A DNA stretch of 64,000 nt from Massilia sp. UMI-21 (GTDB lineage: Bacteria; Pseudomonadota; Gammaproteobacteria; Burkholderiales; Burkholderiaceae_D): NCBI GenBank assembly GCA_015277795.1, contig CP063848.1:1488001-1552000 (forward strand), in the 5' to 3' direction. A program made the position numbers and the translations under genes. Of this stretch, positions 1 through 64,000 are shown piece by piece. The notes under the pieces were generated by a model. That model ran no database searches. It saw only the letters and a list, made by a program, of their open reading frames with translations, and was not told where the DNA came from. The stretch's first letter is position 1; each line of letters starts with the position of its first letter.

Positions 1-380
1 TCCAGCACCAGCGGGTTCAGGCCCATCTGGGCCAGGATCAGGGCCACGAACATGCCGCAGGGACCCATGCCGACCACCACCGGACGCGGCGTGCCCGGCG
101 CCGGCCTGGCGGCGGGGACGAACTTGTAGCCGGTGTCGGGCGAGCGGCCGACGTACTGGTCCTGCTGGAAGCGCGCCAGCACCGCGGCTTCGTCGCGTAG
201 CTCGACGTCGATCGCATAGATCAGCACGATGGCTGACTTCTTGCGCGCGTCGTAGCTGCGCTTGAAGACGGTGAAATCGACCAGGTCGGCGGCCTGGATG
301 CCGAGGCGCGCCAGGATGGCTTCGCGCAGGGCGGGTTCCGGATGGTTGAGGGGGAGTTTGAGTTCGCTGATTCGGAGCAT
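1..380 (-). CDS. NAD(P)/FAD-dependent oxidoreductase (COG2509-like), 5' part only
   Basis: Read on the minus strand from an ATG at 380. The gene runs off the left edge, so only about 126 N-terminal codons are present. The protein begins MLRISELKLPLNHPE, then a small alpha/beta N-terminal region containing FKRSYDARKK. At the window edge comes a hydrophobic strand with VVVGMGPCGMFVAL, a Rossmann FAD-binding GxGPxG motif. This layout (about 100 residues before a GMGPCGMF fingerprint) is typical of the FAD-dependent dehydrogenases of COG2509, whose substrates are mostly unknown. The catalytic part is outside the window, so no specific reaction is assigned. The leader (422-442) contains a short GC hairpin that on the minus strand is followed by CTCTTTTTG. 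Confidence 0.75.
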   Translation of the reverse strand, partial: MLRISELKLPLNHPEPALREAILARLGIQAADLVDFTVFKRSYDARKKSAIVLIYAIDVELRDEAAVLARFQQDQYVGRSPDTGYKFVPAARPAPGTPRPVVVGMGPCGMFVALILAQMGLNPLVL

Positions 381-836
381 GGGAGTAATCGAAGAGGTTG
401 CTGGCAATGCAACAAAAAGAGGAGCGGCCGGGAAGGCCGCTCAAACCGCTATTTTACCCAAGAGCCGGCGCCGGCGGGACGGCATCGCATTTTCCATCGG
501 CCGATTTTGTTGCGGCGCGCAAACACGAACAAGCCTTTATATGCATCTACATTTGCACCAATGTTGTGCTTTTCCGCGCCACCGTGGTGCTGCGCTGCAC
601 TATGGTTGGTCGGGAAAAAAGCTAATGAAATCAATGTGTTGTTTCCATGCGTATTGACGTATTGAAAAGTTTGACTTGTCTATATATGCATGTTTCTATG
701 TTGAAAGTTCACTACTTGTTGGTAGAAGGACAATCGTCGGCATGCAGTAGTCAGGACAGCGCTGCCGGCCTTCCATGATTCGTATAACAACCACAGCGGG
801 CTCGCAGAATCGGCCCGCAATCATAGGATTCATAAT
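381..836. other. Intergenic region between divergent oxidoreductase and receptor
   Basis: No convincing gene. 422-429/435-442 form an 8-bp GC hairpin. On the minus strand it is followed by a short T stretch, so it could attenuate the oxidoreductase transcript. From about 600 the sequence becomes AT-rich, with TTGACG (654-659), TTGAAA (662-667), TTGACT (671-676) and TATATA (681-686) boxes. None has ideal spacing, but the promoter of the 837 receptor is probably here. The 13-mer TATATGCATGTTT at 683-695 recurs upstream of the next receptor (see findings). Confidence 0.5.
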
Positions 837-3782
837 ATGTTGAAAAAGACCGTGTTGGCACGTGCCTTGGGCATCGCGTTTGCCGCCTCGCTTGGTTCCG
901 TCGTCCTGGTGTCGGGCAGCGCCCACGCTGCCTCGAACTCGGCCGGCGACATCGTTGGCCGCGCCGCGGCAGGTACCGTGATCACGATCGAAAACAAGTC
1001 GATCGGCTTCACCCGCACCCTGACCGTCAACAAGAACGGCGACTACCAGCTGACCATGCTGGCTCCGGGCAACTACGTCGTGCGCGCCAAGCGTCCGGAC
1101 GGTTCGATCGAGGAACGCACCGTGTCGGTCAATGCCGGCGAGGGCACTTCGGCCAACTTCGACGCCGCCACCAAGACCGTCGTCGTGACCGGCCGCCTGA
1201 GCCGCATCGACGTCAAGTCGCCTGAGTCGAGCCTGGTCCTGAACGAAGCCGCGATCGACCGCATCCCGGTGGCGCGCGACGTGACCGCCGTGGCCTTGCT
1301 GGCCCCGGGCGCGACCCGCGGCGACTCCCGTATCGGCCAGACCAGCCTGCGCGCCGGCAACGTGCCTTCGTTGGGCGGCGCTTCGCCGGCGGAAAACGTC
1401 TATTACATCAACGGCTTCAACGTCACCAACATGCTCAACGGCGTGGCGTTCAACCAAGCGCCGTTCGAAGCGATCGCACAGCAGCAGGTCAAGACCGGCG
1501 GCTACGGTCCGGAATATGGCCGTTCGTTGGGCGGCGTGCTGGCGGTCACCACCAAGCGCGGCACCAACGAGTGGAAGGGCGGCGCCAACGTCATCTGGAC
1601 CCCGGTCGACCTGCGCGCCAAGTCGGTGTACACCGAAAAGAGCCCGACCAACGGTTCCTGGCTGCTGAGCGAGCGTCCGGGCGGCGTCGATGACCTGCAG
1701 GCCAACGTCTGGGCCGGCGGTCCGATCGTCCAGGACAAGCTGTTCATCTTCGGCCTGGTCCAGGGCGCCGATATCAAGCAGGAGACCTATGGCGCCAGCA
1801 CCCTGACCGAAACGAAGAACAGCACCCCGCGCTACCTGGTGAAGGCCGACTGGAACATCAACGACAGCAATACACTCGAAGTCACCGCCTTCAGCGACAA
1901 GTCCAAGGACAAGGTCCGTACCTTCAACCTGGCGACGCCGTACCGCGAATCGCGCACCACCGAAAAGGCGCCGGACGAGTTCACCACGGGTGGCGAGAAC
2001 TACATCGCCAAGCTGACGTCGTGGCTGACCGACGACTTCACCGTGTCCGCCCTGGCCGGCCTGGGCCGCTACAACAAGGGTGAAATCATCGGTTCGTCGA
2101 CCTGCCCGTACATCGTCGATCGCCGCAAGGCGCCGGCGCGCCTGATCGGCTGCGGCACCAACACCGCGTTCAATGATCCGAACGCGATGGACGAGCGCCG
2201 CGCCTACCGTATCGATGCCGAGTGGAACCTGGGCGACCATGGCCTGCGTTTCGGCCTGGACAATGACGAATACAAGGTCATCAGCGGCAGCACCAGCACC
2301 GGCGGCGGCGTGCAGAATATCCGCACCCTGAACCCGGGCTCGAGCCTGGCAAGCGGCTACACCAACAACACCGGTGCGGCCTTCGACTACGTCGATGTTC
2401 GCTTCTTCCAGAACGGCGGCGCCTTCACCACCAAGAACGCGGCCTATTACCTGGAAGACAACTGGCAGGTCACCAAGAACGTGGTGGCGAACATCGGTAT
2501 CCGTAACGAATCGTTCGAGAACCTGAACGCTGAAGACAAAACCTTCATCAAGGTCAAGAACACCTGGGCGCCGCGCCTCGGCCTGAGCTGGGACGTCAAG
2601 GGCGACCAGTCGATGAAGATCTTCGCTAACGCCGGCCGCTACTACATCCCGGTCATGTCGAACACCAACGTCCGCCTGTCGGGCGCTGAGCTCGACTACA
2701 CCGACTACTTCCGCTACACCGGCACCAACACCAGCGACGCCTTCCAGCGTCCGATCCTCGGCGAGCAACTGGGCGAGCGTGTGGTGAGCTCGAACGGCGA
2801 AGCGGGCGATCCGCGCTCGGTGGTCGACCCCAACATCAAGCCGATGTACCAGGACGAGTTCATCGTCGGCTTCCAGCAGGCCCTGGGCAACCGCTGGTCG
2901 GTCGGCGCCAAGGTCACCCACCGCAAGCTGCAGAGCGTGATGGACGACATGTGTAACGGTCCGGGCGCCGAACAATGGGCGCTGGCTAATAACTACAGTG
3001 CCGATCAGGCCGCGATCATCGGCGGCGCGATCGACCACTGCTTCCTGTACAACCCGGGCGGCGACCTGACCGCGAACATCGACCTGGAAGACGGCAAGGG
3101 CTTCACCCAGATCACGATTCCAGCAGCTTCGCTCGGCTTCGAGAAGCCGGTGCGCAAGTGGACCGCGCTCGAGTTCACCTTCGAGCGTGCCTGGGACGGC
3201 GTCTGGAACCTGCAGGGTTCCTACGTCTGGGCCAAGTCGCGCGGCAATACCGAAGGCTACGTCAAGTCGGACATCGGCCAGGACGACGCCGGCATCAGTC
3301 AGGATTGGGATTACCCAGGCCTGATGGAAGGCGCCTATGGCTACCTGCCGAACGACCGCCGTCACACCCTGAAGCTGTTTGGCGCCTATCAGGTGACCCC
3401 GGAATGGCGTCTCGGTGCGAACGCGATCGTTCAGAGTGGCCGTCCGGTGAACTGCATCGGCTACTACGCGGGTAACCTGGACGAAGTGTCGATCTACTAC
3501 CGCGCAGCATCGTTCTGGTGCAACCGCGAGCTGAACCCGCGCGGCACGCTCGGTAACCTCGAGTGGACCCGTGAACTGGGCCTGCAGGCGACCTACCAGC
3601 CGAAGTGGCTGAAAGGTACGACCTTCAGCGTTGATGTCCTGAACGTCTTCAACGAACGCGGCGTGACTTCGGTAGAAGAGGCCGGCGAATCTGCACTGGG
3701 TACGCCGAACCCGACCTACCTGCAGCCGCTGTCGCTGCAGACCGGCCGCAGCTTCCGCTTCATGGCGCAGTACGAGTTCTGA
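837..3782 (+). CDS. TonB-dependent receptor with N-terminal carboxypeptidase-regulatory-like domain (Oar-like)
   Basis: 981 residues. A signal peptide (about 1-31) ends AHA before ASNS. It is followed by a beta-sandwich of the carboxypeptidase-regulatory type (about 35-105: TVITIENKSIGFTRTL, LAPGNYVVRAKRPDG). Next are a plug domain (about 115-235, with VVVTGRL, YYINGFNVTNM and GYGPEYGRSLGGVLAVTTKRG) and a long 22-strand-type barrel ending FRFMAQYEF with the usual terminal Phe. The Oar-type architecture (regulatory domain plus plug) is common in receptors for large substrates such as peptides or polysaccharides, but the ligand cannot be read from sequence. It should act in the outer membrane, energised by TonB-ExbBD. 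The ATG at 837 is the only start giving an intact signal peptide. A monocistronic unit is likely, because a strong terminator follows at 3843-3880. Confidence 0.9.
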   Translation: MLKKTVLARALGIAFAASLGSVVLVSGSAHAASNSAGDIVGRAAAGTVITIENKSIGFTRTLTVNKNGDYQLTMLAPGNYVVRAKRPDGSIEERTVSVNAGEGTSANFDAATKTVVVTGRLSRIDVKSPESSLVLNEAAIDRIPVARDVTAVALLAPGATRGDSRIGQTSLRAGNVPSLGGASPAENVYYINGFNVTNMLNGVAFNQAPFEAIAQQQVKTGGYGPEYGRSLGGVLAVTTKRGTNEWKGGANVIWTPVDLRAKSVYTEKSPTNGSWLLSERPGGVDDLQANVWAGGPIVQDKLFIFGLVQGADIKQETYGASTLTETKNSTPRYLVKADWNINDSNTLEVTAFSDKSKDKVRTFNLATPYRESRTTEKAPDEFTTGGENYIAKLTSWLTDDFTVSALAGLGRYNKGEIIGSSTCPYIVDRRKAPARLIGCGTNTAFNDPNAMDERRAYRIDAEWNLGDHGLRFGLDNDEYKVISGSTSTGGGVQNIRTLNPGSSLASGYTNNTGAAFDYVDVRFFQNGGAFTTKNAAYYLEDNWQVTKNVVANIGIRNESFENLNAEDKTFIKVKNTWAPRLGLSWDVKGDQSMKIFANAGRYYIPVMSNTNVRLSGAELDYTDYFRYTGTNTSDAFQRPILGEQLGERVVSSNGEAGDPRSVVDPNIKPMYQDEFIVGFQQALGNRWSVGAKVTHRKLQSVMDDMCNGPGAEQWALANNYSADQAAIIGGAIDHCFLYNPGGDLTANIDLEDGKGFTQITIPAASLGFEKPVRKWTALEFTFERAWDGVWNLQGSYVWAKSRGNTEGYVKSDIGQDDAGISQDWDYPGLMEGAYGYLPNDRRHTLKLFGAYQVTPEWRLGANAIVQSGRPVNCIGYYAGNLDEVSIYYRAASFWCNRELNPRGTLGNLEWTRELGLQATYQPKWLKGTTFSVDVLNVFNERGVTSVEEAGESALGTPNPTYLQPLSLQTGRSFRFMAQYEF

Positions 3783-3842
3783 TTCCCAGGCTCTTTTACT
3801 GCTGAAGCCGCCTTCGGGCGGCTGCCGAGATACTCCCCCTTC

Positions 3843-3880
3843 ACCCTATAAGCTTCCAGGCTTATAGGGTGTTGTTCTTT
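3843..3880 (+). terminator. Intrinsic terminator of the 837-3782 receptor
   Basis: Perfect 11-bp stem ACCCTATAAGC (3843-3853) / GCTTATAGGGT (3860-3870) with loop TTCCAG, followed by a T-rich tail GTTGTTCTTT. A smaller UUCG-capped hairpin (3807-3822) precedes it. Confidence 0.75.
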
Positions 3881-4532
3881 CCGGCCCAGGCCTGGGACCG
3901 GTTCTGCGCTCTCTCTTTAGGAGGAGAGTGTGAAATATGCATGTCAATAAGCGTTGTGATTGCGCAACGCTTCAGCAGGGCGGCGGTGCCCGTTCCAGGG
4001 CTGCACATGCATATGCGGTCCATGACCATCGGCCAGGGCGTGACATATGCAGATGTCACCTTCGTCATTACGTCAATTCCGGCCAATCTGCCATCTTCTC
4101 GCGCGAAACGCGCGTATCCGCCCGATTGCCAGTCCCCTTTCCCGGCGCCCGGTCCGGTCGCCGGCACGCTGCTTGTCAGCCGTGTTAGCGGCGAATGCGG
4201 GGGGCGTGACACTCATACCTATCCGTGTTCAATTGACACTTTTCTGGGCGCCATGGTTCCATATATTTACTTGAATAACATTTTCCATTTGACCGTTATT
4301 CGAGGCTACACGTCCTAGATGTCCAGGCACGGAAGAATATTGCTGTTAAAAAACGGCGATATACAGACGTAGCGTTATATGCATGTTTCAGCCCTTCAAC
4401 CCCCCGGCCGCCACCAGCGCAGCCGGGAGCGCGCAGTCGGCGCAGGGTTTGCAGGAGACGGCCGTTGCGCGGGTGAGCCCTGCGGGCGGTGGCACAAAAC
4501 CATCCAAGAAAAGCCAAGAAGGAGAAGTACCC
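3881..4532. other. Long intergenic region upstream of second receptor
   Basis: About 650 bases with lower GC than the genes and no credible coding sequence. One 83-codon frame from 3937 has an AGGAGGA in front, but its Arg/His-rich composition resembles out-of-frame translation. Visible structure: a perfect inverted repeat at 4040-4059, several ATATGCATG-like words (3935-3944, 4376-4388), and an AT-rich tract 4215-4380 that probably carries the receptor promoter. The frame of the receptor stays open upstream to 4383, but AAGGAG at 4519-4524 fixes the start at 4533. Confidence 0.5.
4040..4059. promoter_or_regulatory. Perfect inverted repeat, candidate operator
   Basis: GTGACAT-N6-ATGTCAC is a perfect 7-bp dyad with a 6-bp spacer, giving a 20-bp protein-binding-type palindrome. 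It lies about 470 bp upstream of the receptor start at 4533 and 170 bp after the previous terminator. The regulator is unknown. It has no T tract and is too short for a terminator. Confidence 0.3.
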
Positions 4533-7379
4533 ATGACGTTCAAATTGAAGTCGCTGCCGTTCGCGGTCGCATCGGTGATCGCCAGCGGCGCACTGGTCGG
4601 CGCCGCTCCGGCATTCGCGCAAACCGCCGCCGCCGAAGGCGCATCGCCGCAGCGCGTGGTCGTTACCGGCTCGCTGATCAGCCGGGGCGACCTGGAAACC
4701 CCGAGCCCGATCCAGGTGATCACCGCCGAAGAAATGGCGAAGACCGGCAAGACCTCGGTTGCCGAAGTCCTGGCCGAGCTGGCGGCCAACGGCCAGGGTG
4801 CGCTCGGCACCGGCTTCCCGGGCGCGTTCGCGAACGGCGCATCCGGCGTTTCGCTGCGCGGCCTGACCGTCGGCCTGACCCTGGTGCTGATCGACGGCCA
4901 TCGCATGGCTTCCTATCCGCTGTCGGACGACGCGCAGCGTTCCTTCGTCGACGTCTCGAACATTCCATTCGACCTGGTCGATCGCGTCGAGGTCCTGAAG
5001 GGTGGCGCTTCGTCGATCTACGGCTCGGACGCGGTTGCCGGCGTGGTCAACATCATCCTGAAGAAGAACTTCAACGGCCTGCGCCTGAACGCGGAAGCCG
5101 GCAATGCCCAGCACGGCGGCGGCAATACCAAGAAGGCCTCGATCACCACCGGCTATGGCGACCTGGGCGAGCAGGGCTTCAACGTGTTCGGCAGCATCGA
5201 GTACCGCGACGGCGAAGGCATCCGCCTGTCGCAGCGCGACGACCGCGAGTGGGCCAACGGCGACTACCGCGCGCGTGGCGGCTACGACCTGCGCCGTGGC
5301 GTGCCGACCCCGCTGAACAGCTTCGTCACCCCGACCAGCGTTCCCTTCCTGTACAACCCGGCCGGCCCGGGCGGCGCCAACAACGCGGCCAACTTCCAGT
5401 TCCTCGATCCGAGCTGCAACTACCAACTCTACCGCGCCGGCCAGTGCGTGGTGCGCGACGTCTGGTCCTGGATCCAGCCGCCCTCGGACAACCTGAACAT
5501 CCTGGTGGGCGGCACCAAGCGCCTGAGCGACGACTGGACCCTGTCGCTGAAGGCGTCGATGTTCGAGCGCCACAGCCAGAACAACCGCGGCACCCCGACC
5601 ACCTATTCGCCGAGCACCTTCGCCGGCTTCACGACCTATAACAACGGCGTGCTGACCCCGGGCGTCGGCCGCATCGCCGACACGCGCCTGCCCGCCAACC
5701 ACCCGCTGAACAAGCTGGGCGCACCGGCCCGCCTGTACGGCTATGTGACCGAAGCCGGCGCCGGCATCCAGTCGGACAATACCTCGCGTGCCACCCGCTA
5801 CGCGGCCGACCTGACCGGCTCGGCGCTGGGCTGGGACGTCAACGCGGCGCTGGGCTACAGCAAAGTCAAGACCGAGATCGACTACGCCGGTTACGTCAAC
5901 CGTGCGGCGCTGATCAACGGCGTGCTGAACGGCAGCTACAATCCGCTCGGCGGCAACTCGCCCGGCGTGCTGGCGAACGTGATCCCGCGCTTCTCGAACA
6001 CCCTCGAGTCCGACCTGACCTACTTCGACATTTCGGGCAGCCGCGAGCTGATGCAGCTGGGCGAAGGCGCGCTGAAGATGGCGGTGGGCGCCCACTGGCA
6101 CAGCAAGGAGCAGAACTCGCCTGCCTCGCCGCTGACGGCCAACGGCGTCGTGGCCAATACCTCGGCCTTCGTGTTCGGCGAAGAGAAGAACACCGCGGTG
6201 TTCGCGGAGATCAGCGCGAATCCGCTCAAGGCGCTCGAGCTGAACCTGTCGGCCCGTTACGACCACTACGACACCTACGGCAATTCGTTCACGCCGTCGG
6301 CCAAGTTCAAGTGGACCCCGACCCGCCAGTTCGCACTGCGCGGTTCCTTCGACAAGGGCTTCCGTGCGCCGAACGCGTCGGAAGTGGGCAATGCCGGTTC
6401 GTTCTTCCTGTTTAACGGTATCGACGATCCGGTCCTGTGCGCCGACGGCAACCGCAACACCGCAGGCAATGTGCCGGCAGCCTGCGGCATCCAGCCGACC
6501 TACGTGCAGACCACCGAAGCCGATGTCGAGCCGGAAAAGGCCAAGAGCTACACCCTGGGTGTGATCCTGGAACCGGTGCCGGGCCTGTCGGCAACGCTCG
6601 ACTACTACCGCATCAAGATGACCGGCCAGATCACCTCGGCCGTGTCGGTGCCGGGCTTCACGCCGAACTGGGTGCGTAACCCGGCCGTGCCGACCGATAT
6701 CGCCGACGGCAACGGCGGCACCGTCGTCGGTACCCCGTCGGTCGGTTTCATCGCCTACGGTCCGACCCCGTACGTCAACCTGGGCGGCGTCGAGACGCAC
6801 GGCCTGGAACTGGACGTGTCCTACCGTTACCGCATGGGCGCCATGGGCAACCTGCGTGCCGGCCTGAACATGACCCACATGATCGGCTACGAGATCGACA
6901 CCGGTACCGAGAAGCTGCAGCTGGCAGGCACGCACGGTCCTTCGGCGGTCGGCGGCAACACCGGCAATCCGAAGAACCGCGCCAACCTGACGCTGGGCTG
7001 GGACCGCGGTCCGCTGGCCATCACCACCACCGTGAACTGGGTCGACAAGTACTCGGCGCTCGACCCGTCGGTCGGCGCGCTCGACTGCGCCACCGCCGCA
7101 CACGACGTGGCAGGCCGTACCATGTTCGACCTGAACGGCATGCCGGCGTCGTACTGCACCATCCGTTCGTTCACGACCACGAACCTGAACGTGACCTACA
7201 AGCTCAGCGATAACCTGACCCTGAAAGGCACGATCCTGAACGTGTTCGACCGTGAACCGCCGATCGACGTGGCGACCTACGGCTCGGCAGGTAACAACCT
7301 GAGCCAGTACAACTCGGCCATGCACCAGGCGGGCGCCATCGGCCGCTACTTCAGCCTGGGCCTGAACTACACGTTCTGA
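4533..7379 (+). CDS. TonB-dependent receptor (plug and barrel)
   Basis: 948 residues from the ATG at 4533, which has AAGGAG 8 bases upstream; a longer open frame exists but lacks an RBS. Signal peptide 1-30 (FKLKSLPFAVAS...APAFA). The plug follows immediately: VVVTGSLISRGDL, SPIQVITAEEMAKTGKTSVAEVL, LVLIDGHRMASYPL, DRVEVLKGGASSIYGSDAVAG and VVNIILKK. This is the classic TonB-receptor plug motif set, close to receptors of the iron-siderophore/vitamin B12/saccharide superfamily. The barrel ends YFSLGLNYTF with terminal Phe. There is no extra N-terminal signalling domain, so no sigma/anti-sigma regulation is implied. A strong terminator follows at 7398-7429. Substrate not assignable. Confidence 0.9.
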   Translation: MTFKLKSLPFAVASVIASGALVGAAPAFAQTAAAEGASPQRVVVTGSLISRGDLETPSPIQVITAEEMAKTGKTSVAEVLAELAANGQGALGTGFPGAFANGASGVSLRGLTVGLTLVLIDGHRMASYPLSDDAQRSFVDVSNIPFDLVDRVEVLKGGASSIYGSDAVAGVVNIILKKNFNGLRLNAEAGNAQHGGGNTKKASITTGYGDLGEQGFNVFGSIEYRDGEGIRLSQRDDREWANGDYRARGGYDLRRGVPTPLNSFVTPTSVPFLYNPAGPGGANNAANFQFLDPSCNYQLYRAGQCVVRDVWSWIQPPSDNLNILVGGTKRLSDDWTLSLKASMFERHSQNNRGTPTTYSPSTFAGFTTYNNGVLTPGVGRIADTRLPANHPLNKLGAPARLYGYVTEAGAGIQSDNTSRATRYAADLTGSALGWDVNAALGYSKVKTEIDYAGYVNRAALINGVLNGSYNPLGGNSPGVLANVIPRFSNTLESDLTYFDISGSRELMQLGEGALKMAVGAHWHSKEQNSPASPLTANGVVANTSAFVFGEEKNTAVFAEISANPLKALELNLSARYDHYDTYGNSFTPSAKFKWTPTRQFALRGSFDKGFRAPNASEVGNAGSFFLFNGIDDPVLCADGNRNTAGNVPAACGIQPTYVQTTEADVEPEKAKSYTLGVILEPVPGLSATLDYYRIKMTGQITSAVSVPGFTPNWVRNPAVPTDIADGNGGTVVGTPSVGFIAYGPTPYVNLGGVETHGLELDVSYRYRMGAMGNLRAGLNMTHMIGYEIDTGTEKLQLAGTHGPSAVGGNTGNPKNRANLTLGWDRGPLAITTTVNWVDKYSALDPSVGALDCATAAHDVAGRTMFDLNGMPASYCTIRSFTTTNLNVTYKLSDNLTLKGTILNVFDREPPIDVATYGSAGNNLSQYNSAMHQAGAIGRYFSLGLNYTF

Positions 7380-7397
7380 TCGCCCATTGGCCGACCA

Positions 7398-7429
7398 CCC
7401 CGGTACGCTTGCGCGTGCCGGGGTTTTTT
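7398..7429 (+). terminator. Intrinsic terminator of the second receptor
   Basis: 11-bp stem (7398-7408/7413-7423, one G-U pair) CCCCGGTACGC / GCGTGCCGGGG, loop TTGC, then TTTTTT. It lies between the receptor and the convergent rsmE. Confidence 0.9.
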
Positions 7430-7437
7430 CTCGTCCG

Positions 7438-8184
7438 TCAGGGGGCGGCCTTGCCCATGCCGTCCCACAATCCGCCCAGCATCGCCAGCGCCGCCAGTGC
7501 CGCGGTTTCGGTGCGCAGCACGCGCGGGCCGACCGATAGCGCCAGTGCGCCCGCGGCCAGCGCCGCATCTTCTTCTTCATGGCTGAAACCGCCTTCCGGG
7601 CCCACCATCAGGGTCAGCGGCTGCGGGCCGTTCTGCTTCGCCCACTCCGCCAGCGACAGCTCTGCCCGCGGGCTCAGCAGGATGCGCAGGGAGGACGAAG
7701 GCGAGGGCGCCGCCAGCCAGCGGCCGAAGTCGAGCAGGGGATCGAGCCGTGCCAGCCGGTTGCGCCCGCACTGCTCGGACGCCGCTTCGATCACGCCCTG
7801 CCAGTGGGCCTGGCGTTTCTCGGCGCGCTCGCCCGACAGGCGCACCACGCTGCGCTGCGCCGCCAGCGGCTGCACCGCGGCCACGCCCAGCTCGACCGCC
7901 TTTTCGATGATCCAATCCATTTTCGTGCCTTCCGGCAACCCCTGGGCCAGGGTGAGGGCATACGGCAGTTCGACCTCGATGGCCTGGTGGGTGTCGACCC
8001 GGGCGCTGGCGCGCCGCTTGCCGACCTCGAGCAGGGTGGCCTGGACCTGGCCGCCTGCGCCGTTGAACAGGGTCAGCGCCGCGCCCGGTTGCAGGCGTAC
8101 CACGTGCAGGTGGTGGGCGACGGCTTCCGGCAGGTCGATGACGGCGCCTTCGGTCAAGGGCTGGGGGCAATAAAAACGGGGCAT
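7438..8184 (-). CDS. rsmE: 16S rRNA (uracil1498-N3)-methyltransferase RsmE
   Basis: 248 residues from MPRFYC (ATG at 8184, with CAAGAG 7 bases upstream); an upstream in-frame ATG at 8208 adds 8 residues and is less likely. An N-terminal PUA-like domain (about 1-70: VAHHLHVVRLQPGAALTLFNG) is followed by the SPOUT methyltransferase core with LAQGLPEGTKMDWIIEKAVELGV. The knotted SAM-binding signature is LMVGPEGGFSHEEE, followed by LSVGPRVLRTETA, which is diagnostic of RsmE. The enzyme methylates N3 of U1498 in 16S rRNA in assembled 30S subunits. It converges on the receptor gene. Confidence 0.93.
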   Translation of the reverse strand: MPRFYCPQPLTEGAVIDLPEAVAHHLHVVRLQPGAALTLFNGAGGQVQATLLEVGKRRASARVDTHQAIEVELPYALTLAQGLPEGTKMDWIIEKAVELGVAAVQPLAAQRSVVRLSGERAEKRQAHWQGVIEAASEQCGRNRLARLDPLLDFGRWLAAPSPSSSLRILLSPRAELSLAEWAKQNGPQPLTLMVGPEGGFSHEEEDAALAAGALALSVGPRVLRTETAALAALAMLGGLWDGMGKAAP

Positions 8185-8253
8185 GCGGCGCTCTTGGACA
8201 ATGATCAAGCCTGCATTTTAATTCGGCACCGCAGCAGCCGGTAGAGCGTGGTC

Positions 8254-8274
8254 TGCTAAAATACCGGGTTACGG
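8254..8274 (+). promoter_or_regulatory. Candidate extended -10 promoter of tktA
   Basis: TGCTAAAAT (TG at 8254-8255, TAAAAT at 8257-8262) is an extended -10 box, with no good -35. Three bases further is CGGGTTACGG (8265-8274). The same box-plus-decamer arrangement with identical spacing precedes typA (52033-52053). Confidence 0.5.
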
Positions 8275-8318
8275 GCATTGCATCGCCGCCGCTTTCCAAT
8301 CCAGACCTTCGTACCTTC

Positions 8319-10316
8319 ATGAAATCTACGCAAACCACCACCCTGATGGCCAACGCGATCCGCGCGCTGGCGATGGACGCCGTCCAGAAAGCCAACTCGG
8401 GCCACCCGGGCATGCCGATGGGCATGGCCGAGATCGGCGTCGCGCTGTGGGACAAGCACTACCGCCACAATCCGGCCAATCCGGGCTGGTTCAACCGCGA
8501 CCGTTTCCTGCTGTCGAACGGCCATGGTTCGATGCTGCACTATGCGATGCTGCACCTGGCCGGCTACGACCTGACGATGGACGACCTGCGCGATTTCCGC
8601 CAGCTGCACTCGAAGACCGCAGGCCACCCGGAAGTCGGCATCACCCCGGGCGTGGAAACCACCACCGGCCCGCTGGGCCAGGGCATCGCCAACTCGGTCG
8701 GCATGGCGCTGGCCGAGTGGCTGCTGGGCTATGAATTCAACCGCCCGGGCTACGACGTGGTCGACCACTACACCTACGCCTTCCTGGGCGACGGTTGCCT
8801 GATGGAAGGCATCTCGCACGAAGTGGCGTCGCTGGCCGGCACCCTGCGCCTGAACAAGCTGATCTGGCTGTACGACGACAACGGCATCTCGATCGACGGC
8901 CGCGTGGAAGGCTGGTTCACCGACGACACCCAGAAGCGTTTCGAGGCCTACGGCTGGAACGTGATCCCGAAGGTCGACGGCCACAACGTCGCCGCCGTCT
9001 CGGCAGCCATCGAGCAGGCGAAACAGTCGGATCGTCCGACCCTGATCTGCTGCAAGACCATCATCGGCAAGGGCGCCCCGAACCTGGAAGGCGGCGACAA
9101 GGTCCACGGCGCCCCGCTGGGCGACAAGGAAATCGCGGCCGTGCGCCAGCACCTGCTGTGGGATCCGATCCCGTTCGACATCCCGGGCGAGATCTACGAA
9201 GCCTGGGACGCGAAAGCGCGCGGCGCCGCGTTCGAAAACGAATGGAACGCCAAGTTCGCCGAATACCGCGGCGCACACCCTGAGCTTGCCGCCGAATTCG
9301 AGCGCCGCATGAAGGGCGAGCTGCCGGCCAACTTCAATGAAGTGCTGGATGCCGCGATCGCCTCGTGCGTGGAAAAGAAGGAAACCATCGCCACCCGCAA
9401 GGCTTCGCAGAACGCGATCCAGGCCCTGGCGCCAAGCATGCCGGAATTCCTGGGCGGCTCGGCCGACCTGACCGGCTCGAACCTGACCAACTGGAAGGAA
9501 TCGGTGGCGGTGCGCTCGGGCATCCCGGGCAACCACATCAACTACGGCGTGCGCGAATTCGGCATGGCCGCGATCCAGAACGGCGTCGCCCTGCACGGCG
9601 GCTTCATCCCGTTCGGCGCGACCTTCCTGACCTTCTCGGACTACAGCCGCAACGCGCTGCGCATGGCCGCGCTGATGAAGATCCGTTCGCTGTTCGTGTT
9701 CACCCACGATTCGATCGGCCTGGGCGAAGACGGCCCGACCCACCAGTCGGTCGAGCACGTCTCGTCGCTGCGCCTGATCCCGAACCTGGACAACTGGCGT
9801 CCGTGCGACACCGTCGAGTCGGCCGTGGCCTGGGGCGCGGCGGTGCAGCGCAAGGATGGTCCGTCGACCCTGATCTTCTCGCGCCAGAACCTGCCGTTCA
9901 TGGAGCGTGACGGCGCTACCGTCGCCAACGTGGCCAAGGGCGGCTACGTGCTGCGCGACGCCGGCGACGCAAAAGTCGTGCTGATCGCCACCGGTTCGGA
10001 AGTCGAGCTGGCCATGAAGGCCGCCGACGCGCTGGCAGGCGAGGGCATCGCCGCGCGCGTGGTCTCGATGCCGTCGACCGACGTGTTCGAGCGCCAGGAC
10101 GCGAGCTACAAGGCGAGCGTGCTCCCGCGCGGCATTCCACGGGTGGCCATCGAAGCCGGCGTGACCGATTTCTGGTACAAGTACGTGGGCCTGGAAGGCG
10201 CCGTGGTCGGCATCGACAGCTTCGGCGAGTCGGCGCCGGCGCCGGTGCTGTTCAAGCACTTCGGCTTCACCGTCGAGAACGTGGTGGCCAAGGCCAAGGG
10301 CGTCATCGCGGCGTAA
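8319..10316 (+). CDS. tkt: Transketolase
   Basis: 665 residues, full length. The TPP-binding domain has [15 protein letters not shown] (about 66-80), the [12 protein letters not shown] metal/TPP motif (157-168) and N188. The central pyrimidine-binding domain contains the [12 protein letters not shown] helix and [18 protein letters not shown]. The C-terminal domain includes [13 protein letters not shown]. The enzyme transfers two-carbon ketol units between pentose, triose, hexose and erythrose phosphates in the cytoplasm. It makes erythrose-4-phosphate, a substrate of the DAHP synthase encoded at 29880. gap lies directly downstream (84 bp), an arrangement common in Burkholderiales; only a weak hairpin separates them, so partial co-transcription is likely. 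Confidence 0.96.
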
Positions 10317-10326
10317 AGCGTTTCAG

Positions 10327-10348
10327 CGGGCTGCCTCTCGGCGGCCCG
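10327..10348 (+). terminator. Weak hairpin between tkt and gap
   Basis: 9-bp stem (10327-10335/10340-10348, one G-U) with loop TCTC, followed only by TTGTCC. The poor T tract suggests partial termination or an RNA-processing element rather than a full stop. Confidence 0.3.
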
Positions 10349-10400
10349 TTGTCCATTTGCGGTACGAAAAAAGTTTTTTTCTATAATCAGGAGCTAAGCA

Positions 10401-11411
10401 ATGACGATCAAAGTTGCAATCAACGGTTATGGCCGCATCGGCCGCAACATCCTGCGCGCCTTCTACGAAGGTGGCAAGAAGCAAGACATCCAGATCGTGG
10501 CGATCAACGACCTCGGCAACGCCGAATCGAACGCCCACCTGACCCGCTACGACACCGCGCACGGCAAGTTCCCGGGCACTGTCACGGTCGAAGGCGACAA
10601 CATGATCGTCAACGGCGACAAGATCCGTGTGTTCGCGCAGCGTAACCCGGCCGAGATCCCATGGGGCGAGTTGCAGGTGGACGTGGTGCTCGAGTGCACC
10701 GGCTTCTTCACCACCAAGGAAAAAGCCTCGGCCCACCTGAAGGGCGGCGCCAAGAAGGTCATCATCTCGGCCCCGGGCGGCAAGGACGTCGATGCCACCA
10801 TCGTGTTCGGCGTCAACCAGGACGTGCTGAAGTCGACCGACACCGTCATTTCGAACGCATCGTGCACCACCAACTGCCTGGCCCCGCTGGTCAAGCCGCT
10901 GCACGACGCCATCGGCCTGGAAACCGGCCTGATGACCACCGTGCACGCCTACACCAACGACCAGGTGCTGACCGACGTGATGCACGAAGACCTGCGCCGC
11001 GCCCGTTCGGCCACCCAGTCGATGATCCCGACCAAGACCGGCGCCGCCGCCGCGGTCGGCCTGGTGCTGCCGGAACTGAACGGCAAGCTGGACGGCTTCG
11101 CGATCCGCGTGCCGACCATCAACGTGTCGATCGTGGACCTGTCCTTCATCGCCAAGCGCGACACCACCGTCGACGAAGTCAACCAGATCATGAAGTCGGC
11201 CTCGGAAGGCGCATTGAAGGGCATCCTGACCTACAATACCGACCCGCTGGTCTCGGTGGACTTCAACCACAACCCGGCTTCGTCGAACTTCGACGCCACG
11301 CTCACCAAGGTGTCGGGCCGCCTGGTGAAGGTCTCGTCGTGGTACGACAACGAGTGGGGCTTCTCGAACCGCATGCTGGACACCACCGTGGCGCTGATGA
11401 ACGCCAAGTAA
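10401..11411 (+). CDS. gap: Glyceraldehyde-3-phosphate dehydrogenase, type I
   Basis: 336 residues, RBS AGGAG at 10389-10393. NAD-binding [10 protein letters not shown] (7-16) and the catalytic signature [12 protein letters not shown] (151-162) with Cys155. HAYTNDQ and [12 protein letters not shown] near the end are also typical. It catalyses NAD-dependent oxidation and phosphorylation of glyceraldehyde-3-phosphate in glycolysis/gluconeogenesis. It follows tkt on the same strand and ends at a strong bidirectional terminator shared with the convergent map gene. Confidence 0.97.
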
Positions 11412-11430
11412 TCCGGCAGCGCGCAGCACG

Positions 11431-11460
11431 AAAAAAAACCGGCTTCGGCCGGTTTTTTTT
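11431..11460. terminator. Bidirectional terminator between gap and map
   Basis: Perfectly symmetric: A8, CCGGC, UUCG loop, GCCGG, T8. It works in both directions for the convergent genes. Confidence 0.92.
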
Positions 11461-11470
11461 CGTCGTCGGC

Positions 11471-12235
11471 TCAAGCGTCCGGCCAGGGCGTCAGGATCTC
11501 GAATCCGTTCTTCGTGACCGCCACCATGTGTTCCCACTGGGCCGAGAGCGAACCGTCGGCGGTGACCACGGTCCAGCCGTCCTCGAGCTGGTCGACGTCG
11601 GCGCCGCCCAGGTTGATCATCGGTTCCACCGTGAACACCATGCCCTCCTTGAGCAGCAGGCCGGTGTTCGGGCGGCCGTAGTGCAGCACCTGCGGGTCTT
11701 CGTGGTAGACCCGGCCGATGCCGTGGCCGCAGTACTCGCGCACTACCGAGAAACCGGCGCCCTCGGCCAGCTTCTGGATCGCATGGCCAACGTCGCCCAG
11801 GCGCGCGCCGGGGGCCACCTTGCGGATGCCCGCCATCATGGCCTGGTAAGTGGTGTCCACCAGCTTCCTGGCCTGGGGGGAAGGCTCGCCGACGAAGTAC
11901 ATGCGGCTGGTGTCGCCATGCCAGCCGTCCCTGATCACGGTGACGTCGATATTGACGATGTCGCCTTCTTCCAGCACGTCCTTCTCGCTCGGAATGCCAT
12001 GGCAGACCACGCCGTTGACCGAGGTGCACAGGGTCTTCGGAAAGCCGTGGTAGCCGACATTGGCCGGTGTCGCCTTTTGCACCTTGCGGATGTAGTCGTG
12101 GCAGCGGCGGTCGAGCTCCTCGGTGGAGACGCCGGGCACGACGTATTCCTTGATCATCGCCAGCACCTCGGCCGCCAGGCGGCCGGAGACGCGCATCTTG
12201 GCGATGTCCTTGTCGTTCTTGAGTTTGATTGCCAT
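11471..12235 (-). CDS. map: Methionine aminopeptidase, type I
   Basis: 254 residues from MAIKLKNDKDI (ATG at 12235). The frame is open for 31 more codons upstream, but that extension has no family similarity. The five metal ligands of the pita-bread fold are visible: Asp in NIDVTVIRDGWHGDTSR (both Asp), His in YCGHGIGRVYHEDP, Glu in FTVEPM and Glu in SAQWEHMVAVT. The HGIPS substrate-pocket His is present. The enzyme removes the initiator Met from nascent proteins. No N-terminal zinc-finger extension, as expected for bacterial type I. Confidence 0.95.
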   Translation of the reverse strand: MAIKLKNDKDIAKMRVSGRLAAEVLAMIKEYVVPGVSTEELDRRCHDYIRKVQKATPANVGYHGFPKTLCTSVNGVVCHGIPSEKDVLEEGDIVNIDVTVIRDGWHGDTSRMYFVGEPSPQARKLVDTTYQAMMAGIRKVAPGARLGDVGHAIQKLAEGAGFSVVREYCGHGIGRVYHEDPQVLHYGRPNTGLLLKEGMVFTVEPMINLGGADVDQLEDGWTVVTADGSLSAQWEHMVAVTKNGFEILTPWPDA

Positions 12236-12296
12236 CGTGTTCTTGAATGTGGCGGCCGGGCTGGCCGCAAAGGGCTCATGATACCCGTGCCCCATG

Positions 12297-12328
12297 AAAA
12301 ATGCCCGCCAGGCGGACCTGGCGGGCAT
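12297..12328 (-). terminator. Terminator of the third receptor
   Basis: 12-bp perfect stem (12301-12312/12317-12328), ATGCCCGCCAGG with loop CGGA. On the minus strand it is followed by a short T run (12297-12301). It lies 50 bp past the stop of the receptor and within the upstream region of map. Confidence 0.7.
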
Positions 12329-12378
12329 CGGGCCGACTTCATGCGCGGGCCGTTGCCGACCCGGCGCATGTCGAAGGA

Positions 12379-15288
12379 TTAGAACGACTGGTTGTAGCGG
12401 ACGTAGATGAAGCGGTCCAGCAGCTGGTCGACGTCGACCGATGCAGCATCAGCCTGGGTGCTGTAAACGATACGCGGCTTCTTGTCGAAGGCGTTGTTCA
12501 CGCCCAGCAGGATGCGGCCGTTCCACGAGGTCTTGTAGCCAACGCTCAGGTCATGGATGGTGACCGAGCCCAGCTTGTTGGCGCCGGTGCCGAAGGTGGT
12601 TTTGGCGTCAGGCTGGTTGCACTCGACGTCCACGTCCCAGCACTGGTCCTGCACCGGGCTGAAGTAACGGAAGCCCCAGCTGGCGCTCCAGTTGCCCATG
12701 TTCCAGTCGATGGTGTTGTTCGACTTCACGCGGTTGTAGAAGTACTCGCCGGCGTACTCGTTCCATTCCGAGTCCGAGCTGCTGCGGGTGCGGAACTTGT
12801 CGGTGTACGAGGTTTCGCTGCGCAGGCCGAACTGGCCGTAGGCGGTACGTGGGAAGCGGTAGTTGACTGCCAGGTCCAGGCCTTCGGTTTCCACTTCGCC
12901 CAGGTTGGCGTTGCCGCGTGCCAGCTGGTTGATCTGGCCGGTGATCGGGTCACGCTGGATCACGCTGCAGAAGTTGGCGTCGCCACCGATGAAGCACTGG
13001 TTGGCCACGTATTCCGCGCTGATCGCGGTGATACGGTTGGTGACCTTGATGTTGTACCAGTCCAGGCCGACGGTGAAGCCGCGCAGGAACGACGGGCTGT
13101 AGACGAAGCCGGCGGTCTTGGTGACCGCGGTTTCCGGCTGCAGGAAGCTGTTGCCGGCGCCCGAGTTGAAGGCGACCAGCGACTGGGTGCCGTTGGTGCT
13201 GGTGATCGGGGTGCCTGCCTGCAGCAGCTGGCGGTAGTTGGCCGGGGTGCCACGCACGCCGGCGAAGCCGCTGGCGCAACGTGCCGCCACTGCCGGATCA
13301 CGCGATGCTTCGCCGAAGCGGGTGTCGCACGGATCCAGGAAGGTGTCGAAGGACTGCGAACCGCCGCCGGCCAGGTCGTCCAGGGTCGGTGCGCGGAAGC
13401 CTTCCGCCCAGGTACCGCGGATCAGCACGTCGTTGACCGGCTTGTACATGAAGCTGGCCTTGCTGTTGTTGGTCACGCCGAAGTTGCTGTAGTCCGAGTG
13501 GCGGGTCGCCAGGTTCAGGTTCAGCAGTTCAGCGAACGGCTTGTCCTTGAACACCGGGATGTTCACTTCAGCGTACGCCTCGCGCACGGTGTAGCGACCG
13601 TAGGTCGGCTGGCCCGACAGGTTGGTCGAGTAGCCCGACTGCGAGAACTGGTCAGGCACGTCCGAGCCCTTGACTTCACGGTGCTCGACGCCGACCGCGA
13701 CGCCCAGGGCGCCGGCTGGCAGTTGGTACACTTCGCCGGCCAGGTTGGCGGTGGCGCTGTTGATGGTCGAACCGTAGGTCTTGGCGCCCGAGGTGTTGAC
13801 GTAAGCCAGCGCTGCCGGGGTCGAAGCCGACGGGCCGCCCAGGATGTCGAACGGCACGCAGTCAGCCAGCGGGATCGGCGAAGCCGAGGTGCCGCACTGT
13901 ACCTGGCCGGAAGCGTTCATGAACGACGGGCCCAGGGCGCGCTTCAGGTTGATCAGGTTGATGTTGCCGCTGTCGCGCGAGATGCCCGAGACCTTGTTGT
14001 GGTTGTAGCCGACGTCCCAGTTCCAGGCCAGGTCACGGAACATGAAGTCGCCTTCCAGAGCTGCATCGATGTGCAGGGTGCGGTTCTCGTTCTCGGTGAT
14101 GCGCGGCAGTTCGATGGTGCGGCGGTAGAAGTACAGGTCCTGGCCATTGCCGGCGCCTGCAACGGCGTTGCCGTACGGGTTGAAGTAGTTGTCCTTGTCG
14201 ATGTAGACCGGGTACTTCGCCTGGCTTGCCGATTGCAGCGGGTAGCCGGCGATCTGGCGGATCGACTCACGCTGCGAGTACATCGCGGTGGTCTTCAGGC
14301 GCATTTCCTTCGGCAGCGCGATCTCGCCCTTGACGAACAGGGTATCGAGCTTGTTCGGCGAGAGCAGGTCCATGTCCTGGCTCGAGTTGTACTTGTCCTC
14401 GTTGGCGCCGGCGTAGGTGTGGTAGCTGTTCGGGTCGCGCGAGTTGGCGCCGGTGCCCACGCCGTCATAGGTACCGGTGTGGTTCAGGATGCGGTTGAAG
14501 CCGGTCGGGCTGCGCGAGCCGCTTGCGGTCGGGGCGGTGAGCTGGCGGATACGGGCCCATGGCGAGGTGCCCAGGCCGTCGAACGGGTGGTCCGGACCGT
14601 AGGAGGTCGAGGTGATGTCGCGGGTCTGCGTGTCGACGCGGCCCTGCTCGGTGTGCGCCAGGCCGAACATCAGCGATGCGGTGTCGTTGCCGGCGCCGTA
14701 GGTCAGCGAGAAGTCCTTGTTGCGGCCGTCGCCTTCATCGTAGGCGCCGGTGTAGGCGGACAGCTGGCCGCCTTCCATGTTCTTCTTCAGGATGATGTTG
14801 ACCACGCCTGCGATCGCGTCCGAACCGTAGATCGACGAAGCGCCATCCTTCAGGATTTCCATGCGCTCGATCATGGCCGACGGGATGGTCGACAGGTCGG
14901 TGAAACCGGCAACGGTCTGGGTCCAGCGCTTGCCGTCCACCAGCACCAGCAGGCGGTTCGAACCCAGGTTGCGCAGGCTGACGTACTGGCCGCCGGCTTC
15001 GGTGTTCGAGGTCAGCGAGCCCGAACGGCTGAAGTCAGGCGCGCCGGCCGACGACAGGTTGTTCAGGATGTCGCCGACGGTGACGAGGCCGGTTTTCTGG
15101 ATCTGTTCCTGGTTCAGGATCTGGACCGGCTGGGCCGTTTCCAGATCAACCTGGCGAATACGGGAACCGGTGACTTCGACGCGCGCTGGCGCCGGCGAAG
15201 TTTCCTGGGCGATCGCGGCGGTCATGCTGAGGGTCATGCCGCCCAGGCAGATCGCGCGGACCGACCGGGACAAGATTTTTTCCATCAT
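12379..15288 (-). CDS. TonB-dependent receptor
   Basis: 969 residues from the ATG at 15288 (AAGGAG 9 bases upstream; a second ATG follows directly at 15285). Signal peptide of about 27 residues (ILSRSVRAICLGGM...AAIAQ). Plug motifs: RVEVTGSRIRQVDLETAQPV, VGDILNNL, LVLVDGKRW, MIERMEILKDGASSIYGSDA and VVNIILKK. The barrel ends FIYVRYNQSF. It resembles a subfamily with a long barrel in which substrate loops contain many Asn/Gly/Ser. A decayed paralogue lies immediately upstream (15622-16660), implying an old tandem duplication. The signal sequence start KILSRSVR resembles those of the receptors at 26438 and 32850, showing they are one paralogous set. Confidence 0.9.
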   Translation of the reverse strand: MMEKILSRSVRAICLGGMTLSMTAAIAQETSPAPARVEVTGSRIRQVDLETAQPVQILNQEQIQKTGLVTVGDILNNLSSAGAPDFSRSGSLTSNTEAGGQYVSLRNLGSNRLLVLVDGKRWTQTVAGFTDLSTIPSAMIERMEILKDGASSIYGSDAIAGVVNIILKKNMEGGQLSAYTGAYDEGDGRNKDFSLTYGAGNDTASLMFGLAHTEQGRVDTQTRDITSTSYGPDHPFDGLGTSPWARIRQLTAPTASGSRSPTGFNRILNHTGTYDGVGTGANSRDPNSYHTYAGANEDKYNSSQDMDLLSPNKLDTLFVKGEIALPKEMRLKTTAMYSQRESIRQIAGYPLQSASQAKYPVYIDKDNYFNPYGNAVAGAGNGQDLYFYRRTIELPRITENENRTLHIDAALEGDFMFRDLAWNWDVGYNHNKVSGISRDSGNINLINLKRALGPSFMNASGQVQCGTSASPIPLADCVPFDILGGPSASTPAALAYVNTSGAKTYGSTINSATANLAGEVYQLPAGALGVAVGVEHREVKGSDVPDQFSQSGYSTNLSGQPTYGRYTVREAYAEVNIPVFKDKPFAELLNLNLATRHSDYSNFGVTNNSKASFMYKPVNDVLIRGTWAEGFRAPTLDDLAGGGSQSFDTFLDPCDTRFGEASRDPAVAARCASGFAGVRGTPANYRQLLQAGTPITSTNGTQSLVAFNSGAGNSFLQPETAVTKTAGFVYSPSFLRGFTVGLDWYNIKVTNRITAISAEYVANQCFIGGDANFCSVIQRDPITGQINQLARGNANLGEVETEGLDLAVNYRFPRTAYGQFGLRSETSYTDKFRTRSSSDSEWNEYAGEYFYNRVKSNNTIDWNMGNWSASWGFRYFSPVQDQCWDVDVECNQPDAKTTFGTGANKLGSVTIHDLSVGYKTSWNGRILLGVNNAFDKKPRIVYSTQADAASVDVDQLLDRFIYVRYNQSF

Positions 15289-15538
15289 GTTGCAAAACTC
15301 CTTGGGTGAAAACGCGGCCATGCTGTCGTGAAGCACAGCCACAGGGAAGGTCTGTTGGACCACCTGAAAGTAGATAATTCTTTAACTAGGATTACTTTCA
15401 AGTCAGCAATAAGATCACCCGGCGTGCTTCACTGTCAACGGTGTTGGCGTAAATACTCCCTGAAATGTTGCTAAATTGTGTATTTACCTCGCACAATTGA
15501 CTTCACTATTGACAGATACATATGGCTTGAATAAATGG
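15289..15538. other. AT-rich upstream region of the third receptor
   Basis: 250 bases of clearly lower GC than the genes, containing the receptor promoter on the minus strand. Candidates are TTGACA near 15440 and TTGACT/TTGAAA near 15400, none with an ideal -10 partner. No coding sequence seen. Confidence 0.45.
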
Positions 15539-15569
15539 AAAAAATCCCGCCCGGCTCGCGCCGGACGGG
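15539..15569 (-). terminator. Terminator downstream of the receptor pseudogene
   Basis: On the minus strand a hairpin CCCG-x-CCGGC / GCCGG-x-CGGG (15546-15569, one C/A mismatch, loop TCGC) is followed by six T. It lies about 50 bp past the pseudogene stop, the ancestral position for its terminator. Confidence 0.65.
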
Positions 15570-15621
15570 CTTTGTGCGCAATTAAATTGCGTCGATCCCG
15601 GTAATCAGTACATGATTTATT

Positions 15622-16660
15622 TTAGAAGTTCTGGGTGTAGCGCACGTAGAAGAAACGGTCGATCGGCAGATCGGCATCGATCGTCGTGGCCGACGATGCG
15701 CCGAGCAGGGTGAAGCGCGGTGCCTTGTCGAACACGTTGTTCACGCCGGCAAGGAGGGCGCCGTTCCATGCGAACTTGTAGCCGACGCTGATGTCGTGGT
15801 AGGTCAGCGACGGCAGGCGGTTGGCGCCCGCCGACGTGAAGCCGGCACGGATCGTCTGCGGCGCATTGCATTCCCAGCCGCGTGGAATGTTCAGGCACTG
15901 GTCGAGCACCGGGCTCAGGTAACGCATGCCCCAGGTCGCGCTCCAATTACCCAGGCTCCAGTTCCATGGCATGCTGCGTAACTCGAAACTGCCTTCGAGG
16001 GTGGCGTCGACGTGCAGGGTGCGGCTATTGTTGGTGGTTTCACGCGGCACCTCGATGGTGCGGCGGTAGAAGAACAGGTCCTGGCCCTTGCCGGCGCCGG
16101 CCACCTGGTTGCCATATGGATTGTAGTAGCTGTCCTTGTCGGCCTAGACCGGATACTTGCTTTGCGAGGTCGGCGACAGTGGGTAGGCGGCGGTGGTCGA
16201 CACCCCCTTGCGCTGCGCAAACATGGCGGTCCTTACCAGGCGCATGTCGTAAGGAAGTTGCAGCTCGCCCTTGGTGAAAATGGTGTCGAGCTTGGACGGC
16301 ATCGCGAATACCATCTGGTTGGTGGCGTTGAACAGGTCGGCCGTCACCGGGGTCAGGGCCGCCACGTCATGGTAATTCGCCGGCTTGCGCGAATCCTGGC
16401 CGAGGCCGTCACCGTCCTGGGCGCCGGTGTGGTTCAGGATCCTGTCGAAACCGGTCGGGCCGCCGCTGGCGCTGACCTGGCGGATACGTCCCCGCGGGCC
16501 GCCGATCAGGTTTTCGAGCGGGAAGTCGGGGCCGCGCGAGTATTTGGTGATCTCGCGGTCGCGCGCCCAGACCGCGCCCTGTTCGCTGTGCGACACGCCG
16601 AACATCAGGCCGGCGGTCTCGTTGCCTGCACCATAGCTCAGCGAGAAGTTAAGTTTCTGA
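15622..16660 (-). pseudogene. Degenerate TonB-dependent receptor, paralogue of 12379-15288
   Basis: The remaining sequence aligns by eye with the neighbouring receptor throughout: LSYGAGNETAGLMFG, SKYPV, NPYGNQVAGAGKGQDL, VDATLEGSF, GNWSATWGMRYLSP and FFYVRYTQNF. Three lesions are visible. About 190 codons of signal peptide and plug are missing at the 5' end (homology stops near 16660, where an in-frame TGA appears). There is an in-frame TAG at 16144-16146 where the paralogue has a Tyr codon. An in-frame internal deletion of about 1.3 kb joins PWN directly to WSLGNWSATW. It cannot make a working receptor. Confidence 0.88.
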
Positions 16661-16730
16661 CCGAAAAGTCAATAGATGGTCCGGCGCAGGGTCGTCGTGC
16701 GCTGCAGGGGGAAATGCAAGGGAAGAGAGG

Positions 16731-16752
16731 GCATGCACCGGGCGGTGCATGC
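16731..16752. terminator. Hairpin downstream of glnE
   Basis: 9-bp perfect stem GCATGCACC / GGTGCATGC with a 4-base loop, 17 bp past the glnE stop. No strong T tract on the minus strand, so termination efficiency is uncertain. Confidence 0.35.
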
Positions 16753-16768
16753 AGGCGGGATGGGTGGA

Positions 16769-19543
16769 TCAGCTGCCGAAACAGGCTTGCCAGAGGCGCC
16801 GGACCGTGTCCGGATGCGTGCCCAGCAGTTGCGGCTCGACGCGCGCTTTTTCCTGTCCCTGCAGACGCACCTGGTGCTGCAGGCGGCGCATCGTGCGATA
16901 GGCGTCCGCCACCGCCGCCGCCATGCCGGTGTCGATCAGGCCGAGCTCGCCGCACAGCTTCAGGAGGGCGATATTGCCCGTGTTGATCGTCAGCCGCGGA
17001 TGGATGGCGGCATGGCACAGCACCAGGTACTGGACGATGAACTCGATGTCGATCATTCCGCCTTCGTCCTGTTTCAGGTCGAAGAGTTCGCTGCGATTGA
17101 CGTTGGCCTCGCGCATGCGCCGGCGCATGGCCAGCACTTCGTTCTTCAGTTCCGCTTCCCGATGGCTACGGTCCTGGCGCAGTACCTGCTCGCGGATGGC
17201 CTCGAAACGGGCGCCGATGGCGGCGTCGCCGGCGCAGAAGCGGGCCCGGGTCAGGGCCTGGTGCTCCCAGATCCAGGCGCTGGTCGTCTGGTAGCGTTCG
17301 AAGGCGGCGATGGTGGAGACCAGCATGCCGCTGGCCCCGTCCGGGCGCAGCGCGGTGTCGATGTCGAACAGGATTCCGGCTGCCGTGTGGGCGGTGTTCC
17401 AGGTGATGAAGCGCTGCGCCAGCTTGGCGTAGTTGGACGGCGCCATCTCGTCCTCGTCGTCGTACAGGAAGATGACGTCGAGGTCGGAGACGTAGCCGAG
17501 CTCCTTGCCGCCCAGCTTGCCGTAGGCGATGACGGCGAAGCGCGGTTCCTCGCGGTGGCGGCTGGCGATCGTGCGCCAGGCGTGGCGGATGGTGGCGCCG
17601 ACAATGGTGTCGGCCAGCAGGGACACGTGGTCGGCCAGGCGCTCGACCGAGAGCTCGCCGGCCAGGTCCAGCGCCAGCAGCCGGAACAGCTGGGCATGGT
17701 GGGCTTCGCGCAGGATGTCGAGCTGGCGCTCGGTGTCGCCGGCGGCGGCCTGCAAGTGCTCGTCCAGTTCCGCGGCAAGCTGGGCCAGTTGCTCCGGACT
17801 GCCGGCCCCCTCGTTGCGGTCGTCGAGCAGCTCGTCGAGCAGGATCGGGTGCTGGGTCAGGAAGGTGGCGGCCCAGCCGCTGGCATTGATCATGCGGATC
17901 ACGCGCTCGAGCGTGTGCGGATATTCGGTGAGCAGCGACAGGTAGGCCGAGCGGCGCGCGATCGCCTCGAAAAAGTCGAGCAGGCGCCCGAGCGTGGCGG
18001 CGCAACTGCCGACGCCGGCCTCGCGCACCACGGTCGCGATCTGGGCCAGGGCGGCGTCGCCCAGCGCCAGCAGCCTGGCGCGGCTGGCATCGGGCAGGCT
18101 GGACAGGCGCGGACCCTGCAGGGTCGCCACCAGGCGCGCCGCGGCCCCGGGTGGGTCGTCGTAGCCGAGTTCCGCCAGGCGGGCGCCGATCGCCTCGCGG
18201 TTATCCGGGTCGTCGCCCAGGGTGACCGTCTCCGGGGCCGGACTTTCGGCCTTGTCGGCAAAGATGGCGTCGAACTGGGCGGCAACGAACGCGCGTTGCT
18301 CCTCGAGGCGGGCGAGCAGGGTCGCCACGTCCGGCAGGCCCATCATGCGTGCCACCGCCAGCCGGTCTTCCTCGCTGGCCGGCAGGGTGTGGGTCTGGGC
18401 GTCATCCAGGTATTGCAGGCGGTGCTCCAGGTTGCGCAGGAAAGAGTAGGCATCGAGCAGGCGCGCTACCGTGTCCTGGGACAGCAGCTCGCGTTCGGCC
18501 AGCAGGCGCAAGGTAGCCCGGGTCGAGCGCTCGCGCAGCGCCGGATCGCGCCCGCCGCGGATCAGCTGGAACACCTGGGCCAGGAACTCGATCTCGCGGA
18601 TCCCGCCGCGGCCCAGCTTGACGTTGTGGCTGCGTTCGGGGTGCAAGCGTTCCTGGCGCTTGACCTCGGCCCGGATCTGGGCGTGCATGTTGCGGATCGC
18701 GTCGATCACGCCGAAGTCGAGATAGCGCCGGAACACGAAAGGGCGCACGATCGCATCCAGGGCCGCGATGTCCTGCGGGTCGCCGGTGACCGCGCGCGCC
18801 TTGACCCAGGCATAACGCTCCCATTCCCGTCCCTGCACAATAAGGTATTCCTCGACCATGTTCAGGCTGGCCGCCAGCGGGCCCGAGTTGCCGTTGGGTC
18901 GAAGCGCCATGTCGACGCGGAAGGTGAAGCCGTCCTCGATGACTTCCGACATGGCGGCGATCAGGCGGCGGCCGAGGCGCACGAAGAATTCATGGTTGGA
19001 CAACTGGCGCTGGCCGGGGGCGGCTGCGGTCTCGCCATCCTCCGGGTAGACGAAGATCAGGTCGATGTCCGACGAAACGTTCAGTTCGCCGCCGCCGCCC
19101 TTGCCCATGGACAGCACCATGAGCTGCTGGGGCCGTCCGGATTCCTCGCCCGTCGGCATGCCGTGGGCGGCGACCAGTTCCTCGCTGAGCGCCGCGACAT
19201 GGGTCTGGATGGCGAAGTCGGCGAAGCGGGTCATGGTCGTGACCACCTCGTCGAGGTCGGCCAGGCCGTCCAGGTCGCGCCGGATGATGGCGCAGACCAG
19301 CAGGTTGCGCAGGCGGCGCATCGCTCGTGGAAGCGGCAGGGGAAGGGGCAGGCCAGGGTCCAGCTCGCGGGCCAGCAACGCGCCGAGGTCGGCGTCGGCC
19401 AGCGATAATCGGCTTAACTCGTCGAGCCGGGCCTGGCGCGCAGGATCGGCGCCGAGCCAGCGTTGCAGGAATCGCGATGGACACGCGGAATCTGGAGGAG
19501 AAGCGGCGGCCGGCGAACCGGATGCCAACGAAGGAAGAGTCAT
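16769..19543 (-). CDS. glnE: Bifunctional glutamine-synthetase adenylyltransferase / adenylyl-removing enzyme
   Basis: About 924 residues from MTLPSLASG (ATG at 19543); an upstream ATG at 19582 would add 13 residues. Two nucleotidyltransferase domains are visible. The N-terminal adenylyl-removing site has GKGGGGELNVSSDIDLIFVY, with the conserved DxD. The C-terminal adenylyl-transferase site has GKLGGKELGYVSDLDVIFLY, again with DxD. Linking features include KLGRGGIREIEFLAQ and LRPDGASGMLV. The protein attaches or removes AMP on glutamine synthetase in response to PII and glutamine. It is divergently transcribed from yhdP. Confidence 0.95.
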   Translation of the reverse strand: MTLPSLASGSPAAASPPDSACPSRFLQRWLGADPARQARLDELSRLSLADADLGALLARELDPGLPLPLPLPRAMRRLRNLLVCAIIRRDLDGLADLDEVVTTMTRFADFAIQTHVAALSEELVAAHGMPTGEESGRPQQLMVLSMGKGGGGELNVSSDIDLIFVYPEDGETAAAPGQRQLSNHEFFVRLGRRLIAAMSEVIEDGFTFRVDMALRPNGNSGPLAASLNMVEEYLIVQGREWERYAWVKARAVTGDPQDIAALDAIVRPFVFRRYLDFGVIDAIRNMHAQIRAEVKRQERLHPERSHNVKLGRGGIREIEFLAQVFQLIRGGRDPALRERSTRATLRLLAERELLSQDTVARLLDAYSFLRNLEHRLQYLDDAQTHTLPASEEDRLAVARMMGLPDVATLLARLEEQRAFVAAQFDAIFADKAESPAPETVTLGDDPDNREAIGARLAELGYDDPPGAAARLVATLQGPRLSSLPDASRARLLALGDAALAQIATVVREAGVGSCAATLGRLLDFFEAIARRSAYLSLLTEYPHTLERVIRMINASGWAATFLTQHPILLDELLDDRNEGAGSPEQLAQLAAELDEHLQAAAGDTERQLDILREAHHAQLFRLLALDLAGELSVERLADHVSLLADTIVGATIRHAWRTIASRHREEPRFAVIAYGKLGGKELGYVSDLDVIFLYDDEDEMAPSNYAKLAQRFITWNTAHTAAGILFDIDTALRPDGASGMLVSTIAAFERYQTTSAWIWEHQALTRARFCAGDAAIGARFEAIREQVLRQDRSHREAELKNEVLAMRRRMREANVNRSELFDLKQDEGGMIDIEFIVQYLVLCHAAIHPRLTINTGNIALLKLCGELGLIDTGMAAAVADAYRTMRRLQHQVRLQGQEKARVEPQLLGTHPDTVRRLWQACFGS

Positions 19544-19706
19544 GGTGTCGATCCGGTGTGCGTTTTGCCGTCCGGCAGGCATTCCTACGGTAGAATTGCC
19601 CGCCGTGCTGGCTCAGGTCAGCACGATGGTAAGGTAGACGCCGCGACTGTTGCAAGCGATCTGTTATTAGAGAATCATTTTACGGCGAGCCTTTTTGAAC
19701 ACCTTG

Positions 19707-22700
19707 ATGGACAACCGGGAACCGCAGGCGGCCGAGGGGCACCTGCCCTTGGCCGCGCGCTGGCGCCGGCTGCGGGCGGCCTATCGCTACGCCAACCTGG
19801 CGTCGCACCATTTCCTCGGCTTCGCCATCAAGCTGGTGCTGCTGCTGTATTTCGCACTGGCAGTGCTGTTCCTGCTGCTGCGCTACGCCATCCTGCCGAA
19901 TATCGATCTCTATAAAGACGACATCGAAGCGGCCGCCGGGCGCGCGCTCGGCAACCGCGTCACGATCGCGCGCCTGGATACCTCCTGGCAAGGCATTCAT
20001 CCGGTACTGACGCTGGGCGACGTACGCCTGATCGACCGCGCAGGGCGCCAGGCGCTGGCGCTGCCGCAGGTCGAGGCGGCGCTGTCCTGGTGGAGCCTGG
20101 CGGCCTTCGAGCCGCGCCTGCATGCGCTCGAGCTCAGCGGCCCGCAACTGGATGTGCGGCGCGGCAGGGACGGCGTGATTTCGGTGGCCGGCGTGCGGCT
20201 CGACCCCACTCAGCGCGACGACGGACGCGGCGCCGACTGGCTGCTGCGCCAGCGCGAGATCGTGATCCGCGGCGGCCGGGTCGCATGGACCGACGAACTG
20301 CGCGGCCGCCCGACCCTGGTCCTGACCGATGTCACCCTGGCGCTGCTCAACCGCTTCGGCGGAGGGCACCGTTTCGCGCTGCGCGCCACCCCGCCGCGCG
20401 CGCTCGGCCAGCCGCTCGACGTGCGCGCGCGCTTTCGCCACCGCTTCGGCGCCCGGCCCTCGGACCTGAAGCGCTGGAAGGGCGAACTGTATGCCGACCT
20501 GCGCGGCGCCGACCTGGTGGGCTGGAAGCAGTACATCGACTTGCCCTTCCAGATCGCCAGCGGGCGCGGTTCGGTGCGGGCCTGGCTGAACGTCGACCAG
20601 GCCAGGGTGGCGGGCTTCACCGCCGACCTGGCGCTGGCCGAGGTCAACGCGCGTCTCGGCGCCACCCTGGCGCCGCTCGAGCTGGCACGGGTATCGGGAC
20701 GCCTGGCCGCGCGCGAAGAAGTGCTGCCGGGTAAGGACGAGGGCAAGCCGACCTTCGGCGCCCACGGCCATACGGTCAGCCTGACCGACTTCTCGGTGAC
20801 CACCCGCGACGGCCGCGCGCTGCCGCCGGCCACGCTCGAGCAGCGCTGGCTGCCGGCGCGCGCGGGCAAACCCGAGCAGGGCGAGCTGAGCGCACGCCAG
20901 CTCGACGTCGGCGCGCTGGCGGCGCTGGCCGGCTACCTGCCGCTGCCGCCGCAACAGCGCCAGATGCTGCTCGACTACGCGCCGCGTGGCCGCCTGCTCG
21001 ATGTCGCCGCCGAGTGGGAAGGGCGTTATCCGGCGCTGCGCGGTTTCCGCCTGCGCGGCGAGGTCGCCGGTCTCTCGATCAATGCCCAGCCGGCGCGCCC
21101 CGGCCGTCCCGCCACGCCCGGCTTCGAGAACCTGAGCGGCAGCATCGACGCCAGCCAGAACGGCGGTAGCGTGACGGTCGATTCGACCGGGCTGGTGCTC
21201 CACATGCCGGCCTGGTTCGCCGAGCCGGCCCTGCCGCTCGACCGCCTCGACCTGAAGGCGCGCTGGACCTACGATCCGGGGCGCCAGCTGCTGGTGGAGG
21301 TCGAGCGCCTGGCCTTCGCGCAGGGCGCGCTTACCGGCGCGCTGTCGGGCCGCCACAGCTTGCCGCTGCTGCCGGAAGGCGGCGTGGCGGGCCGGGGCAG
21401 CGCCGACATCACGGCGACGCTCGACGGCTTCGCGATCGGCAACATCGGGCGCTTCCTGCCGCTGGCCACGCCCGAGCACCTGGCGCACTGGCTGACCGGG
21501 GCGCTGCAGGGCGGCAGCCTGCGCGACGCCCGCCTGCGCCTGCGCGGCGACCTGGCCGATTTCCCTTTCCGTACCACTGGCGGAGTCAATGCGGTGCTCG
21601 AACGTGCGCGCGGCGAGTTCCATGCCGGCGGCCGCCTCGAGAATGTGCGCCTGGAATATGCGCCGGGCCACCGCCATGCCGACGGCACCCCGCAGTGGCC
21701 GCTCGCCGAGAACATCAACGGCCGCATCGAGTTCGACCGCGCGCGCATGGAGATCCGCGGCGAGCGCTTGAACACCATGGGCGTGGCGCTGTCGAACGTG
21801 AAGGCGGTGATTCCCGACCTGGGCGCGCGCGAGAAGATGATGCTCGAGATCGACGGCAGCGCCGCCGCTCCGCTGCAGGAATTCCTGCGCTATGTGGCGG
21901 CCAGCCCGGTGCCGGACTGGATCGGCCACTTCACCGACGAGACCCGGGCCGGCGGCAATGCGCGCCTGGGCCTGCGCCTGCGCATGCCGCTGGCGCACCT
22001 GCCGGAGACCAAGGTACAGGGCAGCCTGCAATTGCTGGACAACGAGCTCAGCCTGTTCCCGGAGCTGCCGCCGCTGCAGGGCGCACAGGGCCGGATCGAT
22101 TTCTGGGAGCGCGGCGTGGCGCTGAACGGGATCAGCGCCAGCTTCCTCGGCGGACCGCTGGCGCTGTCCGGCGGCACCCAGAAGGACGGCGGCATCGCGA
22201 TCCGTCTCGGCGGCAACCTGTCCAGCGAGGGCATGCGCCGCACCGCGCCGGCGGCGGCGCTGGGGCGGCTGGCGGCGCGCCTGTCGGGCAGCACGCCCTA
22301 CACCGGCAGCGTGGTGGTGCGCGAGGGGCGGCGCACCGTGACGCTCGAATCGAACCTGGCCGGCCTCGGGCTGGAGCTGCCGGCCCCGCTCAACAAGCCG
22401 CAGGCGGGCAGCCTGCCGCTACGCTTCGTGCTGGCCGGCGAACCGACCGTGAACGGCGTGGCGCGCGACGAGATCCGGATGACGCTGGGCGAGGGCGTGG
22501 CGGCGCGCTACCTGCGCGAAAAGCAGGGGCGCGGGCCCTGGACCGTGCTGCGCGGCGGCATCGGCGTGAATGTCCCGGCGCCGGAACCGGACGGCGGCAT
22601 GATGATCAACGTAAACATGCGCGCGCTGAACGCCGACGGCTGGATCGCGGCCGCCAGGGCGATTGCGGGTGAGGGTGGCGATCAGGTCGCCACCGGCGGC

Positions 22701-23900
22701 GGCGCCGGCGGCAGCGCGGCCGGCTTCACGCAGTACGTGATGCCGACCGTGATCGCCGGCCGCGTGGGCGAGCTGACCATCGGCGAGCGGCGCCTGGCCG
22801 ACGTGGTGCTGGGCGCCACCCACCTGAAGGACACCTGGCAGGCCAACCTGCATTCGCGCCATGCGAGCGGCTACCTGACCTGGGCGGAATCGGGTGGCGG
22901 CGCCGGCAGCGGCCAGGCTGCTGTCCAGGGGGTAGGCAAGGTCACGGCGCGCCTGGCCACGCTGGTGATCCCCGAGTCGAGCGAGGCCGAGGTGAAGAAC
23001 CTGCTGGAATCGAACCGCGGCGCCAGCGCCACCATCCCCTCGCTCGATATCGTGGCCGAGCAGTTCCAGCTGTTCAACAAACGCCTGGGCCGCCTCGAGT
23101 TGCAGGCCAGTAACGTGCAGGCCCTGGCCGGGCGCGAGTGGCGCATCAACCGGCTCAGCCTCGACAATCCGGACGGCCAGTTGAAGGCCAACGGGCGCTG
23201 GCTGACCAAGGATGGACGCAGCAACACCAGCCTGAATTTCAACCTCGACATCATCGATGCCGGCAAGCTGCTGGACCGCCTCGGTTTCCCCGAAACCCTG
23301 CGCCGCGGCAAGGGCAAGATGTCGGGTGATGTTTCCTGGAGCGGGTTGCCGTATGCGCTGGACATCCCGAGCCTGTCCGGCCAGATCGAAATGAACGTGG
23401 AGTCGGGCCAGTTCCTGAAACAGGACCCGGGCGCGGCCAAGCTGCTCGGCGTGCTGAGCCTGCAGGCTTTGCCGCGCCTGCTCAAGCTCGACTTCCACGA
23501 CGTGTTCTCGGAGGGGCTGGCCTTCGACGGCATCAGCGCCAACGCCCTGATCCAACGCGGCGTGCTACGCACCGACAACCTCAAGATGCACGGGGTGGCG
23601 GCGACGATCCTGATGGACGGCAGCGCCGACATCGCCAACGAGACCACCGACCTGCGCGTGGTGGTGATCCCGGAATTCAATCTCGGCACCGGGCCGCTGG
23701 TGTACGGCCTGGCGGTGAACCCGATCATCGGCATCGGCAGTTACCTGGCCCAGCTGTTCCTGCGGGCGCCGGTGATGAAGGCGCTCACCTACCAGATGCG
23801 GATCTCGGGGCCGTGGAAATCCCCGACCATCATCAAGATCGACAATCCCGCGCCGCCGCCGGCCCCTGCCGCCAGGCGCCCGAATGCTCAGAAGGAGTGA
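19707..23900 (+). CDS. yhdP: YhdP family inner-membrane-anchored AsmA-like lipid transport protein
   Basis: About 1397 residues. ATG at 19707 is preferred; an in-frame TTG at 19695 is possible. A cytoplasmic N-terminus is followed by one membrane segment (about 33-57: FAIKLVLLLYFALAVLFLLL). The rest is a very long periplasmic region rich in short beta strands of the DUF3971/AsmA_2 type, ending with a Pro/Ala tail. Known members bridge inner and outer membrane and take part in phospholipid transport with TamB and YdbH. In enterics yhdP lies beside tldD; here a nitrilase-family gene sits between, 6 bp downstream of yhdP. Confidence 0.88.
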   Translation: MDNREPQAAEGHLPLAARWRRLRAAYRYANLASHHFLGFAIKLVLLLYFALAVLFLLLRYAILPNIDLYKDDIEAAAGRALGNRVTIARLDTSWQGIHPVLTLGDVRLIDRAGRQALALPQVEAALSWWSLAAFEPRLHALELSGPQLDVRRGRDGVISVAGVRLDPTQRDDGRGADWLLRQREIVIRGGRVAWTDELRGRPTLVLTDVTLALLNRFGGGHRFALRATPPRALGQPLDVRARFRHRFGARPSDLKRWKGELYADLRGADLVGWKQYIDLPFQIASGRGSVRAWLNVDQARVAGFTADLALAEVNARLGATLAPLELARVSGRLAAREEVLPGKDEGKPTFGAHGHTVSLTDFSVTTRDGRALPPATLEQRWLPARAGKPEQGELSARQLDVGALAALAGYLPLPPQQRQMLLDYAPRGRLLDVAAEWEGRYPALRGFRLRGEVAGLSINAQPARPGRPATPGFENLSGSIDASQNGGSVTVDSTGLVLHMPAWFAEPALPLDRLDLKARWTYDPGRQLLVEVERLAFAQGALTGALSGRHSLPLLPEGGVAGRGSADITATLDGFAIGNIGRFLPLATPEHLAHWLTGALQGGSLRDARLRLRGDLADFPFRTTGGVNAVLERARGEFHAGGRLENVRLEYAPGHRHADGTPQWPLAENINGRIEFDRARMEIRGERLNTMGVALSNVKAVIPDLGAREKMMLEIDGSAAAPLQEFLRYVAASPVPDWIGHFTDETRAGGNARLGLRLRMPLAHLPETKVQGSLQLLDNELSLFPELPPLQGAQGRIDFWERGVALNGISASFLGGPLALSGGTQKDGGIAIRLGGNLSSEGMRRTAPAAALGRLAARLSGSTPYTGSVVVREGRRTVTLESNLAGLGLELPAPLNKPQAGSLPLRFVLAGEPTVNGVARDEIRMTLGEGVAARYLREKQGRGPWTVLRGGIGVNVPAPEPDGGMMINVNMRALNADGWIAAARAIAGEGGDQVATGGGAGGSAAGFTQYVMPTVIAGRVGELTIGERRLADVVLGATHLKDTWQANLHSRHASGYLTWAESGGGAGSGQAAVQGVGKVTARLATLVIPESSEAEVKNLLESNRGASATIPSLDIVAEQFQLFNKRLGRLELQASNVQALAGREWRINRLSLDNPDGQLKANGRWLTKDGRSNTSLNFNLDIIDAGKLLDRLGFPETLRRGKGKMSGDVSWSGLPYALDIPSLSGQIEMNVESGQFLKQDPGAAKLLGVLSLQALPRLLKLDFHDVFSEGLAFDGISANALIQRGVLRTDNLKMHGVAATILMDGSADIANETTDLRVVVIPEFNLGTGPLVYGLAVNPIIGIGSYLAQLFLRAPVMKALTYQMRISGPWKSPTIIKIDNPAPPPAPAARRPNAQKE

Positions 23901-23906
23901 CAGGAC

Positions 23907-24704
23907 ATGACCAAGGTAGCCGCAGTGCAGATGGTGTCCACCCCGCGGGTGGAAGACAACCTGGCGAGCGCGCGCCGGCTGGTGGCGCAGGCTGCGATCG
24001 ATGGCGCGCAGCTGGTGGCGCTGCCGGAATACTGGCCGATCATGGGCATGAGCGACGGCGACAAGGTGGCGCATGCCGAACGCGAGGGCGCCGGCCCGAT
24101 CCAGGACTGCATGGCGCAACTGGCGCGCGAACACGGCATCTGGCTGGTGGGCGGCACCCTGCCGCTGGTGTCGGACGACGCCGGCAAGGTGCTCAACACC
24201 ACCCTGGTCTACGACCCGCAGGGCGAGAAGCTCAGCCGCTACGACAAGATCCACCTGTTCGGCTTCAACAAGGGCAGCGAGTCGTATGACGAGGCACGCA
24301 CCATCGTGCCCGGCCAGGCCGTGGGCGCGTTCGATGCGCCCTTCGGCCGTGTCGGCCTGTCGGTGTGCTACGACCTGCGCTTCCCGGAACTGTTCCGTGC
24401 GATGGGCGAGTGCGCGCTGATCGTCGTGCCGGCCGCCTTCACCCACACCACTGGCCTGGCGCATTGGGAAGTGCTGCTGCGCGCCCGCGCGATCGAAAAC
24501 CAGTGCTACGTGCTGGCGTCGGCCCAGGGCGGTACCCACGTCAACGGTCGCCGCACCTTCGGCCACAGCATGCTGGTCGACCCCTGGGGCGAGGTGAAGG
24601 CGGTCTTGCGCGAAGGCGAGGGCGTCGTCACGGGCACGCTCGACGAAGCTTTCCTGGCGAGCGTGCGCGAGAGCCTGCCGGCGCTGAAGCACCGCAGGCT
24701 GTAG
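23907..24704 (+). CDS. Carbon-nitrogen hydrolase, nitrilase superfamily (deaminated-glutathione-amidase-like)
   Basis: 265 residues. The catalytic triad is visible: Glu41 (LVALPEYW), Lys114 (RYDKIHLF) and Cys154 (VGLSVCYDLRFPELFR). YDLRFPE after the Cys and NKGSESYDEA are typical of the Nit1/Nit2-type amidases that hydrolyse deaminated glutathione and other omega-amides; the exact substrate is inferred. Starts 6 bp after yhdP with GAAGGAG overlapping the end of that gene, so translation is probably coupled. Confidence 0.88.
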   Translation: MTKVAAVQMVSTPRVEDNLASARRLVAQAAIDGAQLVALPEYWPIMGMSDGDKVAHAEREGAGPIQDCMAQLAREHGIWLVGGTLPLVSDDAGKVLNTTLVYDPQGEKLSRYDKIHLFGFNKGSESYDEARTIVPGQAVGAFDAPFGRVGLSVCYDLRFPELFRAMGECALIVVPAAFTHTTGLAHWEVLLRARAIENQCYVLASAQGGTHVNGRRTFGHSMLVDPWGEVKAVLREGEGVVTGTLDEAFLASVRESLPALKHRRL

Positions 24705-24878
24705 GCGCCGCCCGCCGGCGCGAAAACTCGGATTCATGCCGCGAATTCATGTTGACCTCTTGCCGCATGCAGCCGTGTCGGTGGCCTCGCCGTGTCCCCT
24801 GGCTCCGGTCCGATACGATGCGGCGGGATATGGCACAATGGGCACAATGGCTTTTCCATACGAACGACCGAAAGCAAA

Positions 24879-26339
24879 ATGAAACCATTCGAACCGAACC
24901 TTTCCTCCCTGGCTGTCGCACGCGACGTGCTGCTGACGCCATTCGGCCTCGACGAGGGCAAGCTGCTGAGCGCGCTGGGCTCGATGTTCACGCACAAGGT
25001 CGATTACGCCGACCTGTATTTCCAGTTCACCAAGAGCGAAGGCTGGAGCCTGGAAGAGGGCATCGTCAAGACCGGCAGCTTCTCGATCGACCAGGGCGTC
25101 GGCGTGCGTGCCGTGTCGGGCGAGCGCACGGCCTTTTCGTACTCCGACGATATTTCCGAAGCGGCGCTGCTGGACGCGGCGGCCGCCACCCGCACCATCG
25201 CCCGCGCCGGCAGCGGCAAGGTCAAGATCGCCACCGCAGCGCGCCCCACGGGCGGCCGTTCGCTCTACCTGCCGCACGATCCGCTCGCCTCGCTCGACGC
25301 GACCGCCAAGGTGAAGCTGCTGGAGCGGGTCGAGAAGATGGCGCGCGCCAAGGATCCGCGCGTGGTGCAGGTGATGGCAGGCCTGGCCGGCGAATACGAC
25401 GTGGTGCTGGTGGTGCGCAGCGACGGCGTGCTGGCGGCCGACATCCGTCCGCTGGTGCGCGTGTCCGTCACCGTCATCGCCGAGCAGAATGGCCGCCGTG
25501 AAGTCGGCTCGGCCGGCGGCGGCGGCCGTTACGACTACGGCTACTTCAGCGACGAACTGCTCGACAAGTACGCGACCGAGGCGGTGAAGTCGGCCTGCGT
25601 CAACCTGGAAGCGCGTCCGGCGCCGGCCGGCCCGATGACCATCGTGCTCGGCCCGGGCTGGCCCGGCGTGCTGCTGCACGAGGCGGTGGGCCACGGCCTG
25701 GAAGGCGACTTCAACCGCAAGGGTTCCTCGGCCTACGCCGGCCGGATCGGCGAACGCGTGGCGGCCAAGGGCGTCACCGTGGTCGACGACGGCACCCTGC
25801 AGGACCGCCGCGGCTCGCTCAACATGGACGACGAGGGCAATCCGACCCAGTGCACCACCCTGATCGAGGATGGCATCCTGAAGGGCTACATCCAGGACAC
25901 GATGAACGCGCGCCTGATGAAGATGCCGGTCACCGGCAACGCCCGCCGCGAGTCGTTTGCGCACCTGCCGATGCCGCGCATGACCAACACCTACATGCTG
26001 GCCGGCGACAAGGATCCGGAAGAAATCCTGGCATCCGTGAAGAACGGCCTGTACGCGGTCAATTTCGGCGGCGGCCAGGTCGACATCACCAACGGCAAGT
26101 TCGTGTTCTCGGCCAGCGAGGCCTACATGATCGAGAACGGCAAGATCAGCTATCCGGTCAAGGGCGCAACCCTGATCGGCAACGGCCCCGAAGTGATGAA
26201 CAACATCTCGATGATCGGCAATGACATGCGCCTCGATTCGGGCGTCGGCGTGTGCGGCAAGGAAGGCCAGAGCGTTCCGGTCGGCGTCGGCCAGCCGACC
26301 CTGCGCATCGACGGCGTGACGGTCGGCGGTACGGCCTGA
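24879..26339 (+). CDS. tldD: Metalloprotease TldD
   Basis: 486 residues from [10 protein letters not shown] (ATG at 24879). The zinc-binding motif [11 protein letters not shown] lies at 267-277. [18 protein letters not shown] in the N-terminal domain and the C-terminal stretch ending [18 protein letters not shown] match the family. TldD works with TldE (PmbA) as a heterodimer that digests peptides, known from microcin B17 maturation and CcdA degradation. No tldE/pmbA is in the window. The 174-bp gap after the nitrilase gene has no clear terminator. Confidence 0.95.
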
Positions 26340-26396
26340 GCGGCGCCCCGGCCAGGCGGCACTGAGCACCGGCCCGCCGCAGGCCACATGATCCAG

Positions 26397-26421
26397 CAAC
26401 GCCCGGCTTCGCCGGGCGTTG
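26397..26421. terminator. Hairpin between tldD and the convergent receptor
   Basis: 11-bp perfect stem CAACGCCCGGC / GCCGGGCGTTG with loop TTC, between two convergent stops. No U tract in either direction, so efficiency is uncertain. Confidence 0.5.
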
Positions 26422-26437
26422 CCGTTTCTGGCTGCAC

Positions 26438-29344
26438 TCAGAAGGTATAGCGTGCCCCCAGGGTAGCGAAGCGGCCGATCGCGCCGTAGTAGTCGAGCGG
26501 GTTGTACGACACCGCGCCATAGGTCAGCGGATCGAGCGGCGCCTTCTTGTCGAACAGGTTCTGGATCGAACCGAAGACCTCCCAGCGCTGCTGCGGCTTC
26601 CAGCGGAACACCAGGTCGACGGTCGTGAACGAGGCCAGTTCGCAATCGGTCGGTGCGTCGTTACCGTTGGCGAAATGGGTGGCGCAGCCGTCCGGATCGT
26701 CCTTGAAGAGCGTGTTGTCGATGGGGCCGCGGTAGTTCGCGTTGAGCGACACGCGCCAGTTGCTGCGTTCCCAGGTGGCGCGCAGGTTGAGCTTGTGGTC
26801 GGGCGTGCCGACGCAGTTGGTCACGTCGCAGTTGCCGTGGGTGCCGGCGTAGTCGCGCGTGGTGCCGTCCTGCTCGGTGCGCTCCCACTTGTCGAGGTAG
26901 GTGTACTTGGCGTCGAACACCAGGTTGCCATAGCCGCTCGGCAGCGCGAAGCTCTGGCGCGCGTCGAGGTCGATGCCGCGCACCTTGGTGCTGGCCGAGT
27001 TGACGTAGCGTGCCAGCACCGCGGTGATGGCGCCTGGATCGCCCGGGATGGTCGGCACCGCGGTGCTCGGGTCGCGGGACACGCTGCCGGCGGCGATGGC
27101 GGCGTCGATCTGCTCCTGGTTGATCTCGTTCTTGCGCTTGATCTGCCAGAAGTCGAGCGAAACGCTGGTGCGCGGCAGCGGATCCCAGATCAGGCCGACG
27201 TTCCAGCTCTTCGAGCGTTCCGGGCTGAGTGCCTGGTTGGGCGAGGTAATGATGGCGATCGAGGCCGGGTTGCAGGCGGCCGCGACGCCAAGCGCGCAAC
27301 GCAGCGGGTCGTCGGCGGTGGAGAAGGCGGCCAGGCCGCCGACGCCGTTCTCCGCGGGGCTGGGCGCGCGGAAGCCGCGTGCCCAGGTCGCGCGCAGGGC
27401 GAAGTTGCGCGCCGGCGTCCACTTGACGCCGGCCTTCGGCGTCCAGGCATCGCCGACGTCGGTGAAGTGGTCGTAGCGCATCGCGCCGGTCAGCTCGACG
27501 CCCTGCCACACCGGCGCCAGCACTTCGCCGTACAGCGCGGTCACGTTGCGCTGGCCGTCGTAGGCGGAATAGCCGAGGCCGATGATGTTGCCGCGCTCGG
27601 TGCCGGAGGTCGGCTCCAGTTCGGAGGACTCGTGGCGGAACTCGGCGCCGACCGCCACCCCGAGCGGCCCGCCGGGCAGCTTGCCGAACTCGCGCGTGGC
27701 CTTGAAGTCGATCTGCGCGATCTCGGTATGGGCGTCGTTGCTGATCGTCGGCGACAGCGCGGCGTACACCGCCGGCGAATTCAGGCCGGCATTCTCGGCG
27801 ATCCGCCAGACGGTGCCGACCGGCAGGGCGCGGTAGGCCGGGTTGTTGGCGATCGCCGCGGCGATATTGGCCGGGCTCGGATCGAGCAGGGCGAAGGTGG
27901 CGTCGCGCGCCAGGTAGCCGGTGCGCTCGTTGTCCACCTTGCTGCGCGAATACAGCAGCGAGCTGTCCCACTCCCAGTCGTAGCTGGTGCCCTTGATGCC
28001 GACCAGGGCGCGCGTGAAATAGGACTCGATGTCCGAGCGGCGCGGCCCGACGTCGGCCGCCAGGTAGCGCAGGCGTGCGGCGGTGCCGAAGTAGGGGTTG
28101 TCGGGATGGGTGGCGCCCAGTTGGACCCCGGCATTGCTGACCGGGCCTCCGGGGTAGCCGACCGAGGAGCTGATCGCGGACGGCGTGGCCGAGGACTGGG
28201 TCAGGTTGCTGTACAGGTTGAGCTCGGCATACGCCTCGAGGCCCGGACGCACCATGGCGGTGCCGCGCCCGAACAGGGACAGGTATTCGGTCTGGGGCTG
28301 GATCTGGCTGTACTGGAAGGCCGCGTCGATCAGGCAGCCGCCGCCGGGGTCGCCCTGCGGATGGTTGGTGAAGTTGCCGCAGGCGGCGTTCGGGAACTGG
28401 CGGGTGAAGCCGGCGCCGGCCAGGTTGCCGCGGTTGTAGTAGTCGAAGGTGGTCGGGTTGCGCACGTTGCCGTTGATCGCATTGCCGGACGCGTTGTTGC
28501 CGGTGATGGCGCCGGTGCCGCCCAGTGCTTCCTGGGCCGAGAAGCCCCATGGACGCAGGTCGGCCTTGCCGATATAGTCGCGGTTGCCGCGCTCGCGGTT
28601 GAAGATTTCGTCGGTCCGCTTGTATTCGAAGGTCAGCAGCATGTTGTAGCGGTCGGTGTCGATGTCGCCCTTGCCCCAGGTGAGCGCGGCGTTGTAGTGC
28701 TGGCCGTCGCCCCCCTCGGCGGTGCCGACCATGGCGCGCGCCGTTGTGCCCTGGAAGTCGCGCCGCAGGATGATGTTGACGACGCCGGCGATCGCATCGG
28801 AGCCATAGATGGCCGAGGCGCCGTCTTTCAGGATCTCGACCCGCTCGACCGCGTCGGTGGGAATGACGTTGAGGTCGGCAAATACCTTTTGACCGTCGTC
28901 GGCCAGGCCATACGGCGCCATGCGGCGGCCGTTGAGCAGCACCAGGGTCGAGGCGGTGCCGAGGCCGCGCAGCGAGATCCCGGAGGCGCCGGCGGCGAAG
29001 CCGCTGCCGAAGTTGACCGGCACCGAGCCCTGATTGTCGACGGCGAGCGTCTGCAGCAGTTCGGCGACGCTGTTCTTGCCGGAGCGTTCGATGTCGGCGC
29101 GGTTCACCGTCAGCACCGAGGAGGCGGTCTCGGCCTCGGCGCGGCGGATGTTCGAACCGGTGATTTCGACGCGTGCGACGGGTTTTGGCGCAACCTCCTG
29201 TGCCTTCAGCAGGGAGGGCGCCGCCATCAGCGTGACGCCGACCGACATACAGCTGACCGACATACAGCTGACCGACATAAGGCCGACGGCACCGCCGCCG
29301 GCGAAGATGCGCCGCAGGGCGCGCGAGAGCAGGGTTTCAGTCAT
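26438..29344 (-). CDS. TonB-dependent receptor
   Basis: 968 residues (ATG at 29344, CTGGAG 9 bases upstream). The signal region is unusually long (about 49 residues) because of an internal repeat, MSVSCMSVSCMSV, just before the cleavage region. Plug motifs: RVEITGSNIRRAEAETASSV, SVAELLQTL, LVLLNGRRMAPYGL, AVERVEILKDGASAIYGSDA and VVNIILRR. The barrel ends FATLGARYTF. Same paralogous group as the receptors at 12379 and 32850. It ends facing tldD. Confidence 0.9.
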   Translation of the reverse strand: MTETLLSRALRRIFAGGGAVGLMSVSCMSVSCMSVGVTLMAAPSLLKAQEVAPKPVARVEITGSNIRRAEAETASSVLTVNRADIERSGKNSVAELLQTLAVDNQGSVPVNFGSGFAAGASGISLRGLGTASTLVLLNGRRMAPYGLADDGQKVFADLNVIPTDAVERVEILKDGASAIYGSDAIAGVVNIILRRDFQGTTARAMVGTAEGGDGQHYNAALTWGKGDIDTDRYNMLLTFEYKRTDEIFNRERGNRDYIGKADLRPWGFSAQEALGGTGAITGNNASGNAINGNVRNPTTFDYYNRGNLAGAGFTRQFPNAACGNFTNHPQGDPGGGCLIDAAFQYSQIQPQTEYLSLFGRGTAMVRPGLEAYAELNLYSNLTQSSATPSAISSSVGYPGGPVSNAGVQLGATHPDNPYFGTAARLRYLAADVGPRRSDIESYFTRALVGIKGTSYDWEWDSSLLYSRSKVDNERTGYLARDATFALLDPSPANIAAAIANNPAYRALPVGTVWRIAENAGLNSPAVYAALSPTISNDAHTEIAQIDFKATREFGKLPGGPLGVAVGAEFRHESSELEPTSGTERGNIIGLGYSAYDGQRNVTALYGEVLAPVWQGVELTGAMRYDHFTDVGDAWTPKAGVKWTPARNFALRATWARGFRAPSPAENGVGGLAAFSTADDPLRCALGVAAACNPASIAIITSPNQALSPERSKSWNVGLIWDPLPRTSVSLDFWQIKRKNEINQEQIDAAIAAGSVSRDPSTAVPTIPGDPGAITAVLARYVNSASTKVRGIDLDARQSFALPSGYGNLVFDAKYTYLDKWERTEQDGTTRDYAGTHGNCDVTNCVGTPDHKLNLRATWERSNWRVSLNANYRGPIDNTLFKDDPDGCATHFANGNDAPTDCELASFTTVDLVFRWKPQQRWEVFGSIQNLFDKKAPLDPLTYGAVSYNPLDYYGAIGRFATLGARYTF
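29240..29279. repeat. 15-bp tandem repeat inside receptor signal sequence
   Basis: GACCGACATACAGCT occurs twice and then as a 10-bp partial copy. On the coding (minus) strand this encodes MSVSC twice plus MSV. In-frame copy-number change would alter signal-peptide length by five residues per unit. Confidence 0.85.
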
Positions 29345-29634
29345 GTCCGGACTCCAGTGATTGGGTTTGTTCCCGCTGCCCGCGTTTTATTGACGACAAT
29401 CAAATGCTTAAAAGACTTTTCTTGCGAGAACGCAATAAGAACGCGGAGCAGTCGGGGGCTCGTAGCAACTTTTGCATTGCTGGATGAACATCGACTGATC
29501 CCGGTCAAGGTGTGTGAAAAGGTAGGGAACAGCTGTGGGGTTCCCGCAACCGCTTGCCAAATCCTGTCGTGGCAACCCGCGTGGCAAGCATCGCGGACCG
29601 TGGACGGCATGCATTGGCGGGGCCTGAAAAAGGC

Positions 29635-29664
29635 TTGCCAACTGTTACACAATGGCGTTATAGT
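29635..29664 (+). promoter_or_regulatory. Candidate aroG promoter
   Basis: TTGCCA (29635-29640), an 18-bp spacer, then TATAGT (29659-29664). Predicted start near 29671, about 30 bases before the leader peptide. The -35 hexamer is one of four TTGCCA/TGGCAA words between 29554 and 29640, which may form operator sites. Confidence 0.6.
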
Positions 29665-29701
29665 CAAGCGAACAAGGTCTCCAGATCATTCCGGACTTCT
29701 C

Positions 29702-29770
29702 ATGCGCCAGCACGTTTTCTTTACCTGCTATTTTTACTTTAGCCATTCCAGCCCCTTGGCGGTGGAGTAG
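29702..29770 (+). CDS. Phe/Tyr-rich leader peptide of the aroG attenuator
   Basis: A 22-codon frame, ATG at 29702 to TAG at 29768-29770. Residues 6-13 read FFTCYFYF: four Phe and two Tyr in eight codons, followed by SHSSPLAVE. This enrichment just before a terminator and upstream of DAHP synthase is the hallmark of ribosome-mediated attenuation, as in the pheA and pheST leaders of enterics. The Shine-Dalgarno is weak (GGA about 8 bases before the ATG). Ribosome stalling at starved Phe/Tyr codons would leave 29757-29763 free. Confidence 0.75.
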   Translation: MRQHVFFTCYFYFSHSSPLAVE

Positions 29771-29847
29771 CGGCAGGTTCACGCGAGATTCAGGAACAGT
29801 CCGACGCAAATCCAGACAAACCGCCAGCGATGGCGGTTTTTTCTTTT
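29757..29847 (+). promoter_or_regulatory. Transcription attenuator of aroG (terminator and antiterminator)
   Basis: The terminator is AAACCGCCA (29818-29826), GCGA loop, TGGCGGTTT (29831-29839), then TTTTTTCTTTT. The same TGGCGGT word occurs earlier at 29757-29763, so it can pair with ACCGCCA (29820-29826) and block the terminator. That early word overlaps the end of the leader peptide. A ribosome reaching the stop codon would cover it and allow termination, while a ribosome stalled at the Phe/Tyr codons would leave it free. Confidence 0.75.
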
Positions 29848-29879
29848 CCAGCACAGCCAAACCCAACACGGAGTACAGC

Positions 29880-30938
29880 ATGCCTCGCACCGACGATTTA
29901 CGCATTCGCGAAATGAAGGAACTGACGCCGCCCGCGCACCTGATCCGCGAGTTCCCGGTCACCCCGGCGGCGGAGCAGACCGCAGCCAGCGCGCGCGTGG
30001 CGCTGCACCGCATCCTGCACGGCCAGGACGATCGCGTGATGGTGGTGGTCGGCCCGTGCTCGATCCACGATCCGAAGGCCGCGCTCGAGTATGCGCACCG
30101 CCTGGCGCCGCTGCGCCAGCGTTTTGCCGGCGAGCTCGAGATCGTGATGCGCGTGTACTTCGAGAAACCGCGCACCACGGTCGGCTGGAAAGGCATGATC
30201 AACGACCCGTACATGGACAACAGCTTCCGGATCAACGACGGCCTGCGCATGGCGCGCGAGCTGCTGCGCGACATCAATGCGCTGGGCCTGCCGGCCGGCA
30301 CCGAATTCCTGGACGTGATCAGCCCGCAGTACATCGCCGACCTGATCAGCTGGGGCGCGATCGGCGCCAGGACCACCGAATCGCAGGTGCACCGCGAGCT
30401 GGCATCCGGACTATCCTGTCCGGTCGGCTTCAAGAACGGTACCGACGGCAACATCAAGATCGCCGCCGACGCGATCAAGGCGGCCTCGCAGCCGCACCAC
30501 TTCCTGTCGGTGACCAAGGGCGGGCATTCGGCGATCGTGTCGACCGCCGGCAACGAGGACTGCCACATCATCCTGCGCGGCGGCAAGACGCCGAACTACG
30601 ACGCGGCCAGCGTGGAAGAAGCCTGCCGCCAGCTGGCGGCCAACGGCCTGGCCGGGCGCCTGATGATCGACGCCTCGCACGCCAACAGCAGCAAGAATCC
30701 GCAGAACCAGGTGCCGGTGTGCGCCGACATCGCCGCCCAGATCGCGGCCGGCGACGACCGTATCGTCGGGGTGATGATCGAATCGCACCTGGTGGGCGGG
30801 AGGCAGGACCTGGTGCCGGGCAAGGAGCTGACCTACGGCCAGTCGGTGACGGACGGCTGCATCGACTGGGAGACCAGCATCGGCGTGCTGGAAGGGCTGG
30901 CGCAGGCGGTCAAGCAGAGGCGGGTGCGGCCGGAATAA
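29880..30938 (+). CDS. aroG: 3-deoxy-7-phosphoheptulonate (DAHP) synthase, class I (AroG/AroF type)
   Basis: 352 residues. Family motifs in order: VMVVVGPCSIHDPKAALEYA, RVYFEKPRTTVGWKG, INDPYMDNSFRINDGL, GTEFLDVISPQY, WGAIGARTTESQ, GFKNGTDG, IILRGGKTPNY and LMIDASHANSSKNP. GPCSIHD supplies the metal-ligand Cys, and the Lys and Arg ligands of PEP and E4P are in the KPR and RTTES segments. It condenses PEP with erythrose-4-phosphate, the first step of aromatic amino-acid synthesis. The leader peptide suggests regulation by Phe and Tyr; which amino acid inhibits the enzyme itself is not decided here. Confidence 0.95.
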   Translation: MPRTDDLRIREMKELTPPAHLIREFPVTPAAEQTAASARVALHRILHGQDDRVMVVVGPCSIHDPKAALEYAHRLAPLRQRFAGELEIVMRVYFEKPRTTVGWKGMINDPYMDNSFRINDGLRMARELLRDINALGLPAGTEFLDVISPQYIADLISWGAIGARTTESQVHRELASGLSCPVGFKNGTDGNIKIAADAIKAASQPHHFLSVTKGGHSAIVSTAGNEDCHIILRGGKTPNYDAASVEEACRQLAANGLAGRLMIDASHANSSKNPQNQVPVCADIAAQIAAGDDRIVGVMIESHLVGGRQDLVPGKELTYGQSVTDGCIDWETSIGVLEGLAQAVKQRRVRPE

Positions 30939-30944
30939 GGTCCG

Positions 30945-30976
30945 AAAAAAAACGGCGCACCGGGGTGCGCCGTTTT
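30945..30976. terminator. Bidirectional terminator downstream of aroG
   Basis: A8 (30945-30952) overlaps a 12-bp stem AAAACGGCGCAC (30949-30960) / GTGCGCCGTTTT (30965-30976) with loop CGGG. It terminates aroG and, read on the minus strand with its T8 tail, would also suit the convergent receptor at 32850, from which the group IIC intron now separates it. Confidence 0.85.
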
Positions 30977-31384
30977 CACGTGGTGCGCCCAGCATGGGCG
31001 CACTCCTGCGGGTGAAAGTCCTGCCGCGAGCTGACCACAGTGAGCGAAGTGAAGCGCAACTGCATGAGGGTAACCGAGTGTGGGAAGGAAGCGTGGATCG
31101 TAAATCATGAGCCGAGGAACACGAATCGCATAGAAGGCGTTGCCGATCAGGGCGAGCGGGCCATGAACCGCAAAGCTCTTGTGGTCAAGGAGAGGTGGCG
31201 TAGATGCGGCGGTTGTGTGATGAAGGAGTGCGGCCCTTACCTGGGGACGCCCCGCCTTGTGCCTGAAAGGGCGACGAAAAAAAAATCGGAGCGGGGTCTC
31301 AGCAGAGGTCATAGTAGTTGGAGGTAGCGCTGGGAAGGCTCGACTCCGCCGACGAAGGACCGAACGAGTAGGAGTGAATCCGAT

Positions 31385-32752
31385 ATGTCGATGCAGAAGG
31401 CACAGCGTCAGATGCCTGCTAACGCGGGGCGGGAAGCCGTAGGGCAAGGTGAAGCCATGCTCGATGCTTTCAGCGACGAAGCGTTCTGCCCGCGGCATGC
31501 AACCGGAGGCACGGGGTCAGCGTTGCTGCAAGCGGCGCTGACGACAGAGAACCTGCGGCGGGCGTTCAAGCGTGTGCGTGCCAACAAGGGAGCGGCTGGC
31601 GTGGATGGACTGGACATTGACCAGACCTCGCGTCTGCTGGCAACCGAGTGGCCTCACATACGAGAACAACTGTTGGCAGGGACGTACCGGCCCAGTCCGG
31701 TACGTCGGGTGACGATTCCGAAGCCCGACGGTGGCGAGCGCGAGCTTGGCATCCCGACGGTGACGGATCGGCTGATCCAGCAAGCACTATTACAGGTGCT
31801 GCAACCGATCCTTGATCCCACTTTCAGCGAGCATAGCTACGGCTTCCGACCGGGCAGGCGTGCGCAGGATGCGGTATTAGCCGCTCAGGCATACGTCCAG
31901 TCCGGGCTGAGAATCGTGGTGGACGTGGACCTGTCGAAGTTCTTCGACCGGGTCAACCATGACATCCTGATCGACCGCTTGAAGAAACGCATCGACGACG
32001 CTGGAGTGATCCGGCTGGTCCGTGCCTATCTGAACAGCGGCATCATGGAGCATGGTGTAGTACAGGAACGGAACGAAGGAACGCCGCAAGGCGGTCCATT
32101 GAGTCCGCTGCTTGCCAACGTCATGCTCGATGAAGTGGACAAGGAACTGGAACGGCGCGGCCATCGCTTTGCGCGCTACGCCGACGACGCGAACGTCTAT
32201 GTTCGTAGCGTGCGTGCGGGCCAGCGGGTGATGAGGCTGCTGCGGCGCTGCTATGCCAGACTGCACCTCGTGGTCAACGAAGGCAAGAGCGCCGTGGCCA
32301 GCGTCTTTGGCCGCAAGTTCCTCGGCTACAGCCTGTGGGTGGGGCGTGGGGGCGAAGTCAAACGCAAGGTGGCGGAAAAGCCGTTGCAAGCGTTTAAACA
32401 ACGCATCAGGGAGCTAACCCGCCGATCTGGTGGACGTAGCATGCCGGATGTGGTGCAGGGACTTCGTTCCTATATGCTGGGTTGGAAAGGGTACTTCCAG
32501 TTGGCGCAAACCCCAAAGGTATGGCGCGGACTCGATGAATGGTTGCGGCACAGGCTGCGGGCTATCCAGCTCAAGCACTGGAAGCGCGGAAGCACCATGT
32601 ATCGGGAGCTCCTTAAACTTGGGGCTTGGCCGTCGGCAGCGAGGCACGTAGCGGCGAACAGCCGCCGCTGGTGGCACAACAGCGATAGGTTACTCAAAAC
32701 AGTGATGACTATCGGCTATTTCGACCGACTCGGTGTACCTCGCCTGTCTTGA
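31385..32752 (+). CDS. ltrA: Group II intron reverse transcriptase/maturase (class C, no endonuclease domain)
   Basis: 455 residues, AGGAG 10 bases before the ATG. Reverse-transcriptase blocks are all present: AFKRVRANKGAAGVDGL (60-76), IPKPDGGERELGIPT (111-125), SYGFRPGR (151-158), DVDLSKFFDRV (180-190), GTPQGGPLSPLL (232-243), the catalytic YADD (265-268) and KFLGY (311-315). The thumb/maturase X region has LGWKGYFQ (365-372) and RHRLRAIQLKHWKRG. There is no C-terminal HNH endonuclease, as in class C introns that use single-stranded or fork DNA. No frameshift or stop, so it may be active in splicing and retrohoming. Confidence 0.95.
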   Translation: MSMQKAQRQMPANAGREAVGQGEAMLDAFSDEAFCPRHATGGTGSALLQAALTTENLRRAFKRVRANKGAAGVDGLDIDQTSRLLATEWPHIREQLLAGTYRPSPVRRVTIPKPDGGERELGIPTVTDRLIQQALLQVLQPILDPTFSEHSYGFRPGRRAQDAVLAAQAYVQSGLRIVVDVDLSKFFDRVNHDILIDRLKKRIDDAGVIRLVRAYLNSGIMEHGVVQERNEGTPQGGPLSPLLANVMLDEVDKELERRGHRFARYADDANVYVRSVRAGQRVMRLLRRCYARLHLVVNEGKSAVASVFGRKFLGYSLWVGRGGEVKRKVAEKPLQAFKQRIRELTRRSGGRSMPDVVQGLRSYMLGWKGYFQLAQTPKVWRGLDEWLRHRLRAIQLKHWKRGSTMYRELLKLGAWPSAARHVAANSRRWWHNSDRLLKTVMTIGYFDRLGVPRLS

Positions 32753-32763
32753 CCTCAACTACT

Positions 32764-32831
32764 CGAACCGCCCGGTGCGGACCCGCATGCCGGGTGGTGT
32801 GGCAGGGGAGCGGCCCTCAGGGCCGTCCCCT
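32764..32831 (+). ncRNA. Domains V and VI of the group IIC intron ribozyme
   Basis: Domain V: GAACCGCCCGG (from 32765), a CGGACCCG apical part and CCGGGTGGTGTGG (to about 32802), a conserved catalytic hairpin. Domain VI: GGGGAGCGGCCC / GGGCCGTCCCC with a TCA loop, carrying unpaired A residues as branch-point candidates. Confidence 0.75.
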
Positions 32832-32849
32832 ATGCCGATTGTCGCCGGA

Positions 32850-35780
<2,931 letters not shown>

Positions 35781-36119
35781 GTGAGCTTCCCGGATAGGCT
35801 CCGCAACCCATTTTTCTGACCTCGGCCACGGAGAGGTTTTGATGACATTGCCGTAGGTGTAAAACCGGCATCTTTTCCTGCGTGGCAATAAAAACATTGG
35901 CGTACGTACATTGTCAATTGATTCGTATGTACAAGTGAAAAAAACAACTATGTGATGAAAGTCTTTACAAGGAGAACATTTGGAGTTATGGCCGGGAAAT
36001 AAAAAGGAATGGGAGCGGGGCAGCATGGAAGGCTGCCAACCCGGCAGAATATGCGCTATCGTTACGCCCTTCGGCCCGCTGTCTTTCCCGGCTGCGGACA
36101 GCCGCTCAATAGGAGTTCC
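35781..36119. promoter_or_regulatory. Divergent control region, receptor versus ABC operon
   Basis: About 340 bases, AT-rich in the middle. On the minus strand TTGACA (35912-35917) lies inside a dyad GTACAT-N15-ATGTAC (35906-35932), with a loose -10 (TTTATT) 19 bases on. On the plus strand TTTACA (35964-35969), 17 bp, TATGGC is a weak candidate for the ABC operon. AGGAG at 36111-36115 is the RBS of the first permease. No coding sequence supported. Confidence 0.4.
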
Positions 36120-37058
36120 ATGCTTCGCTTTATCGTCCGCCGGCTATGGCAGATGTTGCCGACCATGCTAGGCGTGGTGGTGCTGGTGTTCGTGCTGTTC
36201 AACTGGGTGGGCGGGGACCCGGCGTACCTGTTGGCCGGCAAGATGGCCGATACCGCGGCCATCGAGAACATCCGCCGCCAGCTCGGCACCGATCAGCCCT
36301 GGCCAAGCCAGCTGTGGATCTTCATCCGGCAGATCCTGACTTTCGATTTCGGCAATGCCTGGAGCACGGGCGAGCCGGTCTCGCACATCCTGGCCAGCCG
36401 CCTTGGACCTTCCTTGACCGTGCTGGTGCCGCTGACCATCCTGGAAACCGTGCTGGGCATCGCCCTGGCCCTGGCGATCGCGTTCGTGCGCGGTTCGCTG
36501 ACCGATCGCGCAGTGATGCTCGCCTGCACGGTCGGGATGTCGATCTCGATCCTGGTCTACATCATCGTGTTCCAGTACGTGTTCGCCTACAAGCTGGGAT
36601 GGTTCCCGGTGCAGGGCTGGGGCGACAGCCTGGGCGAAAACCTGCTGCGCTACGCACTGCTGCCCATCATCATCGGTCTGGCCGTCTCGATCGCGCCGAC
36701 CTTGCGCCTGTATCGTAGTTTCGTGCTCGATGAAGTGAGCCAGGACTATGTGCGCACCGCGCGCGCCAAGGGCTTGAGCGAGCGCCGCGTGGTCTGGGTG
36801 CACGTGCTGCGCAATGCCGCGATCCCGATCATCACCCACGTCATGGCCAACCTGCCGGCGCTCCTGATCGGCGCCTTCCTGCTCGAGCGCTTCTTCGGCA
36901 TCCCGGGCATCGGGCGCGAAGTCATCCTGGCCGTCGAGCGCAGCGACTTCCCGGTGATCAAGGCGATCACGGTCTACGTGGCCGCCGCGACCATGGTGTT
37001 CAACCTGCTGGCCGACCTGCTGTACCGGGCGGTGGATCCGCGGGTGCAACTGACATGA
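36120..37058 (+). CDS. Peptide/nickel-type ABC transporter permease (DppB/YejB-like)
   Basis: 312 residues from the ATG at 36120 (AGGAG 5 bases upstream). N-terminal MLRFIVRRLWQMLPTMLGVVVLVFVL is the first membrane helix of the OppB/DppB family. About five more helices follow, plus the EAA cytoplasmic loop (DYVRTARAKGLSERRVVWVHVLRNAAIPI) that docks on the ATPase. FGIPGIGREVILAVERSDFPVI is also typical. The stop overlaps the next start (ATGA). The pair with the next gene forms the inner-membrane channel. Confidence 0.93.
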   Translation: MLRFIVRRLWQMLPTMLGVVVLVFVLFNWVGGDPAYLLAGKMADTAAIENIRRQLGTDQPWPSQLWIFIRQILTFDFGNAWSTGEPVSHILASRLGPSLTVLVPLTILETVLGIALALAIAFVRGSLTDRAVMLACTVGMSISILVYIIVFQYVFAYKLGWFPVQGWGDSLGENLLRYALLPIIIGLAVSIAPTLRLYRSFVLDEVSQDYVRTARAKGLSERRVVWVHVLRNAAIPIITHVMANLPALLIGAFLLERFFGIPGIGREVILAVERSDFPVIKAITVYVAAATMVFNLLADLLYRAVDPRVQLT

Positions 37059-38073
37059 CAGGTGAAACGACAATGCGGCTGCAATCGCCGGGCCTGTGGA
37101 CGCTGGCCTGGCGCCGCCTGCGCGCCGACCGCGTCGCCATGGCCGCGCTGGCGGTGCTGGCCGGCTTCCTCCTGACCGTGGCGCTCTCCAGCGCCGGCTT
37201 GATCGCCGCCGACTGGGAAGAAGAGGTGGCGGTGAACTACGCGCCGCCGTCCTTCGTCGGGGCCGATGCGGGCACGCGCGCGCTGGCCGCGGCCCAGTTG
37301 CCGCGCGCGACGCCGCCGAATGCCTTCGACCCGCTGGCCGCCGAACTGGCCGAACTCAAGGCGACGCTGGCGGCCAGCGGGCCGCCGGTGGCCAAAGCGA
37401 CCACGCTGCCCTTCGGGGCCGACAAATGGGGGCACGACATCATCAAGAAAACCATCAAGGGCGGCGAGACGTCGATCGTGGTGGGCCTGGTGGCGGCCTT
37501 CGTCGCGGTGGCGCTGGGCACCCTGTTCGGAGCGCTGTCGGGCTTCTACGGCGGTGTCGTCGACGACCTCTTCAACTGGTTCTACAGCATCTTCACCTCG
37601 ATTCCGTCGATCCTGATGATCCTGACCGTGGCCGCGGTGCTGCAGCAGAAGGGCGTGGCGACCATCGTGCTGATCCTCGGCCTGACCGGGTGGACCGGGC
37701 CGTACCGCCTGATGCGCGCCGAGTACATCAAGCACAAGGCGCGCGAATACGTGATGGCGGCCGACGCTATCGGCGCATCGGGCTGGGCGCGCATGTTCGG
37801 CCACATCCTGCCCAACGTCTCGCACGTGGCCCTGGTGCAGATGTCGATCCTGGTGGTCGGCTTCATCAAGGCCGAGGTGATCCTGTCCTTCCTGGGCTTC
37901 GGCGTGCCGGTCGGCGTGGTGTCCTGGGGCAGCATGCTGAACGAGGCGCAGAATGAACTCATCCTCGGCAAATGGTGGCAACTGGCCGCCGCCGCCAGCG
38001 CCATGGCGCTGCTGGTGACGGCCTTTTCGCTGTTCGCGGACGCCCTGCGCGACGCCCTGGACCCGAAGCTCAA

Positions 38074-38077
<4 letters not shown>
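37055..38077 (+). CDS. Peptide/nickel-type ABC transporter permease (DppC/YejE-like)
   Basis: 340 residues. One N-terminal helix ([21 protein letters not shown]) is followed by an unusually long periplasmic insert (about 50-125, Ala/Pro-rich), then the BPD_transp_1 helices. The EAA loop is [27 protein letters not shown]. The [10 protein letters not shown] segment before the core is typical of OppC/YejE. It overlaps the previous gene by 4 bp and the next one by 4 bp, so the three genes are one operon. Confidence 0.92.
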
Positions 38078-39765
<1,688 letters not shown>

Positions 39766-39820
39766 GGAAAACAACAGCCGGCCGACGGCGGCGCCAGGCA
39801 AAGTGGGCTACACTACGGCG

Positions 39821-40765
39821 ATGTCCCAGTTTGCCGACCTGCTCCAGACCTATGGCGTGCTGATCGTGTTCGGCGTCGTCCTCGTCGAACAGTTCGGCCT
39901 GCCCATTCCCGCCTTTCCGATCCTGGTCGTGTCCGGCGCGCTGTCGGTCGATGGGGATCTCCGTTGGCAATGGTGCCTGCTCGCCGCCGTCGGCGCCTGC
40001 CTCATCTGCGACATGTTCTGGTTCCGCGCCGGACGCTTCTACGGCAAGCGGATCCTGCACCTGCTTTGCAAGATATCCTTGTCCCCCGATTCCTGCGTCA
40101 ACCAGACCGAGGACCGCTTCCGCCGCTTCGGCGCCAAGTCGCTGCTGGTGTCGAAATTCGTCCCCGGCTTCAATACCATTGCCGCGCCGCTGTCCGGCGC
40201 GATCGGCACCCGTACCGGCCAGTTCGTGGCCTATTCGGGCGCCGGTGCGGCACTGTGGAGCGGCACCGGCATCCTGCTCGGCGTCCTGTTCCATGACAGC
40301 GTCGAGGACCTGCTCGGCTGGCTCCAGGCGGCCGGCGGCACCGCGCTGTCCGTACTGCTCGCCTTGCTGGTCCTGTTCGTCGCCGTCAAATACGTGCAGC
40401 GGCGCCGCCAGCGAGCCCATCTCGCGGTGCCGCGCATCGAACTCGCCGAGCTGAGGGCGCTGATCGACGGTGGCCACGATCCGGTCATCATCGACGCCCG
40501 CAGCCTGACGGCCCAGCAGCTGGAAGCCGCGATTCCCGGCGCACTGGTGTTCCAGGCCGGCGTTCCCGGCCAGCTCATGGCCACCCTCGACAAAGACCGC
40601 CATATTGTCATCTATTGCAATTGCCCCGACGACGTGACGGCGGCCGAGCTGGCCAGGCAATTCCTGGCCAACGGCTTCCATCGCGCGCGCCCCCTGCGCG
40701 GCGGGCTGGATGCCCTGAATGCACAGCGTGGCGACGATCCCCAGGCAGCGCCAGCGGCTTGTTGA
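39821..40765 (+). CDS. DedA-family membrane protein fused to a rhodanese domain
   Basis: 314 residues from the ATG at 39821. Residues 1-190 are a DedA/SNARE-associated (VTT) domain: amphipathic FGLPIPAFPILV, GRFYGKR and the hallmark FVPGFNTIAAPLSGA re-entrant segment, ending in a transmembrane helix (175-191). A basic linker RRRQR leads to a cytoplasmic rhodanese-like domain (about 205-300) with VIIDARS and the active loop YCNCPDDVTAAELAR (Cys266, Cys268). DedA proteins are linked to lipid flipping (undecaprenyl phosphate, phosphatidylethanolamine) and membrane potential; the rhodanese suggests redox or sulfur sensing. The fusion role is unknown. 55 bp after the ABC ATPase. Confidence 0.85.
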   Translation: MSQFADLLQTYGVLIVFGVVLVEQFGLPIPAFPILVVSGALSVDGDLRWQWCLLAAVGACLICDMFWFRAGRFYGKRILHLLCKISLSPDSCVNQTEDRFRRFGAKSLLVSKFVPGFNTIAAPLSGAIGTRTGQFVAYSGAGAALWSGTGILLGVLFHDSVEDLLGWLQAAGGTALSVLLALLVLFVAVKYVQRRRQRAHLAVPRIELAELRALIDGGHDPVIIDARSLTAQQLEAAIPGALVFQAGVPGQLMATLDKDRHIVIYCNCPDDVTAAELARQFLANGFHRARPLRGGLDALNAQRGDDPQAAPAAC

Positions 40766-40780
40766 GGTAGTTCGACTACT
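40766..40780. promoter_or_regulatory. HexR-like operator 1 upstream of glk
   Basis: GGTAGTTCGACTACT matches 13 of 15 positions of the HexR consensus as I recall it (TGTARTNNNAYTACA), with a perfect GTAGT/ACTAC dyad. It starts at the base after the stop codon of the DedA fusion gene. Confidence 0.5.
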
Positions 40781-40853
40781 TCTAGTGTTGTGCGTTTGCG
40801 ATGCCGTGTGGGTGAATGGCCTGCGGTGATGTACCTAAACTACAAATTTGGCT

Positions 40854-40868
40854 TGTAAGAGTACTACA
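40854..40868. promoter_or_regulatory. HexR-like operator 2 upstream of glk
   Basis: TGTAAGAGTACTACA matches the recalled HexR consensus TGTARTNNNAYTACA at all but one position (G at position 6). It is 40 bp before the glucokinase ATG and 88 bp centre to centre from site 1, overlapping where the promoter/5' leader should be. It also argues against translation starting at the upstream TTG (40848). Confidence 0.55.
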
Positions 40869-40907
40869 AGTTTAGTAAGCTTGGTCATCGCCCCTTTATT
40901 AGCTGCA

Positions 40908-41933
40908 ATGACCGCCTTTCCCTCCAGCCTCGATTCCGTCTCCGTCACGCATGCCGGCGGCCCCCGCCTGCTCGCCGACATCGGCGGCACCAATGCCCGT
41001 TTCGCACTGGAGACCGGGCCCGGACGCTTCGAGGCCATCGAAGTGCTGTCCTGCCAGCAGCATGCGACCCTGGCCGACGCGGTGCGCGCCTACCTGGCGC
41101 TGCCTCGGGTGGCTGGCCTGACGACGGGCATCGCCCATGCTGCGATCGCGATCGCCAATCCGGTCGTCGGCGACCTGGTGCGCATGACCAACCATCACTG
41201 GGCCTTTTCGATCGAAGCCTTGCGCCGGGAATGCGGTTTCGACACCCTGGTGGTGGTCAACGATTTCTCGGCGCTGGCGCGCTCCTTGCCGCACCTGGGC
41301 GAGCACAAGCGCCAGGTCGGCGGTGGGGCGCCGGTGGCGGATGCGCCGCTGGGCCTGCTGGGCGCCGGCACCGGTCTGGGCGTATCCGGCCTGATTCCGT
41401 CGGCGGCTGGCGCAAAAGCAGGCTGGACTGCACTGCGCAGCGAAGGCGGCCACGTGAGCTTCTCGCCGGTCAACGAGACCGAAGTCGCCATCCTCCAGTA
41501 CGCATGGCGCGAGTTCGAGCACGTCTCGAGCGAGCGCCTGCTGTCCGGGGCCGGCGTGGAACTGATCTACCGCGCCCTGAGCGAGCGCGCCGGCCGCCCG
41601 GACAGTCTGGCGGCCCCGGAAATCTCGCGCCGCGCGCTGGCCGGCGAGTGCGCCCTGTGCGATGAGGTCCTGGAAGCCTTCTGCGGCATGCTCGGCACCG
41701 CGGCCGGCAACCTGGCCATCACCCTCGGCGCCCAGGGCGGCGTGTACATCGGCGGCGGCATCGTGCCGCGCCTGGGCGAGCGCTTTACCGCCTCGTCGTT
41801 CCGCCGCCGCTTCGAGCAGAAGGGACGTTTCAGCGGCTACCTGGCCGAGGTTCCGACGTATGTGATCACGGCCGATTACCCGGCCTTCCTCGGCGTGTCG
41901 GCGATTTTGTCGGAAAAACTCATCACCGCTTGA
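40908..41933 (+). CDS. glk: Glucokinase
   Basis: 341 residues from the ATG at 40908; an open TTG start at 40848 would place 20 codons across the HexR-like site and is disfavoured. The phosphate-1 loop is [13 protein letters not shown] (23-35). Catalytic-region [13 protein letters not shown], the adenosine-motif stretch [24 protein letters not shown] and [11 protein letters not shown] identify a bacterial glucokinase (GlcK/Glk of the ROK-unrelated proteobacterial type). It makes glucose-6-phosphate from glucose and ATP. Regulation by HexR is inferred from two upstream sites; HexR commonly controls zwf, edd, eda and glk in proteobacteria. Confidence 0.93.
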
Positions 41934-42008
41934 TCAAACAGGCCGTGCGTGCACTGCGCAGGGCCCTTGCCTTGTCCGTTCCCGTGTTTTATCGGTTACA
42001 ATGGCCGC

Positions 42009-42160
42009 CAGTTGCTTGAGACGATGGCGCTTGCGCGTCTCGTGCGTCCCGACGAGCCAGCCTTCCGATGCGCCAGGCAGTTCACGGGGCCTGAAAGACC
42101 AACAGCTACCGCCCGCCTGGCACGCGGGCAGCCGTGACGGGCACCAGGCCTGTCACTTTT
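42009..42160 (+). ncRNA. Candidate structured small RNA or leader between glk and scpB
   Basis: In the 375-bp gap a loose promoter (TTGTCC 41972-41977, 19 bp, TACAAT 41997-42002) is followed by hairpins at GAGACG/CGTCTC (42018-42041), GCCCGC/GCGGGC (near 42112-42130) and GTGACGGG/CCTGTCAC (42134-42156), the last with a TTTT tail. This promoter-structure-terminator order suits a roughly 150-nt RNA, or a leader with premature termination for scpB. No known RNA family is recognised. The rest of the gap (41934-42008, 42161-42308) shows nothing else. Confidence 0.3.
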
Positions 42161-42308
42161 GTCAGCCCGGCGCATTCCAGCCCGGGCCACGGATTCCAGA
42201 GTTTTGCGCGCAGCACCTTCGCACCGCGGCCGATATCGGCTTCGTGGCTGGCATCCGCTAAATCGGTTTTGATTTGATTCTTGCATTCGAGCGTGACGAC
42301 ACCGCGAT

Positions 42309-43073
42309 ATGAATACTGACGAGGCCAAGCGCGTCCTCGAGACCGCCTTGCTGTGCGCGCGCGAGCCGATGACGATCCACGGCATGAAGAAGCTGTTCGC
42401 CGAGGTCGACGCCAACGGTCGCCAGCTCAATGCCGGTGTCGGCAGCGACACGATCAAGATCTTGCTGGAAGAATTGCGCCAGGACTGGCAGGGGCGCGGC
42501 ATCGAAATCGTCAGCCTGGCGTCGGGCTGGCGGTTCCAGAGCCGGCCCGAGATGAAGCCCTATCTCGACCGCCTGGCGCCTGAAAAACCGCCGAAGTATT
42601 CGCGCGCGACGCTGGAGACGCTGGCGATCATCGCCTACCGTCAGCCGGTCACGCGCGGCGACATCGAAGAGATCCGCGGCGTCGCCGTGAACTCGCAGAC
42701 GATCAAGCTGCTGGAGGACCGCGGCTGGATCGACGTGATCGGCCACCGCGAGGTGGTGGGGCGGCCCGCGCTGCTGGGCACCACCAAGCAATTCCTGGAT
42801 GACCTCGGCCTGGCTTCGTTGTCGCAGCTGCCGCCGCTGCAGCCAGTGGCGGAGGGGCCGGACAGCCGCAGCCTGGAGGCGCTGGAAGCGGCGCTGAACG
42901 ATAACTTTGAGAGGGTGCCCGCGGCCGAGCCGACGGACGCCGACGAGACAGACACCGAGACGGGCGCCACGCCTGTCGAAGTCGCGATTCTTGACCGGAA
43001 TTTTGACCATGAGTCGGCGGCAGCCGCTGGGCCGGGTCAGCACAATAAAGATACGAACGATGAACCCAACTGA
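42309..43073 (+). CDS. scpB: Segregation and condensation protein B
   Basis: 254 residues. The two winged-helix domains of ScpB are seen: [18 protein letters not shown] in the first, and [56 protein letters not shown] in the second. These are diagnostic. The C-terminal 60 residues are an acidic low-complexity tail longer than in firmicute proteins. ScpB dimers bind ScpA and SMC to condense chromosomes. It overlaps rluB by 14 bp, a conserved proteobacterial neighbourhood. Confidence 0.94.
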
Positions 43074-44988
43074 ACCGAACGACAAGCCCGTCGAGGCCGA
43101 AGGCGCCCCTGCCGCCAAACCGAAGCGTACCCGCAAGCCGGCCGCCGCAGCCGCGCCGGAAGCGGCGCCCCTGGGCGACACCGGGCAGCCGGAAGCCGTC
43201 AAGCCCAAGCGCACCCGCAAGGCGGCGAGCGCAGCGCCGGCCGAGTCCGCAGTCGAGGCGCCTGCCGCTGCCGCTGTGCCGGCCGAGCAGGCCGACAAGC
43301 CGGCCGCCAAGGCGCGCAAGCCGCGCGCCGCCAAGGCTGCGCCGGTCGCCGCGCCGGAGGCGCAGCATGCGGCCGAGGCGCCCGAAGCCGGGCAGCGCAA
43401 GCCGCGCGGCCCGCGCCAGATGCGCGAAAAGCGCCAGGAGCGCGAGGCACGCGAGCACGAGGCTTCGGTCGCGGCGGGCGTTCCGGCCCTTGCCGTCGAG
43501 GCGGGCGCGCAGGCTGGCGCCGACGCGGCCCAGGTGGGCGAGGGCGCCCAGCAGCCGGGCGAAGGCAGGCGCGATGGGCGCGGCCGCAACCAGCCGAAGC
43601 AGGGCAAGCGTGGCCCGCAGGGTGGGCAACAAGCCCAGCAGCCCCAACAGGCCGGCAAGCAGCAGGGCAAGCAGCAGGGCAGGCAACAAGGCAAGCAGCA
43701 GGGCAAGCAGCAGGGCGGCAAGGGCAGCGAAGCCGATGCCGTGTTCTCCTTCGTTACCTCGGACGACTTCGATGCCAACGAAGGCGGCCGCGGCAAGGCG
43801 GCGAGCAAGCCTGCGCGCCGCGACCTGACCGCGGACGACGATGCGCCGAAGCTGCACAAGGTGCTGGCCGAGGCCGGACTGGGTTCGCGCCGCGACATGG
43901 AAGAACTGATCGTCGCGGGACGCGTGTCGGTGAACGGCGAGCCGGCCCACATCGGCCAGCGCATCCTGCCGACCGATGCGGTGCGCATCAACGGCAAGCT
44001 GATCCAGCGGAGGGTGAACAACAGCAAGCCGCCGCGCGTGCTGGTGTACCACAAGCCGGCCGGCGAGATCGTCAGCCACGACGATCCGGAAGGCCGTCCC
44101 TCGGTGTTCGACCGCCTGCCGACCATGAAGGCCGGCAAGTGGCTGGCCGTGGGCCGCCTCGACTTCAATACCGAGGGCCTGCTGCTGTTCACGACCTCCG
44201 GCGACCTCGCCAACCGCCTGATGCACCCGCGCTACAACATCGACCGCGAATACGCGGTGCGGACCCTGGGCGAGCTGGAAGAAGGCATGCGCCAGAAGCT
44301 GCTGGCCGGTGTCGAGCTCGACGACGGCGTGGCCTCGTTCTCGAAAGTCCAGGACGGCGGCGGCGAAGGCATCAACAAGTGGTACCGCGTGGTCATCGGC
44401 GAAGGCCGCAACCGCGAGGTGCGCCGCATGTTCGAGGCGGTCGGCCTGACCGTTTCGCGCCTGATCCGTACCCGATACGGCGCCATGACCCTGCCGACCG
44501 GCCTCAAGCGCGGCCGTTGGGAAGAACTGCAGGAAAACGACGTGCGCGCCCTGATGGCCGCCTTCGGGGTCGAGAAAAAGGGTGGCGCCGATGCCAAGGG
44601 CAAGGGCGGCAAGGGCCAGGGCGGCAAGCAGGACGATGCGCGCCGCTCGGACGGCAACCGCATCGACCGCGCCGATGCCAATCGCAACGTCGACCCGTTC
44701 GGCCCGCCGGTGGCGCGGGTCGGCGCGCCGCGCCAGGGTGGCCAGGGCCAGGGCGGCTTCGCGGGCGGTCGCCCGCAGGGCCAGGGTCCGAAGGGCGCCG
44801 GCGGGAAAGGTCGTGGCGGCAACAATGCGGGTGCATTCGGTGGCAACAAGGGCGGCAGCAGCCGTCCCAAGCAGCCCGACCCGCTGCAGACCACCTTCGG
44901 CTTCGCCGGCACCGGCGGCGGCCGTCGCGGCGGCCAGGGCCCGCGCGGTTCCGAGCACGGCCTGCCGCGCCGCGGCCGCCGCGGTTAA
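43060..44988 (+). CDS. rluB: 23S rRNA pseudouridine(2605) synthase, with long low-complexity arms
   Basis: 642 residues from MNPTEPND (ATG at 43060, inside the end of scpB); an upstream ATG at 43009 is possible. Residues 1-260 are Ala/Lys/Pro then Gln/Gly/Lys-rich. An S4 RNA-binding domain follows (about 263-310: [21 protein letters not shown]). The RsuA-family catalytic domain has [14 protein letters not shown] with catalytic Asp368, and [16 protein letters not shown]. The last 140 residues are Gly/Gln/Lys-rich. It isomerises U2605 in the peptidyl-transferase region of 23S rRNA. The core is normal; the arms make it over twice the usual length and are probably disordered RNA-binding tails. 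Confidence 0.92.
43654..43713 (+). repeat. 12-bp tandem repeat in rluB (GKQQ-type)
   Basis: Five consecutive 12-bp units of GGCAAGCAGCAG (third unit diverged to GGCAGGCAACAA) encode GKQQ/GRQQ. Likely to vary in copy number between strains without frameshift. Confidence 0.85.
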
Positions 44989-45230
44989 GGGCCCGGGTAG
45001 GGCGTACGGCTCTGCCGTGCGCGCCTTCAGCTGAACAGTGCGTCGTTGCGGCGCATGGGTTGGCTGAACGCGTGGGCGGGGAACCCGTCCACCCTGCGGT
45101 AGAAGCGGAATTTTTTCGCGCCGCCGGGCACGCGATGCTGCAATGCCGTAGAATGCAGCCATGCCCCGATATGGTCATCCTGCCAACTGTTGCTTTTTGC
45201 ACTAGTCATAGGCCATTTTTGGCCCGGCGA
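44989..45230. other. Intergenic, rluB to rimP promoter
   Basis: About 240 bases with one GC-rich imperfect hairpin near 45003-45030 after the rluB stop and no T tract. No gene, RNA or repeat recognised. Confidence 0.4.
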
Positions 45231-45259
45231 TTGCGGGAGGTGCAGGAAAGCTGTATAAT
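45231..45259 (+). promoter_or_regulatory. Strong sigma-70 promoter of the rimP-nusA-infB cluster
   Basis: TTGCGG (45231-45236), exactly 17 bp, then consensus TATAAT (45254-45259). Transcription would begin near 45266, giving a leader of about 130 bases before rimP. Confidence 0.75.
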
Positions 45260-45336
45260 TTGCAGCCTAATCGAAGTTCTTCCCCATTTTTTCTTGGCGC
45301 AAGTGCTTTCATCTGGTTGGGTTGTGAATACAAAAG

Positions 45337-45361
45337 ATGGGCAGATGCCCATTTTTTTTTT
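45337..45361 (+). terminator. Intrinsic terminator inside the rimP leader
   Basis: ATGGGC (45337-45342) / GCCCAT (45347-45352), loop AGAT, then ten T. It lies between the promoter and the rimP start, so it can act as an attenuator. CCCAT at about 45283-45287 could pair with the ATGGG of the stem as an antiterminator. Confidence 0.75.
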
Positions 45362-45393
45362 GGTAAATCGTTTTCGAGTCCTGGAGAAGTGCC

Positions 45394-47444
<2,051 letters not shown>

Positions 47445-47490
47445 TTTGCAAATCTTTATCATCTCAGCGACACATAGAAAAGAGGACTGA

Positions 47491-50358
47491 ATGGCGAGTA
47501 ACAACGTAGCCCAATTTGCCACCGAACTGAAGATGCCCGCAGACCTGCTGCTGACACAGCTGCGCTCGGCCGGCGTCGAAAAAAGTTCGACGTCAGATCC
47601 CTTGTCGAAAGATGATAAGGACAAGCTGCTGAACCACCTGCGTCGTACCCACGGCGCCACCGAAACCGGCGAAAAGAAGAAGATCACGGTGACCCGCAAG
47701 GAAACCACCGAGATCCGCCAGGCCGACGCCAGCGGCAAGTCGCGCACCATTCCGGTGGAAGTGCGCAAGAAGCGCACCTTCGTGCAGCGCGACGACCTGG
47801 TCACCGCGCCGAAGGTCGAAGCTGCGCCGGTGATCGACGCTGCCGAGCAGGCACGCCGCGAAGAAGAGGCGCGCCGCCAGACCGAGCTGATCGCCCGCCA
47901 GGAAGCCGACCTGCGTGAAAAGCAGGAGCGCCTGGCCAAGCTTGAAGCCGAAGAAGCCGCCAACGCCAAAGCTGCCGAAGAGGAAGCCAAGCGCGAAGCG
48001 GCCGAGCAGGCCAAGCGCGACGCCGCCGCCGCCAAGGCCGCGGCTGCGGCAGCTGCCGCCGCGCCTGCCGTGGACGCGAAAGCCGCGCCTGCTGCCGCTC
48101 CCGCTGCCGTCGACGAAAAAGCCCAGGCTGCTGCGCTCGAAGCCAAGAAACGCGCCGAGGAAGCAGCCAAGGAAGCGGCCGAACGTGCTGCCGCCACCGA
48201 GCGCGCACGCAAGGCCGTGGCCGACGAAGTGGCCCAGATCAAGCTCATGATGAGCCAGCCGCGCCGCGTCATCAAGGCCCCGGAACCGGCGCCCAAGCCG
48301 GCTACGCCGGCCGCGCCGGCAGGCACGCTGCACAAGCCTGCGGCCAGCGCCGACAAGAAGCCGGGCGACGCCAAGCCGGGCGACAAGAAGCCGGGCGACA
48401 AGAAGTCGATCAAGTCGGCGAATGTCTCCTCGACCTGGTCGGACGACGCCAAGAAGCGCGGCGCACCGAGCGGCCCGAAAGGCCGTGGCGGTCCAGGCGC
48501 AGGCGGCGGCCGCGACGGCTGGCGTAGTGGTGGCCGCAGCGGTGGCCGTCGCTCGCATGGCGAGGACCGCGAAACCAACTTCCAGGCCCCGACCGAGGCG
48601 ATCGTCAAGGACGTCCACGTGCCGGAAACCATCACCGTGGCCGAACTGGCCCACAAGATGTCGGTGAAGGCGTCGGAAGTCATCAAGCAGCTGATGAAGC
48701 TGGGCCAGATGTGCACCATCAACCAGGTGCTGGACCAGGAAACCGCGATGATCCTGGTGGAAGAGATGGGCCACAAGGCCTTCCCGGCCGCCGTCGACGA
48801 TCCGGAAGCGCTGCTGGCCGACCAGGGCGAGCACGCCGAGTTCGAATCGACGGGGCGCGCCCCAGTGGTCACCGTCATGGGTCACGTCGACCACGGCAAG
48901 ACCTCGCTGCTGGACTACATCCGCCGCGCCAAGGTGGCGGCGGGCGAAGCCGGCGGCATTACCCAGCACATCGGTGCATACCACGTGGACACCCCGCGCG
49001 GCATGATCACCTTCCTGGATACCCCGGGCCACGAAGCCTTTACCGCGATGCGTGCCCGCGGCGCGAAAGCGACCGACATCGTCATCCTGGTGGTGGCGGC
49101 GGACGACGGCGTGATGCCGCAAACCAAAGAGGCAATTGCTCACGCAAAAGCCGCCGGCGTGCCGCTGGTGGTGGCGATCAACAAGATCGACAAGCCGGGC
49201 GCGAATGCCGACCGTGTCACGCAAGAACTGGTGGCCGAAGGCGTGGTGCCGGAAGAATACGGCGGCGATTCGCCGTTCGTCCCGGTCTCGGCCAAGCTCG
49301 GTACCGGTATCGACGACCTGCTGGAGCAAGTCCTGCTGCAGGCCGAAGTGCTGGAACTGAAGGCGCCGGCCGAAGCACCGGCCCGTGGCCTGGTGGTCGA
49401 GGCGCGCCTGGACAAGGGGCGCGGCCCGGTCGCCACCATCCTGGTGCAGTCGGGTACCCTGAAGCGCGGCGACGTCGTGCTGGCCGGTTCCTCGTTCGGC
49501 CGCGTCCGTGCGATGCTGGACGAGAACGGCAAGCCGGTCACCGAGGCGGGTCCGTCGATCCCGGTCGAGATCCAGGGCCTGACCGAAGTGCCGAGCGCCG
49601 GCGAAGAAGTGATGGTGATGGCGGACGAGCGCAAGGCGCGCGAGATCGCCCTGTTCCGTCAAGGTAAGTTCCGCGACGTCAAACTGGCGAAGCAGCAGGC
49701 TGCCAAGCTGGAGAACATGTTCGACCAGATGGCCGAAGGCGAAGTCAAGAACCTGCCGCTCATCGTCAAGACCGACGTGCAGGGTTCGCAGGAAGCGCTG
49801 GTCGGTTCGCTGCAGAAGCTGTCGACCTCGGAAGTGCGCGTCCAGATCGTCCATGCGGCGGTCGGCGGCATCACCGAGTCGGACGTCAACCTGGCGGTGG
49901 CCTCGAAAGCGGTCATCATCGGCTTCAACGCCCGTGCCGACGGCCAGGCGCGCAAGCTGGCGGAAGCCAACGGCGTCGACATCCGTTACTACAGCATCAT
50001 TTACGATGCGATCGACGAGATCAAGACGGCACTGTCGGGCATGCTGGCGCCGGAGAAGCGCGAGACCGTCACCGGCCAGGTCGAGATTCGCCAGGTCATC
50101 CTGGTGTCGAAGGTCGGCGCGATCGCGGGTTGCCTGGTCACCGATGGCGTGGTCAAGCGGTCCTCCTCGGTTCGCCTGCTGCGCAACAACATCGTCGTCT
50201 GGACCGGCGAGATCGACTCGCTCAAGCGCTTCAAGGACGATGCGAAGGAAGTCCGTGCCGGCCTCGAGTGCGGCCTGTCGCTGAAGAACTACAACGACAT
50301 CCAGGTGGGCGATACCCTGGAAGTGTTCGAAGTCACCGAAGTGGCGCGTACGCTGTAA
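47491..50358 (+). CDS. infB: Translation initiation factor IF-2
   Basis: 955 residues. Short N-terminal IF2_N helix bundle ([24 protein letters not shown]), then a long charged Ala/Glu/Lys-rich helix (about 110-260) and a Gly/Arg-rich linker. A second IF2_N motif is present ([25 protein letters not shown]). The GTPase domain has G1 GHVDHGKT (464-471), DTPGHEAF and NKIDKP; domains II-IV follow. It positions fMet-tRNA on the 30S P site. RBS AGAGGA about 5 bases before the ATG; 46 bp after nusA. Confidence 0.97.
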
Positions 50359-50380
50359 TTTCGACATTCGGCGTACCATG

Positions 50381-50432
50381 AGGGCCAGGACGCTTCGCGG
50401 CGATGCCGCGAGGGGCCTGGCCCTTGTTTTTT
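50381..50432 (+). terminator. Terminator between infB and rbfA
   Basis: A long two-part hairpin: outer AGGGCCAGG (50381-50389) / CCTGGCCCT (50416-50424), inner TCGCGGC / GCCGCGA, then TTTTTT at 50427-50432. It interrupts a cluster usually co-transcribed, so it may set a lower level for rbfA-truB or act as an RNase site. Confidence 0.75.
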
Positions 50433-50484
50433 CGCCGCCGCAGTTCGCCCGTATATTCACAAGAACAACATAAGCAGCAACATC

Positions 50485-50892
50485 ATGGCAAAACACAGCA
50501 AAAGCATCCCCCAGCGCGGCCTGCGCGTCGCCGATCAGATCCAGAAAGACCTGTCCGAGCTGATCGCCTTCGAACTCAAGGACCCGCGGGTCGGCATGGT
50601 CACCATCAGCGAAGTCAAGCTGACGCCCGACTACGCCCACGCCAAGGTCTACTTCACCCTGCTGAAGGACAGCCCGGAAGAGGTCAAGCAGACCCTCGAG
50701 GGCCTGTCGAAGGCGGCCGGCTACCTGCGCAACCTGCTGGGCAAGCGCCTGCACATCCATACGCTGCCGCAGCTGCACTTCGTGCACGACACCTCGACCA
50801 CGCGCGGGCTGGCCATGTCGGCCCTGATCGACCAGGCCAACGCGGTGCGCGCCGCCGATTACGGCCAGGACGACGATTCGGACAGCGAGTGA
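50485..50892 (+). CDS. rbfA: Ribosome-binding factor A
   Basis: 135 residues. KH-like fold with [50 protein letters not shown] split across the typical helices and strands, and [12 protein letters not shown] near the end. It helps 30S maturation at the 5' end of 16S rRNA. No clear Shine-Dalgarno. The stop overlaps the GTG start of truB. Confidence 0.95.
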
Positions 50893-51809
50893 GCGCCCGC
50901 CCGCCCAAGAAGCCGCGCGACCTCGTCGACGGCGTCCTGCTGCTCGACAAGCCGGTCGGCCTGTCCTCGAACGACGCCCTGCTCAAGGCCAAGCGCGTGC
51001 TCAACGCCAAGAAGGCCGGCCACACCGGCACCCTCGACCCGTTCGCCACCGGCCTGCTGCCGCTGTGCTTCGGCGAGGCGACCAAGTTCTCGCAAGACCT
51101 GCTGGAAGCCGACAAGACCTATGAGGCAACGGTCCACCTCGGCATCATGACCACCACCGGCGACACCGAAGGGGAACTCATCGAGCAGCGCGAAGTGGAT
51201 GTCACGCGCGAGCAGATCGAAGCCGCGCTGGCGCGCTTTCGCGGCCCCATCTTCCAGGTTCCGCCCATGTATTCGGCGCTCAAGCGCGACGGCAAGGCCT
51301 TGTACGAATACGCGCGCGAAGGCATCACGCTCGAACGCGAGGCGCGCCCGGTCACGATCCACGGCCTGTCGCTGGTCGACTACACGGCGCCTTACCTGAA
51401 GATCCTGGTCACCTGCAGCAAGGGCACCTATGTGCGCGTGCTGGGCGAGGACATCGGCGCCGCGCTCGGCTGCGGCGCGCACCTGAACGCGCTGCGCCGG
51501 GTGCAGGTCGGCGCGCTGACGACCGATCGCATGATCACGCTGGAAGACCTGCAGGCGCATCCCGATCCGCTCTCGCTGCTGGCGCCGGTCGACGCGCTGC
51601 TGTCGAGCTTCCCGTCGGTCGAGCTGACGCCGGAGCTGGCCAAGCGCTTCCTCAATGGCCAGCGTCTGGCGCTGGGTAAGGAATCGGTCATGGTCCCGGC
51701 GGAGCTGGGCCGGGTGCGGGTCTACCACGAGGGCAAGCTGCTGGGGACGGCCAACCTGCAGGAATATGCGATCCTGGCACCGGAGCGCCTGATCGCTGCG
51801 CAGCAGTAA
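50889..51809 (+). CDS. truB: tRNA pseudouridine(55) synthase TruB
   Basis: 306 residues from GTG at 50889, which overlaps the rbfA stop (GTGA). The frame is open far upstream, but only this start gives the family N-terminus [18 protein letters not shown]. Catalytic [22 protein letters not shown] with Asp50. [39 protein letters not shown] and [15 protein letters not shown] follow in order, then a C-terminal PUA domain. It makes pseudouridine 55 in the T-loop of tRNAs. Confidence 0.95.
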
Positions 51810-51817
51810 GCCTGTCC

Positions 51818-51841
51818 GGGATGGACCGGACGGTCCATCCC
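51818..51841. terminator. Perfect hairpin after truB
   Basis: 10-bp perfect stem GGGATGGACC / GGTCCATCCC with loop GGAC, 8 bp after the truB stop. No U tract follows, so it may protect the mRNA end rather than terminate. Confidence 0.4.
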
Positions 51842-52032
51842 GTGAATCGCAGCCTTGTCGTCCTGTTCGCACGACGGCCGCGTACCGGGGGGCGGCGTCC
51901 GGACTGTCATCATCCTCGACGTCTTGGCGCTATACTCGCAGTTTTCTGTCCTCGAAACAGCGGGATTACTAGCAGCAACTGTTCAAATCAGCGTCTTTCG
52001 GCCTCGCTGCAACGCAGCAAGCGCAATAAGCG

Positions 52033-52053
52033 TGCTATAGTAGCGGGTTACGG
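52033..52053 (+). promoter_or_regulatory. Candidate extended -10 promoter of typA
   Basis: TG at 52033-52034 and TATAGT at 52036-52041 form an extended -10, followed after two bases by CGGGTTACGG (52044-52053), as at tktA. A second TATACT (51931-51936) lies upstream. The rest of the 51842-52120 gap shows no gene. Confidence 0.5.
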
Positions 52054-52120
52054 AAATCGGTAATGCGCATCATCGTCGCCGCTTCCATCCATCACGCAAC
52101 ATTCACTGTTGAATACACAC

Positions 52121-53956
<1,836 letters not shown>

Positions 53957-53973
53957 TCGCCTCTGGCCCCGAG

Positions 53974-54004
53974 AAAACCCGCTGCTTGCAGCGGGTTTTT
54001 TTTT
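53974..54004 (+). terminator. Terminator of typA
   Basis: AAAACCCGCT / AGCGGGTTTT with a 6-base loop GCTTGC and nine T (53996-54004). Confidence 0.9.
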
Positions 54005-54010
54005 ATTTCT

Positions 54011-54043
54011 GCTTAACGAGGGATGCGTTTTGGTCGCCTGATA
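54011..54043 (+). promoter_or_regulatory. Candidate late-flagellar promoter of the flagellin gene
   Basis: GCTTAACGA (54011-54019), 12 bp, GGTCGCCTGATA (54032-54043), 26 bases before the flagellin ATG. The same two boxes with the same spacing precede flgK on the other strand (59174-59206). The downstream box resembles the FliA (sigma-28) -10 element GCCGATAA, but the upstream box is about 4 bases further away than in the classical TAAA-N15 arrangement. Confidence 0.5.
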
Positions 54044-54069
54044 TTGGTATCCACTTCAGGAAACCTCAC

Positions 54070-54963
54070 ATGCTCAGCCTACACACCAACCATGCAGCCC
54101 TGGACGCGCAAAACTCGCTTACGCGCACCCAGCAGGCGTTATCCTCGTCGATGACCCGCCTGTCGACCGGCTATCGCATCAATTCCGCGATGGACGATGC
54201 CGCCGGCCTGCAGATCGCCTCGCGCCTCAAGTCCCAGGCCAGCGGCATGGCGGTTGCGATGCGCAATACCCAGGCCAGCACCTCCTTGCTGCAAGTCGCC
54301 GAGGGTGCGATGAACGAGGTGAACGATGTGCTGGTGCGCATGAAGGACCTGGCGACCCAGTCTGCGGATGCCTCGTCCACTGCCGACGACAAGAGCGCCA
54401 TGCAGTCCGAATACGACGCCCTGGCGAGGGAAATCGGGAATATTGTCAGCAACACGACATTTGCCGGCAAGAACGTATTCAATATTTCGGTGCCAGGTCC
54501 GGCGCGCGGCATCTTCATGGATCCGGCACAGTTCCAGATCGGCGCCAGTGCATCGGAAACGATGAGCATGGATCTGTTCCCCGAGATCAATGCCATGAAC
54601 ACGGCATTCATCCCGGTCAGCGCCAAGTACACCGGCAACAGCCTGATCATTCCCGGCGTCGGTACCGAGCTGACTGCTGCCGGCTCTGCTAACCTGCGCA
54701 TCGGCGACCTGAACGATGCGATCGACGCAGTCAGCGCGATCCGCTCGAAACTGGGCGCCACCGCCAACCGTCTCGAGCACGTGTACAACAACCTGTCGAA
54801 CGTCAGCACCAATACCAAGGCGGCTGCAGGGGTGGTCATGGATGTGGACTTCGCGACCGAAAGCGCCAGCATGACGGCGAACCAGATGCTCATGCAGGCG
54901 GGCACGGCGATGCTCAAGCAGTCGAACAGCATGTCTTCGATGGTCATGTCACTGCTGCAATAA
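54070..54963 (+). CDS. fliC: Flagellin
   Basis: 297 residues from MLSLHTNHAALDAQNSL (ATG at 54070). Conserved N-terminal D0/D1: LSTGYRINSAMDDAAGLQIASRLKSQ, then QVAEGAMNEVNDVLVRMKDLATQSA. The variable part is short (about 150-215). The C-terminal D1/D0 has AIDAVSAIRSKLGATANRLEHVYNNLSN, MDVDFATESASMTANQMLMQAG and MSSMVMSLLQ. At 297 residues it is among the shorter flagellins. It forms the filament after export. FliD, FliS and other flagellin copies are not in the window. Lower GC than neighbours in the variable part. Confidence 0.93.
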   Translation: MLSLHTNHAALDAQNSLTRTQQALSSSMTRLSTGYRINSAMDDAAGLQIASRLKSQASGMAVAMRNTQASTSLLQVAEGAMNEVNDVLVRMKDLATQSADASSTADDKSAMQSEYDALAREIGNIVSNTTFAGKNVFNISVPGPARGIFMDPAQFQIGASASETMSMDLFPEINAMNTAFIPVSAKYTGNSLIIPGVGTELTAAGSANLRIGDLNDAIDAVSAIRSKLGATANRLEHVYNNLSNVSTNTKAAAGVVMDVDFATESASMTANQMLMQAGTAMLKQSNSMSSMVMSLLQ

Positions 54964-54980
54964 GCCCCTCCTGCAGGGAT

Positions 54981-55023
54981 GGCAAAAGCTCCCGGCGCCG
55001 CAAGGCGCGCGGGAGCTTTTGCC
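54981..55023 (+). terminator. Terminator of the flagellin gene
   Basis: 13-bp perfect outer stem GGCAAAAGCTCCC (54981-54993) / GGGAGCTTTTGCC (55011-55023) with a GC-rich inner hairpin. The embedded TTTT supplies a short U tract. Confidence 0.75.
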
Positions 55024-55218
55024 ATGGCGCAGGCTGCTGCATCTGGCGGCATCGTCGGTCAATCAGCGCACATAGCTGATGATCTGGTCTTCATTTTTCA
55101 TCTTGTTACAGTTCTTACCATGGTTCGTCTGTGCCAATCGACGAAGCTTTGTTATTGTGACTACAACGCGATTCATTGTGAATTGCGACCCAGTCGATGA
55201 TGATTAAAGGGAGTTACC

Positions 55219-55752
55219 ATGAAAAAGCTGTTGATTGCACTGATCGCCACCACCACCGTCGCCGGCGCCGCCCAGGCCCAGACCGCAACCGGTCGTACCT
55301 ACGTCGGCGCCTCCGTCGTGAGTGCCAAGAACACGACCGTGGATGCGCACAAGGCCGACGGCAAGCTGTTCGGTGGTTACCAATTCGACGAGCGCCTCGG
55401 CGTCGAAGCGGGCTGGACCAATCACCACAGCACCGACTTCGCCACCGGCAACGGTGTGCGCGGCAGCACCGAAGGCTATGGCACCTATGTGGCGGCCAAG
55501 TACACGCTGCCGGTCAACGCACAGACATCTGCCTACGGCAAGCTGGGCGTCTCGCACAGTGAGCGCAAGCTCAGCAACAACCTGGGCCAGAACTTCAAGG
55601 ACAGGGATACGGGCGGCTACGCCGGTGTGGGCGTCGAGTACAAGCTCAACCAGAATGCGGCACTGCTGGCCGAGTACGAGCGCTACGGCGAGAGCAAGGC
55701 CTATGGCGCCAAGGCGGACGTCTGGAGCGTGGGCCTGAAATACGGTTTCTAA
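55219..55752 (+). CDS. Small outer-membrane beta-barrel protein (OmpA/opacity-like)
   Basis: 177 residues, RBS AAAGGGAG. Signal peptide MKKLLIALIATTTVAGAAQA, cleavage before QTATG. The mature protein is one eight-strand barrel: YVGASVVSA, LFGGYQFDERLGVEAGWT, GYGTYVAAKYTL, AYGKLGVSHSE, GGYAGVGVEYKLNQNAALLAEYERYG and the terminal VWSVGLKYGF with final Phe. There is no C-terminal peptidoglycan-binding domain. Function unknown. It has its own terminator and sits alone between flagellin and the flagellar operon; a role in motility is not supported by sequence. Confidence 0.85.
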   Translation: MKKLLIALIATTTVAGAAQAQTATGRTYVGASVVSAKNTTVDAHKADGKLFGGYQFDERLGVEAGWTNHHSTDFATGNGVRGSTEGYGTYVAAKYTLPVNAQTSAYGKLGVSHSERKLSNNLGQNFKDRDTGGYAGVGVEYKLNQNAALLAEYERYGESKAYGAKADVWSVGLKYGF

Positions 55753-55766
55753 GCCCTTTGCGCAAC

Positions 55767-55805
55767 AAAAAAGCTCCCCCCGCTTTGCGGGTGGGAGCTT
55801 TTTTT
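55767..55805. terminator. Bidirectional terminator between the barrel gene and the flgKL operon
   Basis: AAAAAAGCTCCC / GGGAGCTTTTTTT outer stem with an inner CCCGC-TTT-GCGGG hairpin (55779-55791). A and T runs on both sides suit both convergent transcripts. Confidence 0.88.
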
Positions 55806-55820
55806 ACGTGCGGAGCAGGA

Positions 55821-56828
55821 TCAGCGCAGGCCGAGCAGGGCTTGCACCCGTTCGCGGCTCACGCCGACCAGGGCCGAGGTGATCGCCAGCAGCGACTGGT
55901 AGTCGTGGCCCGCCGCGGTAGCGGCGAAATCCCCGGTGATGACTGCCAGTTCCGCCTCCGGCACGGGCGACTGCGAGGTGCGCGCCATGGCCGCGCTCAG
56001 GGCCGCGCTGGCGGCGTCCTGCGAGCGCCGCACGCGGGCCAGGGCTTGCAGCACGTCGCGCAGGCTCTGGCGCAGGGCGTCCGGGTTGCCGATGTCCCAT
56101 TGTTGTGGCGCAAGGCTAGCCGGGTCTTCGTTCGCATCGACGCGCCCGCGGCCCGAGATGGCGATCGCGTCCTTGATGCCGGTCCATTCGGATTCCGGCG
56201 TGCCGAACACCAGCTGGCCCTTGCCGTCGAGTGCGACACGGACCTTCACCGGCGACAGGGTGCGGTCGAGGCGGGCGGCGATTTGTTCCGGCGTCATGCC
56301 CGGCTCGATGGTGGCGCTCAGCTGTGGGCCGCCATTGCCGCCGACCGAGAATGCATAGGTCTGCTGCTGGCCGGACTGCAGCGCGGCGAGGTCGAATCCG
56401 CGGATGCGGAAGCGGGTCATCGCCGGCTGGCCGTCGGTAAAGCCGAGCTGGGCATCGACGCCGCCGCCGGCCTGCTTGCGGCGCGCTTCCAGCATGCTGG
56501 TGAGCTGCTGGGTACGGGCCTCGATCTGCCGCGCCGGGTCGCTGCGACCGGAAATCTTGGCGCTCAGGTCGGCTTTCAGGGCTTCGAGCTGGGAGGCGAC
56601 GCGCTCCAGGTAGTCCACCGCCTGCTGGGCTCGGGCGACATCGCCCTGCAGCCGGGTGTCCCAGCGGATGCCGCGCTGGAGCGGGGCCGTGGCGGGCGCG
56701 ACCTGGGTGACGACGCGGCTGTCGGGATCGACCGGTTTGAGCGCGCTGGTGCGCGCCGCTGCGACTGTGGCGCCGGCGGCGGCAGGATTGCCAAGGGCTG
56801 GGGTGGCGGGGCGAAGGGCTGCTTCCAT
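55821..56828 (-). CDS. Uncharacterised flagellar-operon protein after flgL
   Basis: 335 residues, 14 bp after flgL. Not recognised with certainty. N-terminal 50 residues are Ala/Pro-rich without a signal peptide. A coiled-coil-like helix follows (about 60-120: QQAVDYLERVASQLEALKADLSAKI, IEARTQQLTSMLEARRKQ). A beta domain (about 125-225) has FSVGGNGGPQLSATIEPGMTPEQIAARLDRTL and VRVALDGKGQLVFGTPESEW, reminiscent of the flagellin hook-IN motif. Helices end the protein (LRDVLQALARVRRSQDAASAALSAAM...). Helix, hook-IN-like insert and helix would fit an axial or filament-associated protein exported like flagellins, but this is inference. The co-expression evidence is the shared promoter motif before flgK. 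Confidence 0.6.
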   Translation of the reverse strand: MEAALRPATPALGNPAAAGATVAAARTSALKPVDPDSRVVTQVAPATAPLQRGIRWDTRLQGDVARAQQAVDYLERVASQLEALKADLSAKISGRSDPARQIEARTQQLTSMLEARRKQAGGGVDAQLGFTDGQPAMTRFRIRGFDLAALQSGQQQTYAFSVGGNGGPQLSATIEPGMTPEQIAARLDRTLSPVKVRVALDGKGQLVFGTPESEWTGIKDAIAISGRGRVDANEDPASLAPQQWDIGNPDALRQSLRDVLQALARVRRSQDAASAALSAAMARTSQSPVPEAELAVITGDFAATAAGHDYQSLLAITSALVGVSRERVQALLGLR

Positions 56829-56842
56829 GACAAATGAGCGAG

Positions 56843-57754
56843 TTACAACACCGAGAACAGGGACAACTGGCCGATACGGCTATAGGCTTTATACGTGGCT
56901 TGCAGGGCGGTCGAATAGCCGTTGAGCGCGGTAGCTGCCTCGCCGACGTCGAGCGCGCCGATGTCGGTGATCGCCATCTTGTTCGACAGGCTGACGTTGG
57001 AATGGTTGGCGTCGAGCGTCTTCATGATGTTCTGTGAACCGCCCAGGGTCGCCACCTTGCCCGTCAGCAGGTCGTGGGCGTCGTCGAAACCGCCCAGGGC
57101 ATTGGCCAGCACCGAACGGACGGCCGGGTCGTTGGCCGAAGCGCCGGGCGCCTTCAGGGCGGAGATGGTCAGGTCGAGGTGGTTCAGGAGCTGTTCGATG
57201 CCTTGCAGGTTCTGGTTGGCAGGCTGGGTGATGCCGTTGCCGACCACCACATTCTGCGAATTCGTGTTGCCGACGAAAGTGTAGCGCGAACCCAGCGCGG
57301 CTGCAGGGTCGTACTTGATCGGCGCGGTCTTGGTCAGGGTGCCGGAAAAGTTGTAATTGCCTTCCTGGTCGATCGAATTGGCGTTGTACAGCACGCTGTC
57401 GCGCAGCGATTCGAGCGGGGTGACCATCGCCTTCAGGTCGCCCGGCGCATTGCCGCCGTCCGCCGCCCAGACCAGCACGTCGCGGCCCTGGATCAGTTCC
57501 GTCGCCATGTTGGTCAGGTAGCCTTCGGTCTTGGTCAGGCGGATCTTGATCGAGCCGATGTTGTCGCGGTACTGCTGCACGGTCGCTTCTTCGCGCGCCA
57601 GGCGCGCCAGGCGCACGCTGTCGATCGGGTCGTCCGAGGGCACCAGGATGCGCTTGTTGGCCGCCATCTGCTGCGTCAGGTGGGTGATGCGCTCCTGGTT
57701 GTTCTGGAGCGACTGGTTCATCAATGATTGGTACTGCGAGGTGGCGATACGCAT
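56843..57754 (-). CDS. flgL: Flagellar hook-associated protein 3, FlgL
   Basis: 303 residues, AAGGAAG 6 bases before the ATG. N-terminal flagellin-like helix MRIATSQYQSLMNQSLQNNQERITHL, then KRILVPSDDPIDSVRLARL, a family marker. C-terminal AATALNGYSTALQATYKAYSRIGQLSLFSVL. It is one of two junction proteins between hook and filament, directly downstream of flgK as usual. Confidence 0.94.
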   Translation of the reverse strand: MRIATSQYQSLMNQSLQNNQERITHLTQQMAANKRILVPSDDPIDSVRLARLAREEATVQQYRDNIGSIKIRLTKTEGYLTNMATELIQGRDVLVWAADGGNAPGDLKAMVTPLESLRDSVLYNANSIDQEGNYNFSGTLTKTAPIKYDPAAALGSRYTFVGNTNSQNVVVGNGITQPANQNLQGIEQLLNHLDLTISALKAPGASANDPAVRSVLANALGGFDDAHDLLTGKVATLGGSQNIMKTLDANHSNVSLSNKMAITDIGALDVGEAATALNGYSTALQATYKAYSRIGQLSLFSVL

Positions 57755-57765
57755 GGTGTCTTCCT

Positions 57766-59139
57766 TTAGCCCATCATCGCCAGGGTGGCGTCGAAGAGCT
57801 GGTTGGCGATTGCGATGACTTTCATGTTCGCCTGGTACATGTTCTGGTATTCGACGAGATTGACCGCTTCCTCGTCCTGGTTCACGCCGCTGGTCGACTG
57901 CCAGTCGTCCAGCGACTGGGTGCGCACGGTCTGAGTGGTCTTCAGTGCGGCCTTGTTGAGCTGGCTGTCGACGCCAAGCTTGCCGACGAGCTGGGTGTCG
58001 GCGTCGCTCAGCAGCACGTTGCCGACCGTGCCGACCGTGATCGCTTGGCCCTTGATCGCCACCAGTTTCTGCAGGTTGCCGGTATCGCCCGGGGTGCCGT
58101 CGCTCGAAAAGGCCAGGTCGGCCGCCACGAAGCCGCTGTTCAGCTTGAGCATGTCGGCATTGCTGCCCGGGGTGTAGATGAACAGCGGGGTGCCCGCCGT
58201 GCCGTCCGGCTTGAAGCCCAGGCCCAGCTGGGTGTTGACCCTGGACGCGATCTCCTTGGCGATGTCGGCGATGTCCTTTTGCAGCGGCACCAGTTTTTCG
58301 GTTTCGTATTTGCTGAGGCCGCCCAGCTGTCCGCCGAGCTTGCCGGCGTCGAGCACATAGCTGGTGCCGGCGAAGCTGAGCGAGAATTCCTGCGGACTGG
58401 TGGCGGTCGGGGCCGCCTTGAGGCTGCCGTGCATGCTGCCCAGCACCAGCGCCTGGCCGGTCTTGAGCGAGACGTCGCGGGTGCCGTCGGCATTGTCCGA
58501 GATCTCCAGGCCCATCCTGCTGGCCAGGTCGTCGATCGCCTGGTCGCGCGCGTCGATCATGGCCGATGCGCTCAGGCCGCCGGCCTGGGCTTCGCTGATC
58601 TGCTGGTTCAGGCGCGCGATCGTGGCGATCTGGGCGTTGGCCGAATCGACGATCGCGCTGCGCTGGTTGCGCACCGATTGCAGCTGGGCGTTGAAGACGT
58701 TGTTCAGGCCGTTGAAGCGTTCCGCCATCAGGCCGGCCGAGGTCAGCACCTGCTGGCGCAGCGGCGTCGAGCCCGGGTCGCCGGCGACCGCGTTGAGGGC
58801 GCCGAAGAACTGGTCGATGCCGGCCGACAGGCTGGCGGTATCGTCGCCCATCACGTTCTCGAGCTGGCTCAGGTAGGGCTGGGTCTGCGAATACGCACCC
58901 AGCTCGGAAGCGGCGCGCCACATGGCCTGGCTCTTGTAGTTGTCCGAAAAACGCATCAAGGCGCTGACCTGCACGCCGTTGCCGCTCGAACGCGGACTGG
59001 CGTGCGGGCCGACGGCGGCAAGCAGGGCGGCCTGGCGGGTATAACCCTTGGTCTGCAGGTTGGCGATATTCTGGCTGCTGGCGCTCAGTGCCACCTGGGC
59101 GGCAAGCGCGCCCGACAGTGCGTTGTTGATCATGGCCAT
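57766..59139 (-). CDS. flgK: Flagellar hook-associated protein 1, FlgK
   Basis: 457 residues. N-terminal rod/hook signature INNALSGALAAQVALSASSQNIANLQTKGYTRQ. Middle ALNAVAGDPGSTPLRQQVLTSAGLMAERFNGL is FlgK specific. C-terminal VNLVEYQNMYQANMKVIAIANQLFDATLAMMG. Shorter than the 550-residue enteric protein because the D3 region is reduced. Preceded by the shared late-flagellar motif, so flgK-flgL-unknown is probably its own transcription unit. Confidence 0.94.
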   Translation of the reverse strand: MAMINNALSGALAAQVALSASSQNIANLQTKGYTRQAALLAAVGPHASPRSSGNGVQVSALMRFSDNYKSQAMWRAASELGAYSQTQPYLSQLENVMGDDTASLSAGIDQFFGALNAVAGDPGSTPLRQQVLTSAGLMAERFNGLNNVFNAQLQSVRNQRSAIVDSANAQIATIARLNQQISEAQAGGLSASAMIDARDQAIDDLASRMGLEISDNADGTRDVSLKTGQALVLGSMHGSLKAAPTATSPQEFSLSFAGTSYVLDAGKLGGQLGGLSKYETEKLVPLQKDIADIAKEIASRVNTQLGLGFKPDGTAGTPLFIYTPGSNADMLKLNSGFVAADLAFSSDGTPGDTGNLQKLVAIKGQAITVGTVGNVLLSDADTQLVGKLGVDSQLNKAALKTTQTVRTQSLDDWQSTSGVNQDEEAVNLVEYQNMYQANMKVIAIANQLFDATLAMMG

Positions 59140-59173
59140 GGTGCGGATTCTTCCTCGGGGCAGGGTACACCTG

Positions 59174-59206
59174 TATAAGGCGACCGCTTATTGCTGTTCG
59201 TTAAGC
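59174..59206 (-). promoter_or_regulatory. Candidate late-flagellar promoter of flgK
   Basis: On the minus strand GCTTAACGA (59206-59198), 12 bases, GGTCGCCTTATA (59185-59174), 34 bases before the flgK ATG. Compare the flagellin motif at 54011-54043. Confidence 0.5.
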
Positions 59207-59255
59207 TTTTGCGCGCGCTTTTTTCGGCCGGGCCGCGTTCGGCGGGCCGCGCGCC

Positions 59256-59609
59256 TCACGCCTTGTTGCCTGGCTTGGCGTTCGGCACCAGCTGGCGCAG
59301 GATGGCGTCGGCGATGCCGAAGGCGCGCTGGCCGGCCATGTTCCCGGCGAGCAGGTCGTCGGCCATGTCCTGCATGTCCTGGTTGACGCGGTTGTTGAAT
59401 ACGCTGTCTTCGGTGGCCATGGCGCGGGTCGAGGAGCGCATTTCCTTGAGCATGTGCGAAATGAAGAAGCGTTCGAACTCGACCGCCGCCTTGCTTGCCT
59501 TGGCAAGGTAGGCAGGGTCGGGCTGGTCGGCGGCGGCCGCCACCGGCGTCGCAACGCCCGCCTCGAGGCCGGTCTGGAGCGGAATCGCCTGTTGCGCGTC
59601 GAGCTTCAT
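59256..59609 (-). CDS. flgJ: Rod-capping protein FlgJ, single-domain form
   Basis: 117 residues, containing only the rod-binding domain: KASKAAVEFERFFISHMLKEMRSSTRAM, FNNRVNQDMQDMADDLLAGNMAGQRAFGIADAILRQL. The C-terminal glucosaminidase domain found in gammaproteobacterial and many betaproteobacterial FlgJ is absent. The sequence between the stop and flgK has no remnant of it. A separate peptidoglycan hydrolase must open the wall for the rod. It overlaps the end of flgI (ATGA). Confidence 0.9.
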   Translation of the reverse strand: MKLDAQQAIPLQTGLEAGVATPVAAAADQPDPAYLAKASKAAVEFERFFISHMLKEMRSSTRAMATEDSVFNNRVNQDMQDMADDLLAGNMAGQRAFGIADAILRQLVPNAKPGNKA

Positions 59610-60739
59610 CAGATCACCACCAGTTCGCCTTCGATCGCGCCGGCCTGGTCGAGCGCCTGCAGGATCGCCATGATGTCGTCGGGCGATGCGCCCAGGCTGT
59701 TGACCACGTCGATGATGGTCTGCAGCTTGGCGCCGGCCGGCCAGCGGAACATCTGGCCCGAGCCCTGGTCCACCGACAGCTTCGATTCCGGCGTCACCGC
59801 GGTCTGGCCGCGCGAGAACGGGCCCGGCTGCGAGACGCGCGAGCTTTCCGAAATGATCACCTTGAGCGCGCCGTGGGTGACGGCGGCCGCCTTCACGCGC
59901 AGGCCGTCGGCGATGACGACGGTGCCGGTGCGCGAGTTGAACACGACCTTCGGCACCTCGACGCCGGCTTCCACCCGCAGGTTGTTCAGGCCGGCGACGA
60001 AGGCCACGCGCTCGGTCGGGTTGCTGGGTGCGACCACCTCGACGCTGGTGCCGTCGGCGGTGGTGGCGATCGGACCGTACTTGGCATTGATCGCATTGAC
60101 CACGTTGGTGGCGGTCTCGAAGTGCGGCTGGCGCAGGCGCAGCATCACTTGTGGCCGGGTGGCGAAGTCGGTGGCGATCTCGCGCTCGATCATGGCGCCG
60201 TTCGGGATGCGGCCGGTGGTCGGGGTATTCACCGTCACCGAGGAGCCGCTCTTGCCGGTGGCGTTCAGGCCGCCGACCACCAGGTTGCCCTGGGCCAGCG
60301 CATAGACTTCGTTGTCGGCCGCGCGCAGCTGGGTCAGCAGCAGGGTGCCGCCGCGCAGGCTTTTCGCATCGCCCAGCGAGGACACGGTGATGTCGATCGC
60401 CTGGCCGCGGCGGTAGCCCGGCGGGAACACCGCCGACACCATGACGGCGGCGACGTTCTTGTTGCGGGCGTCTTCGCCTTCCGGCAGGCGCACGCCGAAC
60501 TGCTTGAGCATGTTGACCACCGACTGGCTGGCGTACTTGACCTGGGTCGAGTCGCCGCTGCCGTTCAGGCCGACCACCAGGCCGTAGCCCACCAGCGGGT
60601 TCTCGCGCACGCCCTCGACGCTGACCAGGTTGCGCAGCGCCTGCGCCGCTTGAGCGGACAGGGGCAGGGCGCCCGTCGCCAGCACGGCCGCGCAGAACAT
60701 GATTCGAAAACCACGATTAAAACTGGAAAATTGAATCAT
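59609..60739 (-). CDS. flgI: Flagellar P-ring protein FlgI
   Basis: 376 residues. Signal peptide ([18 protein letters not shown], possibly from an internal Met14), then [28 protein letters not shown], a FlgI fingerprint. [21 protein letters not shown] and the C-terminal [26 protein letters not shown] end (here [10 protein letters not shown]) are also present. Forms the P ring in the peptidoglycan layer. Seven bases after flgH. Confidence 0.96.
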
Positions 60740-60746
60740 GTCGTCC

Positions 60747-61397
60747 TCAGAACGGCATCAACGGGCTGTTGAAGAAACGGGTCAGCCAGCCGGGCGAATT
60801 GGCGTCGGCCAGGGCGCCCTTGCCCGAATAGGCGATGCGGGCATTGGCCACGCGCAGCGAGGACACCTGGTTGTCGTTGTCGATGTCCTGGGCGCGGATG
60901 AAGCCCTTCAGGCGCACGAATTCCTCGCCCTGGTTCAGGGTGAGGTTCTTCTCGCCCGCGACCCGCAGCAGTCCGTTCGGCAGCACTTCCTGCACGATCA
61001 CGGTGAGCGCGCCGGACAGGGCATTTTGCTGGGTGCTGGTGGCGTCGCCCTCGAAATTGCGGTCGGCCGCGATGTCGATCGCGGTCTTGCCGAAGGTCTT
61101 GCCCAGGGCCGCGAGCGGCGCGACGGCGACCGACGAGCCTTTCGAGAAGCTGGTGCCGGCGCGCTTGCTGGCCTGGGTGGTTTCCTGGAGGATGACGGTG
61201 ACCGCGTCGCCCACGCGGTAGGCACGGCTGTCCGAGGTCAGCGACACGGTTTCACCCGTGAATACGCCGCCCGAGACGCCGCGCGACGTCGTGCGTGCCA
61301 TCGGCACGAAATCGTCGTCGTTCGAGACCTGGCGCGGCGGCGCGGAAGCGCAGCCGGCAAGGAGGAGGGCGCACAGCGCCGCGGTGACATATTTCAT
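60747..61397 (-). CDS. flgH: Flagellar L-ring lipoprotein FlgH
   Basis: 216 residues. Lipoprotein signal [16 protein letters not shown] with Cys16 in an LAGC lipobox. [30 protein letters not shown], then [35 protein letters not shown] and [20 protein letters not shown] are FlgH hallmarks. Forms the L ring in the outer membrane. Three bases after flgG. Confidence 0.96.
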
Positions 61398-61400
61398 TGT

Positions 61401-62186
61401 TCAGCGAGCAGCCTGTGCCAGGTATTGCAGCATGTTGTCGGCCGCCGACAGCACCTTGGTGTTCATCTCGTAGGTGCGCTGGGCGGCGATCATGTCGACC
61501 ATCTCTTCGACCACCTGCACGTTCGAGCCTTCCAGCGCGCCCTGTTTCAGCTTGCCGAGCGCGCCGTCGCCGGGACGGCCTTCGTTGGCGGTGCCCGATG
61601 CCGCGGTTTCCTGGAACAGGTTCTCGCCCAGTGCCAGCAGGCCGGCCGGGTTGACGAAGCCGGTCAGGGTCAGCTGGCCCAGTTCGGTCGGGGTGGTGGA
61701 GCCGGCGACGGTGGCCGAGACCATGCCGTTTTCGCCGATGGTGATGGCGGTGGCGTTCTGCGGGACGGTGATCTGCGGCACCAGCGCCAGGCCCTGGGCA
61801 TTGGTCAGGGTGCCGTTGGCGTCGACCTGGAGCTGGCCGGCGCGGGTGAACGCGGGCTCGCCGTTCGGACGGCGCACCTGCAGGAAGCCGGCGCCGTTGA
61901 TGGCGACGTCCAGCGGCTGGCTGGTGGTCTGCATGTTGCCGTTGGTGAACACCTTCTGGGTGCCGACCAGGCGCGTACCGTTGCCGAGCTGGACGCCGTT
62001 GGACACGGTGTTGTCCGCGCTCTGGGCGCCCGGCTGGGCGTCGACCTGGTAGAACAGGTCTTCGAACACGACGCGGTCGCGCTTGAAGCCGACGGTGTTG
62101 ACGTTGGCCAGGTTGTTGGCGATCGCCTGCAGCTTGGCATCCTGTGCCTGCACGCCGGTCTTGCTGATCCACATTGCTGGATTCAT
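61401..62186 (-). CDS. flgG: Flagellar distal rod protein FlgG
   Basis: 261 residues. MNPAMWISKTGVQAQDAKLQAIANNLANVNTVGFKRDRVVFEDLFYQ is the conserved FlgG start. C-terminal GSNVQVVEEMVDMIAAQRTYEMNTKVLSAADNMLQYL is the axial-protein end. 261 residues is the usual FlgG length. Builds the distal rod. Confidence 0.96.
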   Translation of the reverse strand: MNPAMWISKTGVQAQDAKLQAIANNLANVNTVGFKRDRVVFEDLFYQVDAQPGAQSADNTVSNGVQLGNGTRLVGTQKVFTNGNMQTTSQPLDVAINGAGFLQVRRPNGEPAFTRAGQLQVDANGTLTNAQGLALVPQITVPQNATAITIGENGMVSATVAGSTTPTELGQLTLTGFVNPAGLLALGENLFQETAASGTANEGRPGDGALGKLKQGALEGSNVQVVEEMVDMIAAQRTYEMNTKVLSAADNMLQYLAQAAR

Positions 62187-62214
62187 GGGATTTCCTTAAT
62201 TGTGTGGTGAGGCG

Positions 62215-62943
62215 TCAGGCGCCGATCAGGCGGTTGCCCACTTCATTCATGCTGTCGCTGGCCTTGAACAGCTTCATCTGCATCTCGAAACTGCGGTTCA
62301 GGCTCATCACGGCGACCATCTCCTCGACCGCCGACACGTTGCTGCCCTCGAGGGCGCGGCCGCGCACGGTGACGTTCGGATCCGCTTCCAGCGGCTCGCC
62401 CTGGCGCGACACGATCAGGCCCGCTTCGTTCTTGGTCAGGTCGAAGCCTTCGGCGTTCACCAGGCGCAGCTTGTCGACCGGCTGCATCAGGGTCGCGCCT
62501 TCGGTGAGTACGGAAATCGTGCCATCGAGGCCGATCTCGACCGCCTGGTGCGGCGGCAGCACGATCGGGCCGCCTTCGCCGATCAGCGGGTGGCCGTGGA
62601 CCGACAGCGCGCCGTTGGCGTCGATGTCGATGCTGCCTGCGCGGGTATACGCCTCGCCGTCGCCGTACTGGACCGCCAGGTAACCGTTGCCGTTGAGGGC
62701 GACGTCGAGCGGGCGGCCGGTTTCGCGCACCGCGCCGGCGCGGGTCGAGACGGTGTCGGCGTCGACCTTCGACAGGTGCGCGCTGTCGTAGCCGTAGCCG
62801 CCTTGCAGGGCCTGGGTCGCGGCCACTTCGAGGTTGGCGCGGAAGCCCGCGGTCTCGATGTTGGCCAGGTTGTTGGCGTGCACCTGCTGCGCACGCATGG
62901 TGCGCTCGGCGCCGCTGACGGCGGTAAAGATCAGTTTATCCAT
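62215..62943 (-). CDS. flgF: Flagellar proximal rod protein FlgF
   Basis: 242 residues. MDKLIFTAVSGAERTMRAQQVHANNLANIETAGFRANL at the N-terminus and GSNVSAVEEMVAVMSLNRSFEMQMKLFK at the C-terminus mark FlgF. 242 residues and position between flgE and flgG fit. Confidence 0.95.
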   Translation of the reverse strand: MDKLIFTAVSGAERTMRAQQVHANNLANIETAGFRANLEVAATQALQGGYGYDSAHLSKVDADTVSTRAGAVRETGRPLDVALNGNGYLAVQYGDGEAYTRAGSIDIDANGALSVHGHPLIGEGGPIVLPPHQAVEIGLDGTISVLTEGATLMQPVDKLRLVNAEGFDLTKNEAGLIVSRQGEPLEADPNVTVRGRALEGSNVSAVEEMVAVMSLNRSFEMQMKLFKASDSMNEVGNRLIGA

Positions 62944-62958
62944 GATGGGTTCCCAGGC

Positions 62959-64000
62959 TTACAGGGCCTGCATCAGGGCCTGCATCATCTGGTTCTCGGC
63001 GGTGATCACCTTCGAGTTGGCCTGGTAGTTGCGCTGCGAGGTCATCAGGCCGACCAGTTCCGAGGTGATGTCCACGTTCGAGCCTTCCAGCGTGCCCTTG
63101 GAGAGCTTGCCGGCCAGGCCGTTGCCCGGGGTGCTGTACAGCGGCGCGCCCGAGCCGTTGTTGGCGATCCAGCTGGTGTCGCTGGTCTGGGCCAGGCTGC
63201 CTTCGTCCGGGAAGGTGGCGATCGCCAGGGTGCCGACCACCTGCTGCTGCTCGTTGCTGTACTTGGCCAGGACCGAGCCGTCTTCGGCCAGTTCGACGCC
63301 CACGAAGGCGCCGGAGGCATAGCCGTCGCTGCGGTTGGTGGTGGTGGTCGGCTCGCCGGCGAACTGGGTGGTGCCGCTGTAGTCGACGGTGAACGCGAGC
63401 GCGGTGGCGCCTGGCGCCGGCACGGTCATCGAGGCGCTCTTCGTGCCCGGCGGCAGCTGGCCGTTGGTGTCGAAGGTGAGCTTGGTGGGTGTCGCGGTCG
63501 GCGCCGCGCCGTCGAAGGCGTAGTACACGTCGATGGTGTTGGCCGGGGTGGCGGCCTTGACGAAATACTGCGACACGGTGTGCTGGTTGCCGATCGAATC
63601 GAACAGCACCGACTGCTTGACCATGTTGTAGCTGGTCGAGTCGGCGGGGTCGAACGCGGTGCTCGGGTTTTTCCAGTCGGCCGACATGTTGCCGACAAAG
63701 CTGATGCCGGTGCTCGCCTTGGCCGGGATCTGGCCGGTCGGGATCCTGATGTCGCCCATCACGCCCAGCACGCCGCCCACGGTCGGGCCGTAGCCCTGCA
63801 CATTGCGGCCGGCGGCGTCGACCAGATAGCCATCCTTGTTGGCGTTGAAGATGCCGACGCGGGTGTACTGCATCACGCCCTGGGCGTCGCGGCTGGTGAA
63901 GAAGCCGCGGCCCTGGATGGCGGCGTCGAGGCCGCGGCCGGTGGTCTGCAGGCTGCCGTTCTGGCCGATGTTCTGGGTCAGCGAGGCGATCTCGACGCCG
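62959..64000 (-). CDS. flgE: Flagellar hook protein FlgE, 3' part
   Basis: About 346 C-terminal codons; the 5' end lies beyond the right edge. The visible part begins GVEIASLTQNIGQNGSLQTTG, then RGLDAAIQGRGFFTSRDAQG and YTRVGIFNANKDGYLVDAAGRNVQGY, then the variable domain. It ends GSNVDITSELVGLMTSQRNYQANSKVITAENQMMQAL, a typical hook-protein end. First visible gene of the minus-strand flg operon. Confidence 0.94.
   Translation of the reverse strand, partial: GVEIASLTQNIGQNGSLQTTGRGLDAAIQGRGFFTSRDAQGVMQYTRVGIFNANKDGYLVDAAGRNVQGYGPTVGGVLGVMGDIRIPTGQIPAKASTGISFVGNMSADWKNPSTAFDPADSTSYNMVKQSVLFDSIGNQHTVSQYFVKAATPANTIDVYYAFDGAAPTATPTKLTFDTNGQLPPGTKSASMTVPAPGATALAFTVDYSGTTQFAGEPTTTTNRSDGYASGAFVGVELAEDGSVLAKYSNEQQQVVGTLAIATFPDEGSLAQTSDTSWIANNGSGAPLYSTPGNGLAGKLSKGTLEGSNVDITSELVGLMTSQRNYQANSKVITAENQMMQALMQAL

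Follow-up and report, generated by a model that had tools for sequence, protein, structure and literature searches.

A putative ribosome-mediated attenuator with a Phe/Tyr leader upstream of the DAHP synthase gene aroG in Massilia and its relatives

How does Massilia sp. UMI-21 control aroG, the gene for the enzyme at the entry to the shikimate pathway? We analysed a window of 64,000 nucleotides (contig CP063848.1, positions 1,488,001 to 1,552,000; all positions below are those of the window unless a locus is named) in which aroG (29880..30938, plus strand) encodes an AroG-type DAHP synthase of 352 amino acids, which scores above the cut-off of the NCBIfam AroG equivalog (NF006723, 590.8 bits vs 568). 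The top PDB matches, DAHP synthases labelled phenylalanine-regulated or Phe-sensitive, correspond to E. coli AroG. Two further proteins of the genome match the same Pfam family: a second DAHP synthase below the AroG cut-off (locus L082) and, judged by eye from its sequence, a KdsA-like protein (L083). Downstream of aroG lies a group II intron (31064-32752), recognised by the sole Rfam match at gathering score in the window (RF02001, 31064-31234) and containing, by eye, a reverse transcriptase/maturase-like ORF (31385-32752); by eye there is also a hairpin at about 30945-30975, after aroG, which the scan did not class as a terminator. The aroG/intron block is flanked by two large minus-strand ORFs (26438-29344 and 32850-36026) whose translations look, by eye, like TonB-dependent receptors.

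An earlier note on this DNA, made from the letters alone, had described promoter-like boxes upstream of aroG, a 22-codon frame with four Phe and two Tyr in codons 6-13, a word TGGCGGT overlapping the end of that frame, and a terminator whose 5' arm is the exact complement of the word and whose 3' arm repeats it. Direct reading of the sequence confirmed all of these parts, with coordinates correct to the base. The sigma-70-type promoter (29635..29664: TTGCCA 29635-29640, an 18-nt spacer, TATAGT 29659-29664) is the only promoter-like match of a pattern scan in 29345-29879 (mean in shuffles 0.3), and under loose patterns 49 of 55 Oxalobacteraceae-type loci have a TTG/-10-like pair in the 110 nt that precede the leader, and 34 of the 55 have T/CTATAGT. 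The leader ORF (29702..29770, ATG at 29702, stop codon 29768-29770), which has similar counterparts in relatives, reads MRQHVFFTCYFYFSHSSPLAVE; its control codons F6 F7 T8 C9 Y10 F11 Y12 F13 occupy 29717..29740, with Phe at codons 6, 7, 11 and 13 and Tyr at codons 10 and 12. The candidate antiterminator word TGGCGGT (29757..29763), supported by sequence, folding and conservation, spans leader codons 19-21, and its partner is ACCGCCA (29820-29826) in the 5' arm of the intrinsic terminator (29818..29842), which consists of AAACCGCCA-GCGA-TGGCGGTTT (29818-29839, nine pairs) followed by a T run to 29842; TGGCGGT recurs in the 3' arm (29831-29837). This was the only terminator-like match of the scan in 29345-29879, and a single match is not rare by chance, because shuffled sequences gave 0.6 on average. 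Most of the antiterminator word would be enclosed by a probable inner protector helix (TTCCA 29746..29750 with TGGAG 29763-29767), supported by alignment and by folding of 29740-29790, and the alignment also suggests a possible outer protector helix (ACCTGC 29723..29728 with GCAGGT 29773..29778). A Shine-Dalgarno-like GGAG precedes aroG at 29870..29873 (by eye). All of these features lie on the plus strand.

From the anatomy, conservation, RNA-level constraint and predicted folding established here, we infer that the element is a ribosome-mediated transcription attenuator of aroG, with a probability of roughly 0.92. Transcription would start just downstream of the promoter, and a ribosome would translate the leader behind the RNA polymerase. 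With ample charged tRNA-Phe and tRNA-Tyr, the ribosome would reach the stop codon and cover TGGCGGT, the terminator would form, and most transcripts would therefore end before aroG. If Phe or Tyr were scarce, the ribosome would wait at codons 11-13 and cover the 5' arm of the protector, leaving TGGCGGT free to capture ACCGCCA before the 3' arm of the terminator is made, so that the polymerase would read into aroG. In the absence of a ribosome, termination would be the default. Translation of the leader, stalling of the ribosome and derepression of aroG by starvation for Phe or Tyr are the putative steps of this scheme, and we are less sure that it is charged tRNA-Phe and tRNA-Tyr, in relatives perhaps also tRNA-Trp, that are sensed.

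Predicted folding of the window's leader is consistent with this order of events. In the calculation, the ribosome hid the RNA as far as 13 nt beyond the first base of its A-site codon, with the 3' arm of the terminator not yet present; the predicted probability of the antiterminator was then 0.12-0.31 with codons 1-10 in the A site, 0.97-1.0 with codons 11-15 and 0 at later codons, and it was 0 without a ribosome. The aromatic codons at which a stall is predicted to antiterminate are thus codons 11-13 (29732-29740, plus strand), and footprints of 11 or 15 nt moved the edges of this gate by one codon. In both sequence and predicted folding, an antiterminator exposed by the stall excludes the terminator. 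The model needs a kinetic order, because equilibrium folds that included the whole terminator favoured the terminator in each of four cases (forced antiterminator -26.0 vs -29.3 kcal/mol).

A different control of aroG, mainly through a repressor such as TyrR or TrpR with the leader in a minor role, would follow the enteric arrangement described in PMC5343134, where both regulators are stated to be absent outside the gammaproteobacteria. We consider such control very improbable in this genome, judging from searches for these two repressors: a search with TIGR04381 found no TyrR-type helix-turn-helix (the E. coli control was positive) and the best match to TrpR reached 22.3 bits, below the cut-off of 27, and covered positions 39-77 of the 88 of the model. 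Control by a TyrR box close to aroG was also rejected: the box matched twice in the window (2.75 matches expected), both times more than 28 kb away from aroG.

One could also read the locus as a constitutive terminator, either ending a small RNA or damping aroG, next to an ORF that is accidental and untranslated. In line with this, the leader's own ribosome-binding signal is weak by eye, and the frame upstream of the leader stays open for about 1000 codons, with no in-frame stop to fix the start: a 1031-codon plus-strand frame (26675-29770), antisense to a TonB-receptor-like ORF, enters the leader ORF in frame. This long frame looks spurious, and an automatic annotator could absorb the leader ORF into it. 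We assigned the leader start from the ATG in relatives; all of the 107 leaders chosen there begin with ATG, but the choice itself preferred ATG. Against an accidental ORF stand the near-fixed spacing between the aromatic codons and the core GGCGG (see below) and the density of aromatic codons. Among ORFs of 8-36 codons, at least six F/Y/W per 10 codons occurred in 105 of 180 real aroG upstream regions (the window, 80 from close kin and 99 from the order) vs 3 of 900 shuffles, and at least five in 115/180 vs 30/900; for the window's own upstream region, dinucleotide shuffles reached six in 0/500 and five in 10/500 cases. The fold of the leader region was bettered by one of 200 shuffles (z -2.73). 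Upstream of the second DAHP synthase gene, 450 nt contained no aromatic-rich ORF (at best one F/Y/W per 10 codons); this locus is a negative control for the leader only, because the scan found three overlapping or close plus-strand terminator-like matches upstream of it (L082, 1201-1290; mean in shuffles 0.3). Taken with its points in favour, we give the accidental ORF very little credence and retain the translated attenuator.

The earlier note had made its reading depend on conservation of the leader frame and of the pairings in relatives, and conservation was found, the core being kept even in three reading frames (see below). In a close-kin set, which is biased to close kin because it holds the best 80 of at least 594 matches, all from named relatives, a rule-based scan found a leader ORF at 78/80 loci and an ORF with terminator at 77/80. 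Two Oxalobacteraceae aroG loci (L032 and L070) show no leader in the 330 nt upstream, the ORF counted for L070 being a false positive; loss of the leader or relocation of the gene may be suggested as alternatives. In Candidatus Burkholderia humilis (L047), the frame is shifted after FYFYF and too long for the rule, and the GGCGG core and the terminator are intact (1171-1500 of that locus), which may point to an attenuator that is decaying or being re-tuned in this symbiont. For the spread over the order, an AroG match was obtained in 233 of 300 genomes and 99 loci were taken, selected from those listed with coordinates so as to represent many families; of these, 36 had a leader ORF and 29 an ORF with terminator; the seven ORFs without terminator may be due to chance. 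At least one ORF was present in 11 of the 26 families sampled, and at least one ORF with terminator in nine, and at the two to six loci examined per family no leader was seen in the other 15. In the class, 204 of 274 genomes had an AroG match, and of 40 loci taken from other orders only two (L183 and L185) had a leader, both in one family; the terminator of L185 was recognised by eye, the scan having picked another hairpin. Over the 180 regions, 115 contained a leader ORF and 107 of these a terminator, the eight without one by the scan including the false ORF of L070. These counts comprise related taxa, which are not independent samples, and the close-kin and order-level sets overlap, some species being represented in both (e.g., by L032 and L086).

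A covariance model (R1), built from 44 Oxalobacteraceae-type sequences (alignment A1), gave one strong match in the Massilia genome, the element of the window (129 bits). Further copies of the element in this genome were rejected, the other matches having E-values of 0.66 or worse and at most 22.2 bits. Among 116 genomes of the family, some of which had supplied training sequences and for which the E-values are rough, R1 matched in 111 at E<=0.1 and in 100 at E<=5.4e-13, and the match was located directly upstream of aroG in all nine genomes in which both coordinates were compared. One genome without a match (G101) is that whose aroG upstream region (L086) has no leader.

The tail of the leader appears to be conserved as RNA. 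The antiterminator core GGCGG was found in 104 of the 107 leaders (absent from L106, L110 and L178). Counted from the first base of the last aromatic codon, it lies 8-23 nt downstream, and at 14, 17 or 20 nt in 92 of the 104. Relative to the leader it is in frame 2 in 97 cases, in frame 1 in 4 and in frame 0 in 3, and the seven leaders with a deviating frame (L004, L010, L033, L058, L107, L108 and L109) retain the core in their DNA. Since GGCGG is found in each of the three frames, the constraint is on the RNA, and selection does not act mainly on the peptide encoded by the tail. The idea of a functional peptide tail under conservation (SSPxAVE, PLADREG) was rejected on the same ground. Four leaders (L029, L039, L088 and L089, including Collimonas and Herbaspirillum) have one base fewer after GGCGGT than other leaders, so that their tail reads AVKSGKRS with an unchanged RNA core. 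Such cases separate constraint on the RNA from constraint on the peptide.

The complementarity between leader tail and terminator 5' arm had a mean score of 12.8 vs 8.2 for shuffled tails and was significant (p<0.05) in 73 of 107 leaders, the antiterminator pairing comprising only 6 bp in many relatives. In A1, 98.7% of the cells of the terminator are paired and two of its pairs are changed on both sides; the antiterminator core neither covaries nor fails, because it is invariant, and the structure as a whole is no better than shuffles (101/500). In a second alignment across families (A2, 39 sequences), the antiterminator is somewhat better than shuffles (79.2% vs 76.9% paired, 2/500; covariation score 3/500), and its number of pairs altered in both partners was matched in 295/500 shuffles. 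For the protector helices (44 sequences), 80.8% of the cells are paired vs 75.9% in shuffles (0/500) and 21 cells are changed on both sides vs 8.5 (0/500), statistics which count related rows repeatedly; for pairs altered in both partners the shuffle count was 151/500, and the structure slid by +1 had 27 such cells with only 49.6% paired. The inner protector helix (94.4% of cells paired) is likely to be real in the Oxalobacteraceae on this comparative evidence. The outer helix has only 67.8% of cells paired, and at one of its pairs 12 of the 44 Oxalobacteraceae sequences have G-C and U-A exchanged for one another. RNAalifold on A1 recovered the terminator and did not recover the protector. An antiterminator lengthened by a second helix (e.g., GGA with TCC in the window), which had looked attractive by eye in several families, was rejected (mean z 0.77; p<0.05 in 2/100).

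The gating calculation was extended to 100 of the 107 leaders, after dropping seven without a clean GGCGG or CCGCC (L106, L110, L139, L178, L012, L062 and L068). With a 13-nt footprint, stalls at the final three codons of the aromatic run gave the antiterminator a mean predicted probability of 0.98, 0.96 and 0.91, and stalls at the three codons that follow gave 0.45, 0.29 and 0.01; the run thus extends about as far as a stall is still of use. At the last aromatic codon the mean was 0.95 with an 11-nt and 0.45 with a 15-nt footprint, and without a ribosome it was 0.2 on average, 17 of the 100 leaders preferring the antiterminator (>0.5). The narrow gate at Phe11-Tyr12-Phe13 of the window is not general, because earlier stalls, too, are predicted to antiterminate in most relatives (mean 0.8-0.9).

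Which amino acids would then be sensed? The earlier note had spoken of a Phe/Tyr leader; both kinds of codon are indeed present, in 105 of 107 leaders together, and the description needs correction in that relatives often add Trp (49/107). DAHP synthase feeds all three aromatic amino acids, which makes a joint sensor sensible, and the leaders may respond to them together. Phe codons in the leaders are mostly TTT (TTT 399:TTC 131 in 115 ORFs) vs 56:251 in aroG bodies (47 loci), two sets that differ in taxa, the aroG bodies being nearly all from Oxalobacteraceae; TTT may be preferred either because it is decoded slowly or because it avoids structure. A narrower version, compatible with the attenuator mechanism, would have the translated leader answer to one amino acid only (e.g., Phe), with codons for Tyr and Trp serving as similar fillers by which the RNA stays U-rich and unstructured. 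Two papers describe in Corynebacterium glutamicum a leader peptide, aroR, with Phe-Tyr-Phe in front of the DAHP synthase gene aroF, at which stalling raises transcription (PMC11802643, PMC4046766), and the former reports that availability of Tyr has no effect there (PMC11802643); the gene studied here is, moreover, of the AroG type, with Phe-regulated or Phe-sensitive enzymes as its nearest PDB entries. Tyr is, however, the most frequent residue at the position three codons before the run ends (61/100) and is common at its last codon (41/100), positions at which stalls matter. We regard the response to a single amino acid as unlikely, with appreciably more in its favour than the repressor or the accidental ORF, and keep the sensing of both Phe and Tyr as our reading.

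The kind of attenuator is already known. In trpL, control codons are combined with a protector helix, an antiterminator and a terminator, and the aroG leader shares this logic; the trp leader, however, is specific for Trp and serves a terminal branch of the pathway, whereas the aroG leader serves the first step and carries its antiterminator word inside the coding tail. PMC11802643 names the enteric pheA, pheST and trp leaders as attenuators. The leaders of pheA and pheST (RF01859, Phe_leader) resemble the aroG leader in combining a Phe leader peptide with attenuation, but have other target genes, and leaders of the Massilia type mix Phe and Tyr codons, with Trp in the 49 noted above. The RF01859 model scored 14.9 bits in the window vs a cut-off of 55 and had no match in the whole genome (it was positive in E. 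coli); near 29635-29880, no T-box or other Rfam regulatory RNA matched at gathering score, and RNAI and other weak matches, all below gathering, were rejected. The earlier note had called attenuation of a DAHP synthase gene unusual: it does differ from the enteric control by TyrR/TrpR, but it is not unprecedented, given aroR-aroF of C. glutamicum (PMC11802643, PMC4046766). That system is a functional precedent, with an aromatic leader peptide on a DAHP synthase gene, although it belongs to another phylum, is insensitive to Tyr and is likened here by description only. Among the open-access papers searched we found no description of a betaproteobacterial aroG leader; subscription papers, for instance Vitreschak 2004 or that of Merino and Yanofsky from 2005, may list one among predictions. 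A web database of predicted attenuators (Merino), cited in PMC1173090, may also contain it. As far as searched, the aroG leader element is undescribed.

We propose tentatively, and with rather more doubt than conviction, that these leaders constitute an undescribed RNA family across the Burkholderiales. It would sense the charge of all aromatic tRNAs (Phe, Tyr and, in many species, also Trp within a single run) and act where the pathway has its first committed step. With members in 9 to 11 of the 26 families sampled and in a single family from a neighbouring order, it might be ancestral to these families and would replace the TyrR/TrpR repressors that the genome lacks. The element is ordinary in mechanism and useful for its taxonomic reach and its natural variants, about a hundred of which could serve for finding which codon positions matter in attenuation. 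Strains of harmless genera could plausibly be made to overproduce aromatics by removing the attenuator. To a lineage that, judging from this genome, is without the textbook TyrR regulon, the element would give a specific place of control at the enzyme with which the shikimate pathway begins.
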